Made by a program: the position numbers and the translations under genes | Shown: positions 1-64,000 of the stretch, piece by piece | How the letters are laid out: each line of letters starts with the position of its first letter | Position numbering within the stretch: position 1 is the stretch's first letter | From: Comamonas sp. lk | GTDB taxonomy: Bacteria; Pseudomonadota; Gammaproteobacteria; Burkholderiales; Burkholderiaceae_C | Reading direction: 5' to 3' | NCBI GenBank assembly: GCA_945860595.1 | Contig: CAMAQV010000002.1 | Coordinates: 61,346 to 125,345 of the forward strand | DNA length: 64,000 bases | Notes under the pieces: model-generated | The model's database searches: none | Told to the model about the DNA's origin: nothing | Seen by the model: only the letters and a program-made list of their open reading frames with translations

Positions 1-1014
<1,014 letters not shown>

Positions 1015-1092
1015 TTCGGGCTTCCTTTTTCGGGTTGACGGGGTGCCGCATGGGTCTGGCTTGCGGCTCAATGTAGAACCATTATGAACTAG

Positions 1093-1110
1093 TGTCAACC
1101 TAAATTGACG
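1093..1110. promoter_or_regulatory. Putative PpsR/CrtJ operator (degenerate, TGT-N12-ACG) in bchF/aerR divergent intergenic region
   Basis: TGTCAACCTAAATTGACG, inverted repeat TGTCAA-N6-TTGACg. Confidence 0.6.
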
Positions 1111-1152
1111 TATTTTTTTTAATACAAAACTAGGGTTTTCCATGATTACAAG

Positions 1153-2007
1153 ATGGGCAAGCAACACCACACTTTTGTATCCGAAACCATGCAATCAAAG
1201 GAGTTGCGCATGCTCGACGCAGCGGTCAAACGACTTCCCCGCTTTCTCCTGGATATCGCGCCTATCCAGCGCCTCATCAATGGCCCGAGCCGCCTGCGTT
1301 TGGTGGCCAAGCCGGAGGCGCCCGAACAGTTGGCACATGCGCGCGCGCTGCTGGCTCTGGGCACCAGCCAGTGGTCTGAGTTGGCGCATGCAGCCACAGA
1401 TAGCCAGGACGCGACCCTGAACCTGCTGCGCGCCTGGCGCGACCAGGGTCGCAGCTGGCCCGACATTTACCTGCGCGGGATCAGCCCCACGGCCCAGCTG
1501 ATGGGTGACTGGTGGGGCGCGGATCGCATGGACTTTGCCAGTATGTCGATGGCCATGGTGCGCCTTCAGACGGCGATGTATGCGCTGAGCCCGGAATTCA
1601 TGGCGGGCTCCCGCCCGGTTCAGGGTGCGCCCAGACGGCTTTTGTTGGCCAATGCCGCCTCGCAGCACAGCTTGGGCAGCTTGATGGTTGCTGAGTTTTT
1701 CCGGCTGGCGGGCTGGCGGGTCAAGGCGGTGCACGCGCCCAGCGCGCAGGAGCTGTCACTAGCGCTGCAGTCCGACTGGTTTGACGTGCTGGGCGTGGGT
1801 ATTTCCATGGAACAACAGGTGCCGCAGGTCCAGCAAGCCTTGTCCGGGGCCCGCCAGCGCAGCGCCAACCCGGGCATCAAAATCATGTTGGGTGGGTTCT
1901 TGATTCAGCAACGCCCCGATTTGGTGCACGTTTTGGGCGCCGATTTTTCCGCCGATGCGGCGGATGAAGCCGTGCAGTCAGCCGAACGCTGGCTTGCCAT
2001 GAATTGA
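1153..2007 (+). CDS. ppaA: AerR/PpaA-family cobalamin-binding (SCHIC-like) photosynthesis regulator
   Basis: B12-binding-like protein directly upstream of ppsR; contains ANAASQHSLGSLMVAEFFRLAGWRV. Start may be ATG 1189. Confidence 0.82.
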   Translation: MGKQHHTFVSETMQSKELRMLDAAVKRLPRFLLDIAPIQRLINGPSRLRLVAKPEAPEQLAHARALLALGTSQWSELAHAATDSQDATLNLLRAWRDQGRSWPDIYLRGISPTAQLMGDWWGADRMDFASMSMAMVRLQTAMYALSPEFMAGSRPVQGAPRRLLLANAASQHSLGSLMVAEFFRLAGWRVKAVHAPSAQELSLALQSDWFDVLGVGISMEQQVPQVQQALSGARQRSANPGIKIMLGGFLIQQRPDLVHVLGADFSADAADEAVQSAERWLAMN

Positions 2008-2059
2008 CCTCTGGGCGCTATGGCCTCCGTCAATCTGTCAACATTTTGTTTTTTAGCAG

Positions 2060-2077
2060 TGTATTTTTTAGTTGACA
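2060..2077. promoter_or_regulatory. PpsR/CrtJ operator upstream of ppsR
   Basis: TGT-ATTTTTTAGTTG-ACA, exact TGT-N12-ACA. Confidence 0.7.
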
Positions 2078-2120
2078 CTACGTTTACAATAAACCTAACA
2101 ATACAACCAGTTGGTCAGCA

Positions 2121-3539
2121 GTGTCCAGCCCCGCTTTCTTGATCACTTACATGAAACTGCCCCCGATCGACGCTCACACGCTCGCATCCCTGATCGGAGT
2201 GACTTCGGACTTGGCTCTGGTCATCGACAAAGACGGCGTGGTGCAAGACGTCTCGGTGAAAAAAGATGATTTGGCCAGCCTGGCCTGCCACAACTGGGTC
2301 GGGCAGGCATGGATTGACACGGTCGCGGTGGACAGCCGCGGCAAAGTGCAGGACATGTTGGCTTCCGCCTCGGATGGTGCCGATTTGCGTTGGCGCCATG
2401 TGAATCACCCCTCGCCTAAGGGCGTCGATGTCCCCGTGCAATACGCATTGGTCAAGTTTGAATCGGACGGGCGGTTTTTGGCGCTGGGACGCGACATGGA
2501 GGCCTTGGCGGCACTGCAGCGCCGCCTGGTGGAAACCCAGCAGGCCATGGAGCGCGATTACCAGCGCCTGCGGCACATCGAAACCCGTTACCGCATTCTG
2601 TTTGACACCTCGATTGAGGCGGTCATGCTGGTGGAGTCGAACACGCTGCGCGTCACCGAAGTCAACCTCAGCGCCCAGGCGCTGCTCAAAGATGCCACCA
2701 AGCGTCTGGTCGGCCGCGAGGTCATGGAAGCCTTTGAGCCCTCGAGCCGCGAAGACATCCAGGCCCTGATGCGTATGGCCTACGCCACCGGCCGGGTCGA
2801 AATGCGTAAGGCGCGTTTCAGTGGCGCAGTGGCCGAGTGCACCGTCACGGCCACAGTGTTCCGCCAGGAAAGCGGGGCCCAATTCTTAGTGCGCCTCTTA
2901 CCACAGGAGTCTGCCAACGAGCAGGGCGGACAAGGGGTTGCGGCTTTGTTGTCCCAGGCCATGGAGCGTGCGCCGGACGGATTTGTGCTGACCGACCGCA
3001 GCGGCTCTATCAAGGCGGTCAATGCCGAGTTCATGTCCATCGTTGGCGCGACCGCCAGTTCGCAGTTGAACGGCCAGGCGCTGGAGCAGTGGTTTGTGCG
3101 CGGCGGCATTGACTGGGGCGTGCTCAATACCAATTTGCGCCAGCAAACGTCGGTGAAAGACTTTGCTACCAACTTGCTGGGCTTCACCGGTACGGCCGTG
3201 GCAGTGGAAATTGCCGCCCTCACCCTGCAATCGACGGAGAGCGAAGTTTTTTACGCTTTTTATGTGCGCGACGTGACCCGGCGTCAATTGCCAGAAGTAC
3301 GGGAAAGCTCGGGCATGTCGGATTCGGTGGCCCAGCTTGCCCGCCTGGTGGGTCGGCTTCCCATGAAAGACATCGTGGGCGAGACGGTGGACATGATTGA
3401 GCGCATGTGTATCAAGTCGGCCCTGGACCTGACCCACAACAACCGCGCCTCTGCGGCTGAAATGCTGGGTTTGTCGCGCCAGAGTCTGTACGTCAAGCTG
3501 CGCCGCCATGGCATGGTGTCGGAAGGCGAAGCCGAGTAG
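2121..3539 (+). CDS. ppsR: Transcriptional regulator PpsR/CrtJ (PAS domains + Fis-type HTH)
   Basis: C-terminus CIKSALDLTHNNRASAAEMLGLSRQSLYVKLRRHGM is the PpsR HTH including the redox-active Cys; PAS repeats. GTG start at 2121 or ATG at 2151. Confidence 0.93.
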   Translation: MSSPAFLITYMKLPPIDAHTLASLIGVTSDLALVIDKDGVVQDVSVKKDDLASLACHNWVGQAWIDTVAVDSRGKVQDMLASASDGADLRWRHVNHPSPKGVDVPVQYALVKFESDGRFLALGRDMEALAALQRRLVETQQAMERDYQRLRHIETRYRILFDTSIEAVMLVESNTLRVTEVNLSAQALLKDATKRLVGREVMEAFEPSSREDIQALMRMAYATGRVEMRKARFSGAVAECTVTATVFRQESGAQFLVRLLPQESANEQGGQGVAALLSQAMERAPDGFVLTDRSGSIKAVNAEFMSIVGATASSQLNGQALEQWFVRGGIDWGVLNTNLRQQTSVKDFATNLLGFTGTAVAVEIAALTLQSTESEVFYAFYVRDVTRRQLPEVRESSGMSDSVAQLARLVGRLPMKDIVGETVDMIERMCIKSALDLTHNNRASAAEMLGLSRQSLYVKLRRHGMVSEGEAE

Positions 3540-3597
3540 GCCCCGGCCGGAAAAGTCCGGGAAAATCGCTGGCGGCTGTAAAAAACCCGCAAATAAG

Positions 3598-3615
3598 TGT
3601 CAATCCCTATTGACA
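3598..3615. promoter_or_regulatory. PpsR/CrtJ operator upstream of bchG
   Basis: TGT-CAATCCCTATTG-ACA, exact TGT-N12-ACA, 28 bp upstream of the ATG. Confidence 0.75.
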
Positions 3616-3643
3616 TTCCAAAGTGTCATGCAAAACTGCTTGC

Positions 3644-4543
3644 ATGGATTACCCCAAATTGTCCACTGTCGCGGAGTTGCTCAAGCCGATCACCTGGTTC
3701 CCTCCGGTATGGGCATTCGCCTGCGGAGCGGTGTCCTCCGGGCGGTCGCTGAGCGACAACTGGACGCTGGTACTCGCCGGTTTGATTTTGACTGGGCCGC
3801 TGGTCTGCGCCAGCAGCCAGGCGGTGAATGATTGGTTTGACCGGCACGTAGACGCCATCAACGAGCCGCAGCGTCCCATTCCCTCGGGGCGTATGCCGGG
3901 GCGTTGGGGTCTGTACATCGCGGTGCTATGGACCGTGCTGTCGCTCTTGTGGGCGCAGGCTTTGGGGCCTTGGGGCTTGTACGCCTGCGGTCTGGCCTTG
4001 CTCTTGTCCTGGGCCTACAGCGCGCCACCTTTGCGCTTGAAAAACGACGGTTGGCTGGGTAACGCGGCCTGCGCCTTGAGCTACGAGGGCCTGGCCTGGA
4101 TCACCGGCGCGGCTGTCATGGTGGGCGGCATGATGCCCGCCTCGCCGATTGTGGTGCTGGCCTTGCTGTACAGCCTGGGTGCCCACGGCATCATGACGCT
4201 CAATGATTTCAAAGCGGTGCAAGGCGATTCGCAAATGGGTGTGCGGTCGCTGCCAGTGCAACTGGGCGTGGTCGGCGCTGCCAAGGCCGCATGCCTGGTC
4301 ATGCTGGTGCCGCAAGTGTGGGTGGCCTTGTTGCTGTTGCACTGGGGCGCGCCTTCGCATGCGCTCGCAGTGCTGCTGCTGATGCTGGCGCAGCTGCCTT
4401 TGATGCTTCGATTTATCCAATCTCCGGTTGAAAAAGCGCTGTCGGTCAGTGCTTTTGGTGTCCCGCTCTTCGTGGCCGGGATGATGGTCAGCGCCTGGGC
4501 CTTGCGCCTGGGCTATGGGATGCCACAAGGGCTTGCAGCATGA
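3644..4543 (+). CDS. bchG: Bacteriochlorophyll a synthase (UbiA family)
   Basis: MDYPKLSTVAELLKPITWFPPVWAFACGAVSSG...NDWFDRHVDAINEPQRPIPSGRMPG. Confidence 0.95.
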   Translation: MDYPKLSTVAELLKPITWFPPVWAFACGAVSSGRSLSDNWTLVLAGLILTGPLVCASSQAVNDWFDRHVDAINEPQRPIPSGRMPGRWGLYIAVLWTVLSLLWAQALGPWGLYACGLALLLSWAYSAPPLRLKNDGWLGNAACALSYEGLAWITGAAVMVGGMMPASPIVVLALLYSLGAHGIMTLNDFKAVQGDSQMGVRSLPVQLGVVGAAKAACLVMLVPQVWVALLLLHWGAPSHALAVLLLMLAQLPLMLRFIQSPVEKALSVSAFGVPLFVAGMMVSAWALRLGYGMPQGLAA

Positions 4544-4625
4544 ACCGCGCGCCAGCCCTGCGCCGCCCTTTTTGTGTTCTTTGTGCCTGTATTCACCCCC
4601 CTCACCTTTGGCAAGGAGCCACACT

Positions 4626-5819
4626 ATGCAAACCCAAGAATATGATGTCGTAGTCGTCGGCGGCGGACCCGCTGGCGCAACCGCTGCCGATGACCTGGCG
4701 CAAGAAGGCCGCACCGTGTTGCTGCTGGACCGCCAGGGCCGCACGAAACCCTGCGGCGGCGCGATCCCGCCGCGCCTGATCAAAGACTTCCAGATCCCTG
4801 ACCACCTGCTGGTGGCCAAGGCGCGTTGCGCGCGCATGATTTCGCCCAAGGACAAAAAAGTCGATATCCCGATTGAAAACGGCTTTGTCGGCATGGTCAA
4901 CCGCGACGAGTTTGACGAATGGCTGCGCGCGCGGGCGCAGGCCAATGGCGCGCAGCGCGTGCGGGCTGTGTTTGACAAGATCACCGAAGACGCCGACGGC
5001 GTGGCCCGTGTGCACTACACGCCCGCCGGTAAAAACGAAGACCATGCACCGGTCAGCGTGCGTGCCCGCTATGTGATTGGTGCGGACGGTGCCAAGTCCG
5101 AGGTGGCGCGCCAGACCATCGAGGGCTACGAGAAAACCAAGTACGTGTTCGCGTACCACGAGATCGTCAAGGCTCCGCAAGGCGACGCCAGCCACGACCC
5201 GAACCGCTGCGACGTCTACTACAACGGTTTGCTCTCGCCTGATTTTTACGGCTGGGTTTTCCCCCACGGCGACACCATGAGCATCGGCACCGGCAGCGCC
5301 GACAAGGGCTATTCCCTGCGTTCCGCCGTGGGCCGCCTGCGTGAATTGGGTGGTCTGGCGCACCTCGAGACCCTGCGCCGCGAGGGTGCGCCGATCCCGC
5401 TCAAGCCGCTGCCGCGCTGGGAAAACGGCCGTAATGTGGTGCTTGCAGGTGACGCCGCTGGTGTGGTGGCCCCGGCATCGGGTGAAGGCATTTACTACGC
5501 CATGTTCGGTGGCCGTGTTGCCGCGCACGCGGTGAACCAGGCCATCATCCACAACAACCCGGCCATGTTGAAACAAGCCCGTAAGCAGTTCATGCGCTTG
5601 CATGGCAAAGTCTTTTGGGTGCTGGGTATATTGCAGTACTTCTGGTACCAGAATGACAAGCGGCGCGAGCGCTTCGTCAAAATCTGCGAAGACAAAGATG
5701 TGCAGCAACTGACCTTCGAGTCCTACATGAACAAAGAGCTGGTGCGCAAGAAACCCATGGCCCACGTGCGCATCTTCTTCAAAGACCTGGCGCATCTGTT
5801 CGGGATGGCCCGGGCTTGA
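4626..5819 (+). CDS. bchP: Geranylgeranyl (bacterio)chlorophyll reductase
   Basis: MQTQEYDVVVVGGGPAGATAADDLAQEGRTVLLLDRQGRTKPCGGAIPPRLIKDF; follows bchG. Confidence 0.95.
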   Translation: MQTQEYDVVVVGGGPAGATAADDLAQEGRTVLLLDRQGRTKPCGGAIPPRLIKDFQIPDHLLVAKARCARMISPKDKKVDIPIENGFVGMVNRDEFDEWLRARAQANGAQRVRAVFDKITEDADGVARVHYTPAGKNEDHAPVSVRARYVIGADGAKSEVARQTIEGYEKTKYVFAYHEIVKAPQGDASHDPNRCDVYYNGLLSPDFYGWVFPHGDTMSIGTGSADKGYSLRSAVGRLRELGGLAHLETLRREGAPIPLKPLPRWENGRNVVLAGDAAGVVAPASGEGIYYAMFGGRVAAHAVNQAIIHNNPAMLKQARKQFMRLHGKVFWVLGILQYFWYQNDKRRERFVKICEDKDVQQLTFESYMNKELVRKKPMAHVRIFFKDLAHLFGMARA

Positions 5820-6313
5820 TTTTTAAGGGGCCACGCCCGCCGCTGTGGCCCGGCCTGCCGCTGGCGTTCGCGCTCAGTTTGGGCGTCGCTGCGGTGGGCG
5901 GTTCGCTGACCGATATAGGGCCCTGGTACCTGGCCTTGCGCCAACCCGACTGGAAGCCGCCGGATATCGCCTTTGGCCCGATTTGGACCACGATTTTCAC
6001 GCTCTGCGCAGTCAGCGGCTGGCTCGCCTGGTATGCCGCAGTGAGCCGCTCGGAGCGCCGCGCCATAGTCAGCGTCTTTGCCTGTAATGCCGTGTGCAAC
6101 GTGCTGTGGAGTTACCTGTATTTCACCGTGCAGCGGCCCGACTGGGCTTTGCTGGAATGGATGGCTTTATGGCTGTCGGTGCTGGCCGTGGTGCGGGTCT
6201 TGCGCCGTATCGAGCCGGCGGCGGGCTGGATGAATCTGCCCTACCTCGTGTGGGTCAGCGCGGCCGGTCTTTTGAATCTGACCACGGTGCAGCTCAACGG
6301 CCCGTTTGGCTGA
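5816..6313 (+). CDS. tspO: TspO/MBR-family tryptophan-rich sensory protein
   Basis: Five-TM TspO pattern (WYLALRQPDWKPPDIAFGPIWTTIFTLCAVSGWLAW...NVLWSYLYF); ATGA overlap with bchP. Confidence 0.9.
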   Translation: MIFKGPRPPLWPGLPLAFALSLGVAAVGGSLTDIGPWYLALRQPDWKPPDIAFGPIWTTIFTLCAVSGWLAWYAAVSRSERRAIVSVFACNAVCNVLWSYLYFTVQRPDWALLEWMALWLSVLAVVRVLRRIEPAAGWMNLPYLVWVSAAGLLNLTTVQLNGPFG

Positions 6314-7208
6314 GCGATTCGAGCGCCCAGCTGCGGATGTAGTCGGCTACCAAAGCGGGTGCTTCTTCGTGCGCCAGATGGCCCAACTCGGGCACGGTGA
6401 TGCCGCGCGCGTGCGCCAGCACCGCGTAGGTGCGCCCGGACCAGCTGGTCGGAACGGTGGTGTCGCGACCGCCCAGATGCAGAAAAACCGGGCCGCGCAG
6501 CTCCGGCATACGCCGCCCCAGCGCGCCCATGTCCCATGCCGCCATCATGGCCAACACACCGCGTACATGCGCCGGTTGTCGAATCAGTCGCGCGTAATAG
6601 TCCACGCCCTGCGCGTTGAGCCGCGAACCGGTTTCGTCCACCAGCTTTTTGACCACCCCCGGGCGCTTTCCGTGGCGTGCAATCCACAGCGCAGACAGTG
6701 GATTGAGGGCCAGCACCTTGGCCGCTGCCGGGAACATCCAGCTGGCCATGCCGGGTATGGGCAGCCAGGCCGGATTCAGCCCGATCAGCGTGGGGCTGCG
6801 CGCTACCGTGTGGTTGTGGCGGTCCAGCACCCATTGCGCGGCCACCGCGCCCCCTGCGGAGTGGCCGACGACCACCTGGGGCTGCAGCCCCAGTGCGCGC
6901 AGCAAATCGTCCAAGGCGTCCGCCATCTCGCGCAGGCCTGGCCGCCAGCTGGGGGCGATGTGGCTGAGCGCGTGGCCTGGCAGGTCCGGGCAGACCACGG
7001 TGAAATCCGCGCTCAGTGTGGGCAACAAATCCCGCCAGGTATGGGTGGACGCGCCCGCACCGTGCAGCAGCAGCAGCACCGGCCCGCTGCCCGCAATCTG
7101 CACATGCCAGCGCACGCCCGGCGTTTGCACAAAGCGGCTGCAGTCCATATGCGGCCAGTCCGGGCCCAGATCAGCAGCTTGCAGCGGCGGGTACAGCCCA
7201 TCTAGCAC
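6294..7208 (-). CDS. bchO: Alpha/beta hydrolase BchO, putative magnesium chelatase accessory protein
   Basis: LLLLHGAGASTHTWRDLLPTLSADFTVVCPDLPGHALS...VVGHSAGGAVA; downstream of bchID. Confidence 0.9.
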   Translation of the reverse strand: MLDGLYPPLQAADLGPDWPHMDCSRFVQTPGVRWHVQIAGSGPVLLLLHGAGASTHTWRDLLPTLSADFTVVCPDLPGHALSHIAPSWRPGLREMADALDDLLRALGLQPQVVVGHSAGGAVAAQWVLDRHNHTVARSPTLIGLNPAWLPIPGMASWMFPAAAKVLALNPLSALWIARHGKRPGVVKKLVDETGSRLNAQGVDYYARLIRQPAHVRGVLAMMAAWDMGALGRRMPELRGPVFLHLGGRDTTVPTSWSGRTYAVLAHARGITVPELGHLAHEEAPALVADYIRSWALESLSQTGR

Positions 7209-7214
7209 CGTAGT

Positions 7215-9092
7215 TCAGCTCCGCAGGGTTTGCATGGCGGCAGCCATGCGTTGCGCCTGCACATAGGGCATAGGAAGGTACTGCGCGCCCATGGTGCGCG
7301 CCAGCGCCTGGGCCAGTGGTTCGGGTTTGGGCGCGGTATCAATCCACAGCGCCGCCCAGGGGCTCAGGGCCCAGCGTTGTGCCAGGGCCAGGGCGTCGGC
7401 ACCGGCCTGTGCGCGTCCACCCAGACCGGCCAAATCGATGTTGGCGCGCCCATCGCTGAGGACCACCAGGCTGGGCGTCATGCCCGCACGCTGCACCTGC
7501 ATGGCCTGCTCAAGACCGCGCTGCAGCGCCAGGGCCAGCGGTGTGCCGCCGCCGCCGGGTAAGCCCGCCAGTGCACGCTTGGCTCGCACCAGCGAGCGCG
7601 TGGGCGGCAGCAAAACCTCGGCCTTGGCGCCGCGAAAAGCCAGCACGCAGACACTGTCGCGCCGCGCGTAGGATTGTTGCAGGAGGATTTCCACCGCGCC
7701 CTTGGCCTCGGCCAGCCGCTCCAGCGCCGCCGAGCCCGAGGCGTCGATGGCGAATATCAGGCAGGAGGGGCTGCGCTGTTCAAAGCGTTGGATATGGAAG
7801 TCCTCGGGCCACAGGCTGATGCGATTGCGCGCAACGGCGGGGGAGCTAGCCGGCGTGCGGCGCAGTTTTTGTTTGGGCGCTGCCGCGCGCAGCGTGGCCA
7901 GCAGGTGCAGGCGCGCCCCGGCGTGGGGTTTGCCCGCGCGCGGGCTCAAGGGGCGGCCGCGCATCTTGTGTTTTTGTGCCTGTCCGCTGCTGCCGCTTTG
8001 GGCCGCGCGCACGCCTTTCAATGCGTTCTGGCGCTGCAGCAGCATGCGGTCCAGCAGGTGCGGCGGCAGGGCGGCTACGGCGGCGGCAATCAGCATCTCG
8101 GCGAGTTCCTGGTCGGACGGCATCTCAGGCTGCTCGGACTCGCCCTGTTCATCGGGTGGCGGTGGCGCAGGGGTGTCATCGTCCTGCGGCTCCTCCTGCG
8201 CAGGTGGCTCCTGGGGTGGTGGCGGTTCACTGTCGGTTGATTCGGGCGGCGGTTCCTGGGGTGCTGGTACGACGGTTGCGCGCGGGGCCAGCACCCAGCG
8301 TGCGGCCAACGCCAGGTCTTCCTGCGCCACGGCCTCGCGCTGGTTCAGCGCCGCATGTACGCGTGCCACCTGTACTGCCAGCAAAGGCGCGCGCAAACTG
8401 TCAATGCCCAGTGCCAGCGCGGCCTGGCACAGCGCGCCCACGTCCTGGTCCTGGACGCCGACTTTTTTCAGGTCGGATTGGGTGCGGGCCAGCTCCTCGG
8501 GGCTGAGCAGTTCCAGGGTGTTTAGGCTATCGAAGCGGCTGACTGTGTCCAGGCTGATCCAGACCCCCAGGCGCTCGGAAAGGGCCGGGGCCAGGCCTGG
8601 CTCGTCTTCGCCTGATTCGTCCAATGCCACGATGCCAAAGCGGCAGTCCTGCTCGCCCTGCCTGTGGCGGATGCGGCCACGCTCCAGCGTGTAGAGCATT
8701 TGCGCCGCTGTGCCCACGCTCAGGCGTTCGGCCATGGCCAGCGCGACGATGCCGCCGTGGGCCGTGGCCAGCACGCCGTCTTGCCACTGGAGTGCGCCAG
8801 TTTGCAGCGTATGGGTGAGATCGGTGCCGCCCAGCAGGCGTTCGGAGTCGATGTGGTGGGGTACTTTGACCAGTGGGCGTGGTCCTAAAGCGCGGGCCAA
8901 TTGCGCCAGCCAGGCTTCGCGCACCGGCCCATGCCCGGCGCGCAGCCAGACGCCGCCAAAACCGACCGGATCCACCTGTAGCGCCAGCAGCAGCAGCTGT
9001 GCGTCGCTCCAAATGGCCGATGGCGGCGCGTCCTGCTGCGCGTCACCGGCTGCGGGCGGGGTGAGAGTGCCGAGGTCCTGTGTCATGCGCAC
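7215..9092 (-). CDS. bchD: Magnesium chelatase subunit D
   Basis: AAA-like N-terminus, acidic/Pro-rich linker, C-terminal VWA/MIDAS domain (FAIDASGSAALERLAEAKGAVEILLQQSYARRDSVCVLAFRG). Confidence 0.95.
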   Translation of the reverse strand: MRMTQDLGTLTPPAAGDAQQDAPPSAIWSDAQLLLLALQVDPVGFGGVWLRAGHGPVREAWLAQLARALGPRPLVKVPHHIDSERLLGGTDLTHTLQTGALQWQDGVLATAHGGIVALAMAERLSVGTAAQMLYTLERGRIRHRQGEQDCRFGIVALDESGEDEPGLAPALSERLGVWISLDTVSRFDSLNTLELLSPEELARTQSDLKKVGVQDQDVGALCQAALALGIDSLRAPLLAVQVARVHAALNQREAVAQEDLALAARWVLAPRATVVPAPQEPPPESTDSEPPPPQEPPAQEEPQDDDTPAPPPPDEQGESEQPEMPSDQELAEMLIAAAVAALPPHLLDRMLLQRQNALKGVRAAQSGSSGQAQKHKMRGRPLSPRAGKPHAGARLHLLATLRAAAPKQKLRRTPASSPAVARNRISLWPEDFHIQRFEQRSPSCLIFAIDASGSAALERLAEAKGAVEILLQQSYARRDSVCVLAFRGAKAEVLLPPTRSLVRAKRALAGLPGGGGTPLALALQRGLEQAMQVQRAGMTPSLVVLSDGRANIDLAGLGGRAQAGADALALAQRWALSPWAALWIDTAPKPEPLAQALARTMGAQYLPMPYVQAQRMAAAMQTLRS

Positions 9093-9124
9093 CAGATGCC
9101 GGGTATGCCGGAAACAGGCCGGAT

Positions 9125-10207
9125 TCAGCCCTGCGCGGCCGCCGGGTGCGCCCCAGCGGCTCGCACGGCTTGGGCCGCATCGCTGCCCAGCACCTCGTCC
9201 ATGGCACGTTGCACCCGCACGCTGGAGCCGGTGTCGTCCAGCGGGTTGCGCCGCAGGCGGTGGCGCAGCACCATGGGCGCGATTTCGCGCAGATGCGCCA
9301 GCGTCACTTTTTTCGCGCCACGCAAGGCGGCCATGGCGCGGGTGGTGCGCAAGAGCGTGAGCTCAGCGCGCAGTCCGTCGGTGCCCAGTTTCTGGCAGAG
9401 CGCGGCGCACAGGTGCAGCAAGTCGTCGCCCACTTCCAGGCGGTTCAGCGCGCTGCGGGCTTTGAGAATGTTTTTGCGCAGTTTCTGGTTCTCGGCCTCC
9501 CACTCGGCGCGAAAACCGGCCGGGTCGCGTTCGAATGCATCGCGGCGCTTGATCACCTGCACGCGCAGGGCCAGGTCTTGCGGTGTGCGGACTTCCACGG
9601 ACAGGCCAAAACGGTCCAGCAACTGCGGGCGCAACTCGCCCTCTTCGGGGTTGCCGCTGCCCACCAGCACAAAGCGGGCGGGGTGGCGCACGCTCAGGCC
9701 CTCGCGCTCGACCAGGTTCTCACCGGAGGCGGCTACGTCAATCAGCAGGTCGACCAGATGGTCCTCCAGCAGATTGACCTCGTCGATGTACAAAAAGCCC
9801 CGGTTCGCCTGCGCCAGCAGGCCGGGCGCAAATTCCTTGACGCCCTGCGTCAGCGCTTTTTCCAGGTCGAGTGCGCCGACCACGCGGTCTTCGGTTGCGC
9901 CCAAAGGCAGATCGACCACCGGCACCGGGCGCTCCAGGGTTGGGAGTTTTTTGCCCGATGCCGCGCGCGCCGCCTGGCATTGCGCGCAGGGATTTTTGGC
10001 CAAGGGGTCGCAGCCATAGGGGCAGCCTTGCACGACTTGGATGGGCGGCAGCAAATCGGCCAGGGCCCGCACCGCAGTGGATTTGCCGGTACCCCGGTCT
10101 CCGAGCACCAGCACGCCGCCAATGCTGGGGTCGACGGCCACCACCTGGATCGCCAACGTCATTTCTTCCTGGCCAACAATGGCCGCAAAAGGGAAAGTCA
10201 ATGCCAT
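9125..10207 (-). CDS. bchI: Magnesium chelatase ATPase subunit I
   Basis: MALTFPFAAIVGQEEMTLAIQVVAVDPSIGGVLVLGDRGTGKSTAVRALADLLP. Confidence 0.96.
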   Translation of the reverse strand: MALTFPFAAIVGQEEMTLAIQVVAVDPSIGGVLVLGDRGTGKSTAVRALADLLPPIQVVQGCPYGCDPLAKNPCAQCQAARAASGKKLPTLERPVPVVDLPLGATEDRVVGALDLEKALTQGVKEFAPGLLAQANRGFLYIDEVNLLEDHLVDLLIDVAASGENLVEREGLSVRHPARFVLVGSGNPEEGELRPQLLDRFGLSVEVRTPQDLALRVQVIKRRDAFERDPAGFRAEWEAENQKLRKNILKARSALNRLEVGDDLLHLCAALCQKLGTDGLRAELTLLRTTRAMAALRGAKKVTLAHLREIAPMVLRHRLRRNPLDDTGSSVRVQRAMDEVLGSDAAQAVRAAGAHPAAAQG

Positions 10208-10252
10208 GCGGGTTCTCTCGTTTTCTCGGTTGAGGGCATCGGTGCAGTCGGT

Positions 10253-10858
10253 TCAGGCCGCCATGCCGGGAAGCGGAGCCACGCCAATCAGCCAGACGTG
10301 CACCACCAGAATAAAAGCCGCCCAGGCCACCGTGCCGGCTAGCACCGTGCCGATCGTGGCTGCGCCGGATACGGGCGGCGTCTCGGGTATGTCGCCGGCT
10401 TCAAGGGCTGCACGGTCGCGCTGGCGGGCGGCGCGAAAATTCAGCACCGCCCAGACCAGGAAGCCGCCAAACAGCAGCACATCGTGCAGCCTGCCGTTGG
10501 CCAGGATATGGGCCAGCGCCCAGACTTTGACGCCTAGCACCATGGGGTGGTGCAGGCGGGCTTTGATGGCGTTGCGCGGAATCTCGGCGGCCGCGAGCAG
10601 GACCATGGACACCCACATCAGCGCCACCGTGGCATGCGCCATACCGTGCGGCGGCGTCCAGAGCTGCACCGGCTCCAGCCGGGCCTGCCCGTAGCCCACG
10701 ATGAGCAGATAAAAACCCACGAGTGAAGCGATGGAATACACGCCCTTGAAACCCAAGGGACCCAAGCGCAGCAGCAGGGCACCGCGCAGGCCCTCACCCC
10801 AGACACGCAACGCGTGGACACCCAGAAAAATCACCAAACCCGCTATTAGCATGTCCAT
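10253..10858 (-). CDS. NnrU-family membrane protein (Z-ISO superfamily)
   Basis: MDMLIAGLVIFLGVHALRVWG...LWTPPHGMAHATVALMWVSMVLLAAAEIPRNAIKARLHHPMVLGVKVWALAHILANGRLHDVLLFGGFLVWAVLNFRA is the NnrU signature; located between bchC and bchI. Confidence 0.85.
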   Translation of the reverse strand: MDMLIAGLVIFLGVHALRVWGEGLRGALLLRLGPLGFKGVYSIASLVGFYLLIVGYGQARLEPVQLWTPPHGMAHATVALMWVSMVLLAAAEIPRNAIKARLHHPMVLGVKVWALAHILANGRLHDVLLFGGFLVWAVLNFRAARQRDRAALEAGDIPETPPVSGAATIGTVLAGTVAWAAFILVVHVWLIGVAPLPGMAA

Positions 10859-10892
10859 ATCAGCTCCCCGATTGGTGGCGGCAGCGTGGACA

Positions 10893-11864
10893 TCACGGCC
10901 GCCAGGCCAGCACCATTTTCAGGCAGTTCGGGTCGGTGAAGGCCGTGGTGTATGCGGCCTGGGCGTTTTCGGGGGTTTCGGTGTGGGTGATCAGCCCTTC
11001 CAGGTCGAGTTTCCCCTTCTGCACCAGTTCGGTGACCGCCAGCAGGTCGCCCGGCGACCACTGCGCCGCGATGCGGATGCGCGCTTCCCGCATAAAGGCC
11101 GGGGCGTAGGCAAAGCGCAGGTCTTCCTTGTAAAAGCCGGCCAGCACCACCTCGCCGCCCGCGCCGGGCTGCAAACGCCCGATCAGGGTGTTGAGCAGGC
11201 TGGCGTCGCCGCTGACGTCGTAGACGCCACGGTAGTTTTTGCGGCTGTCCTCGTCGGGGTGCACCACCGGGTAACCGTGCGTGCCGGCGCGCCGCGCCGC
11301 CTGCGTTTCCCAGACCGTGGGCGGCGGCAAATCCAGCGCCAGGTTCAGGCGCGCCAGTAAACGCCCCATAACGCCGTGGCCGATGATCAGGTCGGGTACG
11401 CCCAGGGGCAGGTCGTGGCGCCCGCCCGACATGGCGTGGTAGGCGGTGGCCGCCAATGCCAGCAGCACGCCGCGCGCGCCGATGCCGGCGGGCAGGCGCA
11501 CCGCGCGGCTGTCCGCCAGGACCAGACGCTCGGCCGAGCCGCCAAATACATTGGCTGCCTCTTTGAAGCTGTAGGACCCGGGAACAAAAACAGTCTCACC
11601 AATGTCCAGCTTGGCCTCTGCGCCCCGGCGCACCACCGTCCCCACCGACTCATAGCCCGGCACCAGCGGGTAGGACAGGCCGGGGAAGGGCGGCATGGTG
11701 CCGTCCCAGAGCAGGCGTTCGGTGCCGGTGCTAATGCCGCTGAAGGCCACCTCCACCTCCACGTCGGCAGGCCCCATCTCGGCGAGTTGCAGGCTTTGCA
11801 CCGCCAGCACCTGGGGGCTGACGAAGACGATGGCGCGGGCGTGTTGCGGGGCGACGGGTTGCAT
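10893..11864 (-). CDS. bchC: 3-hydroxyethyl bacteriochlorophyllide a dehydrogenase
   Basis: MQPVAPQHARAIVFVSPQVLAVQSLQLAEMGPADVEVEVAFSGISTGTERLLWDGTMPPFPGLSYPLVPGYESVG. Confidence 0.93.
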   Translation of the reverse strand: MQPVAPQHARAIVFVSPQVLAVQSLQLAEMGPADVEVEVAFSGISTGTERLLWDGTMPPFPGLSYPLVPGYESVGTVVRRGAEAKLDIGETVFVPGSYSFKEAANVFGGSAERLVLADSRAVRLPAGIGARGVLLALAATAYHAMSGGRHDLPLGVPDLIIGHGVMGRLLARLNLALDLPPPTVWETQAARRAGTHGYPVVHPDEDSRKNYRGVYDVSGDASLLNTLIGRLQPGAGGEVVLAGFYKEDLRFAYAPAFMREARIRIAAQWSPGDLLAVTELVQKGKLDLEGLITHTETPENAQAAYTTAFTDPNCLKMVLAWRP

Positions 11865-11987
11865 GGAGCGGGCCTTCGGTTGCGGGTGACACGGGTGCCG
11901 ACGCTGACAAGCCGGACGGCCCAGCGAAATATTTTTCGCTTAAATCCCACTTTTCGGGAAAAACCGCCTTGACTATCGTCAGATTCT

Positions 11988-12004
11988 TGTTACAGTAATT
12001 TACA
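11988..12004. promoter_or_regulatory. Degenerate PpsR-like half-site pair (TGT-N11-ACA)
   Basis: TGTTACAGTAATTTACA, 7 bp from the canonical site at 12012. Confidence 0.4.
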
Positions 12005-12011
12005 TCAAAAG

Positions 12012-12029
12012 TGTCAAGTAGGGTTGACA
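12012..12029. promoter_or_regulatory. PpsR/CrtJ operator between bchC and dxs
   Basis: TGT-CAAGTAGGGTTG-ACA, exact TGT-N12-ACA; ends 2 bp before the dxs ATG. Confidence 0.78.
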
Positions 12030-12031
12030 AC

Positions 12032-13936
12032 ATGGAAAATTTATTGACATCGATTCAGGGGCCTGCCGATCTTCGCCGCCTGCCGCGCTGGAAGCTGCCC
12101 GCATTGGCTGACGAATTGCGGGCCTTTTTGCTCGACAGCGTGTCCCAGACCGGGGGGCATCTCAGCTCCAATCTGGGCACCGTCGAGCTGACCGTGGCCT
12201 TGCACTACGTCTACAACACGCCGGACGACCGGCTGGTTTGGGATGTGGGCCACCAGACCTATCCGCACAAAATACTCACCGGGCGGCGCGAGCGCATGGC
12301 CACTTTGCGCCAGCAGGGCGGTTTGAGCGGCTTTCCGCGCCGCAGCGAGAGCGAGTTCGACACCTTTGGGACGGCGCATTCTTCCACCAGCATCTCCGCC
12401 GCCTTGGGTATGGCGCTGGGTGCGCAGCACCAGGGCTCAGACCGCCACGCGGTGGCCATCATCGGAGATGGCGCAATGACTGCCGGCATGGCCTACGAGG
12501 CCATGAACAACGCCGGCATCAGCAAGGCGCGCATGCTGGTGGTGCTCAATGACAACGACATGTCTATCAGCCCGCCCGTGGGTGCGCTCAACCGCTATTT
12601 GGGCAAGTTGCTCAGCGGCTCCTTCTATTCAGCCGTGCGCGAGACCGGCAAGGTGGTTTTGCAGGTGGCGCCACCCCTGCGCGAACTGGCCCGGCAGATT
12701 GAGGCCCAGGCGCGCCGCGCTGCGGGCTTCCCGACTATTTTTGAGGAACTGGGCTTCAACTATGTGGGTCCGGTCGATGGCCACGATATGGACGCGCTGG
12801 TCAACGCCTTGCACAAAGTACGCAACGCCAGCGGCCCGCAGTTCTTGCATGTGATCACCCAAAAAGGGCATGGCTACGCGCTGGCAGAGGCCGACCCCGT
12901 GGCTTACCACGGACCGGGCAAGTTTGATCCGGCAGTCGGTTTGAAACCCGCTACCGCCCCACAAAAGCCGACCTTCACCCATGTCTTTGGGCAGTGGCTG
13001 TGCGATATGGCGGCTTGCGACCCCAAGCTGGTGGCCATCACCCCGGCGATGCGCGAGGGATCGGGCATGGTCGAATTTGACCGCCGCTTCCCCGACCGGT
13101 TTTACGACGTCGGTATTGCCGAACAGCACGCGCTGACCTTTGCCGCCGGGCTGGCCTGCGAAGGCATGCGCCCCGTGGTGGCGATTTATTCCACCTTTTT
13201 GCAGCGCGCGTATGACCAGCTGATCCATGACGTGGCTTTGCAAAAGCTGCCCATGGTGCTGGCCCTGGACCGCGCTGGCATCGTCGGTGCCGACGGGGCC
13301 ACGCACGCCGGCGTTTTTGACATTCCCTTTCTGCGCTGCGTGCCCGATGTCAGCATCGCCTGCCCGGCCGACGAGAACGAGTGCCGCCAGCTGCTCAGCA
13401 CCGCCTACCAGCAAGACCACACGGTGGCGGTGCGCTACCCGCGCGGTGCGGGGGTCGGCGTGGCGGTGCAAACCGATTTGTCGCCCCTGCCTTTCGGTCA
13501 GGCTGAGCAGCGGCGCAGCGGAAAAACCATCGCCATCTTGGCCTTTGGCACCCTGCTGTACCCAGCGCTGGCAGCCGGTGAGGCGCTGGATGCCAGCGTG
13601 GTCAATCTGCGCTGGGCCAAGCCCCTGGATACCGGCATGCTGGCGCGTATGGCCGCTGAGCACACGGTCCTGGTCACGGTTGAAGAAGGCGCGCTGATGG
13701 GCGGAGCGGGATCGGCGGTGCTGGAATACCTGGCCGATGCCGGTCTGGCAATTCCAGTGCTGCGCCTGGGCATCAGCGACGCATTCACTGAGCATGGCGA
13801 ACCGGCCAAGCTACTGGCGCAAATGGGTTTGGATGCGGCCGGTATCGAGACCTCCATCCGCGCCCGGTTTGCCGATGTGCTGGAGCGTGCCCGCCACCCG
13901 GCGGTTTATGACGTCAGCAAACGGCGGGCGGCCTGA
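12032..13936 (+). CDS. dxs: 1-deoxy-D-xylulose-5-phosphate synthase
   Basis: DXS motifs: [89 protein letters not shown]. Confidence 0.96.
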
Positions 13937-13938
13937 AT

Positions 13939-15198
13939 ATGGCGGTTTGGGCCATCGGGCTGAACCACCACACCGCGCCGGTGGATGTGCGCGGGCGCTT
14001 CGCGTTCGCGCTGGACCAGATCGGCCATCAGCTAGACCAATTGCGCAGCGCAGTTAGCCCGCACCTGGAGGCAGCCATTCTCTCCACCTGTAACCGCACC
14101 GAGATGTATTGCTCGGGCGGCACCGAGCACATGCCGCAGACCCTGGACTGGCTGGCCCAAGCGGGTGGTGTGCAAGCCCAGGAACTGCGCGGATACAGCT
14201 ACAGCCACCAAGACGAGCATGCCGCGCGCCACGCTTTCCGGGTGGCCAGCGGGCTGAATTCCATGGTGCTGGGGGAGCCGCAAATTCTGGGGCAGATGAA
14301 AGACGCCGTGCGGGCAGCCTCAGACGCCGGCGCTTTAGGCACCACGCTCAACCAGCTCTTCCAGCGTTCTTTTTCGGTCGCCAAGGAGGTGCGCAGCGCC
14401 ACCGACATCGGCGCCCATTCCATCAGCATGGCTGCCGCAGCGGTGCGCCTGGCCGGACAATTGTTTGAAAACCTGGACCGCACCCGGATTTTGTTTGTCG
14501 GTGCAGGTGAGATGATCGAGCTATGCGCCACCCACTTCGCCGCCAAGAAGCCGCTCGCCATGGTGATCTCCAACCGCACCCGTACGCGCGGCGAACAGTT
14601 GGCCGCGCAGCACGGCGCGCAGGTGATGGGCCTGGCCGAGCTGCCCGACCGCTTGCACGAGTTCGACATTGTGGTGAGTTGCACTGCCAGCACCCTGCCC
14701 ATCATCGGTTTGGGCGCGGTGGAACGGGCGCTGAAAAAGCGCAAACGCCGGCCCATGTTTCTGGTCGACTTGGCAGTGCCGCGCGATATCGAGATGGAGG
14801 TCAAGTCGCTCAACGACGCCTACCTGTACACAGTGGACGACCTGGCCCACGTTGTCAAATCCGGGCAAGAGTTGCGCCACGCGGCGGTTGCCCAGGCGGA
14901 GTCCATCATCGACGGCGGTGTCAAGGCCTTTGCCCATTGGATGGAGCAGCGCCACACCGTGCCCTTGATCAAACAGGTGCAAGAGCAGACCGACCAATGG
15001 CGGCGTGCCGAACTGGCGCGCGCTCTGAAGCTGCTCGAGCGGGGCGAGGATGCTGCCACGGTACTGGAGACCATGTCGCGTGGTTTGACCCAAAAAATGC
15101 TGCATGGTGCACTGCACGAGTTACGCAGCGCCGAGACCGAGGCCCGTACCCAGGCCTGCGGCAGCGTTCAGCGCTTTTTTCTGGGCCGGCGGCGCTAG
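13939..15198 (+). CDS. hemA: Glutamyl-tRNA reductase
   Basis: AIGLNHHTAPVDVRGRFAF...LSTCNRTEMYC...GLNSMVLGEPQILGQMKDA. Confidence 0.95.
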   Translation: MAVWAIGLNHHTAPVDVRGRFAFALDQIGHQLDQLRSAVSPHLEAAILSTCNRTEMYCSGGTEHMPQTLDWLAQAGGVQAQELRGYSYSHQDEHAARHAFRVASGLNSMVLGEPQILGQMKDAVRAASDAGALGTTLNQLFQRSFSVAKEVRSATDIGAHSISMAAAAVRLAGQLFENLDRTRILFVGAGEMIELCATHFAAKKPLAMVISNRTRTRGEQLAAQHGAQVMGLAELPDRLHEFDIVVSCTASTLPIIGLGAVERALKKRKRRPMFLVDLAVPRDIEMEVKSLNDAYLYTVDDLAHVVKSGQELRHAAVAQAESIIDGGVKAFAHWMEQRHTVPLIKQVQEQTDQWRRAELARALKLLERGEDAATVLETMSRGLTQKMLHGALHELRSAETEARTQACGSVQRFFLGRRR

Positions 15199-15217
15199 TC
15201 GTACGGCTGGGTACCCC

Positions 15218-15826
15218 ATGCTGAGTGTGCAGCAGCTGGCCTGCGAGCGTGGTCGTACGCGGCTTTTTTCCGATCTGACTTTCGAGGTCCAATCCGGTCA
15301 GTGCCTGCACGTACACGGGGCTAACGGTGCGGGCAAGACGTCCTTGCTGCGCATCGTCTGCGGGCTGGCCGAGGCGGTACAGGGCCAGGTGTGCTGGCGT
15401 GGCGAGAACACGCGGCAGGATCCGGGTTCTTTCCGTGCCGAACTGGTCTATCTGGGCCATGCGCCAGGCCTGAAAGACGAGCTCACTGCGGCTGAAAATC
15501 TCCACTTCCAAAGCCAGATCGACGGCTGTGCGTTGAGCCCGCAGCAGATAGCGGCGGCCTTGCAGCGCGTCGGCTTGGGCCGGCAGCAGCACCTGCCGCT
15601 GCGCCGCTTCTCGCAGGGCCAGAAGCGCCGGGCGGCGCTGGCGCGGCTGGTCGCCCGTCCGGCGCGCCTGTGGGTGCTGGACGAGCCGCTGGCCGCGCTG
15701 GATCACGCTGCCCAGCAATTGGTGTCGCAGCTTGTGGCTGCGCACCTACAGGCCGGTGGGCTGGCGCTGGTGACCAGCCACCAGCCTTTGAGGGTGGAGT
15801 CGATGGATCTGAGGTTGGGCGTATGA
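15218..15826 (+). CDS. ccmA: Haem exporter ATP-binding protein CcmA
   Basis: ABC ATPase: Walker A HGANGAGKTSLLRIVCGL; followed by ccmB. Confidence 0.92.
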   Translation: MLSVQQLACERGRTRLFSDLTFEVQSGQCLHVHGANGAGKTSLLRIVCGLAEAVQGQVCWRGENTRQDPGSFRAELVYLGHAPGLKDELTAAENLHFQSQIDGCALSPQQIAAALQRVGLGRQQHLPLRRFSQGQKRRAALARLVARPARLWVLDEPLAALDHAAQQLVSQLVAAHLQAGGLALVTSHQPLRVESMDLRLGV

Positions 15827-16500
15827 GCGCGGACCTGCGTGCCTGCGCCGCGCTGCTGCTTCGCGATCTGCGCAGTGCCGCCCGCCGCCCCGGCGATGTG
15901 GCCACGCCGCTGTTTTTTTTCGTGGTCGTTTCGGCCTTGTTCCCACTGGCCATCGGGCCGGAGTTGGGCACCTTGCGCCTGATCGGCCCCGGCATTGTCT
16001 GGGTGGGCGCGCTGCTGAGCAGCATTTTGGCCATGCACCGGCTCTTCGCAGCCGATCTGGCCGATGGCAGCCTGGAGCAATTGGCCCTGTCGCCCACCCC
16101 CCTTGGCTTACTGGTGGCCGCAAAGGTGCTGGCGCATTGGCTGCTAACGGGCGCGCCGCTGGTCCTGGTCGCCCCTTTGATTGCGGTGCAGTTTGACCTC
16201 ACTCTGAACTCCACATTGGTGCTGGTGTTGGCATTGTTGCTGGGTACGCCGGTGCTGTCCTTGATCGGCGCCGTCGGCGCGGCCTTGACCCTGGGCCTGC
16301 GCGGCGCGGAGCTCTTGTTGTGTCTGCTGGTTTTGCCCCTATATATTCCAGTGTTGGTCTTTGGTGCCGGAGCGGTGCAGGCGCATCTGGGGGGCTTGGG
16401 TGCCCAGGCGCATGTGTCGGTACTCTTAGCTATCTTGACCGTAGCTGCGTTTCTGTGCCCCTGGGCGGGTTCGGCTGCCCTGCGCATTGCCCTGGAATAA
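15823..16500 (+). CDS. ccmB: Haem exporter permease CcmB
   Basis: MSADLRACAALLLRDLRSAARRPGDVATPLFFFVVVSALFPLAIGPE; ATGA overlap with ccmA. Confidence 0.93.
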   Translation: MSADLRACAALLLRDLRSAARRPGDVATPLFFFVVVSALFPLAIGPELGTLRLIGPGIVWVGALLSSILAMHRLFAADLADGSLEQLALSPTPLGLLVAAKVLAHWLLTGAPLVLVAPLIAVQFDLTLNSTLVLVLALLLGTPVLSLIGAVGAALTLGLRGAELLLCLLVLPLYIPVLVFGAGAVQAHLGGLGAQAHVSVLLAILTVAAFLCPWAGSAALRIALE

Positions 16501-16510
16501 CGGAGTTTGT

Positions 16511-17245
16511 ATGTTTTGGTTGCAGTATGCCGCGCCCCAACGCCTGTACGGGCTGGCCGGGCGCATCTACCCGCTGGCTTTCGCGCTGGCCGTCGCGCTC
16601 ACGGCTGTGGGTTTGTACCTCGGCTTCTGGGTTGCGCCGGCTGACTTCCAGCAGGGCCAGGCCTACCGGATTATTTTTGTGCACGTCCCCGCGTCTTGGA
16701 TGTCGATGGTGATTTACGTGGCCATGGCGTTTTGGGCCTGGCTGGGGCTGGGCTTCAAGACCCGGGTCTCGGGCATGATGACCCAGGCCCTGGCACCAAC
16801 CGGGGCCTTGTTTTGCTTTCTCTCCCTGTGGACTGGTGCGCTGTGGGGCAAGCCCATGTGGGGTGCCTGGTGGGTCTGGGATGCGCGGCTGACATCCGAG
16901 CTGATTTTGCTGTTCCTGTATCTGGGCTATATCGCCCTGACCCGCGCCATTGACGACCCGCGCCGCGCCGACCGCGCCGGTGCGGTGGTTGCTTTGGTGG
17001 GAGTGGTCAACGTTCCGATCATTTATTTCTCAGTCAAATGGTGGAACACGCTGCACCAGGGCGCCTCGGTTTCGCTCACCAAATCGCCCAGCATGGCGGC
17101 GGTCATGTTGTGGGCCATGCTGGTAATGACCTTGGCCTTTTGGGCTTATGCCGTGGGCATGGCGTTTTACCGGGTGCGCCAAACGATACTGGAGCGTGAG
17201 CAGGATGCTGCGTGGGTCGGTGAACTCAAGGAAATTGCGCCATGA
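16511..17245 (+). CDS. ccmC: Haem ABC transporter permease CcmC
   Basis: WWD motif region [30 protein letters not shown]. Confidence 0.95.
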
Positions 17246-17427
17246 GCTGGAACAGCTGGGAAGAGTTTTGGGATATGGGCGGTTATGCCGTTTTTGTTTG
17301 GGGAAGCTACGGTGTGGTCTTCGTAGGAGTGGCTGTGGAGCTGTGGCTGGCGCTGCGCCAACGCAGCATGGTGCTGCTGGCGCTGCGCCGCAGCCGCGAA
17401 GAAGCATACGCAGGAGATGCACCATGA
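17242..17427 (+). CDS. ccmD: Haem exporter protein CcmD
   Basis: 61-aa single-TM protein with CcmD N-terminus [25 protein letters not shown]. Confidence 0.9.
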
Positions 17428-17870
17428 AGCCGCGTCACCAGCGCCTGGCCCTGATCGGCGGCGGGCTGCTGTGTCTGTGCGTGGCAGCCGCTTTTGTGCT
17501 CAACGCTTTCAACAGCAATTTGGTGTTCTTTTTCAGTCCGACGCAAATCGAGGCGGGCGAGGCACCCAAGTCGGCGGTGTTCCGCGTTGGCGGCCTGGTC
17601 AAGGACGGCTCGCTGCAACGCGCCGGGATGGATGTGCGCTTTGTCGTCACCGACACCATGCACGAGGTGGAAGTGGTGTACGTGGGCATGCTGCCCGATT
17701 TATTCAAAGAGGGTCGCGGGGTTGTGGCCCAGGGCAAGCTCGACGTCCAGGGCCGCTTCAGCGCCAGCGAGGTGCTGGCCAAGCACGATGAAAACTATAT
17801 GCCGCCTGAGGCTGCGGAAGCTTTGACGCAGGCCGGTATGCGCCGCGCAGCGGAGTCGGCCAAACCCTGA
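17424..17870 (+). CDS. ccmE: Cytochrome c maturation haem chaperone CcmE
   Basis: [18 protein letters not shown]...[14 protein letters not shown]...[21 protein letters not shown]...[12 protein letters not shown] (haem-binding H...Y). Confidence 0.95.
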
Positions 17871-17887
17871 GACCCCGGAGGGGCCGC

Positions 17888-18232
17888 TCAGGCCAGTTGT
17901 TCTTTGATGTTTTCGTCGATGAACGCGGCCATTTGCGATTTACTCAAAGCCCCGACTTTGGTGGCAGCGAGCTTGCCGTCTTTGAACAGCATCAGGGTAG
18001 GAATGCCGCGGATACCGAATTTGCCGGGGATTTCGCGGTTTTCATCCACATTCATCTTGGCAATTTGCAGCTTGCCACTGTAGGCGGTGGCCATCTCGTC
18101 AAGAATTGGGGCAATCATCTTGCAGGGGCCGCACCATTCAGCCCAATAATCGACCAGCACGGGCTGTGCGGACTGCAGCACATCGGCCTCGAAAGACGCA
18201 TCGGAAATATGTTTGATCAAATCGCTGGACAT
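17888..18232 (-). CDS. trxA: Thioredoxin
   Basis: [20 protein letters not shown]; start [11 protein letters not shown]. Confidence 0.95.
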
Positions 18233-18327
18233 CTGGGGTTCCTCAGTGGGATGGCAGGGGCTTGTGGCCCGGTGATACATCGCGAAGATTGTGACAGAAA
18301 GCCGCTTACCCGCGGCACCGTTACCGC

Positions 18328-20958
18328 TTGTATATGGCTATGGCTGCGATGAATACAAGTGCGGCCCACGCCGGCAGGCGCTGGCTGGACCAGGCGCACG
18401 ACCATCCCGCCACCCGCCTTTGGAGCTGGCCCGGCAGCGGCGTGCTGGCGCGTGTGGCAGAGGCGATGCAGGCGCGTGGAGCGCACCCCGCCCGCACGCT
18501 GGTGCTGCTGCCCTACGCGCAGCTACTCGGTCAGACGCGCCAACTCTGGGCGCAGCAGTTTCCGCATGGGTTTGCGCCCCGCTTTGAGACCACCGGCACC
18601 TGGCGGGATGCCCTGGGCCTTTTTTCCCCTAGCGTGCACGACCTGCGCTTTGACGCCGGGCTGGACGGCCTGAGCGCCCGCGCCCTGCTGCGCCAAGCCG
18701 GTCTGACAGAGCAGGCGCAGCAGCTGGCACCGGCGCTGCTGGAAACCGCCACCACGTTGGCGGCGCTGGCGGCGGCGCGACCCCCGGCGCAGCGGCAGGC
18801 CTGGGCCGATGCCGCCCGCACCACATTGGCCGCGGGCATGGATCCGCAGCGCCTGGCCTGGGAGCTGCACATCGCCCAGGTGGCTTTGGCCTGGGTGGGT
18901 ACCTGCGCCTACGCCAGCGATGTGCTGTTCGACCCAGTACGGCTGCAGGAATGGGATTGCGTGATCGCGGTGCAGGGCCTGGGTCCGGAGCCGCTGGTAC
19001 AGGCTCTTGCCCTTCTGTGGGGTACGCGCTGGGTCAACTTGCCTCTGGTCGGTACCGCTGCCGATGCAGTAAGCGCGCCGGTCGGTACATGCACCGTGCA
19101 GGTCTGCAGCGACTTCCACGACGAGGCCGAACGCGGTGCCGCCTGTGTGCTGGGCCAGATTGCCGCCGGACAGACGCCGCTGGCACTGGTGTCTTCGGAC
19201 CGCGCGCTGACCCGCCGGGTGCGCGCCTTGCTGCACTACCGGGGCGTCCAGATGCGCGATGAGACCGGCTGGAAGCTCTCGACCAGCCAGGCGGGCGCGG
19301 CCGTGATGGCGCTGGTCAAAGCCAGCGCCTGGAGTGCCGGCAGCGACACGGTGCTGGCCTGGCTCAAGCTGGCACCCCATTTCGCGCCCTCGGTGCCGGC
19401 GCTGGAGGCAGGCCTGCGTGCGGACCAGACCCGGATCTGGCGTGATGCCGCGCGCGGCCCGGCGCTGGGCAAGCGGCCCGAGTTGCTGGCGCTGTTGCAG
19501 CGCATCAACCGGGTGCGCGAAGGCTTGCAGGGCCGCGCCCGGTTCAGCCAGTGGTTGGCTGTTTTGCATACCGCCCTACGAGACAGTGGCATGTGGGAGG
19601 GCCTGCAGGCCGACAATGCCGGCTTGCTGGTCTTGCAGGCCTTATGGCTGAAACCCGCGCCGGGGCAGACCGATGCGCTGCACGGCCTAGCCGACGCCCC
19701 ATGGTCACACATGCCCCTTGACCTGGCGGACTTCAGTACCTGGGTGCAGGCCAGCCTGGAAGGCCGCAATTTTTCGCCTCCCTACCCTGAGCAGGAGGAG
19801 GTGGTGATACTGCCCCTGAACCAGACGCTGGGCCGCCCCTTTGCGGCGGTGGTGTTGCTGGGCTGTGACGCGGACAACCTGAAGCTTGTGCCCGATGCGG
19901 GGGGCATCCTCACGCCGCGCCAGCGCGCTGTGCTGGATCTGCCCCTGCGCGACGATGTGGAGCACGCCACGCGCACCGCCTGGGCCCATCTGTTGGCCCA
20001 ACCCGGCTGCGCCGTGTTCTGGCGCACGAGCAGTGCCTCCGGCGAGGCGCAGCAGCCCAGCCCGCTGGTGCAATTGCTGCAGCTGGACGGTGGCGCGGGT
20101 GTATCCGCCGGGGTGGACGCCCGAACGACGCAGACGATTGCGCCGCACCCAGTCGCGCGGCCCCGGCCCAGCGCGCCGGACTTGTCCCTTGCTCGCCTGA
20201 GCCAAGGCGCGTACGAAGACCTGCGTAATTGCCCCTACCGTTTTTTTGCTGTGCGGCAATTGGGCTTGGCCGCCCGTGAAGAGCTGGACGTCGATCCGGG
20301 TAAGCGGGAGTTCGGCCTGTGGTTGCACGAGGTCTTGAGCCGCTTCCACGCCGGGCAGAGCGCTGACCTGCTGCCGCTGCCGCAGCGCGGTGCCCGCTTG
20401 GACGCACTTGCGCAGACGGTGGCGTTGGAGCATGGCTTGGACGAGGCCGAATTTTTACCCTTTCGTGCCTGCTGGCCGCAGCTGCGCGAGGCCTATCTGG
20501 CGTGGCTGCACACCCACGAAGTTAGCGCCCGATTTGAGCTCGCCGAAGCGGACTGCGAGCAGCCGCTTGGGGCGCTGGTGATGCAGGGCCGTCTGGACCG
20601 AATCGACCGCTTGCCCGACGGCACAGCCTTGGTGCTGGATTACAAAACCGAAGCCCTGGAAAAAACCAAAAGCCGGGTGAAAAACCCGCTTGAAGACACG
20701 CAAATGGCTTTTTACGCCGCCTTGCTGGGCACGCAGCCGGTTCATGGCCTGTACCTCAATCTGTCCGATCGCGGGGAGGTGGCGCCGGTCGCATCCAAAG
20801 ATCTTGCCTTGGCCCGCGATGCGCTGCTGCAGGGCATTCAGACGGACATGGCGCGCATTGCCGCTGGGGCCGAATTACCCGCATTAGGCGAGGGCGCTGC
20901 CTGTGATTACTGCGCCGCGCGCGGCCTGTGCCGTAAAGATTTTTGGGCTTCGGTATGA
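18328..20958 (+). CDS. PD-(D/E)XK nuclease-family protein, AddB-like
   Basis: C-terminal RecB-type nuclease [11 protein letters not shown] and Cys pattern NCPYRFF...[10 protein letters not shown] (AddB-type Fe-S staple); overlaps the UvrD helicase gene. Confidence 0.8.
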
Positions 20959-23900
20959 GCGGAGCAGACGTGCAGGCGGCGTATGAATGCAATGGCCAGC
21001 GGGTGGCTCGGGAGCAGTTTTATGCGCTCGCCTGCGACCCACGCCGCAACGTGGTGGTCGAGGCTTGCGCCGGAGCGGGCAAGACATGGATGCTGGTCTC
21101 GCGCATGCTGCGCGCCCTGCTCGATGGGGCTCAGCCGCATGAGATTTTGGCGATCACCTTCACCAAAAAAGCGGCTGGTGAGATGCGGGCGCGCTTGCTG
21201 CAATGGGTCGAGGCGTTCAGCCGGGCGGATGACGCGCAGTTGCGCCGGGAGTTGGCAGCGCGTGGTATGGGAGCGCACGCGCGACCCGAGGATCTGGCGC
21301 GCTTGCGCGGATTGCACCGGCAACTGCTTTCAGCCAGTCGCCCGGTGCAGGTGCGCACGTTTCATAGCTGGTTTGCCAGCATCGCGGCCAGCGCACCGCT
21401 GGGCGAGCTGGCGGCCCTGGGTTTGCCGACCCAGTACGAACTGCTGGAAGACGACAAACCGGCCATCGCGCAGGTCTGGCGGCGCTTTCAGGTGCGCGTG
21501 GCGGCTGATCCGGCCGCCCGTGCGGACTACGTCGCCCTGCTGCAGACCCATGGCCGCAGCAACACGCGAAAAGCCTTGGAGGGCGCGCTGGCTAAGCGGG
21601 TGGAATTGGCGCTGGCGGATGCAGCGGGGGTTCTGGCCGGGTCGGTGGCGATGGTGGGCGCACAGTTCCCGGATTTTGACGGCCTGGATGCGCCTGCGCA
21701 GCGGGTGCACCATGCGGATGCACAGGATCTGTTGTGGGCAGCGGCGAGGGCACTTGGCGCGGCGACGCAAAATACTTTTGTTCAAGCCGCAGGCAAGCTG
21801 GAAAAAGCCCTCAGCAGCGGCGATGCCGAGGGTTTGTTTGCCGCGCTGCTGACGGCTGCGGGTGAAGCCCGCAAATTCAATGACACCCTGCCCGGCATCG
21901 ACTATGTGCGCCGGGCGCAAGACCTTTTACTGCGCGTGCGCGCGGCCCAGCAGCAGCAGGAGGCCTGGGCGCACCAACAGCGCATGACGCGCCTGAGCCG
22001 GGGCCTGCTGCAGGACTACGCCGCGCTCAAGCGCGAGCGCGGCTGGGTCGATATGAACGACCTGGAGCAGCTCGCCCTGCATCTGATGTCCGACCCCGTG
22101 CTCAGCGGCTGGGTGCAGGAGAGGCTCGATGCCCGGGTGACCCATGTGCTGATCGACGAATTCCAGGACACCAGCCCCTTGCAATGGCAGGCGCTCAAGA
22201 GCTGGCTGGGGGCCTACAGCGGTGCCGGTTATGCGCCGGGGATCTTCATTGTGGGTGACCCCAAGCAAAGCATTTACCGATTCCGCCGAGCCGAGCCGCA
22301 GGTTTTCAAGGCCGCTATGGACTATGTGCGCCAAGGGCTGGATGGCACCCTGTTGCGCTGCGACCATACCCGGCGCAACGCGCCCGCAGTGCTCGCGTGC
22401 GTTAACCACACTTTTTCTGCGGCGCAGGACGTGGGGCAGTTCCAGGGCTTTCGGCCCCACACCACCGAGTCGCAGGCCAGCGGACGGGTGCTGGCCCTGC
22501 CGCCCATTGCGCGCGAGGCAGCTGCCCCTGCTGCGCAGGTCGCTCCGCACTGGCGGGACTCGCTCAGCGCCCCGCGCTACGAAGCAGACGAAAACCGCAA
22601 GGCGCTGGAGTGCGCCCAGGTGGCGCATTGGATCGCGGCCGCCGTGCACGACCCAGCGCGCGGCATCGCCGCGCAGGACATCATGGTCCTGTCTCGCAAG
22701 CGGGAGCGGCTGGGCCTCATGCAGCAGGCCTTGGCCGCGCTGGGTGTGCCTGCCGAGCAGGTGGAAAAGCGTGAACTCGCCGAGGTGCCCGAAGTGCAGG
22801 ACCTGCTGTCGCTGGTGGATGCACTGGTCTCGCCCGGCCACGATTTGTCACTGGCGCAGGCGCTTAAATCGCCGGTCTTCGGCGTGGACGACGCGGCGCT
22901 TGCAGCGCTCGCCTTGCATGTGCGCGGCCTGCGTGCGGCGGCCAGTGCGCAGGGGCTGGCGGCGCCCGGTTGGCTGGAGGCTTTGCAAAGCCTCGGGCCG
23001 CAGCCCCCCCCGGACCTGCAGCTTTTTGTTCCCATTGCGGCGCAGCTCAGCCGCTGCCAGACGCTCTTGCGCACGTTGCCGCCGCACGACGCCCTCAGCC
23101 AGATTTTTGAAGAGTGCGACGTCCTGGCCCAGTACGCTCGGTGTGTGCCGCCTGGACGCTGCGCCGGAGTCCTGGCGCATCTGCGCGCGCTGCTGCTGGC
23201 GGCTTTGCAGGTGGATGCCGGACGCTTTGTGCATGCGTATGCGCTGGTGCGGGCGTTGCGTGCGGGTGGCTTCCCCGCCCCTCTGGTGGCGGTGCAGGGA
23301 GCCGTGCGTCTGCTGACGGTTCATGGTGCCAAGGGCTTGGAAGCGCCCGTGGTGGTTCTGCTCGATACCGACAGCGAGGCCCAGCGCGCCGATAGCATGT
23401 GCACGCTGGTGCAATGGCCGGGCGAGGCGGCGCACCCGACGCGCTTTGTGTTTTTGGCCAGCGCTACCCGGCCTCCTGCCTGCGCAGCGCTGGCCTTGGC
23501 CGAGGACCGCTTGGCGCAGGCGCGCGAGGAGCTCAACGCGCTGTACGTGGCGCTGACCCGTGCCGAGTTCACCTTGCTGATCTCTAGCGTGGTGCCCCGT
23601 AACGCCAATCCCTTGAGTTGGTGGACGCTGCTGCGAGCCCAGGACGCGGTGGAGTCGCCGCGGGGCTTGCTACAGGCCGACGAACCGAGGGAATTACCCG
23701 CCTGTGCAGCCTTGCGCGACAGCGCTGCGGCCGTGGTGCACTTGCCGGTTTTGCCCCACTTGGATCGGGTGCTGAGCCCGCAGCAAAGTGCAGTGGGGAA
23801 CGCCGCACCGCCCACTCTCGCGTCGCTGACCGGCCAGGCCATGCACCGCTTGCTTGAACGGCTGCCGGTTCAGCACGCGGCGCTTGCCGCGCCGTGGACG

Positions 23901-24308
23901 GCCGCGGATCTGGCCGCTGTGACAGTGGAATTTGCGCTGGACGCCGTGCAATGCGAAGCCGCACACGCCATGGCTCTGGGTATTCTGCGCGGGACCGCTG
24001 CCTGGTGTTTTGACCCCGGCGCGCTCAGCTGGGCTGCTAACGAAGTCAGCATCCAGGTCAGCGGGCGCAGCCTGCGCATAGACCGCTTGGTTCAGCGTCG
24101 CGACAACGCACAATGGTGGGTGTTGGACTACAAATCCGCCCCAGTGCCCGGGCAGGACGCCACACTACTGTCCCAACTCCGCAGCTACCGCGATGCGGTG
24201 GCCCGCGCCTACCCGCAAGCCACCGTGCGCGCGGCTTTTCTCACCCCACAGGGCGCATGCATTGAACTCCTCACCGACTCCTCCGATTCCGCTGACTCCC
24301 CCGACTGA
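20955..24308 (+). CDS. UvrD/AddA-like ATP-dependent exonuclease/helicase
   Basis: VVEACAGAGKTWMLVSRMLRALLDG..ILAITFTKKAAGEMRARL; IDEFQDTSPLQWQAL; VGDPKQSIYRFRRAEP; C-terminal nuclease VLDYKSAPVP. Confidence 0.9.
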   Translation: MSGADVQAAYECNGQRVAREQFYALACDPRRNVVVEACAGAGKTWMLVSRMLRALLDGAQPHEILAITFTKKAAGEMRARLLQWVEAFSRADDAQLRRELAARGMGAHARPEDLARLRGLHRQLLSASRPVQVRTFHSWFASIAASAPLGELAALGLPTQYELLEDDKPAIAQVWRRFQVRVAADPAARADYVALLQTHGRSNTRKALEGALAKRVELALADAAGVLAGSVAMVGAQFPDFDGLDAPAQRVHHADAQDLLWAAARALGAATQNTFVQAAGKLEKALSSGDAEGLFAALLTAAGEARKFNDTLPGIDYVRRAQDLLLRVRAAQQQQEAWAHQQRMTRLSRGLLQDYAALKRERGWVDMNDLEQLALHLMSDPVLSGWVQERLDARVTHVLIDEFQDTSPLQWQALKSWLGAYSGAGYAPGIFIVGDPKQSIYRFRRAEPQVFKAAMDYVRQGLDGTLLRCDHTRRNAPAVLACVNHTFSAAQDVGQFQGFRPHTTESQASGRVLALPPIAREAAAPAAQVAPHWRDSLSAPRYEADENRKALECAQVAHWIAAAVHDPARGIAAQDIMVLSRKRERLGLMQQALAALGVPAEQVEKRELAEVPEVQDLLSLVDALVSPGHDLSLAQALKSPVFGVDDAALAALALHVRGLRAAASAQGLAAPGWLEALQSLGPQPPPDLQLFVPIAAQLSRCQTLLRTLPPHDALSQIFEECDVLAQYARCVPPGRCAGVLAHLRALLLAALQVDAGRFVHAYALVRALRAGGFPAPLVAVQGAVRLLTVHGAKGLEAPVVVLLDTDSEAQRADSMCTLVQWPGEAAHPTRFVFLASATRPPACAALALAEDRLAQAREELNALYVALTRAEFTLLISSVVPRNANPLSWWTLLRAQDAVESPRGLLQADEPRELPACAALRDSAAAVVHLPVLPHLDRVLSPQQSAVGNAAPPTLASLTGQAMHRLLERLPVQHAALAAPWTAADLAAVTVEFALDAVQCEAAHAMALGILRGTAAWCFDPGALSWAANEVSIQVSGRSLRIDRLVQRRDNAQWWVLDYKSAPVPGQDATLLSQLRSYRDAVARAYPQATVRAAFLTPQGACIELLTDSSDSADSPD

Positions 24309-25599
24309 TGCTTCCGCTTTCGATGCGCCGGCATGGGACATTCCCGCGCTTGTGATCGGTGCGGGCCCTGCTGGCCTGATGGCGGCCGAGGTCTTGCAGG
24401 CCCAGGGTCATCTGGTGCACGTGTGTGACGCCATGCCATCGGTGGGGCGCAAATTTTTGCTGGCGGGTAAGGGGGGACTCAATATCAGCCACGCGGAACC
24501 TGCGACGATCTTTGCCAGCCGCTATGGTGCGCGCAGCGGGGTGATCGCGCCGATGCTGGAGGACTTCAACGCCGAGGCGCTGCGCAAATGGGTGCAAGAC
24601 CTGGGGCTGGACACTTTTGTCGGCAGCTCCGGGCGCATCTTTCCAACCGATATGAAGTCCGCCCCTTTGCTACGCGCGTGGCTGCACCGCCTGCGGCACC
24701 CGGCCACAGGGCACCCCGTTGTGCTGCACATGCGCCACCGCTGGACCGGGTGGGACGCTGCGCAGCGCTGGATTTTTTCGACGCCGGGTGGCCCGGTGTC
24801 CGTGCAGGCCCGTGCCGTGGTGCTGGCTTTGGGTGGTGCTAGCTGGGCCCGGCTGGGCTCGGATGGTGCCTGGGTGTCCCAGTTACAGGGCGGGGGTGTT
24901 GATGTCGCGCCTCTGTTGCCTTCCAATTGCGGATTCGACGTAGTGGGTGGCTGGAGCCCCTTTTTTGCCCAGCACTTTGCCGGACAGCCCCTGAAAACCG
25001 TGGCCCTTGAACTGCCCGCTGCGCCGGGTGTCACTCCGGATGGCGCGCCCTGGCGGCGCAAGGGTGAGATGGTGGCCACAGCCACCGGCGTGGAGGGCAG
25101 TCTGGTCTACGCCGCTAGCGCATTGCTGCGTGATGCGCTGAGGCGCGATGGGCATGCCGGTTTCCTGCTGGATTTGCTGCCTGACCTCTCTGCGCAAAGG
25201 GTGCGCGCCGAAATCAGCCACCCGCGCGGTGGGCGTTCGCTTGCAAGCCATCTGAAGAGCCGCTTGCGCTTGGATGGAATCAAGAGCGCCTTGTTGCATG
25301 AGGTGGTGCCCAAGTCGGTTTTTAACGATGCTGCCGCGCTGGCAGCAGCCATCAAGGCTTTGCCCATTCGTCTGGCGGGCGCGCGCCCGCTGGATGAGGC
25401 GATCAGTAGCGCGGGCGGAGTGCGCTTTGAGGCGCTAAGCCCGCAACTGATGACCCGCTTGCCGGGCGTTTTTTGTGCCGGTGAAATGCTGGACTGGGAG
25501 GCACCGACCGGCGGCTATTTGCTGCATGCCTGCCTGGCCACGGGGCGACAGGCGGGGCAGGGGGCCAGCAGCTTTTTGACCCGTGCAACGCCGCAGTAA
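24262..25599 (+). CDS. NAD(P)/FAD-dependent flavoprotein, HI0933-like (TIGR03862 type)
   Basis: ALVIGAGPAGLMAAEVLQAQGHLVHVCDAMPSVGRKFLLAGKGGLNISH...; start uncertain (ORF opens at 24193, TTG candidate at 24262). Confidence 0.78.
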   Translation: MNSSPTPPIPLTPPTDASAFDAPAWDIPALVIGAGPAGLMAAEVLQAQGHLVHVCDAMPSVGRKFLLAGKGGLNISHAEPATIFASRYGARSGVIAPMLEDFNAEALRKWVQDLGLDTFVGSSGRIFPTDMKSAPLLRAWLHRLRHPATGHPVVLHMRHRWTGWDAAQRWIFSTPGGPVSVQARAVVLALGGASWARLGSDGAWVSQLQGGGVDVAPLLPSNCGFDVVGGWSPFFAQHFAGQPLKTVALELPAAPGVTPDGAPWRRKGEMVATATGVEGSLVYAASALLRDALRRDGHAGFLLDLLPDLSAQRVRAEISHPRGGRSLASHLKSRLRLDGIKSALLHEVVPKSVFNDAAALAAAIKALPIRLAGARPLDEAISSAGGVRFEALSPQLMTRLPGVFCAGEMLDWEAPTGGYLLHACLATGRQAGQGASSFLTRATPQ

Positions 25600-25644
25600 T
25601 GGGGGCACACCCTTAAAGCCGGATGACAAAAAGGGAAAAATAAA

Positions 25645-25662
25645 CGTCATTTTTTATTGACA
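25645..25662. promoter_or_regulatory. PpsR operator 1 upstream of pucB (CGT-N12-ACA)
   Basis: CGT-CATTTTTTATTG-ACA; overlaps a -35-like TTGACA at 25657-25662. Confidence 0.65.
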
Positions 25663-25685
25663 CTTATGAATGTCACAAATAGACT
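25657..25685 (+). promoter_or_regulatory. Putative sigma-70-type puc promoter
   Basis: TTGACA (25657-25662) - 17 bp - TAGACT (25680-25685), flanked by PpsR-like sites. Confidence 0.6.
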
Positions 25686-25688
25686 ACA
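25671..25688. promoter_or_regulatory. PpsR operator 2 upstream of pucB
   Basis: TGT-CACAAATAGACT-ACA, exact TGT-N12-ACA, 8 bp after operator 1. Confidence 0.68.
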
Positions 25689-25708
25689 CTGCAAGCAGAC
25701 AAAATTTG

Positions 25709-25750
25709 CGGCCATAGGGGCCGTAAACCCACCGTGCGGGTAGAGCACGG
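25709..25750 (+). other. Two stem-loops in predicted puc 5' UTR
   Basis: CGGCC-ATAGG-GGCCG (25709-25723) and CCGTGC-GGGTAGA-GCACGG (25732-25750). Confidence 0.55.
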
Positions 25751-25779
25751 ATGTGTAGGTCTATTGAGGAGTCAAAACT

Positions 25780-25926
25780 ATGTCAGATAGCGTAGGGCCA
25801 TCCGGCCTGACCGACGCCCAATCGGAAGAAATACACCGGCACCTGATTCAAGGCACGCAAATCTTCGGAATGATTGCTGCCTTGGCCCATTTGCTGGCGT
25901 ACATCTATTCCCCTTGGCTCAAGTAA
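25780..25926 (+). CDS. pucB: Light-harvesting LH2 beta polypeptide
   Basis: 48 aa MSDSVGPSGLTDAQSEEIHRHLIQGTQIFGMIAALAHLLAYIYSPWLK; LH beta pattern with H in EEIH and AHLLA. Not in the supplied ORF track. Confidence 0.93.
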   Translation: MSDSVGPSGLTDAQSEEIHRHLIQGTQIFGMIAALAHLLAYIYSPWLK

Positions 25927-25938
25927 AAGGAGAGCACC

Positions 25939-26130
25939 ATGATTTATGGAAAACTTTGGACTGTGGTTAAACCTACGGTTGGGATTCCCATCTTCATCGC
26001 TGCTGTTGCCATTGCATCGTTCTCGGTGCACTTGGCACTCACGCTGAATACCACGTGGGTAAAGGCCTTTCTCAATGGCAAGGCAGCAACGGCGGCAGTT
26101 GTTGTTCAAATGCCGATTGATTCGGCCTGA
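25939..26130 (+). CDS. pucA: Light-harvesting LH2 alpha polypeptide
   Basis: 63 aa MIYGKLWTVVKPTVGIPIFIAAVAIASFSVHLALTLNTTWVKAFLNGKAATAAVVVQMPIDSA; WTVV-P-GIP and His31. Confidence 0.93.
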   Translation: MIYGKLWTVVKPTVGIPIFIAAVAIASFSVHLALTLNTTWVKAFLNGKAATAAVVVQMPIDSA

Positions 26131-26162
26131 TAGACGTCAACTTCGGTTTATGTCTTACGTCG

Positions 26163-26193
26163 TGGACCGGGAACCTGTTCCCGGTCCATTTTT
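26163..26193 (+). terminator. Strong stem-loop between pucA and pucC (attenuator or mRNA-stability hairpin)
   Basis: TGGACCGGGAA-CCTG-TTCCCGGTCCA (11 bp stem) then TTTTTC; immediately upstream of pucC ATG. Confidence 0.7.
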
Positions 26194-26196
26194 CGT

Positions 26197-27597
26197 ATGA
26201 CTAGCTTCACGCACGACGCGCCCGAGACGCCGCAACAGCCCTGGTGGGTGCGCTTGCTGCCCTTTTCGGATGTGGCGTCCAAAGATTTGCCATTGGGCCG
26301 CCTGATGCGGCTGGCCCTGTTCCAGGTTTCGGTCGGTATGGCTTTGGTGCTGCTGATTGGCACCCTCAACCGCGTGATGATTGTCGAGTTGAAGGTGCCG
26401 GCATCCCTGGTGGCGGTCATGGTCGCTATGCCGCTCATTTTTGCCCCTTTTCGCGCGGTGATCGGATACCGCTCCGACAAGCATGTGTCGGCCATCGGCT
26501 GGCGGCGGGTTCCTTATATTTGGATGGGCAGCCTGATTCAGTTCGGTGGGTTGGCCGTTATGCCTTTCGCTTTGTTGGTGTTGGCGGGTGCCGGCCAGTC
26601 GGCGAGCGTTCCGGGCTGGGTCGGACAAGTGGCCGTCGCGCTGGCCTTTTTGTTGGTTGGTGCCGGTTTGCACACCACCCAGACCGTGGGTCTGGCGCTG
26701 GCCACCGACCTGGCTCCGGTCGAAGACCAGCCCAAAGTGGTGGGTCTGATGTACGTGATGCTGCTCGCCGGTATGGTCTTCAGTGCCCTGCTGTTTGGCT
26801 ACCTGTTGCGCGACTTCAGCCCGGGCGCACTGATTCGGGTGATCCAAGGCGCTGCGGTGTTCACCATGGTGCTCAATGGCATTGCGGTATGGAAGCAGGA
26901 AACCATTGCCGCGCCCCGCGCGGCCGCAGTACAGACCGATCAGGATTTCGTGCAGGCCTGGAGCCGTTTCACGAAGGGCGAGAGCGCCAAGCGGCGTCTG
27001 ATCGCAGTGGGCCTGGGGACCATGGCGTTTACCATGGAAGATGTGCTGCTGGAGCCGTTCGGGGGCGAGATCCTGAATTTGACAGTGGGCGTCACCACCG
27101 CATTAACCGCCACGCTGGCCCTGGGTGGCTTGGCTGGGTTCGCATGGGCGTCGCGCGTGCTCAGCCAGGGCTTTGATCCATTTCGCATGGCGATGTGGGG
27201 AACCTTTGTCGGTGTACCGGCTTTCTTGTTGGTCATCGGTTCGGGGCTTACCGGTACCGTGTGGATGTTTGTTTTTGGGACCCTGCTGATCGGTTTCGGC
27301 GCCGGCATTTTTGGCCACGGCACCTTGACGGCAACCATGAATCTCGCCCCCAAAGACCAAGCCGGTCTGGCCCTGGGCGCGTGGGGCGCCGTGCAGGCCA
27401 CCGCTGCGGGCGTCGCGGTAGCCTGGGGCGGTATCATGCGCGATCTTGTGGCCCATGTGACCAACTCAGCTACCGGGTACCTGTCGGTGTACGTGCTGGA
27501 AGTCGTTCTGCTGCTGATCACGATGGTGGCTATGGTTCCCCTGTTACGTTCCCGCCCCGCAGCCAACCCTGCCTTTTTTCAAGGAGAGTCCTCATGA
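26197..27597 (+). CDS. pucC: PucC/LhaA-family MFS protein (LH assembly / BChl delivery)
   Basis: PucC-like: LFQVSVGMALVLLIGTLNRVMIVELKVPASLVAVMVAMPLIFAPFRAVIGYRSDKHVSAIGWRRVPYIWMGSLIQFGG. Confidence 0.92.
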   Translation: MTSFTHDAPETPQQPWWVRLLPFSDVASKDLPLGRLMRLALFQVSVGMALVLLIGTLNRVMIVELKVPASLVAVMVAMPLIFAPFRAVIGYRSDKHVSAIGWRRVPYIWMGSLIQFGGLAVMPFALLVLAGAGQSASVPGWVGQVAVALAFLLVGAGLHTTQTVGLALATDLAPVEDQPKVVGLMYVMLLAGMVFSALLFGYLLRDFSPGALIRVIQGAAVFTMVLNGIAVWKQETIAAPRAAAVQTDQDFVQAWSRFTKGESAKRRLIAVGLGTMAFTMEDVLLEPFGGEILNLTVGVTTALTATLALGGLAGFAWASRVLSQGFDPFRMAMWGTFVGVPAFLLVIGSGLTGTVWMFVFGTLLIGFGAGIFGHGTLTATMNLAPKDQAGLALGAWGAVQATAAGVAVAWGGIMRDLVAHVTNSATGYLSVYVLEVVLLLITMVAMVPLLRSRPAANPAFFQGESS

Positions 27598-27680
27598 AAG
27601 TTCACCATATTCTGTTGATCTTGTGGTTTCTGGCCCTGTTTTTCATGTTGGCTAACTGGTTCAACAAACCGAAGAAGTAA
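27594..27680 (+). CDS. 28-aa single-TM microprotein downstream of pucC
   Basis: MKVHHILLILWFLALFFMLANWFNKPKK; SD-like AAGGAGAG; ATG overlaps pucC stop as ATGA. Confidence 0.75.
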   Translation: MKVHHILLILWFLALFFMLANWFNKPKK

Positions 27681-27713
27681 ATCCACTGCGGGCTGCATGC
27701 GCCCTGTTTCCGC

Positions 27714-28631
27714 TCAACGCTTCGCTGAACGCGAAGACACGGCGATGCCGCCCACAATCAGCGCAAAAGCCGCCATGTGGTACCACTGCGGCCATTCGCC
27801 CAACGCCAGTGCCGACAACAGGGCGGCAAACAGCGGCGTGAGGTTGGCGAAAAAACCGGCGATGTTTGGTCCTGCCGCCTGTACGCCCAGGCCCCAGCAA
27901 CGGTAGGCTAGCAAGGCGGGAAATACGGCGACGTACACCAGCGCCGCCAGAAGCGGCAAGCCCCAGTCCACATGGGCCTGTTGCGTCAGCCACTCGGTCG
28001 CCGTGAAGCTACCTGACCAGAACAAGCCAAAGACGATTTGTGCCAACAAGAATGCTGCCCAATCCCCCCGTACCGTGGCTGGGTCTTTCGTCACACTGAG
28101 CAACCAGCTGTAGGCGGCCCAGCAGGCGGTAGCCAGCAACACGAAAATATCACCCAAAACCAGTTCCACCTGGAGCAAGGCGGGGACGTCGCCCCTGCAC
28201 AACACCAGCAGCACTCCCACGACGGACAGTACCGCGCCGATTAGTTGTGGTTTGCGCAGGCTTTGCCCGAAAAAAAGAACGCCGATGGCGAGCATGAACA
28301 CCGGCGTGCTCGATGCGACCAGGGTCACGTTGATCGGACTGGAGGTTTGCAAAGCCAGGTATTGAAAGCTGTTGTAGCACCCCACTCCCAGCAGCCCCAA
28401 CAGCGCGTAGCGGCGCCAGTGTGACCACAAGGCGCTATCAGAGCGCAGTACCCAGCGCGCCAGCGGCAACAACAACAACCCGGCCAGCACCCAGCGTAAA
28501 AAATTCAGAGTCATGGGTGAAATCAGCGTGTAGACCATGCGCCCGACCAGGGCATTACCGGCCCAAAAAAGCGGTGGCAGACACAACAGAAGAGCAGCCC
28601 GGGGTGTCAATCGACCGATGGGGGAAGACAT
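27714..28631 (-). CDS. DMT-family (EamA) transporter
   Basis: MSSPIGRLTPRAALLLCLPPLFWAGNALVGRMVYTLISPMTLNFLRWVLAGLLLLPLA; ten-TM EamA pattern. Confidence 0.88.
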   Translation of the reverse strand: MSSPIGRLTPRAALLLCLPPLFWAGNALVGRMVYTLISPMTLNFLRWVLAGLLLLPLARWVLRSDSALWSHWRRYALLGLLGVGCYNSFQYLALQTSSPINVTLVASSTPVFMLAIGVLFFGQSLRKPQLIGAVLSVVGVLLVLCRGDVPALLQVELVLGDIFVLLATACWAAYSWLLSVTKDPATVRGDWAAFLLAQIVFGLFWSGSFTATEWLTQQAHVDWGLPLLAALVYVAVFPALLAYRCWGLGVQAAGPNIAGFFANLTPLFAALLSALALGEWPQWYHMAAFALIVGGIAVSSRSAKR

Positions 28632-28693
28632 AGCGCGGGGTTCCGGGTTGCAGTGGGGATTCGCCCACCGGTGCGGCGGCTGAAAAAAGGTGA

Positions 28694-28786
28694 CGAGCCT
28701 TGACCCCGGCACTGGCTCTGCAGTTAGGGCTGCTTGGTTCCCCACCTGACCCGGTTGGCCGCTTCACCATGCGGGAAGGCCCGTCG
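28694..28786 (-). ncRNA. ffs: Bacterial small signal recognition particle RNA (4.5S)
   Basis: Minus-strand CGGGCCTTCCCGCATGGTGAAGCGGCCAACCGGGTCAGGTGGGGAACCAAGCAGCCCTAACTGCAGAGCCAGTGCCGGGGTCAAGGCTCG: GGTCAGG-GGAA-AGCAGCC core, adjacent to dnaX. Confidence 0.82.
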
Positions 28787-28837
28787 AGGGAGATTGTATG
28801 CCCCGACTGGCGCGGGTGCGGCTCTTAGAATCCCGCC

Positions 28838-30700
28838 ATGTCCTACCTTGTGCTCGCCCGCAAATACCGTCCGCGCAATTTTGCGGAAATGGTGGGGCAG
28901 GGCCATGTGGTGCAGGCGCTGTCCAACGCGCTGGGGTCGGGGCGTTTGCACCACGCCTATTTGTTCACCGGAACGCGCGGCGTAGGCAAAACCACCGTGG
29001 CGCGGATACTGGCCAAATCGCTCAACTGTGTGGGTTCCGACGGGCAGGGCGGCATTACCGCCACGCCTTGCGGGGTGTGCCAGGCCTGTGTCGATATCGA
29101 TAGCGGGCGCTTTGTGGACTACACCGAACTCGACGCGGCATCCAACCGCAGCGTTGACGAAATACAGGCCCTGCTGGAGCAGGCGGTGTACAAACCGGTG
29201 CAGGGGCGCTTCAAGGTCTTCATGATCGACGAGGTGCACATGCTGACCGGGCACGCTTTCAACGCCATGCTCAAAACGCTGGAGGAGCCGCCGGAGTACC
29301 TCAAGTTTGTGCTGGCCACCACCGACCCGCAAAAAGTGCCGGTCACCGTGCTTTCGCGCTGTCTGCAGTTCAGCCTGCGACCCATGGCGCCCGAGACGGT
29401 GCGCGAACATCTGGAGCACGTTTTGGCGGCGGAGCAGATTGCCTTCGATGCAGGTGCCCTGCGGCTGTTGGCGCGTGCAGCGCGCGGCTCCATGCGTGAC
29501 GCCCTGAGCCTGACCGATCAGGCGATTGCTTTTGGCGCTGGCCGGCTGGATGAGGCCATGGTGCGCCAGATGCTGGGCAGCGTGGACCAGTCTTATGTGT
29601 TCCAGCTCATCGACGCTTTGGCGCAGGGCGATGGTGCGGCGGTTTGCGCGCTGTGCGAAGTGCTGCGCACCCACGGCTTGAGCGCTGCATCTGCGCTAGA
29701 AGACATGGCCGCAGTGTTGCAGCGTATGGCGGTGTGGCAGGTCGCTGCCGCTGGCGTAGATGAGGACAGCGACCCCGACGCCGCACGTATTGCGCAACTA
29801 GCCGCACTGCTACCACCTGATGAAACCCAGTTGCTCTACAGCCTGTGTCTGCACGGTCGCGCTGATCTCGGCCTGGCCCCCGACGAATATGCCGCCCTGA
29901 CCATGGTTTTGCTGCGCTTGCTGGCCTTCAAGCCGGCGGTTGTCGCTGTGCATGGTTGGCAGGCCACGCAGGAAAAAAAAAGTCTGAATAGTCCGCACGC
30001 ACCACCGGGAAAGCGTGTGCCCGTGCGCGACAGTGCGCGACTGCAACCTGAAGCGCCGGGTGCCGCTGACCCGGATTCCGGTGATGCGGTGTGGCAGGAA
30101 ATCGACTTGGAACGTGACAAACAAGGCCAGCCACTAGAAGCAGTCTGGGCCGGAGACATGGCCGCAGAGCACGTTTCTGCGGGTGACGTACAGGCGTTGG
30201 AGGGCGCGCTGCGGCTTCCAGCTGTGCCGACCCTGCCGACCCGGCTGGTAGGTATCCCGGTGCGCAGTGCCACGACGGCCGAGCCCGAACCCGTGGCCAC
30301 TGCGGGACTGCAACCGACGCCGGAGGGCGATTTCTGGCACGGCGTGGTGCAAGCCCTGGTCGACAGCGCAGCCGTGAATGCCATGGCGCGCGAATTGGCT
30401 TTGCAGTCGCAATTGCTGGCGCGCGATGAGGGGCTGTGGTTGTTGCGGGTGGAGCGCGAATCACTCAACCAGACCAGTAGCCGCGAGCGTTTGGCCCAAG
30501 CCCTGCAGGCTGCGGGTTATGCCGTCGAACTGGCGGTGGAAATCGGCCGCGTCAGTGACTGTCCGGCGCGCCGCAACAGCGCGGCCAGCCAGGGCCGCAT
30601 GGATGCCGCCCGACAGCTCATCGAGGCTGACCCTTTTGTGCAGCGCATGGTGCGCGAGTTTGGGGCGAAAATCGTCCCAGGCTCGATCCAGCCGCTGTAA
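28838..30700 (+). CDS. dnaX: DNA polymerase III subunit gamma/tau
   Basis: MSYLVLARKYRPRNFAEMVGQGHVVQALSNALGSGRLHHAYLFTGTRGVGKTTVARILAKSLNC. Confidence 0.96.
   Translation: MSYLVLARKYRPRNFAEMVGQGHVVQALSNALGSGRLHHAYLFTGTRGVGKTTVARILAKSLNCVGSDGQGGITATPCGVCQACVDIDSGRFVDYTELDAASNRSVDEIQALLEQAVYKPVQGRFKVFMIDEVHMLTGHAFNAMLKTLEEPPEYLKFVLATTDPQKVPVTVLSRCLQFSLRPMAPETVREHLEHVLAAEQIAFDAGALRLLARAARGSMRDALSLTDQAIAFGAGRLDEAMVRQMLGSVDQSYVFQLIDALAQGDGAAVCALCEVLRTHGLSAASALEDMAAVLQRMAVWQVAAAGVDEDSDPDAARIAQLAALLPPDETQLLYSLCLHGRADLGLAPDEYAALTMVLLRLLAFKPAVVAVHGWQATQEKKSLNSPHAPPGKRVPVRDSARLQPEAPGAADPDSGDAVWQEIDLERDKQGQPLEAVWAGDMAAEHVSAGDVQALEGALRLPAVPTLPTRLVGIPVRSATTAEPEPVATAGLQPTPEGDFWHGVVQALVDSAAVNAMARELALQSQLLARDEGLWLLRVERESLNQTSSRERLAQALQAAGYAVELAVEIGRVSDCPARRNSAASQGRMDAARQLIEADPFVQRMVREFGAKIVPGSIQPL
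29973..29991 (+). other. A9 slippery run plus immediate out-of-frame stop in dnaX (predicted frameshift/slippage site)
   Basis: 0 frame GAA AAA AAA AGT CTG AAT; -1 frame AAG TCT GAA TAG (TAG 29989-29991); +1 frame GTC TGA (TGA 29985-29987). Confidence 0.65.
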
Positions 30701-30746
30701 CCTGCCGGACGCATCCCCGTTTTATTGACCCTTAAGGAATTTCCCC

Positions 30747-31079
30747 ATGTTCAACAAAGGACAACTTGCCGGCCTGATGAAGCAGGCGCAGGCCATGCAG
30801 GACAACATGAAGCGCGCGCAGGAAGAACTCGGCAGCATCGAGGTCAGCGGCGAGGCGGGCTCCGGCCTGGTCAAAGTCACCATGACCTGCAAGCACGAGG
30901 TCCGGCGCGTGCAGATCGACCCCAGTCTGCTGGTCGATGACAAAGACATGCTCGAAGACCTGGTAGCCGCCGCCTTTAACGCGGCGGCGCGTGCTGTGGA
31001 GGAGACCAGCAACGCCAAGATGGGCAAGGTCACCGCCGGTATGCCCAGCCTGCCCGGCGGCATGAAGCTGCCGTTCTAA
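30747..31079 (+). CDS. ybaB: YbaB/EbfC-family nucleoid-associated protein
   Basis: [61 protein letters not shown]; between dnaX and recR. Confidence 0.95.
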
Positions 31080-31080
31080 G

Positions 31081-31689
31081 GTGGAGCCACACGCGGCTGG
31101 TAGCGACGGCGCGGCGCTGGAGGGTTTGATCGCCGCCTTGCGCCGCCTGCCGGGGGTGGGGCAGAAGTCGGCACAGCGTATGGCGTTTCACCTGCTACAA
31201 CACGACCGCGCTGCAGCGCAGCAACTGGGGCGCGCCTTGCTGCATGCGGCGGAGCATGTGCAGCATTGTCAGCGTTGCAATACATTTTCCCAATCCAGCC
31301 TGTGTACGGTGTGCGCCAACCCGCAGCGCGACGCCAGCCTTTTGTGCGTGGTGGAAACCCCGGCCGATCAGGCCGCACTGGAGCGCACCAAGGCGTACCA
31401 GGGCCTTTACTTTGTGCTCATGGGTAAGCTCAGCCCGCTGGACGGCATCGGCCCCAAAGACATCGGTATTGAGGCCTTGTTTGCACGTGCCTGCGACGGG
31501 GTGGTGCGTGAAGTCATTCTGGCTACCAATTTCACCGCTGAGGGAGAGGCCACCGCCCACGTCATCAGCGAAGGCTTGAAAGCCCGCGGCTTGCGCCCGA
31601 CCCGCCTGGCGCGCGGCGTGCCAGTGGGCAGTGAATTGGAATATGTGGATCTCGGTACCATCGCGCACGCGCTGGTCGATCGCCGTTAG
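31081..31689 (+). CDS. recR: Recombination protein RecR
   Basis: [17 protein letters not shown]; Cys4 Zn finger [16 protein letters not shown]; Toprim. Confidence 0.96.
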
Positions 31690-31711
31690 CGCGTATTCAG
31701 GAGGAGCCCCC

Positions 31712-32116
31712 ATGCCCCATTTTTCTCTGGCTTACTGGTGCGTTTTGGCCGCAGCAGTCTTGCCCATTGTTTGCGCCGGTATCGCCAAGTCCGGTCGCTT
31801 TGTGCCCCTGAGCGAGGGCGGCTACGACAACCGCAACCCCCGCGACTGGCTGGCCCGTCAAAGTGCCTGGCGTGCCCGCGCTAACGCCGCGCAAGCCAAC
31901 AGCTTTGAGGCCTTGCCGTTTTTTATCGGGGCCGTGCTCATCGCCCATCAACTCAGCGCGGATGCGGACTGGCTGGACCTGCTCGCGGCCTTGTTTATCA
32001 CGCTGCGGATTGTGTACACCGGCCTGTATGTCGGTGGCATGGCCCATGCGCGCAGTCTGGTGTGGACCGGCGCCTTTTTAACCAATGTGGCGATTCTTTT
32101 CCTGGGCTACCGCTGA
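31712..32116 (+). CDS. MAPEG-family membrane protein
   Basis: Four-TM MAPEG pattern: NPRDWLARQSAWRARANAAQANSFEALPFFIGAVLIA. Confidence 0.85.
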   Translation: MPHFSLAYWCVLAAAVLPIVCAGIAKSGRFVPLSEGGYDNRNPRDWLARQSAWRARANAAQANSFEALPFFIGAVLIAHQLSADADWLDLLAALFITLRIVYTGLYVGGMAHARSLVWTGAFLTNVAILFLGYR

Positions 32117-32130
32117 GGCGGCGCATCGGA

Positions 32131-33540
32131 TCAGCCGGATTTTTTATCGCGTGTGACGGTCGCCGTCTTTTTGACCCGGCCGCCTTTTTTCTCGGCTTTG
32201 GCAGGCAAGAATACGATGATTTTTTGACCAGCCTTAAAACTTGCAGACGCGCTGACCTGATTCCATAGCGCGACATTGCCGGGTGTGGTTTTGTAGCGAC
32301 TGGCGATACTGGCTACCGTATCTTTTTTACCGGCTTTAACCACCGTGCGCTTGAGCACGATTTCAGGGGCTAGCGACAGCTGGCCGTTGTCAGCCACTTT
32401 CCCTGTGACATCCTGTTCCAGCTTAGCTCCGCGTGGCACCAACAGCGACGAACCGGCGCCGATGAGCATGCGCGCCGGAATGCCGTTAATTTCACGCAGC
32501 TGCTGCTCGCCCATCCCTGCCCGTTTGGCCGCTGCCGCCACGGTCATGGTTTGGGGTACCACCCATACCGTCCAACTCGCCAGCCGGGCACCGGCGAAGC
32601 CGTTCAGATTGTTCTGAAACACCTCCGCGTTGTCCCAGGGCAGCAGGATGTAGGGCTTGCCCGCAGCCAGAATGACCGGCTTGCTGGCTGAAGGATTCAG
32701 CGCCTTGAAATCATCCAGAGGGATCTGCGCCAGCTTGGCGGCCAGCGTGACGTCGATGTCGCGACTGATCGGCACACTGGTGAAATACGGGTGGTTGCCG
32801 ATTGCCGGCAATTGTGAATTGAAGGTCTGCGGCTGCGCCACGATGTTCTTGATGGCCTGCAACTTAGGCACATAGAGCCGGGTTTCCGCTGGCATGGGGA
32901 GGTCCAGATAGCTGGTGCCCAGCCCGCGCTGCTGGTTGCGGGCGATGGCGCGTCCCACATTGCCTTCACCCCAGTTGTAGGCGGCGAGCGCCAGATGCCA
33001 GTCGCCAAACATGCCGTAGAGCCTTTGAAGGTAGTCCAACGCTGCGCGGGTGCTGGCTAATACGTCGCGGCGGTCGTCGCGGAAGACGTTTTGTTTGAGC
33101 TCGAAAGACTTGCCGGTGGCCGGCATGAACTGCCACATGCCCGCGGCCTTGGCGGTAGATACCGCTTGGGGATTGAACGCACTTTCCACAAAGGGCAGCA
33201 GTGCCAGCTCGGTAGGCATGCCGCGCAGTTCCAGTTCTTCGACGATGTGGAACAGGTATTTTCGCGAGCGTTCGGTCATGCGGTAGAGGTAGTCAGGACG
33301 GCTGGCGTACCAGACTTCGCGCTCGCGCACCTGGGCGGTGTCCAGATCCGGTATGGCGAACCCGGTGCGGATGCGGTCCCAGATTTCGGATGGCGCCTCC
33401 AGTGTCGCCACCCGTCGACTCGTGCCCTCCAGGTTGGTGGGCGGGGGCAGTGCATCGGGCTCGCTTTGCGCCAACGCTGTGCCACCCGCCAGCATCAGCA
33501 GCGTCAGTCCGACAAGCCGGTTGGCCATGAAATGTTTCAT
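32131..33540 (-). CDS. mltD: Membrane-bound lytic murein transglycosylase D-like (SLT + LysM)
   Basis: LPFVESAFNPQAVSTAKAAGMWQFMPATGKSFEL...ALAAYNWGEGNVGRAI; C-terminal LysM repeats; start MKHFMANRL. Confidence 0.9.
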   Translation of the reverse strand: MKHFMANRLVGLTLLMLAGGTALAQSEPDALPPPTNLEGTSRRVATLEAPSEIWDRIRTGFAIPDLDTAQVREREVWYASRPDYLYRMTERSRKYLFHIVEELELRGMPTELALLPFVESAFNPQAVSTAKAAGMWQFMPATGKSFELKQNVFRDDRRDVLASTRAALDYLQRLYGMFGDWHLALAAYNWGEGNVGRAIARNQQRGLGTSYLDLPMPAETRLYVPKLQAIKNIVAQPQTFNSQLPAIGNHPYFTSVPISRDIDVTLAAKLAQIPLDDFKALNPSASKPVILAAGKPYILLPWDNAEVFQNNLNGFAGARLASWTVWVVPQTMTVAAAAKRAGMGEQQLREINGIPARMLIGAGSSLLVPRGAKLEQDVTGKVADNGQLSLAPEIVLKRTVVKAGKKDTVASIASRYKTTPGNVALWNQVSASASFKAGQKIIVFLPAKAEKKGGRVKKTATVTRDKKSG

Positions 33541-33696
33541 CACAAAAAAATGCATAGAGTGTCTGGGTGTGCCGTAACCGAAGCGCCAGCGCAGCAAGCG
33601 CCGAAAGTGCACTGACTTGACTTCGCTGGCAGGTGAATAGAATGCCCCGAAAGATTGGGATGGCCGGGTTCCCAAACGGGCAAGTAAATAGGTTTC

Positions 33697-34491
33697 ATGG
33701 ACGAACAAATTATAGGTTTGCAGGAATGGCTGGCCACGCCTGTGGGCCGCTACCTGCTGGACTGGGAGCAGCACCACATGGATGCAGCGGTGGCCGACGC
33801 ATTCGGTTTCCACGCTTTGCAGCTTGGAGTCCCCGTATTAGACGCCTTGCGCAGCAACCGCATGCCGCACCGCTGGCGTGCCGATCAGCAACCCGACGCC
33901 GTCGCACCGCTGCGTTGCGCCCTGCTCACTGACTTTGCCGCCTTACCTTTTCCCGCCGCCAGTCTGGACCTCCTGGTCTTGCCCCACACCCTGGAGAGCA
34001 GCATCGATCCCCATGCGACCTTGCGCGAGGTGGAGCGCGTGCTGGTGCCGGAAGGGCGCGTGGTGATTTGCGGCCTCAACCCGGTCAGCTTGTGGACATT
34101 GCGCCAGGGTCTGGGCATGCTGCTGCGGCGTGTGGGCTTGCGCGGACAGTGGGGCCCGCTGTATTTGCCGCGGGCAGAAGAAGTCATCGGGCACTGGCGT
34201 TTGCGTGACTGGTTGCGGCTGCTCAGTTTTGACACTGAGCGCGTGCAATTTGGCTGTTATGTGCCGCCTGTGCGCAGCGCGAAATGGCTGGGTCGCTGGG
34301 GCTTTATGGAGCGCTGGGGTGCGCGCTGGTGGCCGGTTCTGGGCGCGTGCTACCTGGTGGTCGGCGTCAAGCGGGTGCGCGGCATGCGCGTGCTGACACC
34401 CGCGTGGAAGCCCGCACCAAAACGCTCTACGCAGGCCGCCCCCGTCGCCAGCCATTTGGAAACCGGAAAACACGGAATGCCCCATGAATGA
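33697..34491 (+). CDS. SAM-dependent methyltransferase
   Basis: Class I methyltransferase pattern ([44 protein letters not shown]), overlaps rnhA. Confidence 0.82.
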
Positions 34492-34936
34492 AGTCGTGAT
34501 GTACACAGACGGAGCCTGCAAAGGCAATCCGGGACCTGGTGGCTGGGGTGTCTTGCTCTGCGCCGCCGATGGCACCCGCAAGGAGTTGTGTGGCGGCGAG
34601 CTGGGCACCACCAACAACCGGATGGAGATGATGGCGGTTATTCAGGCGTTGGCGGCGCTCAAACGTCCCTGCGCTGTCACAGTGCATCTGGACAGCCAGT
34701 ACGTGCTCAAGGGTATTACCGAGTGGCTGCCCGGATGGAAAGCCAAGGGCTGGAGGACGGCTTCGAAACAGCCGGTCAAGAACGTGGACCTATGGCAACG
34801 ACTTGACGAACTCGTGGCCACCGGCGGACACCGCATCGATTGGCGCTGGGTCAAAGGCCATGCGGGCGATCCGGGCAACGAGCGCGCCGACGCGCTGGCC
34901 AACCAAGGCGTCAAGCTGGCCATGGACGTGGCCTGA
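34484..34936 (+). CDS. rnhA: Ribonuclease HI
   Basis: [20 protein letters not shown]...[13 protein letters not shown]...[19 protein letters not shown]. Confidence 0.96.
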
Positions 34937-34943
34937 GCCGGCG

Positions 34944-36236
34944 CTACATCACCCCGTCAAACAGCATCACGCTGACGGTATCCCCGACCTGGATATTGCC
35001 CTGGTCGTGGGCCAGTACCAGCAGGCCATTGGCCTGCACCATGGAGCGCAGAACCCCTGAGCCCTGCTGCCCCGTGGTCCGCACCGTCAGCGCCCCGGCG
35101 CTGTCGCTGCTGACGATGGCGCGCTGGTATTCGGTACGTCCGGGTTTTTTGCGGATGGCCTCGCTGCTGCGGGCTTGCAGCAACGGTGGCTCGTTGGCAT
35201 CGGCTCCCATCATCTGCCACAGCGCCGGACGGACAAAGGCCAAAAAGGTCACCATGACCGCCACCGGGTTGCCGGGCAGGCCGAACAGCGGCTTGTGCCC
35301 GATGCGCCCGACCGCCATCGGACGGCCCGGGCGCATGGCGATGCGCCAGAACACCACGCCACCGCCGCTGCCGTCGGGCGCGCTGCACGCTAGTTTGCGC
35401 ATCATGGCCTTGGTGTGATCGGCCTCGCCCACGCTGACTCCGCCGCTGGTGATGGTGGCATCGGCCTCGCGCGCAGCGCGGCTGAATGCGGCTTCAAGTG
35501 CTGCGGGTTGGTCGGGCACGACGCCCAGATCCAGCACATCAATACCCATGCGCTGCAACATCCCGAATACCGTGTAGCGGTTGCTGTCAAAGACCGCCCC
35601 TTCGCGCGGAGCCTCACCCAGGCTCAGAATTTCATCGCCAGTGCTGAAATACGCAACCCGCAGGCGCGCAAAAACCCGGACCTCTGCCAGCCCCAGGCTG
35701 GCAATCAGGCCCAGCGCTGCAGGCGTGATGCGGGCGCCGCGGGTGAGCGCTGCACTGCCCCGGCGCAGATCCTCGCCTGCGAACCGCCGGTTGTCGCCGC
35801 AGCCCACCACCCCCGGCGCAAGAGTGACCGCACCGTCTCCCGCAGTCACCAGCTCCTGGGGAACCACGGTATCCAGTCCGGCGGGCATCACCGCGCCGGT
35901 CATGATCTTGACGCACTGCCCCGCGCCAACCGTCCCGCCATACGCCGCGCCGGCGCGCGCCGTTCCCACCACCCGCAGCGACAGGGGTGCGTTCGCGCGC
36001 AATTGGCGGCCATCAAAGGCATAGCCGTCCATCGCCGAGTTGTCGTGATCGGGGACGTTGATGGGGCAGATCACATCGTCGGCCAGCACCCGGCCCAGCG
36101 CCTGCAACAGAGGGATGGTTTCGGTACGGGTCGGCGTGGGCACCAGCTGGGTCAAAAACGCGTTCACTGTGTGGGCGGGCAGGGCCTGCGGGTCGTAGCC
36201 CTCTAACGCGGCGGCAATGTATTCCAGGCTTTTCAT
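34944..36236 (-). CDS. moeA: Molybdopterin molybdenumtransferase MoeA
   Basis: NVPDHDNSAMDGYAFDG...DEILSLGEAPREGAVFDSNRYT...TSGGVSVGEADH...FGLPGNPVAVMVTF. Confidence 0.95.
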   Translation of the reverse strand: MKSLEYIAAALEGYDPQALPAHTVNAFLTQLVPTPTRTETIPLLQALGRVLADDVICPINVPDHDNSAMDGYAFDGRQLRANAPLSLRVVGTARAGAAYGGTVGAGQCVKIMTGAVMPAGLDTVVPQELVTAGDGAVTLAPGVVGCGDNRRFAGEDLRRGSAALTRGARITPAALGLIASLGLAEVRVFARLRVAYFSTGDEILSLGEAPREGAVFDSNRYTVFGMLQRMGIDVLDLGVVPDQPAALEAAFSRAAREADATITSGGVSVGEADHTKAMMRKLACSAPDGSGGGVVFWRIAMRPGRPMAVGRIGHKPLFGLPGNPVAVMVTFLAFVRPALWQMMGADANEPPLLQARSSEAIRKKPGRTEYQRAIVSSDSAGALTVRTTGQQGSGVLRSMVQANGLLVLAHDQGNIQVGDTVSVMLFDGVM

Positions 36237-36916
36237 GAGTGGCTGGTAGCCGGGTCTTCCAGCATGTGCAAGTCGGCCAGGGTATTGGCGTTGAAAAATG
36301 CGCGCGGGTCATCGTGCGCAAGATTGAATGCCACCTCCACCTGCCGCTGCACCTGCGTCCACGCGTCAATTTTGCGTCCACCTTCGTGCAGGAACTGCGT
36401 CAAACTGGCATAGAGACTGGTTTTCAGTAGGCAAAACACGGGTTGCCTGCGCACGCTGCGGTCCTGCGGTCCGTCCGGGGCGCAGGCCATGGCGACGTTG
36501 GCCTGGTTCGCTGCAAGCGCCTGCGCCAGTCGCGCCAGCAGATCCAGCGGAAACTGGGGTGAGTCGCAGGGCACGGTCAGCAGGTAGTCATGCGTGGCGG
36601 CGCAATGTTCCAAGGCGGTATGGAAACCGGCCAGCGGTCCGGCAAAACCACCCACAGTGTCAGTCCACACCGGGAAGCCCCAGTTGGCGTAGACCGACTG
36701 GCTGCGGTTGGCGTTGATGGCCAGGGTGCGGGGCACGCCCAGTGTCTGCTGTTGCAGGCGTTGCAATGCGTGGCGGGCCAAGGGTTGGCCACGCAAGACT
36801 TGCAGGCCTTTGTCCACCCCGCCCATGCGCCGGCCCTCGCCCCCGGCCAGCACCACAGCACATACCTGGTCGGCGCGGATGGCCGGGCCAGCGGCTATGG
36901 CGGACGTCGGGGACAT
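36233..36916 (-). CDS. mobA: Molybdenum cofactor guanylyltransferase
   Basis: VCAVVLAGGEGRRMGGVDKGLQVLRGQPLARHALQRL. Confidence 0.94.
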   Translation of the reverse strand: MSPTSAIAAGPAIRADQVCAVVLAGGEGRRMGGVDKGLQVLRGQPLARHALQRLQQQTLGVPRTLAINANRSQSVYANWGFPVWTDTVGGFAGPLAGFHTALEHCAATHDYLLTVPCDSPQFPLDLLARLAQALAANQANVAMACAPDGPQDRSVRRQPVFCLLKTSLYASLTQFLHEGGRKIDAWTQVQRQVEVAFNLAHDDPRAFFNANTLADLHMLEDPATSHS

Positions 36917-36922
36917 GCCGGG

Positions 36923-38089
36923 TCAGCCTCCGATGTAGCTCATTTCCACCCTTTGCGCGCTGGTGCCCGCGCCTTGGTCGGGCGGCAAGGCCGCGCGCAG
37001 TGCGGAGTAGCGGTCCTCGCGGCCTCGCCAAATATGGGCAATTGCGCTGGCCAGGTCAGCGTCATCGGCACCGGCGCGCACCAGACTGCGCAGGTCATAG
37101 CCCTGGCTGGCAAACAGGCACAGGTAGAGCTGGCCTTCGGTCGACAGGCGCGCGCGGCTGCAGTCGCCGCAAAAAGCCTGCGTGACGCTGCTGATCACGC
37201 CGATTTCGCCTAAGCGTGGGTCGTGCTGCCCGTTCGCGCCCGCATAGCCCCAGCGCTGCGCGGTCTCACCCGCTTGCGCGGCCTGTAGCGCCACCAGCGG
37301 CATGGCAGCCTGGATACGCGCGACCACGGCGCTGGAGGGCAAGACATCGTCCATGCGCCAGCCGTTGGTGGCGCCCACATCCATGTATTCGATGAAGCGC
37401 AGCACCACGCCGCTTCCCTGAAAATGCCGTGCCATGGGCAGGATCTCGTGGTCATTGGTGCCGCGCTTGACCACCATGTTCACCTTGATGGGCCCCAAGC
37501 CTGCGGCCTGGGCGGCCGCAATGCCCTGCAATACGTCCGAGACCGGGAAATCGACGTCGTTCATGCGCTTGAACACTGCGTCGTCCAGGCCGTCCAGGCT
37601 GACGGTGACGCGCTGCAGGCCCGCAGCCCGCAGGCAGGCTGCCTTGCGCGCCAGCAGCGCACCATTGGTGGTCAGCGTCAGGTCCAGCGGTTTGCCCTGC
37701 GGGGTGCGCAAAGCAGCCAGTTGCGCAACCAGCACCTCCAGGTTTTTGCGCAGCAACGGTTCGCCACCGGTGAGCCGGATTTTTTCGACTCCGTGGGCAA
37801 CGAATTGGGTCGCGATACGGCTGATTTCCTCAAAACTGAGCAAGTCCGACTGCGGCAGGTAGACATAATCCTTATCGAAAACTTCCTTGGGCATGCAATA
37901 GCTGCAGCGGAAATTGCAGCGGTCGGTCACGCTGATGCGCAGGTCATGCAATGGGCGGTGTAGGCGATCCTGAAGGTGTCCGCTGGCCAGCATGCGGGTG
38001 GCTGGTTCCAGCGCGGCTGCGGGTGTGGGCATGCGGCGCGTGCGCTGGTCCACCAGGTGGACAATGCGGGGTGTGGAATTTTCGGCCAT
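36923..38089 (-). CDS. moaA: GTP 3',8-cyclase MoaA (radical SAM)
   Basis: [23 protein letters not shown]; ends in GG. Confidence 0.96.
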
Positions 38090-38153
38090 GGGGCTTATTG
38101 TGAACCGTGTTCGTCGTCTGCGGTGCGCACGACGAACCGCTGAATAGAAGAGG

Positions 38154-39653
38154 GTGGCCTTGTTGCGGGAATGGGTAATTGCATGGTTGGCACTGGCGTG
38201 TGGCCTCAGCGGGCTGGTGGCATGGCGTGCCGTGCGGCGTGAGCGCATGCAGGCGGCGCGCCTGAACGCAGCCATCCAAAGCCTTGAGAACAATGATTTC
38301 TCCCAGATTGCGGTGCTGGCACGCGCCAATGGGCCCTTGGCACCGAGTTACCGCACGCTGAGCGCCATTGGCCAGCGCTTGCAGTGGGGCAAGGAGGAGC
38401 TTGAGGAGCTGGTTTCCGATGTGACCCGTGAGCTGCGTCTTCGCAAAGAAGAGGCGGAAAAAGCCACCCGGGCGAAGTCGAGTTTTATTGCGGCCGCCAG
38501 CCATGATCTGCGCCAGCCCATGCATGCCATGGGCTTATTCATTGCCCGCTTGGGGCAGTTACCTCTGGGCAGCGGTGCCGACGCTTTGGTTGACAACCTG
38601 GAGTTGGCGGTGCAGTCCATGCAGGATTTGCTGGATGGCTTGCTGAATCTGTCCCAACTCGAGGCCGGCGCGGTCAAGGCCGATTTCCAGGCGCACCCGG
38701 TAGAGCACACCTTCCAGGCAGTGCGTGCCGCGTTGTCTGCGCAAGCCCGTGCCCAGGGTTTGCGCTTGCGTGTGCGTCCTACGAATTTGTGGGCCCTGAC
38801 CGACCCTGCCCTACTGCAGCGGGTGGTGATGAACCTGGGCCACAACGCCCTGCGCTACACCAACCAGGGTGCCGTGCTGATTGTTTGCCGCAAAGTGCAC
38901 GACGGGACCGGCGTACGCATTGATGTGCTGGACAGTGGACGCGGCATCGATCCGGCCCACCACGTGCAAATTTTCCAGGAGTTTTACCGGGTCGATGGCG
39001 AGAGCTCGGATGTGTCCAAGGGCATGGGACTGGGGCTGAATATCGTGGCGCGCACCGCTGACGTCCTGGGTGCTGCCTTGTCTTTGCGCTCGGCACTGGG
39101 CTGCGGGGCCCGCTTTTCGGTGACGCTGCCGATTGCACAGACGCGTCGTACGCAGCCGCAGCCGGGTCGGCCAACTGAGCCGGCCTCCGCGGCTGCGCCT
39201 CTGGCGGATTTGGCAGGCCTGCGCGTGCTGTTGTTGGAGCCCGACGACAGCCTGCGCGCCGCCACGCGGGATTTGCTGGTTTCCTGGGGCTGCACCGTGA
39301 TGGCGGAACCGGCCCTGGCACCGGCGCTTTTGCGCATGAAGGATGAAGATTTCGTCCCTGGCGTGGTGTTGTGTGACTTTTCCCTGGCTGGTCCGGTCGG
39401 TTTGGATGCGGCGAAACCGGGGACAGCGGTGGGGGCTGAGACCGGCGCGCTTGCCGCAGTCAGCCACCAGTGCGGCACCCGAGTTGCGGCCTGCTTGTTT
39501 GGCGGTCCTGGCGAAGCAGTGCTGCGCGCGCAATGGCAGGAGCAGGGGGTCGTCGTGCTGGACAAGCCGGTGCGCCCGGCCAAGTTGCGTGCCTGGTTGC
39601 GCCGCTTGCGCACGGGGGAAGCAGTGCGTCAGATACCCGGTCTGAATCCGTAG
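38154..39653 (+). CDS. Hybrid sensor histidine kinase with C-terminal receiver-like domain
   Basis: H-box [24 protein letters not shown]-box [18 protein letters not shown]-boxes [19 protein letters not shown]; receiver-like [20 protein letters not shown]. Confidence 0.9.
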
Positions 39654-40261
39654 TTGACTCCGGCCAATACAGCCTGGGTGCGGTTCTGCACATCAAAGTG
39701 GCGCAGGATGGATGACACGTGCGACTTCACCGTTTCTTCGCCAATATCGAGCTTGTGCGCAATGTCACGGTTGCTCATGCCATCAATCATGCAGCGGAAA
39801 ACCCGCTCTTGCGTGCGGGAGAGCGAGGCGCGTTTGGGCATGGTGCCGTCCACAATGAGCCCTTCGAGATCACGTAAATCCTTTGGCGTGTAGATGCCAC
39901 CATCCAGCACGACCTTGATGGCTTTGAGCAGTGCAGCGCTGGAGTTGGACTTGCTGATGAACCCGGCGGCCCCGGCAGTCAGCACCTGCCGCATCAATTG
40001 GGCATTGGCCATGCCCGAGATCATCAGAACCGGTACCTCGGGTGCGCGCCGCCCAAGCTGCTGCAGCATTTCGAGCCCCGTCATATCGGGCAGATGGTAG
40101 TCCAGCAAAATCAGATCCAAATCGCGGTGGGATATCAAAACCAAAAAGGCTTGCTGCGCGTTATCGGCCTGGATGACGTCGATGCCATCGCCCAACATAT
40201 GCAGAACGTGGCGCAAGCCTTCGCGCACCAGTTCGTGGTCATCGATCGCCAGAATTTTCAT
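39629..40261 (-). CDS. LuxR-family response regulator
   Basis: MKILAIDDHELVREGLRHVL...LILLDYHLPDMTGLEML...LSRTQERVFRCMIDGMSNRDIAHKLDIGEETVKSHVSSILR. Confidence 0.93.
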   Translation of the reverse strand: MKILAIDDHELVREGLRHVLHMLGDGIDVIQADNAQQAFLVLISHRDLDLILLDYHLPDMTGLEMLQQLGRRAPEVPVLMISGMANAQLMRQVLTAGAAGFISKSNSSAALLKAIKVVLDGGIYTPKDLRDLEGLIVDGTMPKRASLSRTQERVFRCMIDGMSNRDIAHKLDIGEETVKSHVSSILRHFDVQNRTQAVLAGVNYGFRPGI

Positions 40262-40301
40262 GCCTGCATGGTATCGGACAGCAAGGGTGCCGGGGCTGGT
40301 C

Positions 40302-40330
40302 AAAAAAAAGCCCGCCAGAGCGGGCTTTTT
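40302..40330 (-). terminator. Rho-independent terminator for hppA
   Basis: Minus strand GAAAAAGCCCGCTCTGGCGGGCTTTTTTTT: perfect GC stem + U tract. Confidence 0.85.
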
Positions 40331-40359
40331 CAAGCTGGGAGCTGCTTATTTTCTGGCGA

Positions 40360-42438
40360 TCAGACCCCGTGGATGGACATCATGACGGGCACGATCAACA
40401 GGGCCACGATATTGATAATTTTGATCAAGGGGTTGATCGCCGGGCCGGCGGTGTCCTTGTAGGGGTCGCCTACCGTGTCGCCGGTGACAGCCGCTTTGTG
40501 CGTCTCAGAGCCTTTGCCGCCGTGGTGGCCGTCTTCGATGTATTTCTTGGCGTTGTCCCACGCGCCGCCGCCGGTGCACATGGAAATGGCCACAAACAAG
40601 CCGGTCACGATAGTGCCCATCAACAGGCCACCCAAGGCAGCTGGCCCGAGCACCAGGCCGACCACGATGGGCGCGACTACTGGCAGCAGGCTGGGGACCA
40701 TCATTTCCTTGATCGCTGCGGTGGTCAGCATGTCCACTGCGGTGTCGTACTCCGGCTTACCGGTGCCGTCCATGATGCCCTTGATGTCGCGGAACTGGCG
40801 CCGCACTTCCACCACCACGGCCCCGGCGGCGCGACCCACAGCTTCCATGGCCATGGCACCGAACAGGTAGGGAATCAGGCCGCCGATGAACAGGCCAATG
40901 ATGACTTTGGGATCGCTCAGGTCGAACTTGACGTGTGCGCCCAGGCCTTCAAGCTTGTGGGTGTAGTCGGCAAACAAGACCAGCGCGGCCAAGCCGGCCG
41001 AGCCGATGGCGTAGCCCTTGGTCACCGCTTTGGTGGTATTGCCCACGGCGTCCAGCGGGTCGGTAATGTCGCGCACGCTGGCCGGGAGTTCGGCCATCTC
41101 GGCAATACCGCCGGCGTTGTCGGTGATGGGGCCGTAGGCGTCCAGGGCGACCACGATACCAGCCATGCTGAGCATAGAGGTGGCGGCAATGGCGATGCCG
41201 TACAAACCGCCTAGGGTGAAGGCACTGTAAATCGCAGCGCAGACAAACAGCACGGGCCAGGCAGTGGAGCGCATGGATACGCCCAGACCGGCAATGATGT
41301 TGGTGCCGTGCCCAGTGGTGGAGGCCTGGGCGATGTGCTGCACCGGCGCGTACTGCGTGCCGGTGTAGTACTCGGTGATCCAGACCAGCGCGCCGGTCAG
41401 GATCAGGCCGATGGCACATGCGCCGAACAGGCCGCTGGCGCTTAGCGAGCCACCGTCAGCCAGGGCCACCGGCGCAGGAAACATCGATTGGGTCACAAAG
41501 TAGAAGGCAATCAACGACAAGCCCCCGGCTACCGCCAGGCCTTTGTACAGCGCAGGCATGACGTTCTTCATGTCGGGCGAAGCTTGGACAAAGAAGCAGC
41601 CGATGATGGATGCCACGATGGACACGCCACCCAATGCCAGCGGATACAGCACGGCGTTGGGTCCGGCGGCACCGGCCAGCAGCGCGCCCAGCACCATGGT
41701 CGCAATTAGCGTGACGGCGTAGGTCTCAAACAGGTCGGCGGCCATACCGGCGCAGTCGCCGACGTTGTCGCCGACGTTGTCCGCAATCACCGCCGGGTTG
41801 CGGGGGTCGTCCTCAGGGATGCCGGCTTCAACCTTGCCCACCAGGTCTGCGCCCACGTCAGCGCCCTTGGTGAAGATACCGCCGCCCAGACGGGCAAAAA
41901 TGGAGATCAGTGAGGAACCGAAGGCAAAACCCACCAGCGGGTTGAGCAAGCCGGCAAAAGCCTTGCCGTCCGCCGGAATGCCGCCGGAAGTGAGGTAGGC
42001 ATAAAACCCGGTGACGCCCAGCAGGCCCAAGCCCACCACCAGCATGCCGGTGATTGCGCCGCCGCGAAACGCCACATCGAGCGCCGGACCGATGCCGCGC
42101 GTGGCGGCTTGCGCGGTGCGCACATTGGCGCGCACGGATACGTTCATGCCGATAAAACCGCAGGCACCGGAAAGTACGGCACCCAGAATAAAGCCCACGG
42201 CGCTGAGCTGGTCAAGGAAGACAGCGATAAGAATGGCCAGAACCACGCCCACCATGGCGATGGTTTTGTATTGGCGGGCCAAGTAGGCCGAGGCGCCGGT
42301 TTGGATGGCTGCTGCGATTTCCTGCATCCGGGCATTGCCCGCGTCCTGCGAAAGAATCCAGCTGCGGACCCATACGCCGTAGATGACGGCAATCAAACCG
42401 CATCCTATGGCCAACATGACCGCGTTATTAGCTGACAT
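40360..42438 (-). CDS. hppA: Membrane-bound proton-translocating pyrophosphatase
   Basis: H+-PPase motifs [54 protein letters not shown]. Confidence 0.96.
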
Positions 42439-42679
42439 AAACACACTCCTGCAAATGTTGCGCGATGGTGGGGGCAACGCTTGCGAGACCCCCGCTTGCG
42501 TTGCTTCCTCGCGCGCACATGCAATGGTATGCAGGTAATGCCGATTGGCCAACCGCCGGACTGTAGCGCCATTCCACGACGCGAACCGCCGTGTGCAAGT
42601 GCGGAGTCAGTAAACTAGGGGTTAATCCTAGGTTGTTCTTGCAACCCGGGTTCTTGTCCCGACTACTTCCCCACTATTT

Positions 42680-43216
42680 ATGGCACTCGACAAAGTCTCT
42701 CCCGGAAAACACGCGCCCCAGGCATTCAACGTGATCATCGAAATCCCAATGAACGCCGACCCGGTGAAATACGAAGTCGACAAGGAAACCGGCGCGATTT
42801 TTGTGGACCGCTTCATGAGCACGTCCATGCACTACCCGACGAACTATGGTTACGTGCCCAAAACCATTTCCGGCGATGGTGACCCGGTCGATGTGCTGGT
42901 GATCACCCCGGTTCCGCTGATTCCGGGTGTGGTGGTGACCTGCCGCGCCATCGGTATTTTGAAGATGGAAGACGAAGCGGGGCAGGACGGCAAGATTCTG
43001 GCGGTGCCGACCGACAAGATTTTGTCCATCTACACGCAGTGGCAAAAACCCGAAGACCTGAACCCGATGCGGCTCAAGACCATTGCCCATTTCTTTGAGC
43101 ACTACAAAGACTTGGAGCCGAACAAGTGGGTCAAAATTTTGGGTTGGGAAGGCCCGGAGTCCGCGCACCAGGAAATCCTCGAAGGGATTGCCAACTACCA
43201 GAAATCCCAGGGCTGA
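42680..43216 (+). CDS. ppa: Soluble inorganic pyrophosphatase
   Basis: [58 protein letters not shown]. Confidence 0.97.
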
Positions 43217-44434
43217 TCACAGGATACCGGGCGCGCGCTGGCCCGGTGCTCGTAAGGGGCTGCGCGCCTCTAGTTGTTCCAGATAGTTTTCCACCCCGGC
43301 TCCCTCGCGCTCCAAAAAGCGCGCCACCGCGTCAGCAAAGGCTGGGTGCGACAGCCAGTGCGCGCTGCTGGTTTTGATCGGTAGCAGCGCCCGCGCCATT
43401 TTGTGCTCGCCTTGGGCGCCCCCTTCAAAGCGCTGGTAAGCATTGGCGATGCACCACTCCAGCGGCTGGTAGTAGCAGGCCTCAAAGTGCAGGCAGTCGA
43501 CCCGCTCCAGCGCGCCCCAATAACGCCCGTAGGCCACCCGTTGCAGATCGTTGGCGTCATTGAGCCCAATCAAACTGCAGGCAATCGGCTGCCCGCCGCG
43601 CAAACCCAGAAACAGCAGCCAGTTATCGGGCATGGTGTCTTGCATACGCTGGAAAAAGTCGCGGCTCAGGTAGGGTGCGTTGCCGTGTTCCAAGTAGGTG
43701 CGTTCATAGCAGCGATAGAAAAAATCCCAGTCACTGCCGCTCATCTGGCTGCCCTGTTTGTGGATGAATTCCACGCCCGCATCGCGGACTTTGCGCCGCT
43801 CCTGGCGGATTTTTTTGCGCTTGTCCTGCGCCATGCTTGCTAAAAACTGGTCGAAGCTCTCATAGGCGGGTGTCGCATTGGTCCAGTGGAACTGCACTGT
43901 ATGGCGCAGCATCAGGCCAGCCTGGGCGCAACTGATAGTGTCCTCGTCGGTGCCAAAGAGCAGATGCAGGGATGACAGCTCCTTGGTTTCGCACCAGGCT
44001 ACCACGGCGTCGACGAGCGCTGCCCGCGCGTGCGCATCCCGCGCCAGCAGGCGGGGCCCCGGCACGGGGGTGAAAGGTACTGCCACCGTGGCTTTGGGGT
44101 AGTACGCCAGGCCATGTTGCTGGTATGCATTGGCCCAGGCCCAGTCGAACACATATTCGCCGTACGAATGGCTTTTCACATAGAGCGCGCAGGCGGCAGC
44201 CAGCGTTTCGCCGTCCCAGAGCGTGATGAAAGACGGACTCCAGCCGGTGCGCGCGCAGGCGCTGTGGCTTTGGTGCAGTGCGTTCAGGTAGGCGTGGCGC
44301 ATGAACGGGCTGCTGTGCGGCTGGCTGCGCAGCAGCCCGTCCCATAGGGCAGCGTCGATAGCGGAGGGGTTTTCGAAAACCCGAATGACATAATCCAAAC
44401 GACCATCTACCGTGCGCATGTTGACCTCTTCCAC
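43217..44434 (-). CDS. GNAT-family / DUF482 (peptidoglycan-biosynthesis-like) protein
   Basis: YVFDWAWANAYQQHGLAYYPKATVAVPFTPVPGPRLLA...FEGGAQGEHKMARALLPIKTSSAHWLSHPAF. Probable start MRTVDGRLDY. Confidence 0.85.
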   Translation of the reverse strand: MEEVNMRTVDGRLDYVIRVFENPSAIDAALWDGLLRSQPHSSPFMRHAYLNALHQSHSACARTGWSPSFITLWDGETLAAACALYVKSHSYGEYVFDWAWANAYQQHGLAYYPKATVAVPFTPVPGPRLLARDAHARAALVDAVVAWCETKELSSLHLLFGTDEDTISCAQAGLMLRHTVQFHWTNATPAYESFDQFLASMAQDKRKKIRQERRKVRDAGVEFIHKQGSQMSGSDWDFFYRCYERTYLEHGNAPYLSRDFFQRMQDTMPDNWLLFLGLRGGQPIACSLIGLNDANDLQRVAYGRYWGALERVDCLHFEACYYQPLEWCIANAYQRFEGGAQGEHKMARALLPIKTSSAHWLSHPAFADAVARFLEREGAGVENYLEQLEARSPLRAPGQRAPGIL

Positions 44435-44437
44435 CCC

Positions 44438-46494
<2,057 letters not shown>

Positions 46495-46501
46495 TCCGGC
46501 C

Positions 46502-47047
46502 CTAGCCGGCGGGCCGGTAATCCACCAGCCGTGTGCCGGCCAGTTCATCGTGCCAGAACTGTTTTTGCGGGTGCCAGTAGCTAAGAGCCGCCCACACTGT
46601 CACCCAGGCAAGGAATACAGCACCAGCACCTGCCGTTCCCATGGAGCCTAGGTAGGCAAAAAGCAAAGGTGGGACGCACCAGACCCACGCCAGCAAGTAG
46701 CGCCGCAAGGCGCGTTGCTGTGTGATGGCTTGGCCGTGTCGATCGACCACCCGGATGCGCCAGGTTTTCATGGCCAGTGTCTGCCCATGGGACCAGAACC
46801 AGACGAAGTACAACGCGAGCACGCAAAACAAAAAAGCCTGCAAGGCCAGCCGGTTGTTCATTGCATGGCGGGTCTGCGTCAGCGTGCCAAACAGGTAGCC
46901 GGAAATAAACACGACGCCGAATAACAGCATGCCTTCGTACAGCCAGCTTCCCATTCGTGAGAAGAGTTTTGGTGCCAACAGATCGGCTGGCGCAGCCTCG
47001 CTTGCAGGGGGCACCGGCGGCTGCCTAGCTGATTCAGGCTCCGCCAT
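46502..47047 (-). CDS. RDD-family membrane protein
   Basis: ALYFVWFWSHGQTLAMKTWRIRVVDRHGQAITQQRALRRYLLAW (RDD motif region). Confidence 0.87.
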   Translation of the reverse strand: MAEPESARQPPVPPASEAAPADLLAPKLFSRMGSWLYEGMLLFGVVFISGYLFGTLTQTRHAMNNRLALQAFLFCVLALYFVWFWSHGQTLAMKTWRIRVVDRHGQAITQQRALRRYLLAWVWCVPPLLFAYLGSMGTAGAGAVFLAWVTVWAALSYWHPQKQFWHDELAGTRLVDYRPAG

Positions 47048-47726
47048 GGGATGCCGGTTTTGCCAGCGTGGCTGGCCGCAGCGGCAGCAAAGTCTTGCGA
47101 TCGATGGGCTGCGCTGCGTTGGCCGTTGCCCGCTCGGCTTCGGTGCTGTGGCGGGTGACCGCAATGGTGGCCAGCTTTTCTTTGGGGATCGGTTTAGGGG
47201 CAATTGCGGCCCCCGCAGGAGCGGTCAGGGTGCGATCGGCTAGTGCTTTGCGATCGGCTTCGCTCAAGGATTGGTAGGCCTCCCAGTTGCTCGCAAGCTG
47301 CTGTGGATTTAAATTTTTACTCTGGGCGAAGTTCAACCGGGCAAGCTGCCGCTCTTTGGTGCTTAGCAGTGCCCACTCCTGCATGCGTGCGCTGAGTTTG
47401 GATTGGTCCGCCGGGCTGAGTTGGGCGTAGTTTTTGACGATGGAGCGCCATTTTCTTCGGCGGGTCGTGGACATGTCATCCCATACCGCGGACAGCGGCT
47501 GCAAAAACTGCCTTTCGTTTTCCGCTAAATCCGCCCACTTGGGTGCAGTAATCGGCGGCAGAACAGGAGATGCCGCTGCGGCCGCTGCAGCCGAGTCAGG
47601 CATTGACTCAGTCGCGACGGCCGAGCCAATCCTGCCAAGCAGACTCATCGCCACAAGGGCCATCCACAGCAGTTGCGGGTAGCAAGCGGAGCGCTCGGGT
47701 TGTGCGTGGCGCGCTCGGAAGTGCAT
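47034..47726 (-). CDS. DUF3106 periplasmic protein
   Basis: Signal-like N-terminus; PKWADLAENERQFLQPLSAVWDDMSTTRRRKWRSIVKNYAQLSPADQSKLSARMQEWALLSTKER. Confidence 0.82.
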   Translation of the reverse strand: MHFRARHAQPERSACYPQLLWMALVAMSLLGRIGSAVATESMPDSAAAAAAASPVLPPITAPKWADLAENERQFLQPLSAVWDDMSTTRRRKWRSIVKNYAQLSPADQSKLSARMQEWALLSTKERQLARLNFAQSKNLNPQQLASNWEAYQSLSEADRKALADRTLTAPAGAAIAPKPIPKEKLATIAVTRHSTEAERATANAAQPIDRKTLLPLRPATLAKPASHGGA

Positions 47727-47738
47727 GTCCTTGGCTCT

Positions 47739-48170
47739 TCAGTCTCTGACAGTGGAACGCAGAAATTGAACAAATCCCGGGTCGGTGTAGGCCAGCGGTG
47801 GCAGCTCAGCGGTCAGCAACTCCACGTCCACATCGGCGAGCTCATCTGCTCGGTATTGGTCTTGTACATAGTCGATACAGAATAGACCAGCAAGCAGCAA
47901 AAGCATCGGCAAAAGGGTGGAAAACTTACCCCAAGCACCGGTTCGGCCACCAAGGGACAGAACGGACGCGTGCCCCTGGCTTGCGACGGCCAGACCCGGC
48001 TGCGCTGCAAGGTGGGCTATGGCGCGCTCCCGTGCGACCCGAAGGCGTTCCGCAACGTTGTGGTTGACGCCACGCGCACCGGCGTCCAGTCGACCACTCA
48101 CACGCCGCGCAAAGCGATCGGCCTGCGCTTGCGGCACGGTAGTGGACGTGGATACTGGCTGGAAGGTCAT
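47739..48170 (-). CDS. DUF3619-like single-TM protein (candidate anti-sigma factor)
   Basis: MTFQPVSTSTTVPQAQADRFARRVSGRLDAGARGVNHNVAERLRVARERAIAHLA...LLPMLLLLAGLFCIDYVQDQ; ATGA overlap with upstream sigma factor. Confidence 0.75.
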   Translation of the reverse strand: MTFQPVSTSTTVPQAQADRFARRVSGRLDAGARGVNHNVAERLRVARERAIAHLAAQPGLAVASQGHASVLSLGGRTGAWGKFSTLLPMLLLLAGLFCIDYVQDQYRADELADVDVELLTAELPPLAYTDPGFVQFLRSTVRD

Positions 48171-48790
48171 GGTGATATTCCCCTTATTTTCAACGCTTTC
48201 GACAAAGCTGCAACTGCTCTGAAGCAATGCGTTTTGACGCTACCTTGTGAGCAGCCCATGATGGAGGCCGTCTCGGCGACGTCCATCTCCTCCCAGTAAC
48301 GCAAAAGGAAGGCTTCCCGTTGACGTAGCGGCAAATTTTGCAACTCTTGTTCTATTTCGCGCAATATCTGGGCGCGCTGAGCTTGATTTTCGGTGCTTTC
48401 TTGCGCAATTTGCCCATCGCTTGCCAGCATGTGACCCAGTGCGTCGAGGTCAGTGTCGCCCTGCGGATCGTCAAAATCATCCAGATTGGCGAAGTGCGCA
48501 CGGTGGGTTTGCTGCCGACGAAACCAGTCGATGGTGGAGTTGGAGAGAATGCGCTGAAACAGCATCGGCAGCTCTTCAGCTGACTTATGGCTGTAGTGTT
48601 CCACCAGTTTCATCATGCTGTCCTGAACGATATCCAAGGCCGAATCTTCATTGCGCACGTGGTACAGGCTGCGCTTGAATGCCCGCTTTTCAACGCTTTT
48701 GAGGAAGTCCGATATTTCTGCGGGTGTTGCCAAACCTGAGCTACCTTTAGGCTGCGTGCGAGATGCTGACTTGTGTCCAACTGAACACAT
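48167..48790 (-). CDS. RNA polymerase sigma-70-family (ECF-like) factor
   Basis: DSALDIVQDSMMKLVEHYSHKSAEELPMLFQRILSNSTIDWFRRQQ; LPLRQREAFLLRYWEEMDVAETASIMGCSQGSVKTHCFRAVAAL. Confidence 0.92.
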   Translation of the reverse strand: MCSVGHKSASRTQPKGSSGLATPAEISDFLKSVEKRAFKRSLYHVRNEDSALDIVQDSMMKLVEHYSHKSAEELPMLFQRILSNSTIDWFRRQQTHRAHFANLDDFDDPQGDTDLDALGHMLASDGQIAQESTENQAQRAQILREIEQELQNLPLRQREAFLLRYWEEMDVAETASIMGCSQGSVKTHCFRAVAALSKALKIRGISP

Positions 48791-49028
48791 TGTGCGCGGG
48801 AAATCATGGCGTCGGATTTTGCGGACTCAGCCCAGCGCACTGTCAAATTCTGACGCGGGTCCGGGAGGTGCCATAATCGCAGGCTGCATTTAACAAAGCA
48901 AACGGGTTCTGGTCCGGCGCATTATTCCCTGCGCCTATGGCCTTGGCCTCAAGTTTCGACCCCTGTTCACGAGATGGCGGGAAGAAGCACCCAAGGTTTT
49001 TCGTTAGAGAAATTCGCAAAGGTTCATC

Positions 49029-50807
49029 ATGGAAATATCGCAAAAAGAAATCGCCGCTACCGCTGGTGCGGCATCCAACCAGGCACCCGAAGAGCTACGC
49101 GGTGCCGAAATCCTGATCAGGGCCTTGCAGGCCGAGAATGTGCAATACGTCTGGGGCTATCCCGGCGGAGCGGTTTTGCACATTTACGACGCTTTTTTCA
49201 AACAGCAGTCGATTCAACACATTCTGGTCCGCCACGAGCAGGCGGCCGTTCACGCGGCAGACGGGTACGCCCGCGCCACTGGCGATGTCGGCGTCGCGCT
49301 CGTCACCTCCGGCCCTGGTGTGACCAACGCAGTGACCGGTATCGCAACCGCCTATATGGACAGCATCCCCATGGTGATCATCACCGGGCAGGTGCCGACC
49401 CACGCGATTGGGTTGGATGCATTCCAGGAATGTGACACTGTGGGCATCACGCGCCCGATCGTGAAGCACAATTTTTTGGTTAAAGACGCGCGCGACATGG
49501 CGCTTACTTTGAAGAAGGCTTTTCATATCGCCCGCAGCGGCCGTCCGGGCCCTGTGGTTGTGGATATTCCCAAAGATGTGTCCTTCAAGAAGGTGCCTTA
49601 CACAGGCTACCCTGAGGCGGTCACCATGCGGTCCTACAACCCGATGCGCAAGGGCCACGGCGGGCAGATTCGCAAGGCTTTGCAGCTGCTTTTAACCGCC
49701 AAGCGTCCATACATCTATACCGGTGGCGGTGTGCTGATGAGCAATGCCAGCGCCGAGCTGCGTATGCTGGTCGATATGCTGGGCTATCCCTGCACCAATA
49801 CCCTGATGGGTCTGGGTGCGTATCCTGCCAGCGACCCCAAGTTTCTGGGCATGCTGGGCATGCATGGAACAGTAGAGGCCAACAACGCGATGCAAAACTG
49901 CGACGTGCTGCTGGCCGTCGGCGCGCGCTTTGACGACCGCGTGATCGGCAACCCCAAGCACTTTGCGCAAAACGAACGCAAGATCATCCACATCGACATT
50001 GATCCGTCCAGCATCTCCAAGCGCGTCAAGGTGGATATTCCCATCGTCGGCGATGTCAAAGAGGTGCTGACCGAGATGATCGCGATGATCAAGGAGACCA
50101 GCACCCGCGCGGACCCGTCGGCACTGGGCGGCTGGTGGGAGACCATCGAAGGCTGGCGCAAACGCGATTGCCTGAAATACAAGCCCGGCAGCGGCGAGAT
50201 CATCAAGCCGCAATACGTGGTCGAAACGCTGTGGAATATGACCAAGGACGTGGAGACTTACATCACGTCCGACGTGGGCCAGCACCAGATGTGGGCGGCG
50301 CAGTATTACCGCTTTGATGAACCGCGGCGCTGGATTAACTCTGGCGGCCTGGGCACCATGGGTGTGGGCATTCCGTATGCCATGGGCATCAAACTGGCCA
50401 AACCCGACGCCGAGGTGTTTTGCATCACCGGCGAAGGATCCGTGCAAATGTGTATCCAAGAGCTGTCCACCTGCTTGCAATACAACACGCCGATCAAAAT
50501 CGTCTCACTCAACAACCGTTATCTGGGCATGGTGCGCCAGTGGCAGGAAGTCGAGTACGAGGGCCGCTACAGCCACAGCTACATGGATGCATTGCCGGAT
50601 TTTGTGAAGCTGGCGCAGGCCTATGGCCATGTGGGTATGCTGATTGAGCGTACCGAAGATGTGGAGCCTGCTTTGCGGGAAGCCCGCAAGCTCAAGGACC
50701 GCACGGTGTTCATGGATTTCCGCACCGACCCCACCGAGAACGTATTCCCCATGGTCCAGGCCGGCAAGGGCATCACCGAGATGCTGCTGGGTTCTGAAGA
50801 CTTGTAG
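49029..50807 (+). CDS. ilvB: Acetolactate synthase large subunit
   Basis: AEILIRALQAENVQYVWGYPGGAVLHIYDAFFKQ...QAAVHAADGYARATG. Confidence 0.96.
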   Translation: MEISQKEIAATAGAASNQAPEELRGAEILIRALQAENVQYVWGYPGGAVLHIYDAFFKQQSIQHILVRHEQAAVHAADGYARATGDVGVALVTSGPGVTNAVTGIATAYMDSIPMVIITGQVPTHAIGLDAFQECDTVGITRPIVKHNFLVKDARDMALTLKKAFHIARSGRPGPVVVDIPKDVSFKKVPYTGYPEAVTMRSYNPMRKGHGGQIRKALQLLLTAKRPYIYTGGGVLMSNASAELRMLVDMLGYPCTNTLMGLGAYPASDPKFLGMLGMHGTVEANNAMQNCDVLLAVGARFDDRVIGNPKHFAQNERKIIHIDIDPSSISKRVKVDIPIVGDVKEVLTEMIAMIKETSTRADPSALGGWWETIEGWRKRDCLKYKPGSGEIIKPQYVVETLWNMTKDVETYITSDVGQHQMWAAQYYRFDEPRRWINSGGLGTMGVGIPYAMGIKLAKPDAEVFCITGEGSVQMCIQELSTCLQYNTPIKIVSLNNRYLGMVRQWQEVEYEGRYSHSYMDALPDFVKLAQAYGHVGMLIERTEDVEPALREARKLKDRTVFMDFRTDPTENVFPMVQAGKGITEMLLGSEDL

Positions 50808-50906
50808 CCCCAGTTTTTTTATTCACCAGACAGACGAATCTATTGCCCGTCAAGCCGCGCGGTTACCGCCGTGCGGGGAGGGCGGCGAAAAGAGGAATCG
50901 AGACCT

Positions 50907-52464
<1,558 letters not shown>

Positions 52465-52482
52465 TAGACTGCGACTGGGGAG

Positions 52483-52512
52483 GCAGGGGCCACATGGGTG
52501 GCCCTTGCTGTT
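52483..52512 (+). terminator. Putative terminator/stem-loop after ilvC
   Basis: GCAGGGGCCAC-ATGG-GTGGCCCTTGC stem followed by TGTT. Confidence 0.5.
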
Positions 52513-52547
52513 TGTAGACCAGGCCAGCGGCCCTCAAGGAGTAGAAG

Positions 52548-53363
52548 ATGCATGATGGAATGGACGCCCTGGCAGGCGATGACGATGCGGTCGCCGTGAA
52601 GCGGCCCCGCAAAGGGATATATGTCCTGCCCAACCTCTTCACGCTCGCTGCCTTGTTCGGTGGTTTTTACGGCATGGTGATGGCGGTGAATGGACAATTC
52701 ATGCAGGCCGCCATTGGAATTTTTTGCGCCATGGTGCTCGACAGCCTGGATGGCCGGGTGGCCCGCATGACCAATACCCAAAGTGCGTTTGGCGAGCAGA
52801 TGGACTCGCTATCGGACATGGTGTCCTTTGGCGCTGCCCCCGCGCTCATCGCCTATGTATGGACCTTGCAAAACCTGGGCCGCTGGGGCTGGTTTGCCGC
52901 ATTCGTGTACTGCTCGTGCGCGGCGCTGCGTCTGGCGCGCTTTAACGTCAATACGCATGTCGTTGACAAGCGCTTTTTCCAGGGGCTTCCATCGCCTGCA
53001 GCGGCTGCGCTGCTTGCGGGATTCATCTGGTGGTGCACGGATTCGCACATCGTCCCGTCCAGCGTAGCCTGGCCCATGTTCTGCTGGGCCTTGTACGCGG
53101 GCCTGAGCATGGTCAGCAACATACCTTTTTACAGCTTCAAGGATTTCACCTTGCGCAAAAGCGTGCCTTTTGCGGTCATCGTCCTGATCGCGCTGATGAT
53201 TGCCGTGGTCAATCTGGATCCACCCACTGCCATGTTCGGAATATTTGTGGTGTACGGAGTAAGCGGCTACGTGGTGTACGCCACGCGCAAATTCACAGGT
53301 GGGCACGCCAGTATGGTGAGCACATCCACCGACGAGCCCGATGAGCGTGGGCTCCACAAGTAA
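52548..53363 (+). CDS. pssA: CDP-diacylglycerol-serine O-phosphatidyltransferase
   Basis: CDP-alcohol phosphotransferase motif DSLDGRVARMTNTQSAFGEQMDSLSDMVSFGAAPA. Confidence 0.95.
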   Translation: MHDGMDALAGDDDAVAVKRPRKGIYVLPNLFTLAALFGGFYGMVMAVNGQFMQAAIGIFCAMVLDSLDGRVARMTNTQSAFGEQMDSLSDMVSFGAAPALIAYVWTLQNLGRWGWFAAFVYCSCAALRLARFNVNTHVVDKRFFQGLPSPAAAALLAGFIWWCTDSHIVPSSVAWPMFCWALYAGLSMVSNIPFYSFKDFTLRKSVPFAVIVLIALMIAVVNLDPPTAMFGIFVVYGVSGYVVYATRKFTGGHASMVSTSTDEPDERGLHK

Positions 53364-53522
53364 GGTTAAACACTGTTTTTCTAGCCAGTGTTGCGACATC
53401 ACAGCAGAGTCAATTCTTTAAGTTTGTCCGCCAAGTGCTTGAAATAGTTCAACATAAACTGAAAATGAGGTCATAATTCTTGCGGTGGGCTGCCCGTTCC
53501 CCGTTGGAATTCCCCGTTTTGG

Positions 53523-54596
53523 ATGAAGCCGTTGAAAAATATAGTTAGAAAACTTGCGTTTTTAGTTGCAACCGCTCTGGTGGCTTCGGCTGCCTGTGCT
53601 GCTGCGGGACCGGTCGTGTCACTGGGCAGCGGCAGTTCGGTTGTGAAGAAAAAGTGGGCGAAACCCGCGCGTGGAGCGATTACCCGGAAAAGTCGCGCCT
53701 CAACCGCAAAAAAGCGTGTGGTGCGTGCCGAGCCCCCCGCACGGCCCTCGGTCGGTCAGCTTGCCGGACTGCACGACGACCGCGACGCGCTGAATCTGAA
53801 GTCCAGCGCCGTTCTGGTGATGGACCAGGACACCAAAGAAATCCTATTCCGTAAAAATGACCAGGTGGTGCTGCCGATCGCTTCATTGACCAAGCTGATG
53901 ACCGGTGTGTTGATCAGCGAAGCCCAGCTTTCCTTGGATGAGCCCATTGTCATTAGCCAGGATGACGTCGACACCGAAAAGGGCAGCCACTCCCGCCTGG
54001 GTGTGGGCACGGAGCTTAGCCGTGGCGAGTTGTTGCATCTGGCTTTGATGTCCAGTGAAAACCGTGCCGCCCATGCGCTGGGCCGCACCTATCCGGGGGG
54101 CCTGGCGCGCTTCGTCGGTTTGATGAACCAGAAAGCGGCCTCGCTGGGCATGCGCGACACCTCCTATGTCGAGCCGACCGGTTTGTCCAGCAACAACCGC
54201 TCCAGCGCTAAAGACCTGGCCACCTTGGTTAACTACGCCTACGGCGATCCGACTCTGCGCGAACTGTCAACCTCCCCCGGTTACCAGGTGTGGGTCGGCA
54301 GCAAGGTGCTGCAGTACAAGAACACCAACCGGTTGGTGAAAAATCCCGACTGGGATATTGGCCTGCAAAAGACCGGCTACATCAGCGAGGCAGGTCAGTG
54401 TCTGGTGATGCAAACCAAAATCGCCGGGCGCAAGCTGATCATGGTGTTCCTGGATTCGGCCGGCAAACTGAGCCGTATTGCTGATGCCGAGCGCATGCGG
54501 CGATGGCTGGAGGGCTCACTGACCGTGCCGTCCAAAACCGGCCCAGTGGCCACTGCCTGGCCGGCGCGCGACCAGGGGCTGCCCCGCATCAACTAG
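53523..54596 (+). CDS. pbpG: D-alanyl-D-alanine endopeptidase (PBP7-like, S11 family)
   Basis: LPIASLTKLMTGVLISEA (SxxK), SSENRAA (SxN), QKTGYISEAG (KTG). Confidence 0.9.
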   Translation: MKPLKNIVRKLAFLVATALVASAACAAAGPVVSLGSGSSVVKKKWAKPARGAITRKSRASTAKKRVVRAEPPARPSVGQLAGLHDDRDALNLKSSAVLVMDQDTKEILFRKNDQVVLPIASLTKLMTGVLISEAQLSLDEPIVISQDDVDTEKGSHSRLGVGTELSRGELLHLALMSSENRAAHALGRTYPGGLARFVGLMNQKAASLGMRDTSYVEPTGLSSNNRSSAKDLATLVNYAYGDPTLRELSTSPGYQVWVGSKVLQYKNTNRLVKNPDWDIGLQKTGYISEAGQCLVMQTKIAGRKLIMVFLDSAGKLSRIADAERMRRWLEGSLTVPSKTGPVATAWPARDQGLPRIN

Positions 54597-54634
54597 GCCT
54601 GTCACCGCCTGTGCTTGGCGAACGCTTCAGGGGT

Positions 54635-55417
54635 TCATGCCATACCGGTATGGCCCAAGCTGTGTGAAATGGACTCTGCGGTGGCGCGCAGAACAGTGAG
54701 CCAGCGGTCGTCCATGCGCCCGGACGGTGCTGAAATCGACAAGCCCGCCACCAAGTGGGATTGGTCATCGTAGACCCCGACCGCCAGGCAGCGCACACCC
54801 AACTCCAGCTCTTCATTGTCGGTGGCGAATCCGTGTTGTTGAACCACGCTCAGCGCACGCTCTAGCGCTGCAGGCTCACGGATGCTGTTGACCGTGTGCC
54901 CCGGAAGTCCGGTTCGCAGGGCGTAATTACGCACCTGTTGCACCCCATCATGGGCCAGAAACAGCTTGCCCACCGAGGTCAGGTGCAAGGGTGCCCGTCC
55001 CCCGATGGCGCGCACCACCTGCATACCCGATCGTTCGCTGTAGGCGCGCTCGATATAGATGATCTCGTCACCCTGGCGCACGCTCAGGTTCACCGGTTGT
55101 TCAATGACATCGTGCAGAGCGCGCATAGGCCCCAGCGCGGCATCGCGCACATTCAGCCGCCCCTTAACGACATTGCCCAGTTCCAGCAGGCGCATACCCA
55201 AACGGTAGGTGCCCGGCTGGGCGCGGTCGACGTAGCGACCGATGACCAGGTCATTCAGGATACGGTGCGTGGTGGAGGGATGCAGTCCCGCCGCTGCGCT
55301 GATGTCCTTGAGCGACATGGACGACTCGGTCGACGCGAGGATATCTATCAGGTCAAAAACCCGCTCAATCACCTGTACCGAGGGGACCGTGGGCCCCGGC
55401 AGGGTGCGGGTGTTCAT
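54635..55417 (-). CDS. IclR-family transcriptional regulator
   Basis: [67 protein letters not shown]. Confidence 0.93.
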
Positions 55418-56190
55418 GCGGTATTGGCCAAGCTGGCACGCGCTGCATCGGCGCCTGTAAATGGTCGCCAGTGGCCCTCAAGAAGCAACTCAAATGGGCC
55501 GAAGCGAACCTTGTAGTCCATTTTGCTGCTTTGTGCGATCCAATAGCCCAAGTAGACGTGGCGTAGTTGTAACTCACGCGCCTGCTCGATCAGCCATAGC
55601 ACGCCATACGTGCCGTAGCTGGCTTTGTCGGCGGGGTCGTAAAAGGTGTAGACCGCCGACAAGCCGTCGTCCAGTACGTCCACGATAGAGACCATTTTGA
55701 GCACGCCACTGCTGCCTTCCGGTGCGGGTTCCCGGAACTCGATGAGCCGCGAATTCACGCGGCTTTGCAGCAAAAACTGGATGTACTGCGCGCGACTGTC
55801 CTCATCCATGCCCCCGCCGCTGTGGCGGCTGCGCTGGTAGCGCAGGTAGAGGGCGTAGTGCTCTTCGGAATAACCCAGCTGGACGGCCCGTGCCTGCAGG
55901 CTGGCATGCTGGCGGACGGCGCGTTGCTGGCTGCGGTCAGGTTGGAAAGTCGCAGCGGCGACCCGCATGGCCGTGCAGGCTTTGCAGTGATCGCAATACG
56001 GGCGGTAGGTGAACATGCCGCTGCGCCGGAAGCCCTTGGCCACCAGTTCTGAATAGGTGCTGTTGTTGATCAGGTGGCTGGGGGTCGCCACCTGCGAGCG
56101 GGCCTGCCGATCTACCAGATAGCTGCAGTCGTAATGCGCAGTTGCATAAAACTGCAGCGTTTGCAGCGGAAGGTCTTTCAGGTCAGTCAT
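55414..56190 (-). CDS. bpt: Aspartate/glutamate leucyltransferase (arginyltransferase family)
   Basis: [59 protein letters not shown]; next to aat. Confidence 0.94.
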
Positions 56191-56932
56191 GGCGTGCGCT
56201 GGGCAAAATGTGCTGCCAGTATAGGGCGCTGAATTCCCACTGCAGGGGCGGCTGCAGCGTGGCGGTGCGCAGATGGCGCAGAAACTCGACCCGGCTGATG
56301 GGTGCCGCCCCGAGGCTGGCCATATGCCCGGTTTGCTGCTGGCAATCCACCAAAACCACCTCCTGTGCCCGGCACAGCGCCACCAGGGCTGCCAGGGCGA
56401 CTTTGGAGCCGTTGGTCTGGTTGGTGAACATGGATTCTCCGAATACCGCCCGACCGAGTGCGACGCAATACAGACCGGCAACCAGTGTGCCGTCGATCCA
56501 GACCTCGACACTGTGCGCAAGACCCGCGCGGTGCAATTCGGCATAGGCTTCGACCATGGCGGGGACAATCCAGGTGCCGGGCTGGCCCTTGCGTGCCGTC
56601 TGTGCGCAGCGGCGGATCACCGCCTCAAACGCCGTGTCAATGCGCACGGCGCAATCCGGATTTGCCACAAATTTACGCAGATGCTGTTGCAGCGAGCGGT
56701 GCAAGCGGAATTCTGCCGTGCGAAGCACCGTGCGGGGGGCCGGGCTCCACCACAAAATCGGCTGGTCGTCGTTGAACCAGGGAAAAATGCCGTGCGTGTA
56801 GGCGCGCTGCAAGCTCTCCACGTCGAGCGCGCCGCCTGCCGCCACGAGGCCGGGTGCTGGCGCATCCGGGCCCCAGGCCGCATCGGGAAATGCATCGCCA
56901 GGTTGTAGCCAGGGCAAATGGGGTTCGGACAT
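56183..56932 (-). CDS. aat: Leucyl/phenylalanyl-tRNA-protein transferase
   Basis: [42 protein letters not shown]. Confidence 0.96.
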
Positions 56933-57044
56933 GGGGGACGGTTCACGTTGGCGCCGGTCGCAGCGGCAGCGGCAACCGACGTGCGCATGGTACTGCCGTC
57001 ATCGCTGCGGCCCGCAAAAAGGGTGCCGGTTAGAATTAGCGGGT

Positions 57045-57121
<77 letters not shown>

Positions 57122-57180
57122 TCTTTCTACAATGCCAAAGCCGTGTCTTTGGCATTTTTGTTCCTCCCTACACCCCGCAA

Positions 57181-57257
57181 CTGCCCGTAGCTCAGTTGGA
57201 TAGAGCAACAGCCTTCTAAGCTGTAGGTCACAGGTTCGATTCCTGTCGGGCAGGCCA
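57181..57257 (+). tRNA. tRNA-Arg (anticodon TCT), CCA encoded
   Basis: CTGCCCG-TAGCTCAG...CTTCTAA loop...GTTCGATTC..CGGGCAG-G-CCA. Confidence 0.96.
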
Positions 57258-57262
57258 GTGTT

Positions 57263-58096
57263 CTACCCGTGCGGATCCGGTTGTGCGCTGACGACCGGCA
57301 TACCCAGTCCCAGCCAGCGCAGCGCGCTGCCGCCTAGCGCGGCGGTATTTCCGGTGCTCAGCAGGCGGGTCGTGCCCGCGATGCCCTGCGGTAGCAGCAG
57401 CCCGGCCTGTTCCAGGACCCGCCTGGTTTGCTGGCTGACTGGCGGCCCTGCTTCCAGCAGCGTGGTGTGTGGGCCCACCAGGTTTTGCAGCAGGTCGCCG
57501 ACCAGGGGATAGTGTGTACAGCCCAGAACCAGTTGGTCGATCTGACCGTCCATGGCACCAAACCCGCCCATAGCCTGCACATAGCGCGCGCACAGTAACT
57601 CCGCCGTGCCGGCCTCACCGCTCTCAATCGCGCCGGCAAGACCATCACAGGCTTGCAAGACAAAGCGTGCTTGTCCTTGCAGCTTGTCCAGCAGGGTCTT
57701 GAATTTGGCGCTTTGCAGTGTGCTGCGGGTCGCCATGACGCCCACCACCTTGGTTCGGCTGGCAGCGGCTGCGGGTTTGAGCGCAGGCTCCACGCCGACG
57801 ATGGGAAGCGAAGGCCAGCGTTCGCGCAGCGTGTGGATCGCCGCAGCCGTGGCGGTATTGCAGGCTACCACCAGGGTTTTGACGCCGTGCTGCGCGACCA
57901 GGTAGTCCGCCACGCGCAGGGCGCGGGCGTTCACGTAGTCGTCCGTGCGCTCGCCATAGGGTGCGTGGGCGGCGTCGGAGAGGTAGACGAAGTCTTCCTG
58001 CGGGAGTTCCGCGCGCAGGGCGCGCAGCACGCTCAAACCGCCTACGCCGCTGTCAAACACCCCGATGGGGGCAGCAGCGTGCGCGCAGCGGCTCAC
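57263..58096 (-). CDS. murI: Glutamate racemase
   Basis: IGVFDSGVGGLSVLRALRAELPQEDFVYLSDAAHAPYG; VACNTATAAAI; LGCTHYPLV. Confidence 0.95.
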   Translation of the reverse strand: MSRCAHAAAPIGVFDSGVGGLSVLRALRAELPQEDFVYLSDAAHAPYGERTDDYVNARALRVADYLVAQHGVKTLVVACNTATAAAIHTLRERWPSLPIVGVEPALKPAAAASRTKVVGVMATRSTLQSAKFKTLLDKLQGQARFVLQACDGLAGAIESGEAGTAELLCARYVQAMGGFGAMDGQIDQLVLGCTHYPLVGDLLQNLVGPHTTLLEAGPPVSQQTRRVLEQAGLLLPQGIAGTTRLLSTGNTAALGGSALRWLGLGMPVVSAQPDPHG

Positions 58097-58107
58097 CCGG
58101 GTGGCCC

Positions 58108-59661
58108 TCAGGCGGTCGTCAGCGGGATGGATTTGAATTCGCCGCTGGCGATGCGCTCTTTCCAGATCGCCGGGCCGGTGATGTGGGCGCTGGTGCCGCC
58201 GGCGTCGACCGCCACGGTCACCGGCATGTCGACCACATCAAACTCATAAATCGCTTCCATTCCAAGGTCGGCAAAGCCCACGACCCGGGCCTGCTTGATC
58301 GCCTTGCTCACCAGGTAGGCGGCACCGCCCACGGCCATCAGGTACGCGCTATGGTGCTTCTTGATGGCCTCTATGGCCACCGGCCCGCGCTCGGCTTTGC
58401 CCACCATCGCAATCAGCCCGGTCTGCGCCAGCATCATTTCCGTAAAGCCGTCCATGCGGGTGGCGGTGGTCGGGCCGGCCGGGCCGACAGCCTCGCCTGC
58501 AATGGGGTCGACCGGGCCCACGTAGTAAATCACCCGGTTGCTGAAGTCCACGGGCAGGGGCTCGCCTTTGGCCAGCAGGGTTTGTATGCGTTTGTGCGCG
58601 GCGTCGCGCCCGGTCAGCATCTTGCCGTTGAGCAACAGGGTTTGGCCGGGCTTCCAACTGGCAACTGCAGCAGGGGTCAGGGTGTTGAGGTCCACGCGCT
58701 GGCTCTTCTGGGTGTCGGGCGTCCAATTGACGGCCGGCCAGAGGTCCAGCGAGGGCGGATCCAGGTAGACCGGGCCGCTGCCGTCCATCACAAAATGGGC
58801 ATGGCGGGTGGCAGCGCAGTTCGGAATCATAGCCACGGGTTTGCTCGCAGCATGGGTAGGGTACAGCTTGATTTTGATGTCCAGTACCGTGGTCAGCCCG
58901 CCCAGGCCTTGGGCACCAATACCCAGTGCGTTGACTTTGTCATACAACTCCAGCCGCAGGTTCTCCACCGGGGTGAGCACTGCGCCGCTGCTGGATTTGG
59001 TCTGCAGTTCATACATGTCCAGGTCGTCCATCAGACTTTCCTTGGCCATCAGCGCCGCTTTCTCCGCCGTGCCGCCAATGCCAATGCCCAGCATGCCCGG
59101 CGGGCACCAGCCTGCGCCCATGGTGGGCACGGTTTTGAGCACCCAGTCGACCACCGAGTCACCCGGGTTGAGCATGACCAGCTTGCTCTTGTTTTCGCTG
59201 CCGCCGCCTTTGGCCGCGACGGTGACTTCCAGTTTGTCGCCTGGAACCAGCTCGGTGAAGATCACCGCAGGCGTGTTGTCCTGGGTGTTTTTCCGCAGGA
59301 ATTCCGGATCAGCCACCACGCTGGCGCGCAAGGTGTTACCGGGGTGCTGGTAGGCACGGCGCACGCCTTCGTTGATGGCATCGTCCAGACTACCGGTGAA
59401 GCCTTCCCAGCGCACATCCATGCCGACTTTCAGAAAGACGTTGACGATGCCGGTGTCCTGGCACATGGGGCGGTGACCTGTCGCGCTCATCTTGCTGTTG
59501 GTCAGAATCTGGGCGATAGCATCTTTGGCGGCGGGGCTTTGCTCGCGGGCGTAGGCCCGCGCCAGATGGGCGATGTAGTCGGCGGGGTGGTAGTAGCTGA
59601 TGTACTGCAGCGCAGCGGAAACGGACTCGATCAGGTCGTTTTGGCGTATGGTGGTGCTCAT
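58108..59661 (-). CDS. Class I fumarate hydratase
   Basis: MSTTIRQNDLIESVSAALQYISYYHPADYIAHLARAY...CQDTGIVNVFLKVG...PGMLGIGIGGTAEKA. Confidence 0.92.
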   Translation of the reverse strand: MSTTIRQNDLIESVSAALQYISYYHPADYIAHLARAYAREQSPAAKDAIAQILTNSKMSATGHRPMCQDTGIVNVFLKVGMDVRWEGFTGSLDDAINEGVRRAYQHPGNTLRASVVADPEFLRKNTQDNTPAVIFTELVPGDKLEVTVAAKGGGSENKSKLVMLNPGDSVVDWVLKTVPTMGAGWCPPGMLGIGIGGTAEKAALMAKESLMDDLDMYELQTKSSSGAVLTPVENLRLELYDKVNALGIGAQGLGGLTTVLDIKIKLYPTHAASKPVAMIPNCAATRHAHFVMDGSGPVYLDPPSLDLWPAVNWTPDTQKSQRVDLNTLTPAAVASWKPGQTLLLNGKMLTGRDAAHKRIQTLLAKGEPLPVDFSNRVIYYVGPVDPIAGEAVGPAGPTTATRMDGFTEMMLAQTGLIAMVGKAERGPVAIEAIKKHHSAYLMAVGGAAYLVSKAIKQARVVGFADLGMEAIYEFDVVDMPVTVAVDAGGTSAHITGPAIWKERIASGEFKSIPLTTA

Positions 59662-59808
59662 GGGTGTAAATTTGCGCCAGTTGCGCGGTGAAACAGGTGC
59701 GGTGAGTGTAGCCAGGGCCTGCCGGACGGCCCTGCCGCGTCGCGTCAGTGGCTTGTAAGTGCAGACCACGAATATCCGCGCCATAAATCTATTCGAGGAG
59801 AGACATTG

Positions 59809-61806
59809 GTGAGCACGTCAACATCTGCGATTGAATCGGTCCTGGTCGAAAACCGGGTTTTCCACCCCCGTCCCGAAACGGTGGCTGCCGCGCGCATCTC
59901 CGGCATGGACAGCTACCTTGCCATGTGCGCCCACGCCGAGGCCGATCTGGAGGGCTTTTGGGCCACGCTGGCCCGCGACAACCTGGTCTGGAACAAGCCC
60001 TTCACCCGCACGCTGGATGAATCCAACGCGCCCTTTTACCGCTGGTTTGACGACGGCCAGCTCAATGCCAGCGCCAACTGCCTGGACCGGCACATGGGCA
60101 CGCCCACCGAGAACAAGACTGCCATCATTTTTGAAGCCGACGACGGCGCGGTCAGCCGGGTTACTTATAAAGAACTGCTGGCCCGCGTCAGCCAGTTTGC
60201 CAACGCGCTCACAGCCTGTGGCATTCAGCGCGGCGACCGCGTCCTGATTTACATGCCGATGACGGTAGAAGGCGTGATCGCCATGCAGGCCTGTGCCCGC
60301 ATCGGAGCAACCCACAGCGTGGTGTTCGGCGGCTTTTCCGCCAAGGCCTTGAATGAACGCATCATCGATGCCGGTGCGGTCGCAGTGATTACCGCCAACT
60401 ACCAGATGCGTGGCGGCAAGGAGTTGCCCCTCAAAGCCATTGTCGACGAAGGCCTGGCGATGGGCGGTTGCGAGACTATCAAAAATGTGTTGGTCTACGA
60501 GCGCACGGCCACCGCCTGCAATATGGTTGTTGGACGCGACAAAACCTTTGCCCAGGCCTTGGCCGGTCAGAGCACCGACTGCCCCCCGGTGGCCGTGGAC
60601 GCTGAGCATCCCCTGTTCATTCTCTACACCTCTGGTTCGACCGGCAAGCCCAAGGGCGTGCAGCACTCCACCGCCGGTTATCTGCTGTGGGCCAAGCTGA
60701 CCATGGATTGGACCTTTGACCTGCAGCCCAGTGATATTTTCTGGTGCACCGCCGACATCGGCTGGATCACCGGCCACACCTATGTGGCCTATGGGCCGCT
60801 GGCGGCTGGTGCCACGCAAATCATTTTTGAAGGCGTGCCGACTTTTCCGAATGCCGGGCGCTTCTGGCAAATGATCGAGCGCCACAAGTGCTCCATTTTT
60901 TACACCGCGCCAACCGCCATCCGTTCGCTGATCAAGGCGGCCGAGTCCGATGCCGCAGTGCACCCCGCGCGCTCGGACCTGAGCAGCTTGCGCATCCTCG
61001 GTTCGGTGGGCGAGCCCATCAACCCGGAAGCCTGGATGTGGTACCACAAGCATGTGGGCGGCGAGCGCTGTCCCATCGTTGACACCTTCTGGCAGACGGA
61101 GACCGGTGGCCACATGATCACGCCGCTGCCGGGTGCCACGCCGTTGGTTCCGGGCAGTTGCACGCTGCCGCTGCCGGGCATCATGGCCGCCATCGTCGAT
61201 GAGGTAGGTAACCCCATTCCCAACGGAACCGGCGGCATTCTGGTGGTCAAGCGCCCCTGGCCCTCCATGATCCGCACGATTTGGAACGACCCCGAGCGCT
61301 TCAAGAAGAGCTACTTCCCAGAGGAAATGGGCGGAACGCTGTACCTGGCCGGCGACGGCGCAGTTCGCAGCGCCGACCGGGGTTACTTCCGCATTACCGG
61401 GCGCATCGACGATGTGCTCAATGTGTCCGGCCACCGCATGGGCACCATGGAGATCGAGTCCGCCCTGGTGTCCAAAACGGACCTGGTGGCCGAGGCTGCC
61501 GTGGTGGGCCGCCCGGACGCCATGACGGGCGAGGCGATTTGTGCTTTTGTGGTGCTCAAGCGCCCACGCCCCAACGGTGATGAGGCAAAAGCCATTGCCA
61601 AAGAACTGCGAGACTGGGTTGCCAAAGAAATCGGCCCAATCGCCAAGCCCAAAGACATCCGCTTTGGCGAGAACCTGCCCAAGACCCGCAGCGGCAAGAT
61701 CATGCGACGCCTGCTGCGCTCCCTGGCCAAGGGCGAGGCGATCACGCAAGACACCTCGACGCTGGAAAACCCGGCGATCCTGGACCAGTTGGGCCAGGCC
61801 TACTGA
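59809..61806 (+). CDS. acs: Acetyl-CoA synthetase
   Basis: [53 protein letters not shown]-terminal [13 protein letters not shown]. Start may be 59806. Confidence 0.93.
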
Positions 61807-61900
61807 TGCCCCTTGGGTTTCCCGCCCCGCATAGTGCAGCGATAAGCGGGTGCTCTTGGGCCTGTAGCGGTCTATTTGAGCGCGAGTATCCAGTCCACCT

Positions 61901-63604
61901 TCAATAGTCGTCCAGCACCGCGCCTTTGCTGGCGGTGGAGGCATTGAAGGCGAACTTGGCTTGCACGCCGCGCATGTAGCGGGGTGCGGGCGCTTTCCAG
62001 GCGGCGCGGCGGCGGGCGATTTCAGCGTCCGGCACATTCAATTGCAGTAGTAACGCGTGCGCGTCGATGGTGATGGAGTCACCTTCGTGGATCATGGCGA
62101 TCGTGCCGCCTACCGCCGCTTCGGGCGCAACGTGTCCCACCACCATGCCCCAGGTGCCGCCGGAGAAGCGGCCGTCGGTAATCAGGCCCACGCTCTCGCC
62201 CAGGCCGGCACCGATGAGCGCACCGGTGGGTGCCAGCATTTCGGGCATTCCGGGGCCGCCTTTGGGGCCAAGGTAGCGCAGCACCATCACGTCGCCGGCG
62301 ACGATCTGCCCCGCCAAAATGGCTTTCAAGGCGGATTGCTCGTCGTCAAACACCCGTGCCGGGCCGGTCATCACCGGTTTTTTCAGCCCGGTGATCTTGG
62401 CTACACATCCTTCTGGCGAGAGGTTGCCTTTGAGAATGGCCAGGTGGCCCTGGGCGTACATCGGGTTGTTGATGGGGCGGATCACGTCCTGGTCCGCGCG
62501 GGGTGCGTCCGGAATGTCCTTGAGCACCTCGGCAATCGTCTGGCCGGTAATCGTCAGGCAGTCGCCGTGCAGCAGACCGGCCGCCAGCAGAGTTTTCATG
62601 ACCTGGGGAATGCCACCGGCGCGGTGCAAGTCCACCGCCAGGTATTTGCCGCTGGGCTTGAGGTCACACAGCACCGGCGTCTTGACGCGCACGCGCTCGA
62701 AGTCCTCAATCGTCCACTCCACGCCGGCGGCATGCGCAATCGCCAGAAAGTGCAGCACCGCGTTGGTCGAACCGCCGGTGGCCATGATGACGGCGACCGC
62801 GTTCTCGATGGACTTGCGCGTCACGATGTCACGCGGCTTGATATCTTTTTTGATCGCCTCGATCAGGACCTGGGCCGATGCTTTGGCTGAATTCAGCTTC
62901 TCGTCATGGGGATTGGCCATGGTGCTGGAATAGATCAGTGAGATGCCCAAGGCCTCAAAGGCGCTGGACATGGTGTTGGCCGTGTACATGCCGCCGCAGG
63001 AACCGGGACCCGGAATGGCGCGTTGCTCGATTTCGTGCAGATCGAAGTCGCTCATATTGCCCGCCGCGTTCTGGCCCACGGCCTCGAACACGCTGACGAT
63101 ATTGAGATCCTGTCCCTTGTAGCTGCCCGGCAGAATCGTGCCGCCGTACACGTAGATAGCCGGCACATTGGCCCGCAACATGCCCATGAGGCCTCCGGGC
63201 ATATTTTTGTCGCAGCCGCCAATGACCACCACGCCGTCCATCCACTGGCCTTGCACACACGTCTCGATGCAGTCGGAAATCACCTCGCGGCTGACCAGGC
63301 TGTACTTCATGCCCTCAGTTCCCATGGCCATGCCGTCCGAGATGGTGGGGGTGCCAAACACCTGGGCGTTGCCGCCCGCCTCTTCGATGCCCGCGATTGC
63401 CGCGTCTGCTAATTTTTGCAGGCCGCTGTTGCACGGCGTAATCGTGCTGTGCCCGTTGGCCACGCCCACCATGGGCTTTTTGAAGTCGGACTCTTCATAG
63501 CCCATGGCGTAGTACATGGACCGGTTGGGCGCGCGCGATTTGCCCTCCGTGATATTGGCGCTGCGGCGGTTGATGGGCAAGAGGGGGCGTGCGGTGTCGG
63601 TCAT
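61901..63604 (-). CDS. ilvD: Dihydroxy-acid dehydratase
   Basis: [59 protein letters not shown]. Confidence 0.96.
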
Positions 63605-63676
63605 GGTGCTGCGGCAGTGCCGGGTTGGGATGCGAAGGGTAAGCCGACATTTTACGAGCGCGGGCACAATAGCCCC

Positions 63677-64000
63677 ATGCTGCTGCACCCGCAAATTGAC
63701 CCTATTGCCTTGCAGATCGGCCCTCTGGCGGTGCATTGGTATGGCTTGACCTACCTGGCCGCGTTCGGGCTGTTCATGGCGCTGGGTCGGCTGCGCCTGC
63801 GGCACCCGCCCTATGTGCACATGCCACCAGATCGTGCATGGACAGAGGGCGACGTGGAAGATTTTTTGTTCTGGGGCGTGCTCGGCGTGGTGCTGGGTGG
63901 GCGCATCGGCTACTGTCTTTTTTACCAGCCTGCGTATTACGCCCTCAACCCCCTGGAGATATTGGCGGTTTGGAAGGGTGGCATGGCTTTTCACGGCGGC
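63677..64000 (+). CDS. lgt: Prolipoprotein diacylglyceryl transferase (partial, runs off right edge)
   Basis: [30 protein letters not shown]...[34 protein letters not shown]. Confidence 0.95.

Follow-up and report, generated by a model that had tools for sequence, protein, structure and literature searches.

The position of the LH2 ring band depends on hydrogen bonds to the C3-acetyl groups of its bacteriochlorophylls (BChls): two bonds give about 850 nm, one about 825 nm and none about 803 nm (PMC9618040). LH3, at 820 nm, has one such bond, donated by alpha-Tyr41, and PucD-LH2 of Rhodopseudomonas palustris is the zero-bond case at 803 nm (PMC9618040). In Rba. sphaeroides, Ser27 bonds the C13 keto group, and a double mutant that has lost both Tyr but retains Ser27 absorbs at 826 nm (PMC9618040), which we took as an upper bound for the window antenna. 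The signature of LH4 is alpha Met26, Phe44 and Met45, and such residue rules can fail, as in two Rps. palustris strains that have an LH3-type alpha gene and no clear 820-nm peak (PMC5069747). For Limnohabitans planktonicus, a peripheral antenna at 799 and 813 nm and an LH1 at 865 nm are listed in table 2 of PMC12654162, which cites Kasalicky 2018 and leaves the measured strain unnamed in that entry. There is also a solved LH2 named B-800/814, PDB 9lt4.

The window, i.e., the whole stretch of 64,000 nucleotides of Comamonas sp. lk DNA analysed here, carries a puc operon, the features of which are given in Table 1. Photosynthesis genes lie at 1153-15195 of the window and comprise a B12-binding/SCHIC-like regulator, a PpsR-like regulator, bchG, bchP-like and bchD-like genes, dxs and hemA. 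The puc operon follows about 10 kb past hemA, with helicase-like and flavoprotein genes in between. The L and M reaction-centre (RC) genes were found after pufBA on contig C2 (38.9-40.6 kb). With these genes in the genome and the photosynthesis genes in the first 15 kb of the window, the locus is therefore an ordinary antenna operon of a phototroph. The genome (2.8 Mb, 99% complete) contained one pufBA and one pucBA; a search for further pucBA copies, as the original prediction had proposed, returned only that of the window, and no plasmid copy of the window pucA was found.

Table 1. Positions of the puc operon features and of the residues discussed in the text.
Feature	Position in window	Strand	Basis
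Sigma-70-like promoter of the puc operon, TTGACA-17-TAGACT	25657..25685	+	Consensus scan, 10/12 matches; pattern only
PpsR/CrtJ-type site TGTCACAAATAGACTACA over the -10 element	25671..25688	+	TGT-N12-ACA pattern; position kept in relatives
pucB, LH2 beta apoprotein, 48 aa	25780..25926	+	ORF, PF00556; His37 (25888-25890) is the ring-BChl ligand
PucB Gln27, beta Gln(-10), replacing B800-bonding Arg(-10)	25858..25860	+	Sequence
pucA, LH2 alpha apoprotein, 63 aa, MIYGKLWTVVKPTVGIPIFIAAVAIASFSVHLALTLNTTWVKAFLNGKAATAAVVVQMPIDSA	25939..26130	+	ORF translation, alignment, Pfam
PucA Val41, at the position of the hydrogen-bonding Tyr41 of LH3	26059..26061	+	Sequence; 99/99 Phe44-Leu45 loci
PucA Phe44-Leu45, without C3-acetyl hydrogen-bond donor	26068..26073	+	Sequence; 99/115 loci
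12-bp G+C-rich hairpin and T run in the pucA/pucC gap, probable terminator or attenuator	26162..26189	+	
pucC, LH2 assembly factor, PUCC family, 466 aa	26197..27597	+	PF03209, E 9e-149
28-aa single-helix membrane microprotein MKVHHILLILWFLALFFMLANWFNKPKK	27594..27680	+	Shine-Dalgarno AAGGAG; ATGA overlap with the pucC stop

PucB and PucA both scored over the cut-off of the Pfam family PF00556 (LHC). PucA aligned with the solved nonameric LH2 alpha chains, including LH3 (1ijd), from residues 2-4 onward. Because this alignment was gapless, the residue numbering is correct and residues 44-45 are the acetyl-contact pair. Numbered from Met1, Phe44 is encoded by TTT (26068-26070) and Leu45 by CTC (26071-26073), while His31 lies at 26029-26031 and Trp40 at 26056-26058; positions 26 and 27 are Ala and Ser. 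The sequence and the alignment thus agreed with the original placing of Phe44-Leu45 at 26068-26073 within pucA (25939-26130). As in nonameric LH2, the paired beta and alpha PF00556 apoproteins have the BChl-ligand histidines (alpha His31 and beta His37), and a short alpha N-terminus begins at the B800-binding Met1. The product of pucBA would be the single peripheral antenna of the organism, a nonameric-type LH2 with presumably ordinary BChl ligands: alpha-His31, beta-His37 and, for B800, alpha-Met1.

A second ring round RC-LH1 as in Gemmatimonas phototrophica, in place of separate LH2 rings, has been suggested for Limnohabitans (PMC12654162). The band positions are alike (the tabulated 813 nm vs 816-819 nm), and a betaproteobacterial origin has been proposed for the Gemmatimonas photosynthesis cluster (PMC12654162). 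We nevertheless consider this arrangement highly improbable for the window, where PucA has an N-terminus of nonameric-LH2 length and had E-values of 1e-16 to 1e-7 with nonameric LH2 alpha chains, whereas the alpha chain of the Gemmatimonas 7o0u series gave no match to PucA at E 0.01 and reached E 0.013 for an MNQ-type relative (alpha N-terminus Met-Asn-Gln).

In Rhodoblastus acidophilus 7050, LH3 (B800-820) is a light-regulated alternative to LH2. Its nonameric-type alpha chain (PDB 1ijd) is among the solved matches of PucA and likewise lacks donors at residues 44 and 45; from this Phe44-Leu45 pair the original prediction had derived an antenna near 820 nm used in low-light adaptation. Rhodoferax antarcticus, also with a single puc operon and no donors at 44/45, has an LH3 at 819 nm (PMC5374385). 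The Rbl. acidophilus LH3 differs from the window antenna in its beta Arg(-10) and its alpha-Tyr41, the source of its remaining bond (PMC9618040), in place of which the window has Val41. Furthermore, the window genome has a single puc operon and not an alternative to an LH2 operon, and the nearest measured relative is listed at 813 nm. Against these points, we judge it unlikely that the complex is a true LH3 that absorbs at about 820 nm and serves as a low-light form. The comparison with Rhodoferax relatives was fair in kind but imprecise, the pair in Rfx. antarcticus being Phe44-Phe45 (PMC5374385). As for low-light exchange, the sole pucBA of the genome is not a low-light alternative, since there is no B850 partner with which it could be exchanged, and its promoter is covered by a PpsR-type site.

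The TGT-N12-ACA pattern of that site occurred 10 times in the window against 9.9 expected, which is chance level by count; sites at 2060, 3598 and 12012 lie near ppsR, bchG and dxs, respectively. The puc site was found at the same place in the relatives L028-L033, L039 and L047, where in most cases another such site precedes it by 26 bp. No such site was present in the 200 bases upstream of pucB in four Limnohabitans-type loci (L051, L057, L076, and L095). From the pattern and its position, the operon would be controlled by oxygen or light via PpsR, not by an LH2-to-LH3 switch.

The top solved match of PucA was PucD-LH2 of Rps. palustris (PDB 7ze3), with the common motif TTWV..F[L/M]NGKAA. Both chains have Val41 and Phe44 and no C3-acetyl bonds, and complexes of this zero-bond type have their band near 800 nm (PMC9618040), so that the ring band might fuse with B800 into a single peak at about 803 nm. 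The LH4 signature residues Met26 and Met45 (PMC5069747) are Ala26 and Leu45 in the window, however, and Ser27 stands in place of the Val27 of PucD. The Rps. palustris complex further differs by its beta Arg(-10), a gamma ribbon polypeptide, a single 803-nm band and its origin from one among several puc operons. In addition, two peaks are tabulated for L. planktonicus, which has the same residues as the window. An LH4- or PucD-like antenna is therefore a very unlikely reading, though slightly less so than the second ring round RC-LH1.

By its Val41, Phe44 and Leu45, the window PucA sorts with the zero-bond case, and reasoning from the residues would put the ring band at 803-826 nm; a bond from Ser27 to the C13 keto group, if formed here, could draw it toward 826 nm. 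We estimated about 813 nm, and not 820 nm, because L. planktonicus is the nearest measured relative. Its strain II-D5 (L076) came from the same scan of 84,980 genomes as the other relatives. Its PucA core agrees with that of the window in 40 of 47 residues, and both loci have Val41-Phe44-Leu45-Ser27, beta Gln(-10) and the gene order pucBAC followed by the microprotein. The seven alpha-core changes are conservative, while PucC differs, and the puc genes of L. planktonicus lie inside the photosynthesis gene cluster (PMC12654162), unlike those of the window with their distance of about 10 kb from hemA. By this analogy, the window antenna is a variant LH2 of the kind known spectrally from Limnohabitans, as far as the tabulated bands describe it, and should absorb at about 813 nm.

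In the mechanism we propose, Phe44 and Leu45 would take away the side chains that keep the C3-acetyl groups of the ring BChls in plane, and Val41 the bond that replaces them in LH3. This would raise the site energies of the ring BChls and thereby shift their band from about 850 nm to about 813 nm, with 805-826 nm as the plausible range. A normal band at about 800 nm would stand beside it, and the energy would be passed to LH1 near 865 nm. A single nonameric-type LH2 without C3-acetyl bonds, with a band at about 813 nm and with the microprotein of its operon, is in our view the likely overall explanation. Of the original prediction, the blue shift of B850 thus held, with the donors Tyr44 and Trp45 both absent and L. 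planktonicus, with the same residues, listed at 799/813 nm. The inference of 820 nm from an LH3-like Phe44-Leu45 was too specific, as LH3 has the Tyr41 bond and the window Val41, and the low-light exchange was not sustained. The antenna colour exemplifies a known tuning by hydrogen bonds and, according to the table cited above, has already been measured in the nearest relative.

The B800 site of the window antenna is also altered. The Arg(-10) of Rba. sphaeroides, which bonds the B800 acetyl group, has been termed conserved in all LH2; with Leu, Glu or Phe in its place, B800 moves to 783-789 nm and the site becomes less specific for BChl a, while Met retains 800 nm (PMC6358721). In PucB, Gln27 occupies this position, ten residues before the ring His37. 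Gln was found at beta(-10) in all 105 scorable MIY-type loci (alpha N-terminus Met-Ile-Tyr) and Arg in all three MNQ-type loci. The LH2 of Phs. molischianum is likewise not known to have Arg at beta(-10), and we therefore treated this residue as common but not defining and still filed the window antenna as LH2. Gln is a possible hydrogen-bond donor, and the 799 nm tabulated for L. planktonicus indicates, by analogy, that it probably acts as one. The beta Gln(-10) family thus offers a natural experiment on the B800 site.

Downstream of pucC, the operon encodes the microprotein. A homologue was present in 107 of the 109 MIY-type loci with enough sequence, the two exceptions being Tyr-Trp loci. 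The homologues are mostly 26-43 aa long and mostly start no more than about 50 nt from the pucC stop. When 399 genomes of the order were searched with a profile, 19 matches were obtained; for 17 of these the locus also has a PucC gene, and the match lies directly downstream of it where the ORF was scored. Among 401 genomes of the family, the microprotein was found in 17 of 23 with PucA and 1 of 378 without (Fisher p 5e-24). That sole match in a PucA-less genome was weak and lay within a 685-aa frame; the six PucA genomes lacking the microprotein were four of the MNQ-type Arg(-10) group and two with Tyr-Trp. For the 12 further phototrophs in the genus of the window, the numbers were 3 of 4 with PucA and 0 of 8 without, and in the one PucA genome that lacked it, pucA is located about 410 bases from a contig end. 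A search of 369 genomes of the class returned one weak match beyond the own genome (E 4e-4, 82-aa frame). The microprotein tracks LH2 genes, not photosynthesis in general; a general photosynthesis protein was rejected on its absence from the eight RC-positive, PucA-less genomes of the genus. We are highly confident that the gene is genuine and linked to LH2.

It could instead be a partner of PucC, or a chance or leader ORF, and no component of LH2. The microprotein directly follows pucC in most loci, with the ATGA overlap in the window, which would fit such a reading. In six loci, however, it stands directly after pucBA and no pucC was detected within the available locus DNA. It closes the operon, and what follows is mostly convergent and not related from one locus to another, which excludes a leader. 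The pN/pS ratio of 0.08-0.28 in four groups, a sign of purifying selection, together with a position kept amid changing neighbours, ruled out a chance ORF. A split piece of PucC was also rejected, since the window PucC spans 399 of the 401 Pfam positions. Taken as a whole, we regard this set of alternatives as possible but the less likely one. We lean instead toward a previously undescribed LH2 subunit or LH2-specific assembly factor of the betaproteobacterial Gln(-10) LH2 family, a role suggested by gene context.

The last eight residues of the microprotein usually carry a charge of +3 or +4, which suggests a cytoplasmic C-terminus. Neither a Pfam or NCBIfam family nor a related PDB chain was found for the window sequence, in a test whose power is limited by the 28 residues. 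Single members gave scattered weak Pfam or NCBIfam matches, the best at E 6e-4 to DUF3262. A literature search for the microprotein found no paper. The LH2 gamma of Rps. palustris, the LH1 gamma of Blastochloris and PufX are likewise small and are extra polypeptides of antenna complexes; the microprotein has no sequence similarity to any solved chain, within the same limit of 28 residues. The LH2 gamma is a ribbon on the membrane surface, confined to Rhodopseudomonas (PMC9618040). The window antenna would represent the standard of a large freshwater Burkholderiales LH2 family, in which beta Gln(-10) is combined with a dedicated single-helix protein of 26-43 aa that ends the operon and most likely acts as an LH2 subunit or LH2-specific assembly factor. 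For these abundant lake bacteria, the microprotein is a candidate for an LH2 component that has been overlooked, and one open to testing.

The residue pair 44-45 was compared across 115 loci (80 and 34 from other genomes, and the window; some are near-duplicates). Phe-Leu occurred in 99, Tyr-Tyr in seven, Phe-Phe, Tyr-Trp, Tyr-His and Tyr-Leu in two each, and Phe-Val in one. Phe-Leu is the family norm, a default of freshwater Burkholderiales phototrophs, and not specific to the strain. It is not a chance occurrence, being kept in 99 of the 115 loci and there invariant alongside Val41 and Ser27; Met1-Ile2-Tyr3 was also invariant across these 99. Since about a hundred freshwater loci fix the no-bond state together with Val41, the rule that Phe-Leu means 820 nm should give way to a joint reading of residues 41, 44, 45 and 27.

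On the PucC tree (102 rows), Phe-Leu corresponded to 3-7 changes. Val41 accompanied Leu45 in all 101 Leu45 loci of the 115-locus set and never occurred with another residue 45, from which a coupling of the two is suggested. Independent evolution of this coupling was not upheld: supported branches held three independent pairs, too few for significance, and a later genome of the same genus, outside the set, had Leu41 with Tyr-Leu. In the genus g105, adjoining lineages of the PucC tree have Phe-Phe (L112 and L113) beside Tyr-Tyr (L117 and L119), and these donor-free and donor-bearing sister PucA chains suggest recent switches of antenna colour.

Two 2.0-Mb genomes (L157 and L158) have Tyr44-His45 with Ile41, a pair of which we know no earlier description. 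The Tyr-Trp loci L120 and L123 are the only MIY-type loci with pucC yet without the microprotein, and are unique among MIY-type loci in having Ala27 for Ser27. Phototrophy is patchy in the genus of the window: reaction-centre genes were present in 13 of 41 genomes and PucA in 4 of the 12 others of these, and LH2 is frequently missing from its RC-positive relatives. Finally, puc operons of the Comamonadaceae type were found in three metagenome bins that bear the names Rickettsia typhi, Bordetella parapertussis and Akkermansia muciniphila (L034, L038, and L053, respectively), names that look wrong.
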